DNA of 36,172 bases, from the NCBI GenBank assembly GCA_017535925.1, contig JAFXTD010000018.1, positions 1 to 36,172 of the forward strand, in the 5' to 3' direction. The notes below the pieces were generated by a model. That model searched no databases. It was not told the DNA's origin and saw nothing but the letters and a program-made list of their open reading frames with translations. This document shows, in pieces, positions 1 through 36,172 of the stretch (within the stretch, counting starts at the first letter, position 1; the number at the start of each line of letters is the position of its first letter). The DNA is from Selenomonadaceae bacterium (lineage in GTDB: Bacteria > Bacillota > Negativicutes > Selenomonadales > Selenomonadaceae). The translations under genes were made by a program, and so were the position numbers.

Positions 1-144
1 AATTTTATTCTGTTCCATTGAGCGTCCGTTAAATCTTTGTGGTAAAATGAATTTGACATAAGTTGTTCACTTCTTTCAAACTCATTTTATCAAAGAACTG
101 CTTATGTTTTTCTTTTACTTGAGTTTACCAACAGCCCCTAACCA

Positions 145-1572
145 CTAATCGGCAGCGATAACGTGTTTAACGCCGTAATATTGAGCGACGCAAGAATTTC
201 GGCAACTGTTGAGTTTGTTTTCAATGCCGGCAAAATAATCGAGTTCGGCGGCCGCGCTCCTGTCACCGTGAATTTCTTCAAAGCGATGACGAATCGGCAT
301 GCGAGGCATGGGTATCGGGTCAAATTGAGCATTGCGTTGAATGTATCGAACTTGTCGACGCGCCGCATTGAAAATTGAAATGTCGACGTAAATGAGCGTT
401 GCGAAGTAGGAAACAAAACTTATCGTCAAGACGAGTGAAACGGTTCGCAGAAAATTTTTCGGGAAGTTGAGGACGGCTTTTAAATTCTTGCGTTCCAATT
501 CCAAAATCGCGCTGCTTGACGCAACCAAGATAAATGACAGCGAGGTTATCGAAATGCGCGAATTGTATTCGGGCGAAAAGAGCAAAGCAATCGGCACGAG
601 GAAACCCGTCGCCGTGAACGCCAGCATTAAAATTTCCGCCATGTTTATCTTCGACGAGCCGCGCCGCCAAAAATAAATGAACATCGGAATCAGCGCGATA
701 AAGTCAGCCGCCACGACGCGCAAGAATCCGTTTGACATGTGCGAAAGAAAAAGTTCCTTCGTGTAAGCAAAATGCGGGTGAGCAAATTCCATGCGGACGA
801 AATTTCCCGGCGCGAAGAGCATGAACGCGCAACCGACACTTATCGCCAAAAATCCCGCGACCATCCAAGAACGGAAGACGCCTTGAACTTTGCACATGAC
901 AAGCAAAAAAAATGTCAGGCAGACCGTCGCCAAAGCCCCCGCCTCGTTCGACCAGCCCGCACAAAGTCCCAAGATAATCATCAACACGACGTTAAGAGTT
1001 GAATTGCCCGCCTCGTGTGAGCGCAACGCTTTGACGTAAGGCGTCAGGAAAAATAATTGAAAGAAAGTCATCCACATGTAATTGCAAGAGCCCGTGAGCC
1101 AAAGCGTGCTCATCATCGACGACGCCATTAAAAAAAACATCGTGAAGAAAATCCAAAGCAAAGCCGCCCGCGAAATTTTCAGCCAAGTGTTTGCGAGGTT
1201 GATTATCGTCAAGACAAGGAAAACAAAAATCAACGTGTTGGCAACATCAAAGTAGGGCTTGCCTATCCAGATAAAAAATTGCACGAAGGCATGCGCGAAA
1301 ATTCTTCCGCCCCAATCAAAATAATGCGACTCCAAAGACTTGAAAATATCGCCAAAAGATTCGACGCGGTCTCTGTGTTCGATTTCGGGCGAGCCGAATT
1401 GCATTGCCTCCAAATTGCCGCCGTGCGCTCCGTCCCAAATGAAAGCGTAACCGTAATCGTCGTGGCTCAAAGGACACAAAGCCGTTCGAACGAAAAAAAA
1501 TCCCGCGAACGCTATGAACAGAATCATTGACCGCGAAGAGTCAATCGTTTGAACCAAGCGTTTCAAACTCAA
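145..1572 (-). CDS. DUF6056-like polytopic membrane protein
   Basis: A 475-residue integral membrane protein with about ten or more hydrophobic segments, the first at about residues 15-33. The short motif SHDDYGYAF at about residues 36-44 and the overall layout resemble the DUF6056 family of uncharacterised membrane proteins, possibly related to GT-C sugar transferases; that assignment is from memory of the family. The start is TTG at 1572: AAAGGAGG lies just upstream, and the start overlaps the stop of the sirtuin gene (TTGA), so the two are probably translationally coupled. The last codons and the TAG stop lie in a CTAAC-type heptamer stretch near 126-150, so the extreme C-terminus may be repeat-derived. 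The substrate is unknown. Confidence 0.72.
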   Translation of the reverse strand: MSLKRLVQTIDSSRSMILFIAFAGFFFVRTALCPLSHDDYGYAFIWDGAHGGNLEAMQFGSPEIEHRDRVESFGDIFKSLESHYFDWGGRIFAHAFVQFFIWIGKPYFDVANTLIFVFLVLTIINLANTWLKISRAALLWIFFTMFFLMASSMMSTLWLTGSCNYMWMTFFQLFFLTPYVKALRSHEAGNSTLNVVLMIILGLCAGWSNEAGALATVCLTFFLLVMCKVQGVFRSWMVAGFLAISVGCAFMLFAPGNFVRMEFAHPHFAYTKELFLSHMSNGFLRVVAADFIALIPMFIYFWRRGSSKINMAEILMLAFTATGFLVPIALLFSPEYNSRISITSLSFILVASSSAILELERKNLKAVLNFPKNFLRTVSLVLTISFVSYFATLIYVDISIFNAARRQVRYIQRNAQFDPIPMPRMPIRHRFEEIHGDRSAAAELDYFAGIENKLNSCRNSCVAQYYGVKHVIAAD

Positions 1573-2309
1573 GCAATCGCCTCCTTTGTTGCCTTCGACA
1601 GAGTCTCACCGATATTTTCGCGAATGACAAGCTCGGCTTCGGCGTCGGCATGTGTGGCAGTCTTGTTAATCAAAATCAAATGACGACCTCTGAAATAATC
1701 AATCAGCCCTGCCGCAGGATAAACGATTAAACTTGTCCCGCCGACAATCAACGTATCGGCTGCGGCAATCGCTTGAATCGAATTGGCAATCGTTTCGTTG
1801 TCAAGTGATTCGCCGTAGAGGACAACATCGGGCTTGACGATACCGCCGCATTTTTCGCAGTGAGGCACGGGAATATTTTTCATGACGAATTCGATATCGT
1901 ACCTCGCGCCGCATTTGACGCAAAAGCTTCGACGAATCGAACCGTGAAGTTCATAAACCGTCTTGGAGCCGGCGACTTGATGAAGTCCGTCGATATTCTG
2001 CGTGACGACCGCACTCAAAATGCCGTGACGTTCCAACTCGGCAAGCGCAAGATGCCCCGCGTTGGGTTTGGCGTCGAGGTAAACAAAACGTTCGCGATAG
2101 AAAGCAAAAAATTCTTCGGGGTGCTTCACGAAAAAATTATGCGACGCCATTTCTTCGGGCGAAAAAGTTTTATTGAGTTTTTGATTGTAAATGCCGTTCG
2201 CGCTACGAAAATCGGGGATACCCGATTCGGTAGACATGCCCGCGCCGCCGAAGAAGACCGCGCATTTGCTGTCAGACAAAATTTTTCCAAGCCGCTCAAC
2301 GTCCGTCAT
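1569..2309 (-). CDS. Sir2-family NAD-dependent protein deacylase
   Basis: A 246-residue sirtuin, normal length for a bacterial enzyme that uses NAD+ to remove acyl groups from protein lysines. Visible motifs are the NAD-binding GAGMSTESGIPDFRS (about residues 22-36), TQNIDGLH (103-110) with catalytic His122 in HGS, and a zinc site made of C130-x2-C133 and C151-x2-C154. GGTSL follows near the C-terminus. A longer reading from a TTG at 2324 is possible, but the GGAGG ribosome site lies inside that extension and is well spaced from the ATG at 2309, so I chose the ATG. The gene overlaps the downstream membrane protein gene by four bases. Target proteins cannot be told from sequence. Confidence 0.93.
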   Translation of the reverse strand: MTDVERLGKILSDSKCAVFFGGAGMSTESGIPDFRSANGIYNQKLNKTFSPEEMASHNFFVKHPEEFFAFYRERFVYLDAKPNAGHLALAELERHGILSAVVTQNIDGLHQVAGSKTVYELHGSIRRSFCVKCGARYDIEFVMKNIPVPHCEKCGGIVKPDVVLYGESLDNETIANSIQAIAAADTLIVGGTSLIVYPAAGLIDYFRGRHLILINKTATHADAEAELVIRENIGETLSKATKEAIA

Positions 2310-2343
2310 TTGATTCGCCTCCAAATTTTTTTAAAGTGTGTTG

Positions 2344-2490
2344 AAAAAATCGAAACGCAGCGGGAAGTTGAAACCCGGCCGTCACGGATGACGGCCGCCG
2401 GCGTTAAAAACATGGATGTTTTTATAGCCGGTTAAAGCACCTTTCTTTTTGCTACTTTTTCTTTGGTGCCGGCAAAGAAAAAGTAGAAGA
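2344..2490 (+). repeat. Triple-hairpin intergenic repeat, copy 1
   Basis: About 147 bases shared with 4371-4520 and, inverted, 22383-22565. Hairpin 1 pairs CGGCCGTCA (2376-2384) with TGACGGCCG (2389-2397). Hairpin 2 begins CCGG and ends GCCGG, with a TAAAAACAT/ATGTTTTTA arm pair. Hairpin 3 pairs CTACTTTTTCTTTG with its exact complement around GTGCCGG and ends near 2488. Hairpins 1 and 2 differ in sequence from the other copies but keep pairing; hairpin 3 is nearly identical. It fills most of the gap between the sirtuin gene and metQ and ends well before the metQ promoter. Confidence 0.85.
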
Positions 2491-2544
2491 CACATTCGAT
2501 TTTAAATCAAGGCACGTCTTTTGGCAACGCCCGCAAAATTTTTG

Positions 2545-2572
2545 TAGACAAAATTTTTTCGTCTGATATAAT
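2545..2572 (+). promoter_or_regulatory. Extended -10 promoter of metQ
   Basis: TAGACA at 2545-2550 (5 of 6 matches to the -35 consensus), a 16-base spacer, then TGATATAAT, an extended -10 with a perfect TATAAT at 2567-2572. The leader to the metQ ATG is only about 25 bases and carries AAGGAGG, so there is no room for a SAM riboswitch or T-box after this promoter. Confidence 0.7.
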
Positions 2573-2603
2573 TCGCGGCATAAAAGATAAGGAGGAAATT
2601 TTT

Positions 2604-3440
2604 ATGCGAGGAAAATTTTTTGCGGCGGTAACTTTGGTGGCGACACTTTTATTGACGGGTTGCGGCGGCGGAGATACTCCTGCCAAGACCGAAAACAAAC
2701 CTGCTGCAAGTTCCGAGACGACAACTTTGAAAATCGGTGCGACGCCCGTACCTCATTCGGAAATTTTGGAAGAGATTAAGCCCGACCTCGAAAAGGAAGG
2801 TATCAAGCTTGAGATTGTCGAGTTCAACGATTACGTTCAGCCGAACATCGCGCTCAACGACAAAGAACTTGACGCGAACTTTTTCCAACACGAGCCCTAT
2901 CTCAACGACTTCGTAAAAGAACACAAGGAAGTTAAGCTCAAGAATGCGGGCGGCGTTCATATCGAACCTATGGGCATTTATTCCAAGAAGATTAAAGACT
3001 TGAAAGAACTTGCCGACGGCGCGACGGTTTCAATCCCGAACGACCCGACCAACGGCGGACGCGCTCTGCTCCTCTTGCAGAAGGCGGGTTTGCTCAAGCT
3101 TAAAGACGGCGTCAAAGAGATGGCGACCGTTCAAGACATTGCCGAAAATCCCAAAAACTTGGTGATTCAAGAAGTCGAGGCGGCGCAACTCCCGCGCACC
3201 CTTGAGGACGTTGACATTTCGATTATCAACACGAACTTTGCAATGAACGCCGACCTCAATCCCATGAAGGACGCGCTCTTTATCGAGGACAAGGATTCGC
3301 CCTACGTCAACATAATTGCCGTTCGTGAAGGCGACGAAAATCGCGACGACATTAAAAAACTTTTGACGGCGATTAAATCCGACAAGGTAAAGAAATTTAT
3401 CGAGACCAAATACAACGGCGCGATTGTTCCGGCTTTTTGA
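2604..3440 (+). CDS. metQ: Methionine ABC transporter substrate-binding lipoprotein
   Basis: A 278-residue MetQ/NlpA-family lipoprotein that binds methionine outside the inner membrane and hands it to the MetNI transporter. A signal peptide ends in a lipobox LLTGC with the lipidated Cys at residue 20, followed by a short polar linker. Family features include KIGATPVPHSEIL (about 43-55), EFNDYVQPN, NDKELDANFFQHEPYL, IPNDPTNGGRALLLL and the end stretch near TKYNGAIVPAF. Start is ATG behind AAGGAGGAAATTTTT. metN and metI, which usually accompany it, are not in the window, so this copy is an orphan here. The next gene, a sufD homologue, begins within three bases of the stop. Confidence 0.95.
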   Translation: MRGKFFAAVTLVATLLLTGCGGGDTPAKTENKPAASSETTTLKIGATPVPHSEILEEIKPDLEKEGIKLEIVEFNDYVQPNIALNDKELDANFFQHEPYLNDFVKEHKEVKLKNAGGVHIEPMGIYSKKIKDLKELADGATVSIPNDPTNGGRALLLLQKAGLLKLKDGVKEMATVQDIAENPKNLVIQEVEAAQLPRTLEDVDISIINTNFAMNADLNPMKDALFIEDKDSPYVNIIAVREGDENRDDIKKLLTAIKSDKVKKFIETKYNGAIVPAF

Positions 3441-3442
3441 TT

Positions 3443-4180
3443 ATGGAAGAAAAAATTTTGGGCGAAATTCCTCTGCGCACTTGGCATTGGCTAAACGTCA
3501 ACGAACTCAAGACCTCCGCGCAGCTTGAAGAAAAAATTTTAGACGTGCCCGACGGCGAGACGAAAACTTTTTCCGACGTGAACTTAAGCGAGGAAAATGT
3601 TGCGAGGCAAATAAAAATTTCTGTCGGGAAAGGCGCGCGGGTCGAATTTATTTCGGCTGACTTGGGACGCGGCGATTATTCTTCCGACGTTGAAATTGAT
3701 TTGCGCGGCGACGATTCTTCGGCTGACTTCGAGGCGGTTTACTTCGGCGACGGCAAAAGGAAATTGGATTTCAATTATGTGATTCGGCAGCGCGGCAAAC
3801 GGACTCAAGCAACAATGAACGTTCGCGGCGCATTGACCGATAAGAGCGACAAAATTTTTCGCGGGACGCTGGACTTTCAACGCGGCGCAAAAAATTCGAC
3901 GGGGCGTGAGCTTGAGGAAGTGATAATCCTTTCTTCGGGCACGCGCAATCGTTCGGTACCGCTCATGCTTGCCGCCGAAGACGAGGTCGACGGACACCAC
4001 GCGGTGAGCGTCGGGCGGCTTGACGAAGAAAAAATTTTTTATCTGATGAGTCGCGGGCTTGATAAATCGGAGGCGGAAAGGTTAATCGTCGAGGCGGCGT
4101 TCAATCCCGTAATGGAAAGAATTTCTGACGAGGCACTTCGCGAGGAACTTTCGGAAAATCTTCAGCGGCGGCTCGGCTGA
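3443..4180 (+). CDS. sufD: SufB/SufD-family Fe-S cluster assembly protein, short form
   Basis: A 245-residue protein with the SufBD core fold signature near the C-terminus: HHAVSVGRLDEEKIFYLMSR followed by GLDKSEAERLIVEAAFNPV. SufD partners SufB and the ATPase SufC in the cytosolic scaffold that builds Fe-S clusters. It is much shorter than classical SufD (about 400 residues); the variable N-terminal helical region is largely absent, a form I recall in Firmicutes and archaea. No sufC, sufB or sufS is present in the window. The ATG at 3443 lies two bases after the metQ stop; a TTG at 3437 is an alternative. I see no separate ribosome site, so coupling to metQ translation is likely. Confidence 0.8.
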   Translation: MEEKILGEIPLRTWHWLNVNELKTSAQLEEKILDVPDGETKTFSDVNLSEENVARQIKISVGKGARVEFISADLGRGDYSSDVEIDLRGDDSSADFEAVYFGDGKRKLDFNYVIRQRGKRTQATMNVRGALTDKSDKIFRGTLDFQRGAKNSTGRELEEVIILSSGTRNRSVPLMLAAEDEVDGHHAVSVGRLDEEKIFYLMSRGLDKSEAERLIVEAAFNPVMERISDEALREELSENLQRRLG

Positions 4181-4261
4181 CACAGCTGTCAAAACTGTTG
4201 AAAAAGTAAAACCATGAGCAGTCTGATAATAAGTTTGCAAAAACTTTTAAAGGAGATTCTC

Positions 4262-4285
4262 ATGGCAAACAAATCTTATCACTAA
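4262..4285 (+). CDS. Seven-codon minigene (or 5' remnant of a lost gene)
   Basis: AAAGGAGA at 4249-4256 is a strong ribosome site correctly spaced from ATG at 4262, but the frame reads only MANKSYH before TAA-TAA, and a terminator hairpin follows at once. The same frame is open upstream to an ATG at 4214, giving a 23-residue peptide MSSLIISLQKLLKEILM plus ANKSYH. That N-terminal part would form an amphipathic helix, but its ATG has no good ribosome site. It may be a tiny peptide gene, the leader of a small RNA, or the decayed start of a gene once downstream of sufD. I cannot choose between these. Confidence 0.35.
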   Translation: MANKSYH

Positions 4286-4288
4286 TAA

Positions 4289-4315
4289 AGCCCCGACGTG
4301 AGTCGGGACTTTTTG
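4289..4315 (+). terminator. Rho-independent terminator after metQ-sufD
   Basis: CCCGAC (4292-4297), loop GTGA, GTCGGG (4302-4307), then ACTTTTT. It begins four bases after the minigene stop and ends the metQ-sufD transcript. Confidence 0.85.
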
Positions 4316-4370
4316 ATTTCGATATGGCGCGTCCGGCGTGACTATAAATTTCCGTTGAGGAAAATGATTT

Positions 4371-4520
4371 AAAATCGAAAAAGCCACGGGTAGTGAACAC
4401 CCGGCCGCACATGGACGTGCGGCCGCCGCGACCATTTTGCGTGACGCAAAATACAGCGGATAAAGCGTCTTTCTTTTTGCTACTTTTTCTTTGACGCTCA
4501 CAAAGAAAAAGTAGAAGAAA
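4371..4520 (+). repeat. Triple-hairpin intergenic repeat, copy 2
   Basis: Same layout as copy 1. Hairpin 1 pairs CGGCCGCAC (4402-4410) with GTGCGGCCG (4417-4425). Hairpin 2 starts CCGC and ends GCGG, with ATTTTGCGT/ACGCAAAAT arms. Hairpin 3 pairs CTACTTTTTCTTTG with CAAAGAAAAAGTAG around ACGCTCA. It lies between the metQ-sufD terminator and the 3' end of the oppositely oriented DUF1858 gene. The rest of this 430-base gap (about 4521-4612) shows only a perfect 14-base palindrome at 4533-4546 and no gene. Confidence 0.85.
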
Positions 4521-4612
4521 CAATTTAAACTCATTGAACGTTCAATCGAAGCGAGGAACTCCGAATCACGACAGCCGGTTCCGCGAGTCCACGCTTTGGC
4601 AAAGGGGGGACT

Positions 4613-4849
4613 TCACTTCGCAACGCCCGCAAGCTCTGCCTCTGCCTCGTCGGACGATTCGGCTATTTCATTCAAAGCCTCAACGAGTTTGTCGGGGTCT
4701 ATGCCGTGAACCAGCGCGCCTTCCTCGATACTCTCAAATTGCGCCGCGTGACAGCCGAAGCAACCCATGCCCGCATACATGAAAACCATCATGGTATCGG
4801 GATAACGCTGAACGATTTCGGTTATGTTCATGTCTTTTGTAATTTTCAT
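4613..4849 (-). CDS. DUF1858-domain redox disulfide protein
   Basis: A 78-residue cytosolic protein matching the small DUF1858 family, also called the hybrid-cluster-protein-associated redox disulfide domain. The pattern is ITEIVQRYPDTMMVFMYAGM followed by GCFGC with C30-x2-C33, then an acidic helical tail. The paired cysteines suggest a thiol-disulfide or metal-related role, but no function is established and no hybrid cluster protein gene is in the window. Start is ATG at 4849 behind AAAGGAGGAATTTTTT; a longer upstream reading lacks support. It has its own promoter at 4878-4905 and diverges from rsmH. Confidence 0.88.
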   Translation of the reverse strand: MKITKDMNITEIVQRYPDTMMVFMYAGMGCFGCHAAQFESIEEGALVHGIDPDKLVEALNEIAESSDEAEAELAGVAK

Positions 4850-4877
4850 AAAAAATTCCTCCTTTGAATTGCCGCTG

Positions 4878-4905
4878 ATTATATCACCGAAAAACTTTGC
4901 GTCAA
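4878..4905 (-). promoter_or_regulatory. Promoter of the DUF1858 gene
   Basis: On the minus strand, TTGACG (4905-4900), a 16-base spacer and TATAAT (4883-4878) preceded by TG in the extended -10 position. The transcript would begin about 20-25 bases upstream of the ATG. Confidence 0.7.
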
Positions 4906-5000
4906 TGAATTTACGCTGAAAAATTTTTTTGCAAAGGTTAAAGGAAATTTTTCTCTTTGGGCGAAGTAGAATCAAAACAAATTTAAGGAGCGGGGATACG

Positions 5001-5969
5001 TTGAACTTCGAACACAAAAGCGTTATGCTTGAGGAAGTTTTGAACGCCCTCGCCGTGAAGCCGAACGGAATTTATCTCGATTGCACTTTGGGTGGCGGAG
5101 GTCATTCGCGAGCCGTCGGCGAACTTCTCAACGAACACGGTCTGCTTATCGGACTCGACCAAGACGCTGACGCCATCTCTGCCGCGAAAGAAAATTTATC
5201 GGGCTTGGCTTGCGCCGTAAAAATTGTGCACTCGAACTTCAGCAGGCTCGATGAAATCCTCGACGAACTCGGTGTTGAAAAAATTGATGGCGTGATTTTC
5301 GACTTGGGTGTTTCGTCTTATCAAATCGATACCGCCGAACGAGGCTTCTCCTATATGAAAGATTCGCCGCTTGATATGCGCATGGACAGACGACGAACTT
5401 TGACTGCCCGCGACGTGATTAACACTTACGACGAAGCCCGCTTGATAAAAATTTTTCGCGAATACGGCGAGGAAAGATTTTCAAAACGAATCGCCGCCGC
5501 CATATGCCGCGCAAGGAAAATTTCTTCGATTGAAACGACCGGCGAATTTGTCAAGCTGATTGAGCAAACCGCCCCGCGAACCAAAAACGGAGGACATCCC
5601 GCCAAAAGAATTTTTCAAGCGATAAGAATTGAAGTCAACGGCGAACTTGAAATTTTGGAAAGCTCAATCAAAAAAGCCGTCGACCGACTCAAAATCGGCG
5701 GGCGAATCGCAATCATAACTTTCCACTCGCTCGAAGACAGAATCGTTAAGGAAACTTTCAAGACACTTGCGCAAGGTTGCATTTGTCCGAAAAATTTTCC
5801 CGTGTGCGTTTGCAATCACAGGGCGGCGATAAAAATTTTAGGCAAACCGAAAACCGCAACGCCCGACGAAATAAACCTTAACAGCCGCGCAAAATCTTCC
5901 AAACTGCGCATTGCCGAAAAAATTTTTGAAGCAATTTCAAAGGAGGAATTCCATGCCGATAAAACATAA
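5001..5969 (+). CDS. rsmH: 16S rRNA (cytosine-1402-N4)-methyltransferase
   Basis: A 322-residue RsmH (MraW), full family length, which N4-methylates C1402 of 16S rRNA using SAM in the ribosomal P-site region. The opening NFEHKSVMLEEVL is typical, and the SAM-binding DCTLGGGGHS lies at residues 27-36. Further family blocks are VIFDLGVSSYQID, RGFSYMKDSPLDMRMD, GGHPAKRIFQAIRIEVN and the FHSLEDRIVK block. A Cys-rich C-x-C-PKNFPVCVC loop is normal for the family. I chose TTG at 5001 because AAGGAG sits ten bases before it and homologues begin here. The 3' end overlaps ftsL by 17 bases. mraZ, the usual upstream neighbour, is absent. Confidence 0.95.
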   Translation: MNFEHKSVMLEEVLNALAVKPNGIYLDCTLGGGGHSRAVGELLNEHGLLIGLDQDADAISAAKENLSGLACAVKIVHSNFSRLDEILDELGVEKIDGVIFDLGVSSYQIDTAERGFSYMKDSPLDMRMDRRRTLTARDVINTYDEARLIKIFREYGEERFSKRIAAAICRARKISSIETTGEFVKLIEQTAPRTKNGGHPAKRIFQAIRIEVNGELEILESSIKKAVDRLKIGGRIAIITFHSLEDRIVKETFKTLAQGCICPKNFPVCVCNHRAAIKILGKPKTATPDEINLNSRAKSSKLRIAEKIFEAISKEEFHADKT

Positions 5970-6312
5970 AGTCAAACCGTCACCGCAAAACGAAACTTCA
6001 GCGAACGAATCATCCTTGACGCTGATAAAAGGAAAGCCGCGCCTCAATCATTTGTTGCGGTCGCGTTGCAGAGTCTTCTTCGTGGTCTTCACGATTTTGG
6101 CAATGGCGGTCGTCATACGCAGCGGAATCAGCGCAAGCCGAGGTTATGCACTCGTCGCAACGCAAACTCAAGCACAACAACTTGAATTGGAAAATGAACG
6201 TCTGCGCGTCGAAATCGCTCAACTCAAATCGCCGCAGAGGATAAAGCAAATCGCCGAAGATAAACTCGGAATGATCGTCCCGCGCAAAATGTATTTCTCT
6301 CATGAAAGATAA
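5953..6312 (+). CDS. ftsL: FtsL-like cell division protein
   Basis: A 119-residue bitopic protein with a basic cytoplasmic N-terminus, one membrane segment at about residues 40-56 and an extracytoplasmic leucine-rich coiled coil at about 66-95, ending in KQIAEDKLGMIVP, a FtsL/DivIC-type tail. FtsL joins FtsB/DivIC and FtsQ to activate septal peptidoglycan synthesis. Sequence conservation in this family is low; the call rests on topology and on its place right after rsmH. Start is ATG at 5953 behind AAAGGAGGAATTCC, inside the rsmH 3' end, so translation is coupled. ftsI and murE, which normally follow, are replaced by a terminator. Confidence 0.82.
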   Translation: MPIKHKVKPSPQNETSANESSLTLIKGKPRLNHLLRSRCRVFFVVFTILAMAVVIRSGISASRGYALVATQTQAQQLELENERLRVEIAQLKSPQRIKQIAEDKLGMIVPRKMYFSHER

Positions 6313-6319
6313 CGAATCA

Positions 6320-6353
6320 AAAAACTCCTCGCCACTTTGACGGGGAGTTTTTC
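6320..6353 (+). terminator. Terminator after rsmH-ftsL
   Basis: AAACTCCTCG and CGGGGAGTTT form a stem around CCACTTTGA, followed by TTTTCC. It closes the rsmH-ftsL transcript and separates it from the convergent gene at 6369-6758. Confidence 0.75.
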
Positions 6354-6368
6354 CTTTGCCGAAAAATT

Positions 6369-6758
6369 TTATTTGCGACGAGCTTTGTAGGGTGCAAGTT
6401 CCTCAAGTTTCATGACTTTTGTATTGCCTTTCAAGTCCGCCAAAATAATTTCCGGGATATTGAACTCAAGCAGGAACTTGTGGCTCAAGTCGTCGGGCAT
6501 GTAGGTGCCGTCAATATCGGCGACGACCGAAATGGCATCGAATTCGCGCTTGCCTTCAGAGACCGCCTTGACCGTGACGACGACTTCGGCAGGCAATTTG
6601 TATTCGGGGACGACGCTGTCAATCGCGCAGCCGCTGTAAAGAGTTCCGTCACTTGCCAAAAGACACGCGCCCGCAGCAATGGAGCCGTGCTCGACGTAAG
6701 CATTGCGCATGGCGTCAATCGCCGTCCGAACAATCGTATCGATAATATCGTAGTTCAT
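6369..6758 (-). CDS. Cytidine-deaminase-like protein lacking zinc cysteines
   Basis: A 129-residue protein with the length and pattern of tetrameric cytidine deaminase: AYVEHGSIAAGACLLASDGT (20-39), YSGCAIDS, KAVSEGKREFDAISVVAD, and LLEF...EELAP at the C-terminus. The zinc site is gone. The usual C-A-E is PAE (56-58, so Glu58 remains but the Cys is Pro), and the usual P-C-x-x-C block is PDDLS (88-92), with Asp and Ser in place of both Cys. It should therefore not bind zinc in the classical way; a regulatory, nucleoside-binding or different catalytic role is possible. The frame is intact and GAGGAGG precedes the ATG, so it looks maintained rather than decayed. Confidence 0.75.
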   Translation of the reverse strand: MNYDIIDTIVRTAIDAMRNAYVEHGSIAAGACLLASDGTLYSGCAIDSVVPEYKLPAEVVVTVKAVSEGKREFDAISVVADIDGTYMPDDLSHKFLLEFNIPEIILADLKGNTKVMKLEELAPYKARRK

Positions 6759-6776
6759 TTAAAAACCTCCTCAAGT

Positions 6777-7442
6777 TTAATTCACGTCGACGCTGACAAC
6801 GCCGTCAATCCTCCTGACCGCGTCCAGCACAATCACATTTTTCAAAGCGCGCTGATTGTAAACTTCCATCTCGATAATCAGCGTGTCGGTCGAATCGTCT
6901 TCGCCTTTAACTTTCACGTCGCGAATCTTCAACTGCAAATCGTCAATGCAAGAGCTGATGTTCATGAGTTGCCCCGGCTTGTCCTTCGTGCGAATCGTGA
7001 TAAGCAAATTTTTTTCGTGCATGACCCATTCGTCGATTCGGGAAAAGGTGCCGAGCGTCGCGAAGATTAAAGCCGTCGTGAAAAGTGCTCCCGAATAATA
7101 GCCCGCGCCGACTGCCAAGCCTACGCCCGAAACAACCCAAAGACTCGCCGCCGTCGTCAAGCCCGTGACAGTCAAGCCTTCTTTCATGATTGCACCCGCG
7201 CCGAGAAAACCTATGCCGCTGACAACTTGCGCCGCCAAACGTGCAGGGTCTGCGTTCGTGCGTCCTTCGACGTTGAAATAAAGTGCCTCACTCAAAACCA
7301 TAATCAGACACGAGCCGAGACAAACCAAGACGTTCGTGCGCAAGCCCGCCGACTTCCTGCGACTTTGCCGTTCGTAGCCGATTATGCCGCCAAGCACACA
7401 TGCCAAAGCTAATCTTAAAAATAATTCCCACTCCGAAACCAA
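6777..7442 (-). CDS. MgtC/SapB-family membrane protein
   Basis: A 221-residue MgtC-family inner-membrane protein. The N-terminal half carries the family blocks LGGIIGYERQ, KSAGLRTNVLVCLGSCLIM, QVVSGIGFLGAGAIMKEG and VTGLTTAASLWVVSGVGLA across four to five membrane segments. The C-terminal half, from about residue 145, is a soluble ACT-like domain (ITIRTKDKPGQLMNISSCID). Members have been linked to magnesium limitation and to modulation of other membrane proteins; the role here is not known. A TTG at 7478 would overlap the upstream CYTH gene, but AGAGGTG just before the TTG at 7442 makes that the better start. The next gene downstream begins 18 bases after its stop. Confidence 0.88.
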   Translation of the reverse strand: MVSEWELFLRLALACVLGGIIGYERQSRRKSAGLRTNVLVCLGSCLIMVLSEALYFNVEGRTNADPARLAAQVVSGIGFLGAGAIMKEGLTVTGLTTAASLWVVSGVGLAVGAGYYSGALFTTALIFATLGTFSRIDEWVMHEKNLLITIRTKDKPGQLMNISSCIDDLQLKIRDVKVKGEDDSTDTLIIEMEVYNQRALKNVIVLDAVRRIDGVVSVDVN

Positions 7443-7453
7443 ATGTCCCACCT

Positions 7454-7924
7454 CTAAATTTTTCGTCGCGGTCGCCAATCACTCTTAACCAAATTTGAAT
7501 TGAAATAGCGCGGGTTATCCGAAACTTCTTTCGTAACCCAATCGGGTAAGTCGACAACTTCTTGAGCCGAATTCAATTCGACTTCAGCCAAAACCAAGCC
7601 GGCATGTCTTCCCATAAAAAAATCGACTTCCCAGACGCGCCCGCCGTGTTCAATCGTGCGACGAATTTTTTTCAAGACAAGCCGCCCGCAAAGTTTCAAA
7701 AGTTCTTCGGCGTCGGTCGGAGGTATCTCGTATTCAAATTCTTGCCGCGATATTCCCTGCGTCGAAGATTTTATCGTCAAGAATCCTCGATTGTCTTTCA
7801 AGCGCACGCGCACCGTCGGACTTGTCGAAAGATAACCTTGCGCAATCATTTCCTCGTTTGAAAAATTCAGCTCGTGAAGCCGCCGCTTGTCAACCAAAAA
7901 TTTTCGCTCAATCTCAAGTGCCAA
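7454..7924 (-). CDS. CYTH-domain protein
   Basis: A 156-residue single-domain CYTH protein of the triphosphate tunnel metalloenzyme superfamily. The diagnostic ExExK motif is EIERK at residues 4-8, and further charged strands (TVRVRLKDNRGFLTIKS, QEFEYEIP, RRTIEHGGRVWEVDFF, LAEVEL) supply the acidic and basic residues of the tunnel. Most stand-alone bacterial members tested hydrolyse inorganic triphosphate, some make cAMP; sequence alone does not decide. I start at TTG 7924 because GAGGTG lies six bases before it; the longer TTG at 7942 lacks a ribosome site. It lies 12 bases upstream of the mgtC-like gene in one cluster. Confidence 0.88.
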   Translation of the reverse strand: MALEIERKFLVDKRRLHELNFSNEEMIAQGYLSTSPTVRVRLKDNRGFLTIKSSTQGISRQEFEYEIPPTDAEELLKLCGRLVLKKIRRTIEHGGRVWEVDFFMGRHAGLVLAEVELNSAQEVVDLPDWVTKEVSDNPRYFNSNLVKSDWRPRRKI

Positions 7925-8000
7925 CTTTAACACCTCAAGCAACCTTTTCGATAAGCCGCCGTTTTTCCCTGCCCTCGTCGCGTCAAAAATTTTTTATGAT

Positions 8001-8399
8001 TCAACCCGTTAAATCTTTTAAAGTTATCCCGAAAAAAAAATCGTGTGTCAGCTGATTAAATTTTTTCCACATCGGCAACGTCTTGCAAAAATTTTTTCTT
8101 TCGCACGGTGCGGAATCGACTTGCAAACATGAAACAACCGCAAGCGTTCCTTCCGCGACTTCCAAAATTTCTCCGATTGTATATTCTTCGGGCGGGCGCG
8201 TGAGTTTGTAGCCGCCGCCTTTGCCGCGCAAGCCGTTCAAAAAATCTTTTTGCACCAGCGACTTTAAAACGCTCTCCAAATATTTTTTCGATATGCCTTG
8301 TCGAGCAGCAATCTCTTCAAGCGGAACGAATTTTTCCGGGTCTTGTTCGGCGAGGTCAATCATCACGCGCAACGCATACCTGCCCTTCGTCGAAATCAT
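8001..8399 (-). CDS. Rrf2/IscR-family transcriptional regulator
   Basis: A 132-residue Rrf2 regulator: winged-helix N-terminus (STKGRYALRVMIDLAEQ, PLEEIAARQGISKKYLESV), the wing RGKGGGYKLTRPPEEYTIGE, and three cysteines C91-x7-C99-x5-C105, the place where IscR-type members hold an Fe-S cluster. Spacing differs slightly from IscR (C-x5-C-x5-C). It is transcribed away from cysK-metY, and a 27-base dyad covers both promoters, so control of cysteine synthesis in the manner of CymR/IscR relatives, plus autoregulation, is the simple inference. Start is ATG at 8399 since GGAGGTGA precedes it; a GTG nine bases upstream lies within that ribosome site. Confidence 0.92.
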   Translation of the reverse strand: MISTKGRYALRVMIDLAEQDPEKFVPLEEIAARQGISKKYLESVLKSLVQKDFLNGLRGKGGGYKLTRPPEEYTIGEILEVAEGTLAVVSCLQVDSAPCERKNFCKTLPMWKKFNQLTHDFFFGITLKDLTG

Positions 8400-8419
8400 T
8401 TCGGTCACCTCCGAAAGTC

Positions 8420-8447
8420 ATTATAGTTAATCAAGACGAAAAGTCAA
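8420..8447 (-). promoter_or_regulatory. Promoter of the Rrf2 gene
   Basis: On the minus strand, TTGACT (8447-8442), a 16-base spacer and TATAAT (8425-8420). The -35 box overlaps the left end of the dyad at 8446-8472. Confidence 0.75.
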
Positions 8448-8472
8448 TTACCTATTGACAACGTAGGTTATT
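8446..8472. promoter_or_regulatory. Candidate Rrf2 operator (27-base dyad)
   Basis: AATTACCTA (8446-8454), nine spacer bases, then TAGGTTATT (8464-8472), whose complement AATAACCTA matches the left arm at 8 of 9 positions. The whole -35 box of the cysK promoter is inside it and the -35 of the Rrf2 promoter touches its left edge. Assignment to the Rrf2 protein is inferred from position and symmetry. Confidence 0.6.
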
Positions 8473-8483
8473 CGTTATATCAT
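8455..8483 (+). promoter_or_regulatory. Promoter of cysK-metY
   Basis: A perfect TTGACA (8455-8460), 17-base spacer and TATCAT (8478-8483). The leader to the TTG start is short (about 25 bases) and holds GGGAGG, leaving no room for a riboswitch. Confidence 0.8.
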
Positions 8484-8514
8484 TGCGGCAATTTCGATTT
8501 GGGAGGTTTGGAAA

Positions 8515-9444
8515 TTGAGTAAAATCTGTAAAAGCGTTACTGAACTTATCGGCAACACACCTATGCTTGAGGCAAAAAATTTCGCGGCGAAGGTCGGCTT
8601 CAACGGACGGCTCTTGGTTAAGCTTGAATATTTTAATCCTGCCGGCTCCGTCAAAGACAGAATCGCCAAAGCCATGATTGAGACTGCCGAACGCGAGGGC
8701 AAGCTCAAAAAAAATTCCGTGATAATCGAGCCGACTTCGGGCAACACCGGCATCGGACTTGCGAGCTTCGCGGCGGCAAGAGGTTATCGTGCGATTTTCA
8801 CCATGCCCGAAACAATGAGCGTCGAACGCCGTCAACTGCTCAAAGCTTACGGCGCGGAAATTGTCTTGACCGAAGGTGCAAAAGGCATGAAAGGTGCGAT
8901 TGCCAAAGCCGAAGAACTTGCCAAAGAAATTCCCAACGCCTTTATCCCGTCGCAGTTCACCAATCCCGCAAACCCTGCCGCTCACTTCGCCTCGACAGGT
9001 CCCGAAATTTGGAACGACACGGAAGGCACGGTTGAAGTTTTCGTTGCGGGCGTCGGAACCGGCGGAACTTTATCGGGCGTCGGAAAATTTTTGAAGTCGA
9101 AAAATCCTTCCGTCAAAGTCGTTGCCGTCGAGCCTAAAACTTCGCCTGTCTTGTCGGAAGGAAAAGCCGGCGCGCATAAGATTCAAGGAATCGGCGCGGG
9201 CTTCGTCCCCGAAACTCTTGATACGAAAGTTTATGATAAAGTCGTTCCCGTCGCCAATGAAGACGCTTTCACATGCGGCAGAGAGTTTGCCAAGTCGGAA
9301 GGAGTGCTTGTCGGAATATCTGCGGGCGCGGCACTTGCGGCGGCGATTGAACTTTCAAAGCTTGAGGACTTCGCGGGAAAAACTTTCGTCGTCTTGCTTC
9401 CCGATACCGGCGACCGCTATCTTTCCACCGAATTGTTTGGCTGA
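8515..9444 (+). CDS. cysK: Cysteine synthase (O-acetylserine sulfhydrylase)
   Basis: A 309-residue fold-type II PLP enzyme that makes cysteine from O-acetylserine and sulfide in the cytosol. PLP-binding Lys47 sits in NPAGSVKDRIA, the substrate-carboxylate loop TSGNTG is at 74-79, and GVGTGGTLSGVG binds the PLP phosphate. Length is normal. Start is TTG at 8515 behind GGGAGG. It is the first gene of a two-gene operon with metY (24-base gap) and is controlled from a promoter overlapped by a candidate Rrf2 operator. Which relative (CysK or CysM) it is cannot be fully settled, but the motifs and length favour CysK. Confidence 0.95.
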   Translation: MSKICKSVTELIGNTPMLEAKNFAAKVGFNGRLLVKLEYFNPAGSVKDRIAKAMIETAEREGKLKKNSVIIEPTSGNTGIGLASFAAARGYRAIFTMPETMSVERRQLLKAYGAEIVLTEGAKGMKGAIAKAEELAKEIPNAFIPSQFTNPANPAAHFASTGPEIWNDTEGTVEVFVAGVGTGGTLSGVGKFLKSKNPSVKVVAVEPKTSPVLSEGKAGAHKIQGIGAGFVPETLDTKVYDKVVPVANEDAFTCGREFAKSEGVLVGISAGAALAAAIELSKLEDFAGKTFVVLLPDTGDRYLSTELFG

Positions 9445-9468
9445 AAAATTTTAAGAGAGGTTTTTAAA

Positions 9469-10758
9469 ATGAGTGAACGCAAATATAAATTCGAGACCCT
9501 TCAACTTCACGTGGGACAGGAACAAGCCGACCCCGTCACCGACGCCCGCGCAGTTCCGATTTACCAGACGACTTCCTACGTCTTCCACAATTTCCAACAC
9601 GCCTCCGACCGTTTCGCTTTGAAGGACGCAGGCAATATTTACGGACGCTTGACCAACCCGACGCAAGACGTTTTGGAAAAAAGAATTGCGGCACTTGAAG
9701 GAGGCTCTGCGGCTTTGGCTGTGGCAAGCGGTGCGGCTGCCGTCACTTACGTCGCTCAAGCCCTCGCTCAAAAAGGACAACACATCGTCGCTGCCACGAC
9801 CATTTACGGAGGAACTTTCAATCTCTTTGAACACACGCTGCCCGCTTACGGAATTGAAACGACCTTCGTCGACCCGACCAAAGGCGTTGAAGTTTTCGAG
9901 GCGGCGATTCAAGACAACACGCAATTTATTTTTATCGAATCCGTCGGCAATCCGAACGCCACGCTGATTGATATTCAAGCCGTCGCCGATATTGCTCACA
10001 AACACAAAATTCCGCTGGTTATCGATAACACTTTCGCCACGCCCTATCAAATTCGTCCGTTTGAATTCGGCGCGGATATTGTCGTTCACAGCGCGACAAA
10101 ATTTATCGGCGGACACGGCACGACACTCGGCGGCATTATCGTTGAAAGCGGCAAATTCGATTGGGAAAAATCGGGCAAGTTCCCGCACCTCGTCGAACCG
10201 AATCCCAGCTATCACGGCGTCAGCTTTTACAAGGCACTCGGGGCGGCGGCGTTCGTCACTTATATCAGAGCGATTCTCCTGCGCGATACCGGTGCGGCGA
10301 TTTCTCCGTTGAGCGCGTTCATGCTTTTGCAAGGCGTCGAAACTTTATCGCTAAGGGTTGAGCGTCACGTCGAAAATGCTTTGAAGGTCGTCGACTTCCT
10401 CGCCAAAAATCCGAAGGTCGACAAAGTAAATCATCCCGCGCTTGAAAATCATCCCGACCACGCGCTTTACAAAAAATATTTCCCGAACGGAGGCATTTCG
10501 ATTTTCACGTTCGAAATTAAAGGCGGCGCAGAGGCAGCCGAAAAATTTATCGACAGCTTGAAAATTTTCTCGTTGCTCGCGAACGTCGCCGATGTTAAAT
10601 CCCTCGTGATTCATCCCGCGTCAACAACTCACTCGCAAATGACGGAAGAGGAATTGCTTGCTTCGGGTATCACGCCCTCGACGATTCGTCTCTCAATCGG
10701 CACCGAACATATCGATGACATTATCGCCGACCTCGAAGAAGGCTTTGCCAACTCCTGA
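9469..10758 (+). CDS. metY: O-acetylhomoserine sulfhydrylase (aminocarboxypropyltransferase)
   Basis: A 429-residue Cys/Met-metabolism PLP enzyme of the O-acetylhomoserine sulfhydrylase branch, which forms homocysteine from O-acetylhomoserine and sulfide. PLP-binding Lys211 lies in VVHSATKFIGGHG; other blocks are YGRLTNPTQDVLEKRIAALE (59-78), IVAATTIYGGT and the VKSLVIHPASTTHSQ strand near the C-terminus. The length (about 430) and the large insertion in mid-protein separate MetY from the shorter MetB/MetC enzymes. It follows cysK by 24 bases, so one transcript serves both cysteine and homocysteine formation. A bidirectional terminator follows. Confidence 0.94.
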   Translation: MSERKYKFETLQLHVGQEQADPVTDARAVPIYQTTSYVFHNFQHASDRFALKDAGNIYGRLTNPTQDVLEKRIAALEGGSAALAVASGAAAVTYVAQALAQKGQHIVAATTIYGGTFNLFEHTLPAYGIETTFVDPTKGVEVFEAAIQDNTQFIFIESVGNPNATLIDIQAVADIAHKHKIPLVIDNTFATPYQIRPFEFGADIVVHSATKFIGGHGTTLGGIIVESGKFDWEKSGKFPHLVEPNPSYHGVSFYKALGAAAFVTYIRAILLRDTGAAISPLSAFMLLQGVETLSLRVERHVENALKVVDFLAKNPKVDKVNHPALENHPDHALYKKYFPNGGISIFTFEIKGGAEAAEKFIDSLKIFSLLANVADVKSLVIHPASTTHSQMTEEELLASGITPSTIRLSIGTEHIDDIIADLEEGFANS

Positions 10759-10773
10759 TTTAATATCTCCAAT

Positions 10774-10820
10774 AAAAAAATCCCCGACGTTCAGCCGAGC
10801 GTTGGGGATAAATTTTTTTT
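10774..10820. terminator. Bidirectional terminator between metY and the RTX gene
   Basis: ATCCCCGACG and CGTTGGGGAT form a stem around TTCAGCCGAG at about 10780-10809. A run of T on the right serves metY and a run of A on the left gives the T tract for the minus-strand RTX gene. Confidence 0.85.
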
Positions 10821-10831
10821 TGAGCTGAATT

Positions 10832-13800
10832 TTAACGGTCGCTTTCCTTGAGCACGTTGCCTTTGACTTCGTAGTGAGTGCCGTTGATGTTGAAAGAGTC
10901 AGTCGCATATTTTTTGAACGTGAGCGTGTTGTTGTCGTCGAAGTTAAAGGTGAGTGCGGAGGTAGTTTTGGAAACGACGATATCGTCGATGTTTATGTCG
11001 TTGAATTGGAGGATGTCGTCTTCGCCAAAGCCCGTGATTAAATCTTTGCCTTCGCCGGCATTGAAAACGAAAGTGTTGGAGCCGTCGTCGCCCCAGAGGC
11101 TGTCGTTGCCGAGTCCGCCAATCAAAGTGTCGTCGCCGTCGCCGCCATAGAGTTTATCGTTGCCCTTGCCGCCAATCAATCCGTCTTCGCCGTCCTCGCC
11201 GTAAATCACATCTTTGCCGGAGCCGCCGAGAATAGAGTTGTTGAGGTCGTTGCCGGTAATGTTTATCGCTGTCGTGCGCGCGTCAGCCGAAGCAGTCTTG
11301 GAGGCGGAAGCAAGCGTAACTTTCGCCGCAGAGCTGTTTGTATATTCTTCGTCGACAAAGCGTTTCGAGGATTCCGTGCCTTTGGAATCGATGAAAGCTA
11401 CTTCTTTGAAAGGAGCATTTTTAAGCGTGAGCGTACCGGAACCGACTTTGAGAACGACGTTTGCGCCGCTGATTGTATAATCGGAGATAGCCGCGTTGAG
11501 AGAAATTTTATCCTCGCCTTCGACATAATCGTAAATGAGGTCTTTGCCGCCGGTGTAAACGAACAAATCATCGTCCTCGCCGCCGATAAGCGTATCATTT
11601 CCTGCACCGCCCCAAAGAGTATCTTCGCCTTCTTCGCCGTAGAGTTTATCGTTGCCTTTGCCGCCGAAAATGCTGTCCGAACCGTCGCCGCCTTTGATAA
11701 CGTCTTTGCCCGAGCCGCCGGTTATTGTGTTGTCGAGAGCATTGCCCGTGATTGTCAATGCTGTTGTTCGAGCCGAGGCATCTGTTATCCAAATGCCGCT
11801 GCCCGCGGTGTGAGGCGTGGATGACGAATTATCCAAAGTCTCTTTGCCGAACATTAAATCAAAATCGTCGCCCGAAGAGCTTGTAAAATTAACCGTCTTG
11901 AATTTTGCGTTCTTAATCGTGAGCGTGTTGCTTCCAATCTTGACGATACCGTTGTTGCCGCTTACGCTTGTTGTTATATCAATGTCGCCGCTGAATTCGT
12001 CAAGAGAAATTACGTCTTCGCCCTCGACGTAATCGGCAATGGTATCTTTACCCGGGCTGAAGACGAAAACATCATTGCCTGCACCGCCGTGGAGATAATC
12101 ATTGCCTTTGCCGCCGTTAATAGTATCGTTGCCGTCTTTGCCGTAGAGTGAATCTTTTCCGGAGCCGCCGAGTATTGAATTATCAAGAGCGTTGCCGACG
12201 ATTTTGGTTGCCGCCGTGCGAGCCGAAGCGTCTGCACTCTCTATCGACGCGCCGAGTGTCACGGGCGAAGTATCATCATTGGTCAATTTTAAAATCTTGG
12301 GTGAATACTTGCCCTTAATGTTCTTCAAGCCGCCGTTGCCGCCGTTCAAAGTCTCAACCCACAAACTTGCCGCGCCGCTCAATGTAATTTCGCCGGTGCC
12401 CGCCGTAACGATAACGTCCTCGTCAACCTTTTGGGCATAGTAAGTATCGGTTGAGCCGTTGCCGATTTTGAGCGTCGAAGTCGAGTTGAATCCTTCGACA
12501 AGGTCGTTGCCGTCCCCCGCCGCTGACACTGAAACCAACGCTTTAGCGGAGTTGTCAATCTCGATGCTGTCATCTCCTGCGCCGCCGATTGCCGTGACGT
12601 TTGAGCCGCCGCCGATATAAATTTCATCATTGCCCTCGCCGCCGCTGAGCAAAACTTTCGTGCTGTTGTAAGCCTCAAGAGTATCGTCGCCCGCCTCGCC
12701 GTAAAGTTTGACGCCCGACGTTTTGCGCATCGTGGTGAGCAGATCGTTTTCTGCGCCGCCCTTGAGAGTTACCGTGTTGGCATAGTTGAAAATTTCATCT
12801 GCTTGAGCCGTGCCCGCAATGGATTTTTTGGTTGTTTTGTTGATTGTCATAAGACCTTCCTCCTTTTTGAGTGTCCCTTTAATATTAACGGCAGACAAAG
12901 TTGCCGCGCCCTGCAAAGTAATTTTTCCTTCGCCGACGGTCACGATAACATCCGAGCTGCTCGTTTGCGTGGAGTAGGTGCCTGTGCCGCCGATTTGCAG
13001 AGTGGAAGTTGAATTGAAGCCTTGAACATAATCGTTGCCGTCGCCTTGAGTGTAAGTGAGCAAGAGATTTTCGCCGCCGTTGTTTTTGATAAAATCGTCG
13101 CCTGTGCCTGCGTTTATCGTCCCGTTGGTTCCGCCGTTAATTATAAAGTTATCATCGCCCGCGCCGCCGTCGACAAAATAATCAGTGGCATTTCCTTCTT
13201 CCTCAACTCTATCTCCGTAAGCATAAAAAAGGTCGTCGCCGTCTTCCAAGAAAACTTTGGTTCCCAAAATAGCCAAGTCAACTCTGTCATTGCCGGTGCC
13301 CGCGTACAATGTAGAATTTTTTCCGGGATTAATGGTGTCATTGCCGGTGCCCGTGTTGATTAAACAATTTTCGCCGCCGGGATTGTAAATGTTATCATTG
13401 CCTTCGCCCGCGTCCACAGTGACGTTCGAGTTGCCGTCTCTGATTTCAATCCAATCGTCGCCCTTGCCGCTGTTGATTGAAACGTTTGAAGCGGAATTTG
13501 AAATATCATCGTCGCCCGCGCCTGTGGAAATCGTTGATTTATGACCACCCCAGTTGACAATTGAATCGTTGCCCGTACCCGTAGTGATTTTTCCGTAAGA
13601 GCCGGTGTTGAGAATCCAATAGTCACTCTTGTCGCCGGTGATGGTAACTTTGTCGCCGCCGTTGTGAATTAAGTCAATCGTGCCCTTTTGGTTGGCACCG
13701 ATGAGAGAAACAAAGCTCTCCCCGCTGTCGATAACGCTGATAACCCTTGGAACCTCATTCATTGACGAGACAACCCTTACATGGGGAAGAGATAATGCAG

Positions 13801-14194
13801 GGTATACGTCCAAAGTTTTTCCGTTGCTCAAGTAGAGCGTGCCGTGTCCGTAAGAATCTTCTATGACAGAAGATTCTACGCTGACGCCGTCGAGAACTAT
13901 CGTGTTGAGAGCCCAATAATCCGCAAGGACAGTATCGTTGCCGCCCGTGTAGACATAAACTCCGCCTTTGCCGCCTTCGTCGCTCATGTTGACGTAATCG
14001 TCACCCGCGCCGCCCAAAATCGTCGCGAGGTTGCCTCTGTTTAAAATTGTATCATTACCTGCGCCGCCGCTGATTGAGACGTTGGAGCCGTTGTTTGAAA
14101 TTGAATCGTTGCTGCTCGTGCCGCTGACCAAAGTGTCCGAAGTGCTGTTTGAAAATTCGGCGAAGCGTTGCAGATCAAAGACCAAGTTAACCAT
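10832..14194 (-). CDS. Large RTX-type calcium-binding repeat protein
   Basis: A 1120-residue acidic protein built almost wholly of RTX nonapeptides such as GGAGNDTIL, GKGDDWIEI and GGKGNDKLY, which form calcium-binding beta-rolls. There is no signal peptide; the N-terminus is VNLVFDLQRFA. Residues about 20-440 hold degenerate repeats and residues about 449-650 a second related block; both end in a FNSTSTL-x-IG ... DVIVT segment. Then come three tandem modules beginning near residues 653, 804 and 970, each with ARTxAxxIxGN, RTX repeats and, in the first two, DYVEGED before a beta segment. It is probably an extracellular or surface protein exported by type I secretion (family inference); no such system is in the window. 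An internal ribosome site and ATG lie at residue 449. Confidence 0.88.
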   Translation of the reverse strand: MVNLVFDLQRFAEFSNSTSDTLVSGTSSNDSISNNGSNVSISGGAGNDTILNRGNLATILGGAGDDYVNMSDEGGKGGVYVYTGGNDTVLADYWALNTIVLDGVSVESSVIEDSYGHGTLYLSNGKTLDVYPALSLPHVRVVSSMNEVPRVISVIDSGESFVSLIGANQKGTIDLIHNGGDKVTITGDKSDYWILNTGSYGKITTGTGNDSIVNWGGHKSTISTGAGDDDISNSASNVSINSGKGDDWIEIRDGNSNVTVDAGEGNDNIYNPGGENCLINTGTGNDTINPGKNSTLYAGTGNDRVDLAILGTKVFLEDGDDLFYAYGDRVEEEGNATDYFVDGGAGDDNFIINGGTNGTINAGTGDDFIKNNGGENLLLTYTQGDGNDYVQGFNSTSTLQIGGTGTYSTQTSSSDVIVTVGEGKITLQGAATLSAVNIKGTLKKEEGLMTINKTTKKSIAGTAQADEIFNYANTVTLKGGAENDLLTTMRKTSGVKLYGEAGDDTLEAYNSTKVLLSGGEGNDEIYIGGGSNVTAIGGAGDDSIEIDNSAKALVSVSAAGDGNDLVEGFNSTSTLKIGNGSTDTYYAQKVDEDVIVTAGTGEITLSGAASLWVETLNGGNGGLKNIKGKYSPKILKLTNDDTSPVTLGASIESADASARTAATKIVGNALDNSILGGSGKDSLYGKDGNDTINGGKGNDYLHGGAGNDVFVFSPGKDTIADYVEGEDVISLDEFSGDIDITTSVSGNNGIVKIGSNTLTIKNAKFKTVNFTSSSGDDFDLMFGKETLDNSSSTPHTAGSGIWITDASARTTALTITGNALDNTITGGSGKDVIKGGDGSDSIFGGKGNDKLYGEEGEDTLWGGAGNDTLIGGEDDDLFVYTGGKDLIYDYVEGEDKISLNAAISDYTISGANVVLKVGSGTLTLKNAPFKEVAFIDSKGTESSKRFVDEEYTNSSAAKVTLASASKTASADARTTAINITGNDLNNSILGGSGKDVIYGEDGEDGLIGGKGNDKLYGGDGDDTLIGGLGNDSLWGDDGSNTFVFNAGEGKDLITGFGEDDILQFNDINIDDIVVSKTTSALTFNFDDNNTLTFKKYATDSFNINGTHYEVKGNVLKESDR
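12848..12864 (-). promoter_or_regulatory. Internal ribosome site and ATG inside the RTX gene
   Basis: On the minus strand AAGGAGG is followed eight bases later by ATG at 12850, in the RTX reading frame (residue 449, MTINKTTKK). Translation from here would give a 672-residue C-terminal product. The match to the anti-Shine-Dalgarno sequence is better than that of many true starts in the window. Confidence 0.5.
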
Positions 14195-14241
14195 AATTCA
14201 TCATCTCCTCTTAAAAATCGTGGATTACCATTATGAGCTTT

Positions 14242-14268
14242 ATTATAATTGTTTTTTTTTTTTTTCAA
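14242..14268 (-). promoter_or_regulatory. RTX gene promoter with 14-base A tract in its spacer
   Basis: On the minus strand, TTGAAA (14268-14263) and a perfect TATAAT (14247-14242) are separated by 15 bases, of which 11 belong to a run of 14 A (14265-14252). Slippage in the run would change the spacing between the boxes; two extra A would give the optimal 17. The start point would lie about 40 bases before the ATG at 14194. Confidence 0.65.
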
Positions 14269-14300
14269 TTCCCGCCGCAACTTTTTTAACGGATTTTAAT

Positions 14301-14341
14301 AAAAAAAATCCCCCGACGTTCGCAAGCGTCGAGGGATATTT
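14301..14341 (-). terminator. Terminator of the GT-C-like gene
   Basis: Stem TCCCTCGACG/CGTCGGGGGA with loop CTTGCGAA on the minus strand, then a run of T (the A run at 14301-14308). It begins right at the stop of the gene at 14342-15844 and lies upstream of the RTX promoter. Confidence 0.85.
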
Positions 14342-15844
14342 TTATCGGAAGCCGAGACTTAAAATTTTTAAAATCTTCGGGCGCAATTCGGGATAAATCT
14401 CCGCGAAGTTTAAATCGTTCGGGACAAGAAACAAATCGAGGCATTGAAAGATTGTCACGAGGCACAAGATACACACGCCGAAGTTGAAAAATTTTTTTCG
14501 GGCGGGCGAAATGTTTTCGGAAAGAAATCCAATCGCGAGGAAACTCATCAGCGCGAGCAACCAATAAATTTCCAATCGATACCGCTCCAACAAAAATGGC
14601 GTCCAATGAATTTGAAACGCGGTGATTATTATCGGCGTGAGGCAAAGCGCGAGCACCAAGCCGATTAAATTATTTTTCTTCAGCGCGGAAAAAATTTTCG
14701 GGCTCAAGAAAAAAATCGGCAACCAAAAAATTACGTAGCGAAGTGCGCCCGAAGGTTTCTTGTCACCTTTGAAGGCATTATCGACGCCGAAAAAATTTTG
14801 TAACAAGCCGTCGACCTGCGCGGACAAATTGAATCGTTCGAAAAATTTTCCGTAGGCGTGTTGGTCAGTGACCGTCAACTGATACGCCTGCCCGAATTCA
14901 AAAACGTTGTCGAAGCGCAAATAATTGTAAGCCATCAAAGCCGCGCCCGTGACCAGATACGGCAACATGAACACGGAAAAAATTTTCAAGGCGTCGTTTT
15001 TTTTCAAGAGCAGAGGCAAAATCGGCAAGACCAAAAAATTTGCCAGCGCGACCGTCGGCTTGCAAGCGAATGCCAAAGCTCCCAACATTGCTCCGAAAAA
15101 AATTTCCGCAAAAAATTTTCGCCGCGAATCATTTCCCCAAGCCGCCCGAACAAAAAAATAAATGCTCCAAACTTCCATGCACAAGCCCGAAGAAGACGCC
15201 GTGCAATAGAGTGCGGGAGCTTCCGTACAATATAAAATCGAGACGAGCGACAACGTGAAAGCCGCCGTCAAGTACACGCCGAACGACAGGCGCGGGAAAA
15301 ATTTTTTCGCCAAGAACAAAAGCAACACAAACAACCCGACGATAAAAAGTGCCGCGAAAATTTGCGTTGCGTGATAGGCGGCGAGCGATTCCCCGAAAAT
15401 TAATTTATACGGCGCGAAAATAAAAAGGGCGGGCACTGCTCCGAAATAAACATAAAAACGACCTTTGTAAAGCGCATGATCCCAAACGTCCAACTCTTCG
15501 TTCAAATTCAATTCTTCGCGTGCCACAGGGTCGTAGGGATTTTCCATTGCCGCCAAGCGCGGGTCGACAGGCTCCTCAAGATACAGTTGCCCTTTCAAGA
15601 AAGCGTCCGCCAAAGCCGAATACTGATTGTGATGTTTGTGAAGTTCGCCGCTCCAATTCGGATTCCAAGCCATCGGCAAGACGACTGCTACAATTAAAAT
15701 TGTCATGACGACGAGGCAAATTATTTTTTCACGACGAGTGGCGGATGAAATTTCCGAATGTATTTTCGACGACGGGCGCAAAGTGTAAAGCAGAAAAATT
15801 ATTCCGCTCCAAAATAAAATTCCTGCCAAAAAATATTTTTCCAT
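14342..15844 (-). CDS. Polytopic membrane protein, GT-C glycosyltransferase-like
   Basis: A 500-residue protein with about eleven hydrophobic segments and a large loop after segment 2 (about residues 65-130) containing HNQYSALADAFLKGQLYLEE and YDPVAREE. This layout, with an acidic or polar first external loop and many membrane spans, resembles GT-C sugar transferases and related uncharacterised lipid-linked sugar proteins, but I cannot point to a catalytic Asp pair with certainty. A role in decorating envelope polymers is a guess from topology. Start is ATG at 15844, four bases after the stop of the MotE-like gene, so the two are probably one transcript; a terminator follows. Confidence 0.6.
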   Translation of the reverse strand: MEKYFLAGILFWSGIIFLLYTLRPSSKIHSEISSATRREKIICLVVMTILIVAVVLPMAWNPNWSGELHKHHNQYSALADAFLKGQLYLEEPVDPRLAAMENPYDPVAREELNLNEELDVWDHALYKGRFYVYFGAVPALFIFAPYKLIFGESLAAYHATQIFAALFIVGLFVLLLFLAKKFFPRLSFGVYLTAAFTLSLVSILYCTEAPALYCTASSSGLCMEVWSIYFFVRAAWGNDSRRKFFAEIFFGAMLGALAFACKPTVALANFLVLPILPLLLKKNDALKIFSVFMLPYLVTGAALMAYNYLRFDNVFEFGQAYQLTVTDQHAYGKFFERFNLSAQVDGLLQNFFGVDNAFKGDKKPSGALRYVIFWLPIFFLSPKIFSALKKNNLIGLVLALCLTPIIITAFQIHWTPFLLERYRLEIYWLLALMSFLAIGFLSENISPARKKFFNFGVCILCLVTIFQCLDLFLVPNDLNFAEIYPELRPKILKILSLGFR

Positions 15845-15848
15845 AAAA

Positions 15849-16526
15849 TTATTCGGCGACTTGCTCGGTCGGCGTGACGGGTTCGTTTTGCATTGTGTCG
15901 GAGGGCGTTGTTACTCTTCGTTGAGTTCCGGCGTAAAGCATTTCCGTCAACTGCGCGGCGGCTTCGGGTTCCATCTTCGCCAAAATATTTGCGACCGCTT
16001 CCTCACTCATGCGTTGGAAGATTAAAACCGTCGTGTCCCAGTCGACGTTGATAAGAGCGTTCGCCGCCTGTTCTGGCTTCATGCTCTCATAAATTCTTGC
16101 CAAGCGTGTGATACGTTTTTTCTCTTCCGCCTCGCGTTTGGCGCGTTGTTCCTCGATTGCCTTCCTGTCAATTTTGACTTCCTTAGGCTTTTCCTCTTTC
16201 TTGGGCTTCGGTTCTTCCTTAGGCGGTTCGGGTTCGGGAACGGGTTCGGGTTCGGGAACGGGTTCGGGCTCCGGTTCAGGCTCCGGTTCGGGTTCGGGCG
16301 GCGGTGGCCATTCGATTCCCTCGGGCACTTCGAAATATCTTCCGTTGCCGACGAAAGGCAAACGATACAAGCCCAGTTCCTCGTTGAGCATGGCGACATC
16401 TTCCGTGCCGAGCAAATCAAATTTAATCGCCGCAACGAATCCGCCGACAACCAAGACCGTCAACAGAATCAATCCGAGTAAAATATTTCTTATCGTCCGC
16501 AAGACTTTCAAGATTTTATCTTTCAA
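15849..16526 (-). CDS. MotE/MgtE_N-like membrane-anchored protein
   Basis: A 225-residue protein with one N-terminal membrane segment (about residues 13-34), a Glu-Pro repeat tract (EPEPEPEP, then VPEPEP twice) near 75-105, a charged Lys/Glu helix and a C-terminal MgtE-N-like domain: RLARIYESMKPEQAANALIN ... ILAKMEPEAAAQLTEML. This matches MotE-type flagellar motor chaperones, which help MotB and the stator; no flagellar genes are nearby, though a chemoreceptor is in the window. The start is uncertain: AAGGTGA sits before TTG 16526, while open frame continues to 16622. The Pro-rich tract is repetitive at DNA level (16220-16300) and may vary in length. Confidence 0.65.
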   Translation of the reverse strand: MKDKILKVLRTIRNILLGLILLTVLVVGGFVAAIKFDLLGTEDVAMLNEELGLYRLPFVGNGRYFEVPEGIEWPPPPEPEPEPEPEPEPVPEPEPVPEPEPPKEEPKPKKEEKPKEVKIDRKAIEEQRAKREAEEKKRITRLARIYESMKPEQAANALINVDWDTTVLIFQRMSEEAVANILAKMEPEAAAQLTEMLYAGTQRRVTTPSDTMQNEPVTPTEQVAE

Positions 16527-16648
16527 AATGCTCACCTTGTCCAAAATTTTTTCTGCTGATTGATTCTGCCGCCGATAAAATTTTCCTGCCGCAACTTTTA
16601 CAAAAGTCACGAGCAAATTCAACTCTCAAAAAATTTTCGGCGATTGAT

Positions 16649-17170
16649 TTATTCTCGGTAAGAGATTTTGTCGAAGTTCAACTTGTCAAGTTCGCGGGCT
16701 TTGGGAGGCTTGGCGGGATAGCCCAAAGATAAAATCGCTTGACAGGCAAAATTTTCGGGGAAGTTTAAAAGTCCGCGCAGATAACTTTCGCTTGTCGAAT
16801 CGTCTTCCGCCTCGCGATTGCGCACTTGAATCCAACAGTTGCCTATGCCTAACGAGGTCGCCAAAAGTTCCATGCTCATCATCGCAACGCATGAATCTTC
16901 AACGAAAGTATCCGATTTATCTTTGTCGGCAATGACAACGACCGCAGCCGCCGCTCCTTCCAACATTTTGGCAACACCCTTTCGACAATGCGACATCTTT
17001 TCGAGGAGTTCGCGGTTTTTCACGACGATAAATTCGCAAGGATATTTTGAATGACCGCTCGGCGCAAGCAATGCCGCACTCACGATTTGCTTAAGCTGTT
17101 CGTCGGAAATTTTTTCTTCGGTGTAACGGCGGACGCTTCTTCTTGAACGCATGACTTCCAGCATTTCCAT
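16649..17170 (-). CDS. Nitroreductase-family flavoprotein
   Basis: A 173-residue FMN-dependent nitroreductase-like protein, about normal for the short NfsA/FMN-reductase type. Family blocks are MRSRRSVRRYTEEKIS, SAALLAPSGHSKYPCEFIVV, SCVAMMSMELLATSLGIGNC and the end motif AILSLGYPAKPPKAR. It is probably cytosolic and reduces quinones, nitro compounds or flavins with NAD(P)H; the real substrate is unknown. ATG at 17170 is preferred over an upstream TTG since a weak AAAGG lies before it. It is separated from the upstream gene at 17250 by a terminator. Confidence 0.85.
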   Translation of the reverse strand: MEMLEVMRSRRSVRRYTEEKISDEQLKQIVSAALLAPSGHSKYPCEFIVVKNRELLEKMSHCRKGVAKMLEGAAAAVVVIADKDKSDTFVEDSCVAMMSMELLATSLGIGNCWIQVRNREAEDDSTSESYLRGLLNFPENFACQAILSLGYPAKPPKARELDKLNFDKISYRE

Positions 17171-17186
17171 ATTGACACGACCTTTC

Positions 17187-17232
17187 AAAAAAATTTAAGC
17201 CGGAGACTTTCGCAAGCCTCCGACTTTTTTTG
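17187..17232. terminator. Terminator between the exported protein and nitroreductase genes
   Basis: CGGAG (17201-17205) and CTCCG (17218-17222) pair, extended by CTT/AAG around a small loop. A run of A lies left and a run of T right, so it can act in either direction; for the minus-strand gene at 17250 it is the natural end. Confidence 0.7.
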
Positions 17233-17249
17233 TTGAGGAAAGCGGATTT

Positions 17250-18167
17250 TTATTTCGTTGCGGAATCTACAAGACTTTTGACCTCTTTTGCCTTGAGAAC
17301 GTTTTTGGGAATGTCAAACTTTTTCTTGACTGCGGGGTCGGAAGGATAAGTCGTGTAAGCGCGAATTTCGCTGTAGTAGGCAACCGTTTCAAGGAGCTGG
17401 CTTATTTCGTCCGGCCACTGTTGATTTTCATCATTGAGCGCGGCGCGTGCCAACTCTTGAATAATTCCCGAAAAGTGATATTGCATTTGAACGGTGTGCC
17501 AATCGCGTTTGTCAATTGTCCACATGTACCAAACATTTGCATTGCGCAGAGCCGTATCGAAATAATTCACGACAGTTTCTTGAATCGGGTCGGCGGTTGA
17601 GTCGGGGTTTGCCTCTGCCTTTACCTTGAAAGAATCAGCCATGCGGTTGCCGTCGAGTGTGATAAGCATGATTCGGCGGTTGCCCTTATCTTGCAAAATC
17701 TGAACGTCCTTAACGTCGGCGATAAGTTCCTCAGCTTCTTCGGGCGTCGGCGTGGCAAGCATGTCCATAACATCGGCGGCAAGAGTCGGCGTGGTGAACT
17801 TTTCCCATTGCTTGTCGGCTTTGAAATAAATCGTCATGTTCTTGCCGTTTTGTTGCAGGTAAAAAGGAATTGTCTTTTCGATAGTGGAGCCGTCTTCATT
17901 TTCAATCCAAAGCGTAAAGTCACCCGTCGACTTGAAAGCATCTTTATCAATCATGCCGAAAAAATCCAGCTCGGCTTGAACATAAGGCGAGGCGAACATA
18001 ATATCTTGTCGGAAAATTTTCTCGGCTTCTGCCGAATAAGATAACAATGCCTCACGATAAGCCTTGATGCCTTCAGAGTTCGGGTCGTCCGCCGCGCTTG
18101 TCTTGGCAGGGAAAATCATTGTGCACAGCATGAGCAACGCCGCGCATAAGCCAAAAATTTTTTTCAT
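17250..18167 (-). CDS. Exported protein of unknown function
   Basis: A 305-residue protein with a clear signal peptide (KKIFGLCAALLMLCTMIFPA, likely cleavage near the ASAAD/TSAAD region at about 24-26) and no lipobox Cys at the right place. The mature part is acidic and mixed alpha/beta, with paired segments such as GDFTLWIENEDGSTIEKTIP and GKNMTIYFKADKQWEKFTTP that could form a LolA- or LppX-like half barrel; that is only a guess. I do not recognise the family. Start is ATG at 18167 behind AAGGAGGG. It lies downstream of another exported unknown (18241-18942) with a heptamer array between them. Confidence 0.8.
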   Translation of the reverse strand: MKKIFGLCAALLMLCTMIFPAKTSAADDPNSEGIKAYREALLSYSAEAEKIFRQDIMFASPYVQAELDFFGMIDKDAFKSTGDFTLWIENEDGSTIEKTIPFYLQQNGKNMTIYFKADKQWEKFTTPTLAADVMDMLATPTPEEAEELIADVKDVQILQDKGNRRIMLITLDGNRMADSFKVKAEANPDSTADPIQETVVNYFDTALRNANVWYMWTIDKRDWHTVQMQYHFSGIIQELARAALNDENQQWPDEISQLLETVAYYSEIRAYTTYPSDPAVKKKFDIPKNVLKAKEVKSLVDSATK

Positions 18168-18180
18168 TAAAAACCCTCCT

Positions 18181-18240
18181 TATTCAGTGGTCAGTGATAA
18201 GCTAACAGCTAACAGCTAACAGCTAACCGCTAACAGCTAA
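18181..18240 (-). repeat. Heptamer array (CTAACAG type)
   Basis: Tandem 7-base units close to CTAACAG (about seven, some degenerate, such as CTAACCG) fill the gap between the stop of the gene at 18241 and the ribosome site of the gene at 17250-18167. Each unit carries TAA on the plus strand and TAG on the minus strand. Confidence 0.8.
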
Positions 18241-18942
18241 TCAACGAAGTTTCTTGCCGAAGTCTTCAAAGAACGAATTGCAAATCCTGCCGAACATGCC
18301 CTTTTGAGCTTGATAATCTTCGCGGTCGCGCACGTCCTTGCGAGCAAAAACCAACTCCATGCGGCGCGCCTCATAAACTTGCATTGTCACTTGAATTGTC
18401 GATACGTCCACACGTTGCGGCGGATAAGTCACGGGCACTTGAACATAACGAACTTCCTCGCGTCGATTGCCGTAACGGTCGTAATACCTGTAGCGTTCCT
18501 GCTTCTGCTCCCAGACGGTGTAGCCCGGCTTGACGTAGGAATTATTTTCCCAAGTGTCGACGTTCGCGAAAGCTCCGGCGTCGGCAATGCGATAAGCATT
18601 TTCTTCGACGATTTTGCGGGCGCGTTGAGGATTGGAATAGGCAAGCGACTCCAAATCCATTCCGAGTTCATAGCCGAGCGCACGACGCGCCTCCGATTCC
18701 GTCATGACGTTGCATCTTAAATTTTTTCGAGCATTTTGAACGAACGTGTCTTGCATGTTGCGCATGTCAATCGACCCGCCGTAATCTGCTCCGCGACTTG
18801 CCGTCACGTCGAAGACAATTATGGTTCGGATATTTCGGAAATAAAAATTCCTGTCGAACCAATCGGTTTTCTCGGCGGAAACATTTTGCGGCAAAGTCAT
18901 AATCGCCAGCAAAAGCAGCACGCCGAAAAATTTTTTTATCAT
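18241..18942 (-). CDS. Exported protein of unknown function
   Basis: A 233-residue protein with a signal peptide (KKFFGVLLLLAIMTLPQNVSA, predicted cut after residue 23). The mature part has FYFRNIRTIIVFDVTASRGA, an Asn/Arg-rich section and a Tyr/Arg-rich stretch (YRYYDRYGNRREEVRYVQV) before a strand pair VSTIQVTMQVYEARRMELVF. It recalls periplasmic or outer-membrane-associated DUF4136-like proteins in layout, but I do not recognise the family securely. Start is ATG at 18942 behind AGGAGGTG. Together with the SagB-like gene upstream and the exported gene downstream it forms a run of three exported proteins separated by heptamer arrays. Confidence 0.78.
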   Translation of the reverse strand: MIKKFFGVLLLLAIMTLPQNVSAEKTDWFDRNFYFRNIRTIIVFDVTASRGADYGGSIDMRNMQDTFVQNARKNLRCNVMTESEARRALGYELGMDLESLAYSNPQRARKIVEENAYRIADAGAFANVDTWENNSYVKPGYTVWEQKQERYRYYDRYGNRREEVRYVQVPVTYPPQRVDVSTIQVTMQVYEARRMELVFARKDVRDREDYQAQKGMFGRICNSFFEDFGKKLR

Positions 18943-18956
18943 ATAGACACCTCCTG

Positions 18957-19025
18957 TTTAATGCGTAATTCGTAATGCGTAAGGCGCAATTATTTTTTCA
19001 TTACGCATTGCGCATTGCGCATTCC
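18957..19025 (-). repeat. Heptamer arrays (GCGTAAT and GCGCATT types)
   Basis: Degenerate 7-base units GCGTAAT/TCGTAAT/GCGTAAG are followed, after CGCAATTATTTTTTC, by ATTACGC, then GCATTGC-type units and CATTCCTC. The array starts directly at the TGA stop of the SagB-like gene and ends before the ribosome site of the gene at 18942. Confidence 0.75.
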
Positions 19026-19676
19026 TCATTTAATATAGCCGACACTCTGCGCGAGAAGAATTGTTTTATCGTCAGAGAGCTTGGCGACTTTTTTAAATTC
19101 ATCGCGATTGATTGAGCCGCGAACACAATTTCCCAAGCCTTCGGTCTGTGCGGCGAGCGCGACGCTTTGAACCATTGAGCCGACAGCTATGTTTGCAAAG
19201 GCGATTTGACGGTCACGCGGCGGCGGAGTATGTTTTGCATTTGCCCAAGCGTCGGGCGTTTCAACGTAAACCAAATTCAACGCCGCCTTACTCACGAAAC
19301 TTTGACCGGTCGTCGTGGTTGCGCGGAAATCACCTTCGGCAATGAGCTTGAGCTTGTAATTGTCGGGGTCGTAAAGGTAAATGCCTTCGCGAGTGACGGC
19401 GTAGACTTCGACGGAATAAACTCCCAAAGCCGCAGGATTGACGCGCTTGCCGTTTTCGCGATTGATACCGTTTGCCGCCCAAAGGATTTTTGAAAGTTGC
19501 GCGGGCGACAAATTTTTATCAACGAAATTTCTGCTGCTCATGCGTTGATTGAGAGCCTCCGTCACGGAAAGTTTTGCATTCAAATTCGGCGGGGGCAAAG
19601 TCATATCGCCCTGCGCGGCAAAAGAAGTCGTTGTCACGAGGCAAGCCGCTGCCAATGTCAACAAAAATTTTTTCAT
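19026..19676 (-). CDS. Exported SagB-type nitroreductase-like protein
   Basis: A 216-residue protein with a signal peptide (KKFLLTLAAACLVTTTSFAA, cut near residue 21) and a nitroreductase fold of the SagB/ThcOx type: LSVTEALNQRMSSRNFVDKN, LSPAQLSKILWAANGINR, RVNPAALGVYSVEVYAV, GIYLYDPDNYKLKLI and a C-terminal AAQTEGLGNCVRGSINRDE. FMN binding and oxidation of an unknown compound outside the cytoplasm are suggested. An exported member is unusual but I recall similar ones in anaerobes. ATG at 19676 is nine bases after the stop of the upstream gene. A heptamer array begins directly at its stop. Confidence 0.82.
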   Translation of the reverse strand: MKKFLLTLAAACLVTTTSFAAQGDMTLPPPNLNAKLSVTEALNQRMSSRNFVDKNLSPAQLSKILWAANGINRENGKRVNPAALGVYSVEVYAVTREGIYLYDPDNYKLKLIAEGDFRATTTTGQSFVSKAALNLVYVETPDAWANAKHTPPPRDRQIAFANIAVGSMVQSVALAAQTEGLGNCVRGSINRDEFKKVAKLSDDKTILLAQSVGYIK

Positions 19677-19685
19677 GGCAATCCC

Positions 19686-21315
19686 TCATTTCCAATCAAA
19701 GTTACGCAATTTTATAATCGAAGTATTTATGCCCGCCGTGTTTTGATAATCAAACGCGCCGTAACGGTCGGTTATGCTTTTGACGAGCCGAAGCCCGATT
19801 TTTTCTTCGCCGGAGCGGGCGGGTTCCGATTCAATTTTTTTCATTTCCTTGCGAGGATTAAATTCGTTATTGTCGTCGTAAATTCTGATATTCAAACCGT
19901 CTTTGAGCGTGACGCGAATATACGACGAGCAATTCTCACTGGCTTTGACGCCGTGAAGTAAGACGTTGCCCGAAAGTTCTTCGGTGACGACGCCCGCCAT
20001 AGTTGCAAGATTTTCTTCAACGCGATTGCTTTCGCAGAATTTGACGACATCAACCGAAACCTCAACGACATCCTCCATAGAATTAAACGCCCTCTCAAGA
20101 GTCGGAGCCTTGCCGAAATTATCTTCGACTTTCAACCAATCGTCAAGCTTGAAGGTCACCTTGCCCGCGTTTTTGAAAACAGTACAGGCGATAATCGCAA
20201 TGCAAATCAATTCTGTGGCGGGGAAGGACAGCCAAACCCCGTCTGAGCCGATAAAAGGCAGGAACATTGCCGATAAAAAAGCCATCATAACATTTTCAAA
20301 GAGCGGCATTCCGTCGACAAGCCAAGCATCCTTGTGTTGCGTGCGATATTCTTCTTTAAGATTGCAGGCGCGCATGAAAATTCCGCAAATGCCGTTGAGC
20401 ACCAAGAAACTTGGGAAAATCCAAAGCATACGTTTTGAGATAGCCCAAGCTTCCTCCGTCGGCTTAAAATAAATTTCGGTGATGTCGTCAGCGGCAAACA
20501 TAAGCGACAACATTGCTATGCTTGAAAAAATTATACAACTTTTCAGAGCGAATCGGGCGGATTTTACAAAGGCGTCTTTGTCTTTTGCGGCATAGTGCAC
20601 GCTGCCCAACGAGCCGAATGCGTCCGCATGACCGGCGGGTATCGCGCCCAACATGCCGCAGAAAGTTCCTTGCACACTCATAACCATGATTGCGGAATCG
20701 CCGACGCTGCTCATAAGCGTCAAGTTCATTATGTAAGCTTTGAGCGTGATGCCGAGATTGAACGTGAGAGACGGCTTGCCGATTTTGACAGCTTCTTTCA
20801 ATTCGCCCCAACGAATCGTCGCGAAAGTCGTTTTTCCCCAACCGTAATTGACAAGAAATTCTCTTAAAACGTAAGCGCAGGTTATCAGATAGCTCAACGA
20901 AGTCGCCAAGCCCAAGCCGAACGCGCCCATATCAAACCGAACAGCCAACAGCATATCGAGACATAAATTCAAGACACACATTAATGCAATACTTGTTTTG
21001 GAAATTTTTTCGTTGCCGTTGAAGTTGAGGAACCATAAAAGCAGCGGATAAAGTGCTTGACCGATTATGCTGAACGAGTAGCCGGCAATGTAATCTTGCA
21101 AAACAATCGCCGTATGACCTTTTGCACCGAGAATCGCCGCGACCTCGATATTACGCCCACGATAATAATCCAAAGCAAGCTGATTGAACTGTCCAAAAAA
21201 ATTCCGACAATCGTGCTGAAGTACGCGAGCTTTTCCGCTATGCTGACAAACAACAGGTTTGCAAAAGCTTGTTTGGTGATTTTCTGCTTGCTCTGTTGAG
21301 CACGAGCTTCCTTCA
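19686..21315 (-). pseudogene. MATE-type transporter fused to HATPase domain, damaged N-terminus
   Basis: The longest intact frame (19686-21173, 495 residues from a TTG without ribosome site) holds ten or so membrane segments of a MATE-family transporter followed, from about residue 375, by an anti-sigma-type ATP-binding domain (EELSGNVLLHG, RIYDDNNEFNP, GLRLVKSITDR). It lacks the first MATE segments. Upstream in another frame I read ITKQAFANLLFVSIAEKLAY and FSTIVGIFLDSS, a plausible first segment, joined across a run of seven T on the minus strand (21194-21200). Farther upstream an ATG followed by six A is also out of frame. Even joined, about 50-70 residues of the family N-terminus seem missing. 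It could still make a shortened protein. Confidence 0.6.
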
Positions 21316-21327
21316 GCTCAAGATTTT

Positions 21328-21360
21328 TTCATTCCCAATTCCCAATTCCTAATTCCTAAT
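21328..21360 (-). repeat. Heptamer array (AATTCCT type)
   Basis: Four to five units of ATTCCCA and ATTCCTA lie between the damaged MATE gene and hldD. Reading on the minus strand, the last hldD codons and its TAG stop are formed by AATTAGGAATTAG, so the array supplies the hldD stop. Confidence 0.8.
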
Positions 21361-22314
21361 TGAATAATAGCCGCCTGATTGCAAAAATTTACAATACTCG
21401 TCGACAGCGATAACAAAATTGGTGAAGCCTTCCTTGTAACCTGCAGCCGTCAATTTTTTCATGTCGGCTTCGGTGTAGCTCTGATACTTGCCGCGCAGTT
21501 CATCGGGGAATTCGCAGTAGCTGATTTTCATTCCGGAGTGCATTGATTCAATCATTGCCTTAGCCGCGTCGTTGAAGGTGTGGGCGTGACCCGTGCCGCA
21601 GTTGTAAATTCCGTTGGCAATCGGATTGTCGAGACACCACAAATTGATTTTGGCAACGTCCTTGACGTAAATGAAGTCGCGTTTCTGTTCGCCGTCACGG
21701 TAGCCGTCGGTGCCTTTGAATAATCTGGGGCCGCCGCCGAGTTTCATGCGCTTGTAAATTTGATAGAAAATCGAAGCCATTTTCCCTTTGTGACTTTCCT
21801 GCTGACCATAGACGTTGAAATATCTCAAGCCGATGATTTTACTTTTAACCTTGTCGGCGAATTGCCGGACGTAGCGGTCGAACATGAGCTTGGAAAAGGC
21901 GTAGGGATTAATCGGAGCCTCGCAAGCCTCCTCCTCGCGAAAACCTTTCTTGCCCAAGCCGTAGACCGAAGCACTGGACGCATAAATCAGAGGGATTTGT
22001 TTCCTTATGCAAAACTTGAGAAGTTCTTTGGAATAATCGTAGTTGCTACGCATCATGAAGTTCACGTCGTATTCCATTGTGTCCGAACACGCGCCTTGAT
22101 GGAAGACCGCCTCGATATTTTGTCCGAGGCTTTCCAAAGTTTTGAGGAACTCGTCTTTGTGTCGATAGTCGATAAAGCGCAAGCCGATTAAATTTTTGTA
22201 CTTGTCGCCGCCGCCCAAATCGTCGACGATTAAAATATCTGTGCGCCCGCGTTCGTTGAGGGCTCGAACGATATTTGAGCCGATAAAGCCCGCGCCGCCC
22301 GTCACGATAATCAT
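21349..22314 (-). CDS. hldD: ADP-L-glycero-D-manno-heptose-6-epimerase
   Basis: A 321-residue extended short-chain dehydrogenase that converts ADP-D- to ADP-L-glycero-D-manno-heptose for the LPS inner core. NAD(P)-binding TGGAGFIGS is at residues 5-13, the catalytic region has SSASVYG (113-119) and Y138-x3-K142, and the family-typical LRYFNVYGQQESHKGKMAS and KRDFIYVKDV blocks follow. Start is ATG at 22314 behind AAAGGAGC; a longer frame into the upstream repeat is spurious. The gene argues for an outer membrane with heptose-containing LPS. Other heptose genes (gmhA, hldE) are not in the window. The last three codons and the stop arise from a heptamer array. Confidence 0.96.
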   Translation of the reverse strand: MIIVTGGAGFIGSNIVRALNERGRTDILIVDDLGGGDKYKNLIGLRFIDYRHKDEFLKTLESLGQNIEAVFHQGACSDTMEYDVNFMMRSNYDYSKELLKFCIRKQIPLIYASSASVYGLGKKGFREEEACEAPINPYAFSKLMFDRYVRQFADKVKSKIIGLRYFNVYGQQESHKGKMASIFYQIYKRMKLGGGPRLFKGTDGYRDGEQKRDFIYVKDVAKINLWCLDNPIANGIYNCGTGHAHTFNDAAKAMIESMHSGMKISYCEFPDELRGKYQSYTEADMKKLTAAGYKEGFTNFVIAVDEYCKFLQSGGYYSIRN

Positions 22315-22382
22315 AATTACGCTCCTTTCAGTTGCTAAGCTGTCAGCTTCCGAGTGTTGTTTGTAAATTGCTTTTTGAAAGT

Positions 22383-22565
22383 TTTCTTCTACTTTTTCTT
22401 TGCGTTTTTCTTCTACTTTTTCTTTGCATGCCCAAAGAAAAAGTAGCAAAAAGAAAAGGCACCTCGCGGGGGCGTTTCTCCCGCTGAAAAAGCTTCCGGC
22501 TTTTTACGCGGGCGGCCGCACGTCCATGTGCGGCCGGGTTTTCACTCACCGCTGCTTTTGATTTT
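22383..22565 (-). repeat. Triple-hairpin intergenic repeat, copy 3 (inverted)
   Basis: On the minus strand it has the same order as copies 1 and 2. Hairpin 1 has CGGCCGCAC/GTGCGGCCG arms (22513-22536). Hairpin 2 has CCCGC...GCGGG with GTAAAAAGC/GCTTTTTCA arms. Hairpin 3 has CTACTTTTTCTTTG/CAAAGAAAAAGTAG around GGCATG. Unlike the others it carries a second copy of the right arm of hairpin 3 (22383-22402 region). It occupies most of the roughly 290-base gap between cinA and hldD, followed on the cinA side by a heptamer array (22576-22608). No gene is seen in the gap. Confidence 0.85.
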
Positions 22566-22608
22566 ACCAACAATCCCTAACAACTAACCACTAACAGCTA
22601 ACAGCTAA
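22563..22608 (-). repeat. Heptamer array (CTAACAG type) at the cinA stop
   Basis: About five units (CCCTAAC, AACTAAC, CACTAAC, AGCTAAC, AGCTAAT) lie at the 3' end of cinA; the cinA TAG stop is inside the last unit. The leading TTTACCAACA also occurs at about 123-133 beside the first gene of the window, so both belong to one repeat family. Confidence 0.8.
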
Positions 22609-23405
22609 TCTGTATCTTCTTTGACAAATTTTATGTAAGCCTCGCCGATACGTTCTTTGCAAGCCTCGACGACGGGATTTAAAATTTTCAAAGCCTCGTC
22701 ATGATTTTCAGCCGCCGCCGTCACTCGAACGACACAACCGTCCTCTTTTGCGTAGGTGGCGACGGTCGGATTGACGCCGTCAAGAAGTTCGGCAAGTCTG
22801 TCGGCAACGGGCGACTCCCCGACGATTGAAATCGGCGCGTCGAATTTGCTTAGGCATTTGATAATAATCGACACCAAAATTTTATCGCTCTTGTCGTTGA
22901 GATAAAGTTCGCAACATTCCTCGAACATGGGTTGCATTTCGTGAGGAGGACCGGGCAAGAGGATACAAATTTTCCCGTCGCGTTCCATGACGCAGCCGGG
23001 CGCGGTGCCGTGATGATTGTAAAGAATCAAAGAATCGTCAGGAACGACTGCCTGCTTTTTCATGCCGTCAGATAATTTTCCGAAGCCGCGAGCCTTTGCA
23101 CGCTCCTCCAAAAAATTTAAAACTTGCGCGTCGACAATCGGAACCTTGCCGAAATATTCCATGAGCATTTCTTTTGTCAAGTCGTCTTTCGTGGGACCGA
23201 GCCCGCCCGTCATAATCACAGCGTCCGCCCTCGAATAGGCAACGTCAAGCGCAGATTTTATCCTCGCGGGATTATCGCCGACGACCGTTTGAAAATGACA
23301 GTCCAAGCCGAGATGAGCCAGTCGCTTTGCCAAGTATTGCGCGTTCGTGTTGACGATGTTGCCCATTAAAATTTCGGTGCCGACACTGATAATTTCCACA
23401 ATCAT
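22605..23405 (-). CDS. cinA: CinA-like protein lacking the PncC domain
   Basis: A 266-residue protein equal to the first two domains of CinA: the MoCF-type domain (EIISVGTEILMGNIVNTNAQ, AVIMTGGLGPTKDDLT, LPGPPHEMQPMFEE) and the middle domain up to GEAYIKFVKEDTD. Full-length CinA has about 410 residues and continues into a nicotinamide-nucleotide amidase domain with an AESCTGG motif; nothing of it is found downstream, where a heptamer array and repeat copy 3 lie. The N-terminal part is associated with ADP-ribose pyrophosphatase activity in some bacteria. Start is ATG at 23405 behind GAGGTGAT. The loss is at a domain boundary, so the protein may be functional. Confidence 0.88.
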   Translation of the reverse strand: MIVEIISVGTEILMGNIVNTNAQYLAKRLAHLGLDCHFQTVVGDNPARIKSALDVAYSRADAVIMTGGLGPTKDDLTKEMLMEYFGKVPIVDAQVLNFLEERAKARGFGKLSDGMKKQAVVPDDSLILYNHHGTAPGCVMERDGKICILLPGPPHEMQPMFEECCELYLNDKSDKILVSIIIKCLSKFDAPISIVGESPVADRLAELLDGVNPTVATYAKEDGCVVRVTAAAENHDEALKILNPVVEACKERIGEAYIKFVKEDTD

Positions 23406-23502
23406 TTAGATTAATCACCTCGTCATTAAATTGTTTAGCCGTAAAATTTTTGTCACATGTTGTCTGCAATTTTCGGTAAAGAGCTTTCGAATTATAACCG
23501 CC

Positions 23503-23540
23503 CAAAAAAATTCCCTCCGCCTTTGGAGGGCTTTTTGTTT
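23503..23540. terminator. Orphan bidirectional terminator in a divergent gap
   Basis: CCCTCC (23513-23518) and GGAGGG (23525-23530) around GCCTTT, with A run on the left and T-rich tract on the right. It lies within the 333-base gap between the diverging cinA and ABC genes, where no coding gene ends. It may close a small RNA or act as an attenuator. The rest of the gap holds a CTAAC-type heptamer remnant (23651-23669) and a promoter. Confidence 0.7.
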
Positions 23541-23676
23541 TTACTTATTCACTATCGTCATTGCAAACACTTCCCCTTTTATAAGAATTTTAAAACAAAG
23601 AGCTGTTTTTTTCAACGCCCTGCAAAAAAAAAGTGGTAATGGTCAGAATTCTAATCACTAACCACTAAAATTGCGG

Positions 23677-23705
23677 TTGCAGTATTTACTCTTTTTTCAT
23701 ATAAT
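23677..23705 (+). promoter_or_regulatory. Promoter of the MacB-type ABC genes
   Basis: TTGCAG (23677-23682), a 17-base spacer and a perfect TATAAT (23700-23705), about 33 bases before the ATG at 23739. Confidence 0.75.
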
Positions 23706-23738
23706 CTCGCCGTAAAAAAGTTTGAGAGGAAAATTTTC

Positions 23739-24449
23739 ATGGCAAACGTCGTGACGATAACGGGTGTGAAAAAACTTTACAAGATGGGCTCGGAAACGGT
23801 CGCCGCACTGAACGGAGTGGACTTGCTGATTGACGAGGGCGAATTCGTCGCGCTGATGGGTCCTTCGGGTTCGGGCAAGTCGACGCTCATGAATATTCTC
23901 GGTTGCCTCGACAGACCGACCTTCGGCTCCTATAAACTTTTGGGGCAGGAAGTCAGCGGGCTTTCAGACGACGATTTGGCACGAATCAGAAACAAAACAA
24001 TCGGCTTCGTCTTCCAAAATTTTAATCTCTTGCCGAAGTTGACGAGCTTGGAAAACGTCGCGCTTCCTGCAGTCTACGCAGGCTTGAGTTCAAAGGAAAG
24101 ACTTTCGTTGGCAATGGACGCGCTGAAAAAAGTTTCGCTTGAAGATCGCGCACAACATTTGCCGGGCGAACTTTCCGGCGGTCAACGTCAACGTGTGGCA
24201 ATCGCCCGCGCAATCGCAATGAAACCGGCAATCCTCATGGCGGACGAACCGACAGGCAACCTTGACACAAAATCGACGGGAGAGATTATGGAAATCTTTC
24301 GCGACTTGCACAAGACCGGCTCGACGATAATCCTCGTCACGCACGAACCCGACATTGCGCAAGCCGCCGACCGCCAAATCCTCGTCAAGGACGGGCAAAT
24401 AACGATGGACATTTCCAAAGGCTCAAGCGAAGTTATCGACATTGTTTAG
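23739..24449 (+). CDS. MacB/LolD-type ABC transporter ATP-binding protein
   Basis: A 236-residue ABC ATPase of the MacB/LolD/FtsE class. Walker A GPSGSGKS is at 41-48, Q-loop in VFQNFNLLPKL, signature LSGGQ at 145-149, and Walker B ILMADEP at 165-171 followed by the H-loop in LVTHEPD. It would power the FtsX-type permease encoded next. Such pairs export peptides, antibiotics or lipoproteins or act in mechanotransmission; no periplasmic adaptor (macA) gene accompanies them here. Start is ATG behind GAGAGGAAA. The gap to the permease gene consists largely of 7-base repeats. Confidence 0.92.
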   Translation: MANVVTITGVKKLYKMGSETVAALNGVDLLIDEGEFVALMGPSGSGKSTLMNILGCLDRPTFGSYKLLGQEVSGLSDDDLARIRNKTIGFVFQNFNLLPKLTSLENVALPAVYAGLSSKERLSLAMDALKKVSLEDRAQHLPGELSGGQRQRVAIARAIAMKPAILMADEPTGNLDTKSTGEIMEIFRDLHKTGSTIILVTHEPDIAQAADRQILVKDGQITMDISKGSSEVIDIV

Positions 24450-24457
24450 AAAGGAGA

Positions 24458-24523
24458 AAGGAACAAGGAACAATGGACAAGGAATAAGTTAATTCCTCAT
24501 TCCTAATTCCTAATTCCTAATTA
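24458..24523 (+). repeat. Heptamer arrays (AAGGAAC then AATTCCT type)
   Basis: Units AAGGAAC, AAGGAAC, AATGGAC, AAGGAAT (24458-24485) are followed by ATTCCTC and then ATTCCTA units to about 24523. The array fills the gap between the ABC ATPase stop and the permease start and leaves no clear ribosome site next to the permease GTG. Confidence 0.8.
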
Positions 24524-24529
24524 CCAGAA

Positions 24530-25747
24530 GTGCTTTTTACCGAACTTTTAAAAATGGCGTGGTTGAGTTTGGGCGCGAACAAATTGCGAACGTTCTTGAC
24601 AATGCTGGGCGTGATAATCGGCGTGACAAGTGTTATCGCTCTGGTGAGCGTCGGCATGGGCGTCAAAAAAAATATCCTCGACAACATTTCGAGGCTCGGT
24701 TCAAATATGTTAATCGTCATGCCGGGCAGTGCAAATCGCGGCGGCATGAGAGGCGCGGCGGGCTCCGTGATAACTTTGACTTACGACGACGCCGAAGCCA
24801 TTAAAAACAAAATTAAAAATGTCGAATACGTTTCGCCGACCGTGCAAGGCAGTTATCAAGTCGTCTACGGTCATGAAAATTGGAACACGACAGTCACGGG
24901 CGTTATCCCCGAATACGTCGCGATTCAGTCTTTGGAAATTAAGAGCGGGCTTTTCTTCAGCGAACACGATGTTAATGTTCGAAATCGCGTCGCGGTTATC
25001 GGCTCGACCGTCGCGGCGAATCTTTTTGAAAGCGTCAATCCCGTCGGCAAAAAAATTCGTATCGGCAACGCGCCCTATACGATTATCGGCGTGCTTGAAA
25101 GCAAAGGACAATCCAGCGGCGGGCAAGACCAAGACGACGTTGTTTTGATTCCCTTGACGACCGCGCAAGAAAGATTAATCGGCGTGACTTACGTTCGCTC
25201 TATCAACGTTCAAGTTTCCGAAGCCGACAAGATGGACGAAGTTCAAAGCAACATTGAAAAACTTTTGCGGCAACGTCACAGAATCAGAGAAGGCGCGGAA
25301 GACGATTTCAACGTTCGAAACTTGACAAGCTTAATGGAAATGATGAACTCCTCAACGACAATGATAACTCTTCTGCTCGGTGCCATTGCCGGCATATCGT
25401 TGATTGTCGGCGGCGTCGGCATTATGAATATCACTTTGGCTTCCGTCACCGAACGCACGCGGGAAATCGGAATTCGCAAAGCTATCGGCGCGACCTATTC
25501 AAATATCATGCTCCAATTTTTAATCGAGTCGACGATGATCAGCGTTATCGGCGGGATTATCGGAATTATTATCGGCGTGGTTGCCGCGCAGTTGATTTCA
25601 AAGTTCGGAGGCTTCACGACGGTTATCAGCAGCTTGAGCATTGCCGCAAGTTTCGGCTTCGCGTTGTTCGTCGGAATATTTTTCGGAATGTTGCCTGCGC
25701 GGAAGGCGGCGCGCCTCGACCCGATAGAGGCTCTGCGCTACGAATAA
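24530..25747 (+). CDS. MacB-type ABC transporter permease
   Basis: A 405-residue permease with the MacB/FtsX architecture: one N-terminal membrane segment (LRTFLTMLGVIIGVTSVIALV), a periplasmic MacB-PCD domain (about 45-275), and three C-terminal segments with the conserved blocks GGVGIMNITLASVTERTREI, GIRKAIGAT and MLPARKAARLDPIEALRYE. It pairs with the ATPase upstream. The start is GTG at 24530, which fits homologues in length, but the usual ribosome site is missing because heptamer repeats fill the gap; the nearest purine-rich site (24450-24461) is about 70 bases away. Expression may depend on coupling or be reduced. Confidence 0.9.
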   Translation: MLFTELLKMAWLSLGANKLRTFLTMLGVIIGVTSVIALVSVGMGVKKNILDNISRLGSNMLIVMPGSANRGGMRGAAGSVITLTYDDAEAIKNKIKNVEYVSPTVQGSYQVVYGHENWNTTVTGVIPEYVAIQSLEIKSGLFFSEHDVNVRNRVAVIGSTVAANLFESVNPVGKKIRIGNAPYTIIGVLESKGQSSGGQDQDDVVLIPLTTAQERLIGVTYVRSINVQVSEADKMDEVQSNIEKLLRQRHRIREGAEDDFNVRNLTSLMEMMNSSTTMITLLLGAIAGISLIVGGVGIMNITLASVTERTREIGIRKAIGATYSNIMLQFLIESTMISVIGGIIGIIIGVVAAQLISKFGGFTTVISSLSIAASFGFALFVGIFFGMLPARKAARLDPIEALRYE

Positions 25748-25752
25748 ATGCG

Positions 25753-26298
25753 CTAATTTTTTTTGACGATGATATTTCCGTTGCGTGTCGGCAGCTCCAT
25801 AAAATTTATCGTCGTGTCGTCGAGGTAAGTGCCGTCTTGCTCTTCCGAAAGCACATAGGCATAGGCGCGACGAAAAATTTTTTCTCCCCAAAAGCCGTTA
25901 TCAATCGAGGCGCGACACATGAAATAAACTCCTATGTGATTTGCTTTAATCTGATTTCTTTTCTCGTTGAAGAAATAAATTTTGCCGCGTTCGCCCCAAA
26001 CTTTAACGGTAATTGAAATGCTCTCTTCTCCGTTCTTGAAAGTTTTATCGCTGACGGGAACGGTTTTTTTGCTGTCCACGAATGTGTCCGCAAGCGGCAG
26101 ATGGTCGGGGTTGTTGCGAACGAATTCCGCCGCCTCGATTATCCCGCTGTAAGCCGCATTTTGAAGTGCCTGCTCCAGTTGGAAGTTGGAAACTTCGCGG
26201 GCGTGATTTGCCTCCGCCTCTTGAATCCCTTTGACAATCAATGCGATGATTAATATCAGGCACAAGCCGAAAATCGTCGCGAATCCTTTTTGATTCAT
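25753..26298 (-). CDS. GspK/PilX-like minor pseudopilin
   Basis: A 181-residue protein beginning NQKGFATIFGLCLILIIALI, a prepilin-type leader with a Gly-Phe cleavage point and a hydrophobic helix, but Phe instead of Glu at mature position 5. That substitution is typical of GspK-type tip pseudopilins. The rest (about 150 residues) is soluble with a CRASIDNGFWGEK segment. It is last of four pseudopilin genes in H-I-J-K-like order. Start is ATG at 26298 behind GAGGCG. The protein is shorter than classical GspK, so PilX-like is an equally good name. It faces the ABC permease gene convergently, with only five bases between stops and no terminator visible. Confidence 0.65.
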   Translation of the reverse strand: MNQKGFATIFGLCLILIIALIVKGIQEAEANHAREVSNFQLEQALQNAAYSGIIEAAEFVRNNPDHLPLADTFVDSKKTVPVSDKTFKNGEESISITVKVWGERGKIYFFNEKRNQIKANHIGVYFMCRASIDNGFWGEKIFRRAYAYVLSEEQDGTYLDDTTINFMELPTRNGNIIVKKN

Positions 26299-26305
26299 AA
26301 TCGCC

Positions 26306-26899
26306 TCAATAAATTTTAAAACTTTCACAGCCCGGCATGTAGACTGCCGTGCTCATTTTTATTTTGTGACCTGTGACCTCGCTTTGCATTTCCAAAGTGA
26401 CGTGCAAAACTTTTTCGGCGGGCTTGTCGAATTCAAATTGAGTGACTCGCGTCTCGCCGAAATAATTGTCGCCCGTTATCGGATTGGCAAGGTATTCGTC
26501 AACGCGCTTGTAATTTATTTTTGAGTCTTTCTTTCCTGCGTCGCCGGCAAGAATATAAAGACGTGTCTCCGTCTTGTCAGCAATAACGTCGCCGTTTGCA
26601 GTACTTTGGATATTTCCAAGTTTGCTGTGCACCTCGTTAATCGTGCGATAAGTGAAAGTCAGCGTCGGAACTTCTTTTTCGGCAATAAGAGTTTTGGCGG
26701 CGCGGGCGTCGTAAATCAGCCGCGATAAAACGTCGTGAACTTCCTCTTCCAAAACGTAATCGGCAAGTTGAATTTTTCCCAAGTAAAAAATTTTCATGCC
26801 GACCGTCGCCAAACCCCAGCCCAATAAAATTAAAAGCGGCAAGGCTATCGCGAACTCTGCGAACACGAAGCCGCCGCTACGGAATTTTTTATTCAACAA
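26306..26899 (-). CDS. GspJ/PilW-like minor pseudopilin
   Basis: A 197-residue protein whose N-terminus KFRSGGFVFAEFAIALPLL has a Gly-Phe cleavage point and Glu at mature position 5, then a membrane helix and a beta-rich domain (LTFTYRTINEVHSKLGNI, TRLYILAGD). The domain size and place in the operon fit GspJ/PilW. The likely start is one of two adjacent TTG codons (26899 or 26896) behind AAAGGACG, overlapping the end of the preceding gene. Seven bases separate it from the next gene. A longer upstream frame runs through the preceding gene and is not credible. Confidence 0.65.
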   Translation of the reverse strand: MLNKKFRSGGFVFAEFAIALPLLILLGWGLATVGMKIFYLGKIQLADYVLEEEVHDVLSRLIYDARAAKTLIAEKEVPTLTFTYRTINEVHSKLGNIQSTANGDVIADKTETRLYILAGDAGKKDSKINYKRVDEYLANPITGDNYFGETRVTQFEFDKPAEKVLHVTLEMQSEVTGHKIKMSTAVYMPGCESFKIY

Positions 26900-27287
26900 C
26901 GCGAATCGTCCTTTCCACTTCAATAAAATCTTTGCGCTCTTTGAAAGTCCACTCGACTTTAACCGTGACGTGATGCAAGTTGCCGCTTGAGTTATCGGTC
27001 GTAGAAACAGTGAACTCAATCGGATTCGTCTCGCTGAAATTTTCCGTCGTCAAGTCTTCGGGCTTGCCAAGATAACTCGACACGATACGACCTTCCTCCG
27101 CCGCCAAAGATTCCATCATTGAAAGCTGCTCGTTCGCCAAATGAATCGCCGTCAATCTCAATGCCGCTTGAGGATTTTTTATTCGCGGCGCGGCGTTGAG
27201 CAAAATCATTGCGGCAAAGGAAGTTATCAGCGTCAAGATAACCACGTTGAGCAACATGAACCCGCGTTCGTTTTTTATTCTGTCCAT
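26889..27287 (-). CDS. GspI/PilV-like minor pseudopilin
   Basis: A 132-residue protein beginning DRIKNERGFMLLNVVILTLI, prepilin-like, with Asn instead of Glu at mature position 5. Such a change is known in some minor subunits but weakens membrane extraction, so the assembly role needs care. The downstream part has an Ala-rich helix (AIHLANEQLSMMESLAAEEG) and a strand-rich end. It overlaps the genes on both sides (13 bases with the upstream one, 11 with the next), so all four pseudopilins are translationally coupled. ATG at 27287 follows a weak GGAAGA. Confidence 0.65.
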   Translation of the reverse strand: MDRIKNERGFMLLNVVILTLITSFAAMILLNAAPRIKNPQAALRLTAIHLANEQLSMMESLAAEEGRIVSSYLGKPEDLTTENFSETNPIEFTVSTTDNSSGNLHHVTVKVEWTFKERKDFIEVERTIRVVE

Positions 27288-27772
27288 TCTTCCGATTTTT
27301 TTTCTCGACTGCCGCGAAATCTTCCGACGCTGTCGAAGACAATGTAAGAATCTTTTTTGAGCCGCGAAGTCAACTTCAAACTGTCGCTTATCGCCGGCTT
27401 GACTTTGCCCATGTCGTCAAATTGAATTTTCCAAACGTCAGTGCCGCCTTGCTTGTCGACAGTCACGTCATAGGAAAAAAAATTCTCGGCATAAATTTTG
27501 TTGGCTGAATTATTTTGAACGACGTAGCGTTCGGGGTAGATGTACATGATTATTACTTCGTCTCTTTCGACGGCGGTGAAGTGCGAATCGTTCATTGTAG
27601 TCATTCTTTCAAAGGACTGAAGGAATCTTAAATCGGTGTAAAGTTTTTTTGTCTCGTAGTCAAGCGCGGCTCTGTCAATCATGCGGAGGGCGTTTGGAAT
27701 TGCAACGGACACAAGCACCGCGATTATAAATGTCATCAAAATAATTTCAAGTGTCGCGAATCCTTTTTGCAT
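27275..27772 (-). CDS. GspH/FimT-like minor pseudopilin
   Basis: A 165-residue protein with a canonical type IV prepilin start, MQKGFATLEIILMTFIIAVL: cleavage after Gly, Phe at +1 and Glu at +5. The C-terminal domain is beta-rich, as in GspH/FimT. It is the first of four minor pseudopilin genes after ftsE (10-base gap). Start is ATG at 27772 behind AAGGTGAG. Minor pseudopilins normally prime assembly of a type II secretion pseudopilus, type IV pilus or DNA-uptake fibre; the ATPase, platform protein and major pilin are not in this window. Confidence 0.75.
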   Translation of the reverse strand: MQKGFATLEIILMTFIIAVLVSVAIPNALRMIDRAALDYETKKLYTDLRFLQSFERMTTMNDSHFTAVERDEVIIMYIYPERYVVQNNSANKIYAENFFSYDVTVDKQGGTDVWKIQFDDMGKVKPAISDSLKLTSRLKKDSYIVFDSVGRFRGSREKKSEEWTE

Positions 27773-27782
27773 GACACTCACC

Positions 27783-28505
27783 TTAAAAAAATCTGTTGAT
27801 TGGCGGCGGCTGTTGAGGTTGATTTTCGGAATAGACGCCGCGCGCCTCGTCACGAGTGATTTTTCCGCCCGCGATTGCGATAACGCGCCGTTGCATTTGG
27901 TCGACGATTGTTTTATCGTGTGTCGCCATGACAATCGTCGTGCCCGCCGCGTTGATTCGCTGAAAGATGTCCATTATGTCCCAGCTTGTTTCGGGGTCGA
28001 GGTTGCCCGTCGGTTCGTCGGCAATGACAATGCGCGGGTCGTTGACAATCGCTCTGGCAATGGCAACGCGTTGTTGTTCGCCGCCGGAAAGTTGCGCCGG
28101 AAAACTTTTAAACTTATCGCGTAAGCCGACAATGTCAAGCACGGTGTTTACGGAGCGTTGCATGATTCGGCGGGGAGCCTCGATAACCTGCATTGCGAAG
28201 GCGACGTTTTCATAAACGGTCTTGTCTTCAAGCAGGCGATAATCTTGAAAGATGACGCCGAGATTTCGACGCAGGTAGGGAATTTCTTTCGGCTTAAGGT
28301 TAGTCACGTCCTTGCCGTTGACGACGATACTGCCGCTCGTTGCAACTTCCTCATGCATCAAAAGTTTCATCAGCGTCGACTTGCCCGAACCCGAAGTGCC
28401 GACGATAAAAACAAATTCGCCGCGCTCAATGTCGAGGCTGACCTTGTCCAGCGCGAGAACGTTGTTATCGGTATAAATTTTCGTCACGTCTTTTAAGTGA
28501 ATCAT
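27783..28505 (-). CDS. ftsE: Cell division ATP-binding protein FtsE
   Basis: A 240-residue ABC ATPase of the FtsE family: Walker A GTSGSGKS (36-43), [20 protein letters not shown] (typical FtsE Q-loop region), signature LSGGE (140-144), Walker B VIADEP (161-166) and H-loop MATHDK, ending in [13 protein letters not shown] as FtsE proteins do. FtsE works with the membrane protein FtsX to control peptidoglycan hydrolases at division. No ftsX follows; the next gene, 10 bases on, is a pseudopilin. A Pro/Gln-rich tail closes the protein. ATG at 28505 has GGAGG just upstream. Confidence 0.9.
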
Positions 28506-28535
28506 TTTTCCTCCTTAGGAATCGGTTTCAAATTC

Positions 28536-29567
28536 CTAATTAATAATCGCGCCGCCCAAAACTTCTTCGCCGTCGTAGAAGACAATCGATTGTCCCGGCG
28601 TTATTGCTCGTTGCGGTTCGGCGAAAGTCACACGCAAAAAATTTTCCTCCTCGGCGACAGCGCAAGTTGAAAATTTTGAGCCGTAACGAATCTTTGCTTG
28701 CAAAATTTTCGGAAGCGGCGGCTTGTAAATCCAATGTGCCTCGTGAGCCATCAAAGTCTTTGAAAAAAGTTTATCGCCCGCGTCGACGATAACTTTTTTA
28801 TTTGCAACGTCGAGGCGCGTGACGTACAGCGGGTGAGGCGCGGCGATACCCAAACCTTTGCGTTGACCGATTGTGTAATTTGCAACGCCGTTGTGCTTGC
28901 CCAAAATTTTTCCGTCCGAAGAAATAATTTCGCCCGCCTGCAAAGCTTGAGCTTCGGGCATTCGGTCTGCGATAAAATTTTTGTAGTCGTCATTGGGCAC
29001 GAAACAAATTTCCTGACTGTCGGGCTTATGAGCGACGGGCAAATTTAATTTCTCTGCGAGGCTGCGCGTCTCAACTTTTGAAAATTCTCCGAGCGGCAAA
29101 ATAATTTTCGCAAGCTTCTCCGCCGTCAAGTTATACAAAACATACGATTGGTCTTTCTTGAGGTCGAGGGCTTTTTTTAATTTGAATCGCCCGTCCTCGA
29201 AAATTATCCTCGCGTAATGACCCGTTGACAAAAAATCTGCACCGATATATTCCGCGAAGTCGAAGAGCTTGCCGAATTTAATTTCGCGATTGCAACGGAC
29301 GCAGGGGTTTGGCGTGCGCCCGCGCAGATATTCTTCGACGAAATAATTTTCAACCTTGTCACGAAAAATTTTTCTGAAGTCGGCAACGTAATGATTTATC
29401 CCCAAATGCGCGGCTATTTTCTGCGCGTCGTTAATATCGCAACAACCATTCGTGTCATCCAGTTTCATCGTCACGCCGACAACATCAAATCCTTTGTAAA
29501 GTAAAATTGCCGCAGTCAACGAGCTGTCAACGCCTCCGCTCATGGCTACGGCAACTTTTTTTCTCAT
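28536..29567 (-). CDS. mnmA: tRNA-specific 2-thiouridylase
   Basis: A 343-residue MnmA, which puts the 2-thio group on the wobble uridine of Lys, Glu and Gln tRNAs using ATP and sulfur from a persulfide carrier. PP-loop SGGVDSS is at 10-16, the catalytic pair are Cys89 (NPCVRC) and Cys188 (SQEICFV), and GLGIAAPHPLYVTRLDVANK and the C-terminal beta barrel are typical. Start is ATG at 29567 behind GGAGG. The TAG stop (after GGAIIN) lies in an ATTAGGAATT heptamer unit, part of the 3' end repeat pattern seen across the window. Sulfur-donor genes are not adjacent. Confidence 0.95.
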   Translation of the reverse strand: MRKKVAVAMSGGVDSSLTAAILLYKGFDVVGVTMKLDDTNGCCDINDAQKIAAHLGINHYVADFRKIFRDKVENYFVEEYLRGRTPNPCVRCNREIKFGKLFDFAEYIGADFLSTGHYARIIFEDGRFKLKKALDLKKDQSYVLYNLTAEKLAKIILPLGEFSKVETRSLAEKLNLPVAHKPDSQEICFVPNDDYKNFIADRMPEAQALQAGEIISSDGKILGKHNGVANYTIGQRKGLGIAAPHPLYVTRLDVANKKVIVDAGDKLFSKTLMAHEAHWIYKPPLPKILQAKIRYGSKFSTCAVAEEENFLRVTFAEPQRAITPGQSIVFYDGEEVLGGAIIN

Positions 29568-29607
29568 AATGAATCCTCCAACTCTTTAGCTGACAGCTAA
29601 CCGCTAA

Positions 29608-30894
29608 TTAATCTCTGCGAGGTTCTTCACGAGGCTTGGGCAATTCGTAAACGTCGGTGTGTAAAAATTCGCTTCTGATAACATCGTTGCCGCTGTACCA
29701 TACGCGGTAAATCGACGGCTTCATATCCGAGCCTTCGCGTTCGATTGCAATATCCGCGCCGCCCAAATCAGCCTTCGTGCCGAGAATGTAAACGCTTAAA
29801 GTCGAGCCGTAAGCCTCCGCGATAAGATAGACGTTGTGAGGAAAATCATTTCGGAATTTGAAATCAAGATAGCCGTCGGCAACGGTGGCATCTCTGCCGG
29901 GCGCGACGTAGGTCGATTGATAAAAGTGAGGCGTGCGTTCGGTGGGAGTGAGTCCCGCCAAAAGCACCGCGTTGTAAAGTGTCGAGCTGACTTGACAAAC
30001 ACCGCCGCCGTAATCTTCGGCAGGTCTTCCGTTGATAATCACGCCCGCAACTTTGTAGCCGTTCCCCCAAGTGCGTTCGCCGACCGTGTCATTAAAAGAA
30101 AACGTCCAGCTGCTTTTCACGAGCTTATCGGTAATGGCGTTGGCGGCAAGCCAAATGTTGTCTCCTCTGTCGCCGGGATAATAATAAGTGCTGAAAGAGC
30201 CGATAACCGAATCGATATCGGCAATATCCTCCGTCGTTATGAAAGGCTGAATGTCTTCGGGCTTCAAGTCGATTATACCCGTCGGCAAGTTGAGCGTCGT
30301 GAGCGGGGCTTTTAAATTCTCGGCAAGTTCTTCTGTGTTCAATTTCTTACCGATAACGCCGGGAATTTTTTCAATTACGTCGCCGGAAAATCTGCAAACG
30401 GCATTGACAGGGTCGCGATTAACCTTCGCGGCTATTTCGGAAAGTTTTTCGTCGAGGAGCGTTGAATCATATTGGGCGGCAAGCTGAACATTGCGCCCGT
30501 TGAGTACGCAACGAATTTGCTCGTTGAAGTTGCCGATTGTCGAACCGCCTCGCCCGTAGCCGAAAGCCTCTTGCGTCGCCTTGTCGACCAGCGGTGTCAA
30601 ATTAATTTCTTCGGGTGTGATAACAAATTCCTCGCCCTCGTAGCGGAAAGTGAGCTTGTGCATTTTCTGCGCGGCTACGTTCGTGAAAAATTTTTCTGCC
30701 GCAGTCTTGGTCATGCCGCCGATTGGTTGTCCTTCCGAACGTACACCCGGCACAATTTTATTTCCGTCAGCCACCGAATTTGAAACTGCCAATGAACCGA
30801 CGCCGACGACCGCCACCGTCGCCGCCGCAATCGCCGCAACTTTTGTCGAGAGAAAATTTTTAATGTTGAACTTTTCCACTTCAGAAGTCTCCAC
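29608..30894 (-). CDS. VanW-family protein with YoaR-like domain
   Basis: A 428-residue protein with an N-terminal membrane anchor (about residues 17-40), a YoaR-type putative peptidoglycan-binding region (about 50-220) and a VanW domain (about 235-385) carrying the usual FSFNDTVGERTWGNGYKVA, DYGGGVCQVSSTLYNAVLLA and HFYQSTYVAPGRDATVADG blocks. The domain has been noted near vancomycin resistance genes but its biochemical role is unknown; it probably acts on or binds the cell wall outside the membrane. Start is GTG at 30894 behind TGGAGGCG. The TAA stop is at the edge of a CTAAC-type heptamer array (29582-29608). Confidence 0.9.
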   Translation of the reverse strand: METSEVEKFNIKNFLSTKVAAIAAATVAVVGVGSLAVSNSVADGNKIVPGVRSEGQPIGGMTKTAAEKFFTNVAAQKMHKLTFRYEGEEFVITPEEINLTPLVDKATQEAFGYGRGGSTIGNFNEQIRCVLNGRNVQLAAQYDSTLLDEKLSEIAAKVNRDPVNAVCRFSGDVIEKIPGVIGKKLNTEELAENLKAPLTTLNLPTGIIDLKPEDIQPFITTEDIADIDSVIGSFSTYYYPGDRGDNIWLAANAITDKLVKSSWTFSFNDTVGERTWGNGYKVAGVIINGRPAEDYGGGVCQVSSTLYNAVLLAGLTPTERTPHFYQSTYVAPGRDATVADGYLDFKFRNDFPHNVYLIAEAYGSTLSVYILGTKADLGGADIAIEREGSDMKPSIYRVWYSGNDVIRSEFLHTDVYELPKPREEPRRD

Positions 30895-30925
30895 AAAAAT
30901 TTCGCCTCCATATTTTATTCAGTCT

Positions 30926-30953
30926 ATTATACCCGAAAAAATTTTTTAATCAA
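30926..30953 (-). promoter_or_regulatory. Promoter of the vanW-mnmA-ftsE-pseudopilin genes
   Basis: On the minus strand, TTGATT (30953-30948), a 16-base spacer (A6T6CGGG) and a perfect TATAAT (30931-30926). The -35 box overlaps the last codons of the small gene at 30946-31260. Confidence 0.7.
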
Positions 30954-31260
30954 CTGAATTAATAGAGGAAAGTTTAGCCGCAAAATCCTCGACGAGCTTT
31001 AAAACAATCGTCCGCGATTCTTTTGGCAAGCTGTCAAATGCCACAATCAATCTTCGTTCCTCCGCAGATAATTTTTCGTCTTCGCGATTAGGAATGAACT
31101 CTTCGCCCGCATGATTCCGAATAAACTCTTCGACGCTCGTTTGAACTAACATTGACAAACTCAATCCCAATTCTGCCGCCGCTTGTTTATAAACGTCGCG
31201 CTTGCCTTTAAGAATTTCGACAGCGAGGAGGTCGCGTGTTGTTTTTGGGCGATACCTCAT
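30946..31260 (-). CDS. Small ribbon-helix-helix-like protein
   Basis: A 104-residue protein whose N-terminal half (KGKRDVYKQAAAELGLSLSM then LVQTSVEEFIRNHAGEEF) has the pattern of an Arc/CopG-like ribbon-helix-helix or plasmid/phage antitoxin-like DNA-binding fold. The C-terminal half is acidic and helical (EKLSAEERRLIVAFDSLPKE). I do not recognise a specific family. No toxin gene is adjacent. Start is ATG at 31260 behind AAAGGGGT, 14 bases after the Wzt-like gene, so it is probably the last gene of the chemoreceptor transcript. It may regulate that operon or vanW, whose promoter overlaps its end; this is inference. Confidence 0.6.
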   Translation of the reverse strand: MRYRPKTTRDLLAVEILKGKRDVYKQAAAELGLSLSMLVQTSVEEFIRNHAGEEFIPNREDEKLSAEERRLIVAFDSLPKESRTIVLKLVEDFAAKLSSINSVD

Positions 31261-31274
31261 AAAAATTACCCCTT

Positions 31275-32621
31275 TCAATTCACACGGCGAACGGTTAAAT
31301 CGTTGTGCCAATGAACGTAGCCGCCCGACAAACTCAAATAGGGATTCGGACTGACGACTTGGAATTGAACGGCGCAAGGAACGAAGTCACACATTTCAAC
31401 GGAGCTCAAAGTTTCGTCGACGGGCGAGGAAATGACGCAGGCAATATCGTAAAGCTCTTGCCGCAATTCGACTTTGAATTTCCAATCGATAACGTAGACT
31501 TCGCCCGCGTTGCCGTCGACGATAGCCTTTGTGTCGTTGAAGCGCGAATCGGTGTAAACCAAATCAATGCCGGTTGCGTTGCGAATGTGATAGCCCATGC
31601 CGAGAAACGGAATATATTTTTTGAAACGGACAATCATGCGCAAGATGACTTCCTGCCCGAAGATAACCTCGTTGATGAGTTCGCCGCTCAAGTCGAGGAG
31701 CTGAACGTTTTCAAAGACAGCACGACCGTCGCCGCCGCGTTGATAAGTTGCGTTCTTCATGAAAATATCTTTGCCGCGTTCGAGACTTTCGACGGAAAAA
31801 TTTTCTTCGTCGAAATTTTTTTTGTCGCCGCGCAGATTATCGGCAAGATTGTTTTGAAATTGAGCTTGAGCTCCGGTGAGTTCGCCGCGTGATTCGACAA
31901 GCATGTTTCGATAAACTTCAACGACTTCTTTGGCGGGCGCGTCCATTAAAATTTTTCCGTTCTGCATGAGGAAAGCACGTTCGCAAAGATTTTTCACGGC
32001 AAAAGTATCGTGACTGACAAAGATAACCGTGACGCCGCCTTGAATCATCGAACGCATTTTATCCATACACTTGCTTTGAAAGAATGCGTCGCCGACACTC
32101 AAAGCCTCGTCGACAATCAGAATATCGGGCTCGACGAAGGCATTGACTGCAAAGGCAAGGCGTGCGAACATGCCCGACGAATAAGTTTTGACGGGTTGAT
32201 TAATGAAGTCGCCGATATCCGCGAAGGCGATAATGTCATCAATCTTGGCGTCCATGACTTCGCGGCTGTGTCCGATTAAAAGTCCGTTCATGTAAATATT
32301 TTCTACGCCGGTCATTTCGGGATTGAAGCCCGCGCCGAGTTCCAACAGCGAGGCAATTCTTCCGTTGACTTCCAAAGAGCCGCCGCTGGGAGTGAGGACA
32401 CCCGTAATAATTTTCAGCAACGTCGACTTGCCCGCACCGTTCTTTCCGACAAGTCCGATATTTTCTCCGCGCCGTATTTCAAACGAAATATCATTGAGCG
32501 CGTAAAAATCTCTGCTGTATCTTTTGTGGAAAGGGTGGAACGTCTCTTTGAGCCGGTCGATGTCCTTGTCGTAGATTTTATAAATTTTTGTGAGGTGCTC
32601 CGCTTTGATTGCAACGCTCAA
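31275..32621 (-). CDS. Wzt-like polysaccharide ABC transporter ATPase
   Basis: A 448-residue protein made of an ABC ATPase (about 1-245) and a C-terminal carbohydrate-binding-type domain (about 290-445), as in Wzt proteins that recognise the end of an O-antigen or teichoic polymer for export. Walker A GKNGAGKS is at 59-66, the family signature KTYSSGMFARLAFAVN replaces LSGGQ, and Walker B is ILIVDEALSVGD. The C-terminal domain shows the typical RMIVRFKKYIPFLGMGYHIR pattern. Its permease partner Wzm is absent from the window. Start is TTG at 32621 behind AAGGAGA, 12 bases after the chemoreceptor gene. Confidence 0.9.
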   Translation of the reverse strand: MSVAIKAEHLTKIYKIYDKDIDRLKETFHPFHKRYSRDFYALNDISFEIRRGENIGLVGKNGAGKSTLLKIITGVLTPSGGSLEVNGRIASLLELGAGFNPEMTGVENIYMNGLLIGHSREVMDAKIDDIIAFADIGDFINQPVKTYSSGMFARLAFAVNAFVEPDILIVDEALSVGDAFFQSKCMDKMRSMIQGGVTVIFVSHDTFAVKNLCERAFLMQNGKILMDAPAKEVVEVYRNMLVESRGELTGAQAQFQNNLADNLRGDKKNFDEENFSVESLERGKDIFMKNATYQRGGDGRAVFENVQLLDLSGELINEVIFGQEVILRMIVRFKKYIPFLGMGYHIRNATGIDLVYTDSRFNDTKAIVDGNAGEVYVIDWKFKVELRQELYDIACVISSPVDETLSSVEMCDFVPCAVQFQVVSPNPYLSLSGGYVHWHNDLTVRRVN

Positions 32622-32633
32622 AATTTTTTCTCC

Positions 32634-34319
32634 TTACAATTTGAATTGAGAAACTTCGCCGTGCATGTCGTTTGCAAGTTCGGAAAGAGTTTTGCTCGCG
32701 TCGGCAACTTCCTGCATCGTAGCCGTTTGCTCTTGCGTCGCCGCTCTGACGGAAGAGGCATTGTCGCTCGAACGAATTGCAATTTCTTTGACGTGCTCGA
32801 CCGCCGAAATAATTTCCTTGTTGCTCGCGTCGACGGCGATAATATCTTCAAGACTTTTGGCAACATTCATGTTGAGTTTCGCCGCTTGAGTTTCAATCCC
32901 GACAAAAGCCTCGCCCGTCTCCGCAACAGATTGGATTCCGTCCTTGACGCTTTGATTGCCGAGTTCGATTGATTCGACGGCGGAATTTGTATCGGCTTGA
33001 ACGGTGGCGATAAGCTTTGCAATTTTATCCGATGCCTCGCCCGATTGTTCGGCAAGCTTGCGAACCTCTTCCGCAACGACCGCGAAGCCTCGACCTTGTT
33101 CACCGGCACGCGCCGCCTCGATTGCCGCGTTCAATGCCAAAAGATTCGTCTGACCTGCAATGCCCGAAATGGTTTCAACTATCTGCCCGATTTCATCCGA
33201 ACGCCTGCCGAGTTCGCCGATAACCTGCGCCGAAGAGCTGACTTGTTCCGCGATATTTTTCATGACGGCAATGGCAACGTCGACTTTCTCTTTGCCGAGT
33301 GAGGCGTTGTTCGCGCTGTCGAGGGCGATTTGTTCCATGTCCTTAGCCGTTGCGCGCAAGTCGTCCATTCGTTTGTGCATGTCTTGAATTTTTTCTTCAA
33401 GCGTGCCGATTGTCTTTTCCTGTTCGGCGGTGCCGCTTGACAAAACTTCCATGCTCTGCGCGACGACGTTAATCGATTCGTTTGTTTGTTGAGTGCCGGC
33501 AGTAAGTTCTTCGCTTGAGGCCACGACGCGTTCCGAACACTCCGCGATTTTAGTCAAAAGATTTTTGAGGCGAATCTTCATATCGTTGACGCTTTCCGAC
33601 AAAGCTCCCAGCTCGTCATCCGATTTAATTTCCAAGTCTTTAATGCGCAAGTTGCCGCCGGAAATTTTTTTCATTGCGCCGCCGACTTCCTCGATTTGCC
33701 CGACCATTTTGCCGATAAAAAAATTCGACGCCAAGCCGCAAAGAATCACAATCACGACGACAGCCAATGCAATCGACAAAATCAAATTATCGGTGACCGC
33801 ATCCATTTCGTGAACGCTGATACCGACAAAGAGCATGCCGATTGTTTTGCCCGTCGCGTCTTTAATCGGTTGATAAGCAGCGTAGTGGTCTTCGCCCATG
33901 ACAGACGCCTTGCCGACAAAAAATTTTCCTTGAGTTATTACGTTTTCAATGACGGCTTCGGAGGCTTTGGTGCCGACTTGCCGATTGCCTGCAGAATCTT
34001 TGACGGTCGTTATAACGCGGGTGTCGCCGTTGAAAATCGTGACCTTGCCGTTGCAAATGCCGCTTAAAAAATCGGCGATTTCGTTCACGCCGTCAATCTG
34101 TTGCGCGCCTTTGAAAAGAATTCCGTTTTGCAAATGCCAATCGCCGTAGTAGCGACTGTTTACAATTTCTGTAAGCGATTGAACATCGGCGGCGGCTTTC
34201 ATTTCCAAAGCTTTAGCGAAACCTTCTTCCGCACGAAAGTAGCCGATAATTCCCATGAGCACACACGCGACAATCACAATCGCATTGACTGCCAAAATCG
34301 ATTTGGTCTTCAGACCCAT
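32634..34319 (-). CDS. Methyl-accepting chemotaxis protein with single Cache domain
   Basis: A 561-residue chemoreceptor: membrane segment at about 7-27, an extracytoplasmic single-Cache sensor (about 30-180, with [20 protein letters not shown] and [19 protein letters not shown]), second membrane segment about 183-205, HAMP domain to about 260, and a signalling domain whose hairpin tip is [20 protein letters not shown] followed by [20 protein letters not shown]. It would feed CheA-CheY signalling. Start is ATG at 34319 behind AGAAGGTG. It is the first gene of a transcript that continues into the Wzt-like ATPase (12-base gap), an unusual partner. Confidence 0.95.
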
Positions 34320-34350
34320 CAGCGAGCACCTTCTTTAAAACATTTTTGGT

Positions 34351-34379
34351 ATTCTATCAAATTATCTGCGCGGTGTAAA
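34351..34379 (-). promoter_or_regulatory. Promoter of the chemoreceptor operon
   Basis: On the minus strand, TTTACA (34379-34374), a 17-base spacer and TAGAAT (34356-34351), about 30 bases before the ATG at 34319. It is of the housekeeping sigma type. Confidence 0.7.
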
Positions 34380-34399
34380 AAATTTTTTGCGGCTAAAGT

Positions 34400-34437
34400 A
34401 AAGTTTAATTGCGGGGGAAAAATATTCGATAAACTTT
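34400..34437. promoter_or_regulatory. Inverted repeat upstream of the repeat-protein gene
   Basis: AAAGTTTA (34400-34407) and TAAACTTT (34430-34437) are perfect inverted copies 22 bases apart, ending 18 bases before the ATG at 34456. It could be an operator or a leader hairpin. No convincing -35/-10 pair is seen for the plus-strand gene; the nearest pattern, TAAT-N15-TTCGATAA, is a weak match to a flagellar-type sigma promoter. Confidence 0.4.
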
Positions 34438-34455
34438 CGAGAGAGGTGAGGCAAA

Positions 34456-36172
34456 ATGGCAAATAACGTAAACGTGATGATGATGACACCGAATCAACCG
34501 GTCTCGTCGCCGCGAACAGTTTCGCAGAGCACACAGCCGAGATATAGAGCCGCAACCCGAACGCAAGCAAGAACGACGTCGCGCACGGGCGGAAAAAATT
34601 TCGGCGCGACGCTCAATGAAATACACGCAAAGCTTGACGAGATTAAACAGAGCGTTCAAGATTTGAAAGAGGCTCAAGAGCAATCGCAAGTTGAATCGGA
34701 CACGCCCGACGAGGTTAAAAAAAATCCTCAAGACTTGCAAGAAACTCAAGAGGAACTGCCGCAAGTTGAATCGGACATGCCCGACGAGGTTAAAAAAAAT
34801 CTTCAAGCCTTGAAAGATTTTCAAGAGGAACTGCCGCAAGTTGAATCGGACACGCCCGACGAGCCGAAACAACTTCCTCAAGCCTTGAAAGAAACTCAAG
34901 AGGAACTGCCGCAAGTTGAATCGGACATGCCCGACGAGGTTAAACAATTTCCTCAAGACGTTAAAGGCACTTGGCAAAAGCAACAGCAAATTAAATCGGA
35001 CACGCCCGACGAGCCGAAACAAATTCCGCAAGCCTTGAAAGATTTTCAAGAGGAACTGCCGCAAATTAAATCGGACACGCCCGACGAACCGAAACAAATT
35101 CCTCAAGCCTTAAAAGATTTTCAAGAGGAACTGCCGCAAATTAAATCGGACACGCCCGACGCGCCGAAACAACTTCCGCAAGCCTTGAAAGATTTTCAAG
35201 CGGAACTGCCGCAAGTTAAATCGGACACACCCGACGAGCCGAAACAACTTCCGCCGCAAGCCTTAAAAGATTTTCAAGAGGAACTGCCGCAAGTTAAATC
35301 GGACACGCCCGACGAACCGAAACAAATTCCTCAAGCCTTGAAAGATTTTCAAGAGGAACTGCCGCAAGTTAAATCGGACACGCCCGACGAACCGAAACAA
35401 ATTCCGCAAGCCTTAAAAGATTTTCAAGAGGAACTGCCGCAAATTAAATCGGACACAACGGAACTCAAAACAGAAACAGAGATACCTGCTCAAGGAAAGA
35501 GCGACACTCCGCAGGATGCGCCTCAACGGGACAAAGAAATTTTATCGGCGGGCGAAAAAATTTTCATTCCAAAGATTCTTCCGAAAGAAATGTTCTTGCT
35601 TGAAGGAGAGGAATTGCCTGCGGAGATTTCTTTTGTCGAAGAGGAATTGCCGCTCGAAACAAAAAAGCCCGATACGGAAAATTCAGTTGAAGATGAACTT
35701 CCCGATAATCAATCGCCGGAATTTTTGACGTCAGGCAATATGAATTATTTCTTCGTCATGAACGCGGAGACGCTCCTCGCTGCCAAACCCGTTGCGGATG
35801 AGCCGAAAGTTGACGGCGTACAAAATTTGATGACGCTCGTGCCGCAAACGAAAAACGATAATGCGCAATCGATGTTGAAAATGCTGGGCAGCAGAGCTTG
35901 GCGAGCGATTGAAATTCAGCCCGTCGAGGCACAACCGCAACCGATTGTCGAAGTTCAACCTCAAGCGACTGTCGAAGTTCAACCTCAACCGACAGTCGAA
36001 GTTCAACCTCAACCGACAGTCGAAGTTCAACCTCAACCGACAGTTCAAGTTCAACCTCAAGCGAACGTTCAAGTTCAACCTCAAGCGAACGTTCAAGTTC
36101 AACCTCAAGCGAACGTTCAAGTTCAACCTCAAGCGAACGTTCAAGTTCAACCTCAAGCGAACGTTCAAGTTC
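34456..36172 (+). CDS. Repeat-rich protein of unknown function (3' end outside window)
   Basis: An open frame from ATG at 34456 (GAGGTGAGG upstream) to the window end, 572 residues visible and no stop. Residues 1-79 are basic then helical (FGATLNEIHAKLDEIKQSVQ). Residues 80-330 are ten tandem 25-residue repeats (one of 26), consensus near KSDTPDEPKQIPQAL then KDFQEELPQI. A unique acidic part follows to about 495, then eight-residue repeats (VEVQPQPT changing to VQVQPQAN) from 35944, nine full units and still running at the edge. There is no signal peptide or membrane segment. The family is not recognised; a scaffold or surface-linked role is speculation. Long minus-strand frames across the repeats are shadows. 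Confidence 0.8.
   Translation, partial: MANNVNVMMMTPNQPVSSPRTVSQSTQPRYRAATRTQARTTSRTGGKNFGATLNEIHAKLDEIKQSVQDLKEAQEQSQVESDTPDEVKKNPQDLQETQEELPQVESDMPDEVKKNLQALKDFQEELPQVESDTPDEPKQLPQALKETQEELPQVESDMPDEVKQFPQDVKGTWQKQQQIKSDTPDEPKQIPQALKDFQEELPQIKSDTPDEPKQIPQALKDFQEELPQIKSDTPDAPKQLPQALKDFQAELPQVKSDTPDEPKQLPPQALKDFQEELPQVKSDTPDEPKQIPQALKDFQEELPQVKSDTPDEPKQIPQALKDFQEELPQIKSDTTELKTETEIPAQGKSDTPQDAPQRDKEILSAGEKIFIPKILPKEMFLLEGEELPAEISFVEEELPLETKKPDTENSVEDELPDNQSPEFLTSGNMNYFFVMNAETLLAAKPVADEPKVDGVQNLMTLVPQTKNDNAQSMLKMLGSRAWRAIEIQPVEAQPQPIVEVQPQATVEVQPQPTVEVQPQPTVEVQPQPTVQVQPQANVQVQPQANVQVQPQANVQVQPQANVQVQPQANVQV
34693..35445 (+). repeat. Ten tandem 75-base coding repeats
   Basis: Units of 75 bases (unit 8 has 78) encode the 25-residue repeats. 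Units 5-10 are almost identical at DNA level including third positions, while units 1-4 have diverged (VKK in place of PKQ; unit 4 reads DVKGTWQKQQQI). Recent copying at the 3' side is implied, and length differences between strains are likely. Confidence 0.9.
35944..36172 (+). repeat. 24-base coding repeat array at the window edge
   Basis: Nine full units and part of a tenth of a 24-base repeat near GTTCAAGTTCAACCTCAAGC plus GAAC. The last four full units are identical. The array continues past the window end, so its true length is unknown. Confidence 0.9.

Follow-up and report, generated by a model that had tools for sequence, protein, structure and literature searches.

A many-copy, partly mobile intergenic repeat with a covarying pseudoknot in a Selenomonadaceae genome, which may encode a small RNA

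The window, the whole stretch of 36,172 nt that was analysed, is contig C3 of a draft assembly of a Selenomonadaceae bacterium (2.59 Mb, 76 contigs, 91% complete). Three copies of a repeat were found where an initial annotation of the sequence had placed them, and the arms of the first two hairpins (H1 and H2) differ among these copies with pairing retained, as it had claimed. The positions it gave were right and the extents were not, since the borders of all three copies are wider. The parts are listed below; S1 and S2 are the two stems of a pseudoknot, and S2 is the third hairpin (H3).

about 2334..2497, plus strand: copy 1, whole inserted unit of ~164 bp, bordered from empty sites in sister genomes; the block is missing from five of these and internally deleted in the nearest relative
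2376..2397, plus strand: copy 1 H1, CGGCCGTCA-CGGA-TGACGGCCG, loop GGA (sequence and predicted fold; loop class counted)
2398..2431, plus strand: copy 1 H2, outer CCGGC/GCCGG, inner AAAAACAT-GG-ATGTTTTT (sequence and predicted fold)
2437..2441, plus strand: copy 1 S1 5' strand, GCACC, with partner loop GGTGC at 2465-2469 (covariation)
2442..2450, plus strand: copy 1 putative third strand (loop 1), TTTCTTTTT, mirror of the S2 pyrimidine arm TTTTTCTTT (mirror covariation)
2452..2486, plus strand: copy 1 H3/S2 stem, CTACTTTTTCTTTG-GTGCCGG-CAAAGAAAAAGTAG (arm pattern search)
about 4378..4609, plus strand: copy 2, approximate whole, with a conserved tail 3' of H3 (visual comparison of tails from 36 copies)
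4388..4402, plus strand: copy 2 H0, GGGT-AGTGAAC-ACCC (sequence and predicted fold)
4402..4425, plus strand: copy 2 H1, CGGCCGCAC-ATGGAC-GTGCGGCCG, loop GGA (sequence and predicted fold)
4426..4459, plus strand: copy 2 H2, outer CCGC/GCGG, inner ATTTTGCG-TGA-CGCAAAAT, no GGA (sequence and predicted fold)
4465..4469, plus strand: copy 2 S1 5' strand, GCGTC, with partner loop GACGC at 4493-4497 (covariation)
4470..4478, plus strand: copy 2 putative third strand, TTTCTTTTT (mirror covariation)
4480..4514, plus strand: copy 2 H3/S2 stem (arm pattern search)
about 22352..22579, minus strand: copy 3, bounded by imperfect terminal repeats TAGGGATTGTTGGTAAAATC ... CAATTTACAAACAACACTC (terminal repeat search)
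22413..22446, minus strand: copy 3 H3/S2 stem, loop GGCATG, with upstream S1 partner GTGCC (arm pattern search; S1/loop comparison)

At its 5' end copy 1 has the terminal-repeat-like half AGTGTGTTGAAAAAATCGA; a search for a 3' terminal repeat in this copy found none, and no terminal repeats were found in copy 2. The lead-in of copy 2 is predicted to form the small hairpin H0, with the first C of H1 common to both as alternatives. The fold energies of the GGA strand, the strand that carries GGA in the hairpin loops, gave z = -5.6, -5.3 and -4.3 for copies 1-3, and those of the opposite strand were near these values (z = -5.2, -5.1 and -4.4); because the elements are palindromic, fold energies cannot separate the strands. 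Allowing up to two mismatches, the window contains nine matches to the H3 arm CTACTTTTTCTTTG, compared with 0.55 expected and a maximum of two in 100 shuffles.

Further copies were present across the genome, as the initial annotation had required of a true element: a pattern search found 36 exact H3 hairpins, and at least three more have altered arms (L045, L049 and L054). The H3 pattern read backwards gave 0 matches in the source genome. When all 36 loci were lined up by eye, the order on the GGA strand was H0 (in some copies), H1, H2, S1, TTT(T)CTTTTT, G, H3 stem and tail, with H3 made of the arm CTACTTTTTCTTTG, a loop of 6-7 nt and the arm CAAAGAAAAAGTAG. The H1 loop is CAYGGAYG (CAAGGATG in one copy) and is kept in 35/36 copies, H1-H2 having been lost in L047. 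H2 loops are CAGGATG, CATGGATG, CCGGAAG or GTGATGC/GTGACGC; 11/35 copies, window copy 2 among them, have GUGA there instead of GGA. The starts of the H1 and H2 loop motifs lie 28-33 nt apart. The copies are mosaics of three H1 classes, of which the CGGCCG type often has terminal repeats and the GGAGCC and GAGGCC types do not. The lead-in before H1, which the initial annotation called conserved, is absent genome-wide from two of the three classes. No called open reading frame is overlapped by 28/36 copies; the caller was crude, and some of the eight overlaps are with over-long frames.

The initial annotation recognized three hairpins and overlooked both a pseudoknot and a mirror repeat. The bases 5' of the T-rich tract before H3 (S1) pair with the H3 loop, and the two change jointly (GCACC/GGTGC, GCGTC/GACGC, GTGCCC/GGGCAC, GCACCC/GGGTGC and ACGCCC/GGGCGT). 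Pairs were counted in a register set for this analysis and not from the MAFFT alignment, which misplaces the loop gap. Among the 12 distinct S1/loop combinations of the source genome, 45/48 tested pairs were Watson-Crick, a value equalled in 0/20000 shuffles, and slid S1 registers gave 9/36, 12/48 and 21/48 standard pairs. In the set of 45 distinct combinations from the family and named Gammaproteobacteria, which is restricted to loops of 6-8 nt and includes a few reverse-strand entries, 164/180 pairs were standard (160 Watson-Crick) versus 38/90, 40/135, 42/180 and 85/180 in slid registers; 0/5000 shuffles equalled this. Pairing is weak, with just three pairs in a row, in the eight copies of the GGGGTC/GGACAAG type and in one copy each of GGGGCC/GGGCACG and GCACC/GGTACC.

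The T-rich tract is the mirror image of the H3 pyrimidine arm and changes along with it, as would be required if a third strand (U.A-U/C+.G-C) ran in the same direction as the purine arm. Different third strand/arm pairs were seen in different genomes: TCTTTCTTT/TTTCTTTCT in G077, TCTCTTTTT/TTTTTCTCT in G164, TTTTCTTT/TTTCTTTT in Pasteurellaceae and others, its reverse TTTCTTTT/TTTTCTTT, and TTTTCTTTTT/TTTTTCTTTT. Of the 26 such combinations listed, 11 are perfect; the remainder include several reads of the opposite strand that the pyrimidine filter had let through. In a balanced set of 23 rows (hairpins preceded by pyrimidine-rich sequence, with no tract represented by more than three rows), the mean mirror match was 0.975 versus 0.892 in shuffles (maximum 0.941), and 19 rows were perfect versus 8.1 (maximum 16); neither value was reached in 3000 shuffles. 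The C positions alone carried a weaker signal, 28/31 versus 24.3 expected, which was reached in 31/3000 shuffles.

Candidate triplex hairpins whose pyrimidine tracts are 21-25 nt long occur at L091, L094, L103, L105 and L109 of two genomes in which csrA was not found (G120 and G021). In G120, 14/14 compared bases match in four rows that contain two or three C, and 11/14 in one; the long tracts of G021 match at 12/14 and 13/14. The rows that are imperfect at the scored register are L094 (13/14), L105 (12/14) and one of L103 (11/14). To our knowledge, covariation between a third strand and its stem has rarely been seen. The strand order Hoogsteen pyrimidine - pyrimidine - purine is that of class IV intrastrand triplex repeats (PMC4666352), and the present element resembles that class in having a Hoogsteen-compatible third strand that tracks the stem sequence; the triplex itself is predicted from the sequence. 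Selection on structure, which the initial annotation had proposed, is strongly supported by the S1/loop and third-strand covariation together with that of the GGA-hairpin arms.

For the last of these, 99 distinct GGA-loop hairpins were selected by three paired bases flanking the loop motif (62 from the genus, excluding G077 and G084). They contained 58 different six-base arm pairs, and the outward pairs 4, 5, 6 and 7 were Watson-Crick in 95, 85, 72 and 66 of the 99. H1 and H2 resemble the TwoAYGGAY family (RF01731, listed in PMC2864571), for which CsrA binding was proposed in 2014 (PMC4333381): in each, two hairpins with AYGGAY loops lie side by side and have variable arms, and many carrier genomes have several matches. 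In the source genome, 35/36 sites have at least one GGA hairpin and 22/36 have two. The likeness stays below the gathering score of 43, with best scores of 35.6 bits in a search of ten loci and 36.1 bits in the whole genome (six matches), and an Rfam scan of the window at gathering scores gave no match. One copy aligns to positions 1-168 of the model at 36.1 bits and the other five matches span the two hairpins only; no outer enclosing stem appears in the folds predicted for the three copies in the window. True TwoAYGGAY was found in 50/398 phylum genomes, 33 of them over the cut-off and often with several matches each, and in 0/11 family genomes of that sample under strict filters. The two also differ in the triplex, since an R1-type domain (R1 being a covariance model built on the H3 domain, which represents one triplex only) was found near 0/30 true TwoAYGGAY loci.

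In sequence comparison, the H1 and H2 loops fit the CsrA site selected by SELEX, GGA in a loop within an ACA/GU context, and their spacing fits the 10-63 nt over which two sites can be bridged (PMC7652899). The GUGA forms of H2 do not fit, and the H1/H2 stems are longer than those of most SELEX winners, which have up to four pairs. The csrA gene is present in the source genome and in 167/189 family genomes. Four genomes from three genera bear on its link with the hairpins. In G038 and G039, which are near-complete and gave no csrA match, the triplex is kept and 0/5 sites have a GGA hairpin; the same count, 0/5, was obtained in G021 (only 79% complete) and G120, where csrA was not found. The csrA-bearing sisters of G120 (G121 and G122) also match R1, and because their copies lie outside this comparison, the pattern may reflect ancestry and not function. 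In other csrA-bearing genera, only 1/2 sites each of G043, G143, G147 and G166 have a GGA hairpin.

Covariance-model scanning of related genomes, a check suggested by the initial annotation, yielded further matches in most of the genus and in some Gammaproteobacteria. At E 0.01, R1 matched 79/189 family genomes, comprising 57/66 of the genus and 22/123 others, with up to 28 candidates scored per genome. Some genomes have many matches (121 in G084 and 69 in G120, counts that include sites matched on both strands). In the phylum sample at E 0.001, at least 4/398 genomes matched, the source genome included; this is a lower bound, obtained with strict filters and 13 candidates scored per genome. 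A near-exact domain was found in 66 stretches of GTDB contigs, in a scan that may omit records of the source genome or very near ones. The carriers were Xanthomonas, Lysobacter, Pseudoxanthomonas, Solimonas, one Thalassocella assembly, Pasteurellaceae, a record titled Pseudomonas stutzeri, one Gastranaerophilales and one Selenomonadaceae assembly. Pairing between S1 and the loop is seen in most of the copies from GTDB-named organisms, those of the P. stutzeri-titled record resemble the Pasteurellaceae copies, and the copy at L180 has a layout similar to that of the source-genome copies.

GGA hairpins lie upstream of the domain in Xanthomonas, Solimonas, Lysobacter and Thalassocella copies. Counted per distinct site, they were found in 35/36 sites of the source genome, 30/32 in the rest of the genus, 28/31 in Thalassocella (one assembly with near-identical copies), 9/12 in Xanthomonadaceae, 3/3 in Solimonas, 2/4 in the Selenomonadaceae assembly, 2/24 in Pasteurellaceae and 0/4 in the record titled P. 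stutzeri. CsrA therefore cannot explain the triplex part, which the last two groups carry with few or no such hairpins. In the P. stutzeri-titled record the domain lies 11 nt after a strong Rfam covariance match (77.7 bits, cut-off 39.8), and at least one relative of the element may thus be transcribed.

L131 3351-3452, minus strand: match to RF02902, AaHKsRNA22, an Aggregatibacter sRNA family

The initial annotation had suggested a MITE moved in trans, and this holds for a subset of the copies. Both ends TAGGGNCTGTTGGTAAATT...AATTTACCAACA (up to two edits) were found in 11/36 copies, with spans of 163-231 bp, after one extra pair judged to be chance was dropped. A remnant of a DUF4096 (IS4/5) transposase gene with the same kind of end adjoins the copy at L017, so that terminal inverted repeats are common to the copies and a transposase-bearing remnant, as in an IS5-type MITE. 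TA was seen by eye, uncounted, at several element ends. The other 25/36 copies differ from such a MITE in having one or both ends missing. Empty sites in related strains, also looked for at the suggestion of the initial annotation, were found for copy 1, which is missing as a block from G057, G055, G099, G102 and G072. It is internally deleted in G111, the nearest relative, and other sequence occupies the site in G060 and G056 (13 of 30 loci compared, eight aligned).

These observations lead us to a main reading, held with a probability of roughly 0.4, of a mosaic, partly MITE-borne element that encodes a CsrA-sponge-like RNA with a triple-helix pseudoknot end. The pointers to RNA are the one-strand GGA loops, the similarity to TwoAYGGAY and the absence of GGA hairpins in the four genomes without csrA. 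The RNA encoded by the element would be compact and structured and would have the sequence of the GGA strand. With their loops ~28-33 nt apart, H1 and H2 could be bridged by a single CsrA dimer, and the dispersed copies could serve as a sponge for CsrA or be bound by it as patches within any transcript that crosses them. The 3' part would be an H-type pseudoknot with S1, of 3-6 bp, stacked on S2 (the AT-rich H3) and with its T-rich first loop placed as a third strand in the deep groove of S2 (U.A-U, C+.G-C). There the loop may clamp the A-rich 3' strand and shield the RNA from 3' exonucleases. Some copies would have spread within an IS5-type MITE, presumably moved by a transposase of that type, and others by another route. 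A wider reading is speculative, and we consider it unlikely: that a lineage-spanning bacterial RNA domain, a covarying U.A-U/C+.G-C pseudoknot that protects the 3' end like the viral and telomerase triple helices, forms the tail of mobile CsrA-sponge RNAs, both in a Selenomonadaceae-like family and in Gammaproteobacteria, whose GGA hairpins are lost with csrA.

A DNA-level parasitic repeat is a strong contender, almost as probable as the main reading. Its palindromes and mirror repeat would act as single-stranded DNA (cruciform, intrastrand triplex) and serve transposition or replication with no RNA function, the CsrA-like loops being incidental or taken from a captured TwoAYGGAY-like element. 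The 36 copies showed no bias in orientation to their flanking genes, which is consistent with this, as are the terminal repeats of the 11 copies and the empty site of copy 1. The flanking genes were same/same in 13 cases, opposite/opposite in 11, same/opposite in six and opposite/same in four, and two copies had a gene on one side only. In a scan of 2200-4800, no promoter-like site was found immediately before either copy 1 or copy 2, which also favours the DNA-level repeat. Selection on RNA from one strand should give an excess of G.U over A.C, and the outward stem pairs 4-6 had none (5 vs 7); pair 7 had G.U 3 vs A.C 11, and 33 hairpins of the TwoAYGGAY control had G.U 2 vs A.C 1. The G.U counts thus speak mildly against RNA. 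Against the DNA-level repeat, the GGA loop is constant on one strand: of 181 rows, 123 have GGA hairpins and nine have TCC hairpins, their opposite-strand equivalent. These rows represent 175 distinct sites, at loci found mostly by R1 or the exact pattern and with a near-mirror loop 1 required, and the counts describe what lies upstream, not the frequency of triplexes. The wholesale change of arms round a fixed loop likewise resembles the site of an RNA-binding protein.

It is improbable that the repeat is a 3'-end or terminator-like element of adjacent genes, serving as an mRNA stabiliser. The position of 28/36 copies outside called open reading frames would suit such a role, and the tail modules end hairpin-like by eye; the upstream gene, however, is on the same strand in 20/36 cases and on the opposite strand in 16/36. 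By eye there is no T-run 3' of H3, and a terminator scan of 2200-4800 did not call the H3 of copies 1 and 2. A cis-regulatory or terminator role, judged by gene orientation, was rejected for want of any bias.

Some copies lie between long direct repeats, which range from 13 to 28 bp (L037 3000-3250, L057, L031, L034 and L104). Among 65 genus copies, a count that omits those with no GGA hairpin or too little flank, 10 had repeats scoring at least 16 versus 1.1 expected (maximum 3 in 30 re-pairings), and four had repeats scoring at least 20 versus 0 expected. This excess could be read as long, variable target duplications left by RNA-mediated copying (reverse transcription) of the copies that have no terminal inverted repeats, and a single copy of the 19-bp repeat of L037 at the empty sites of two sister genomes would agree with it. 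Two of the four best cases, L004 and L099, look instead like short intergenic repeats of the genus. The orthologous site of L037 in G111 (L308 2340-9960, contig C25) is split by a rearrangement; the element is absent there, and the flanking repeat is present at each end. With these cases against it, we regard RNA-mediated copying as very improbable. The site of L037 also holds a GGAGCC-type element in G063 (L282).

The initial annotation had also named the REP type. A REP/BIME palindrome mobilised by a RAYT (Y1) transposase would match the mostly intergenic, palindromic and many-copy character of the repeat. This reading is the least credible of all, and the absence of any PF01797 match rules it out within the 91% complete assembly (a control search of 14 genomes found the domain in five, E. 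coli among them).

Searches of one open-access library, in which most subscription papers are absent, yielded no description of the composite element with its pseudoknot and third-strand covariation. Novelty, claimed by the initial annotation for the whole repeat, thus applies to the composite; TwoAYGGAY-like hairpins and triplex repeats are each known, and the fusion, the pseudoknot and the third-strand covariation appear new. In known pseudoknot triple helices, a U-rich first loop has been proposed to lie in the groove of an A-U stem, and SAM-V is similar. The element described here shares that proposed arrangement; it differs in being bacterial and multi-copy, in that its C positions track the stem, and in that several genera have an H3 loop of 3-4 nt with S1 short or missing. 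Bacterial intrastrand triplex repeats are a published class (PMC4666352, citing Hoyne/Maher 2000), and its class IV has the same strand order, intergenic location, many copies and lack of strand bias. That paper details TMECO, a G/C-rich purine-motif repeat of class II, and its main text mentions neither a pseudoknot nor CsrA nor Xanthomonas.

The covariation between third strand and stem supports, on evolutionary grounds, the natural occurrence of a triple helix in bacteria. If the element acts as RNA, it would be a bacterial counterpart of the triple-helix RNA stabilisers, and a mobile element could titrate the global regulator CsrA; an old puzzle, the purpose of intergenic triplex repeats, would then become directly testable.

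Other repeats were observed in the window. Short intergenic repeats arranged head to tail, of the CTAACAGCTAACAG and ATTCCTAATTCCTA types, lie at 18195-18242 and 22577-22624 and also at 18958-19030, 21328-21361 and 24489-24522; they recur elsewhere between genes in the genus. A frame of 1120 aa with many degenerate repeats occupies 10832-14194 (minus strand), and tandem repeats of 75 bp and 24 bp are found at 34600-35555 and 35884-36171.
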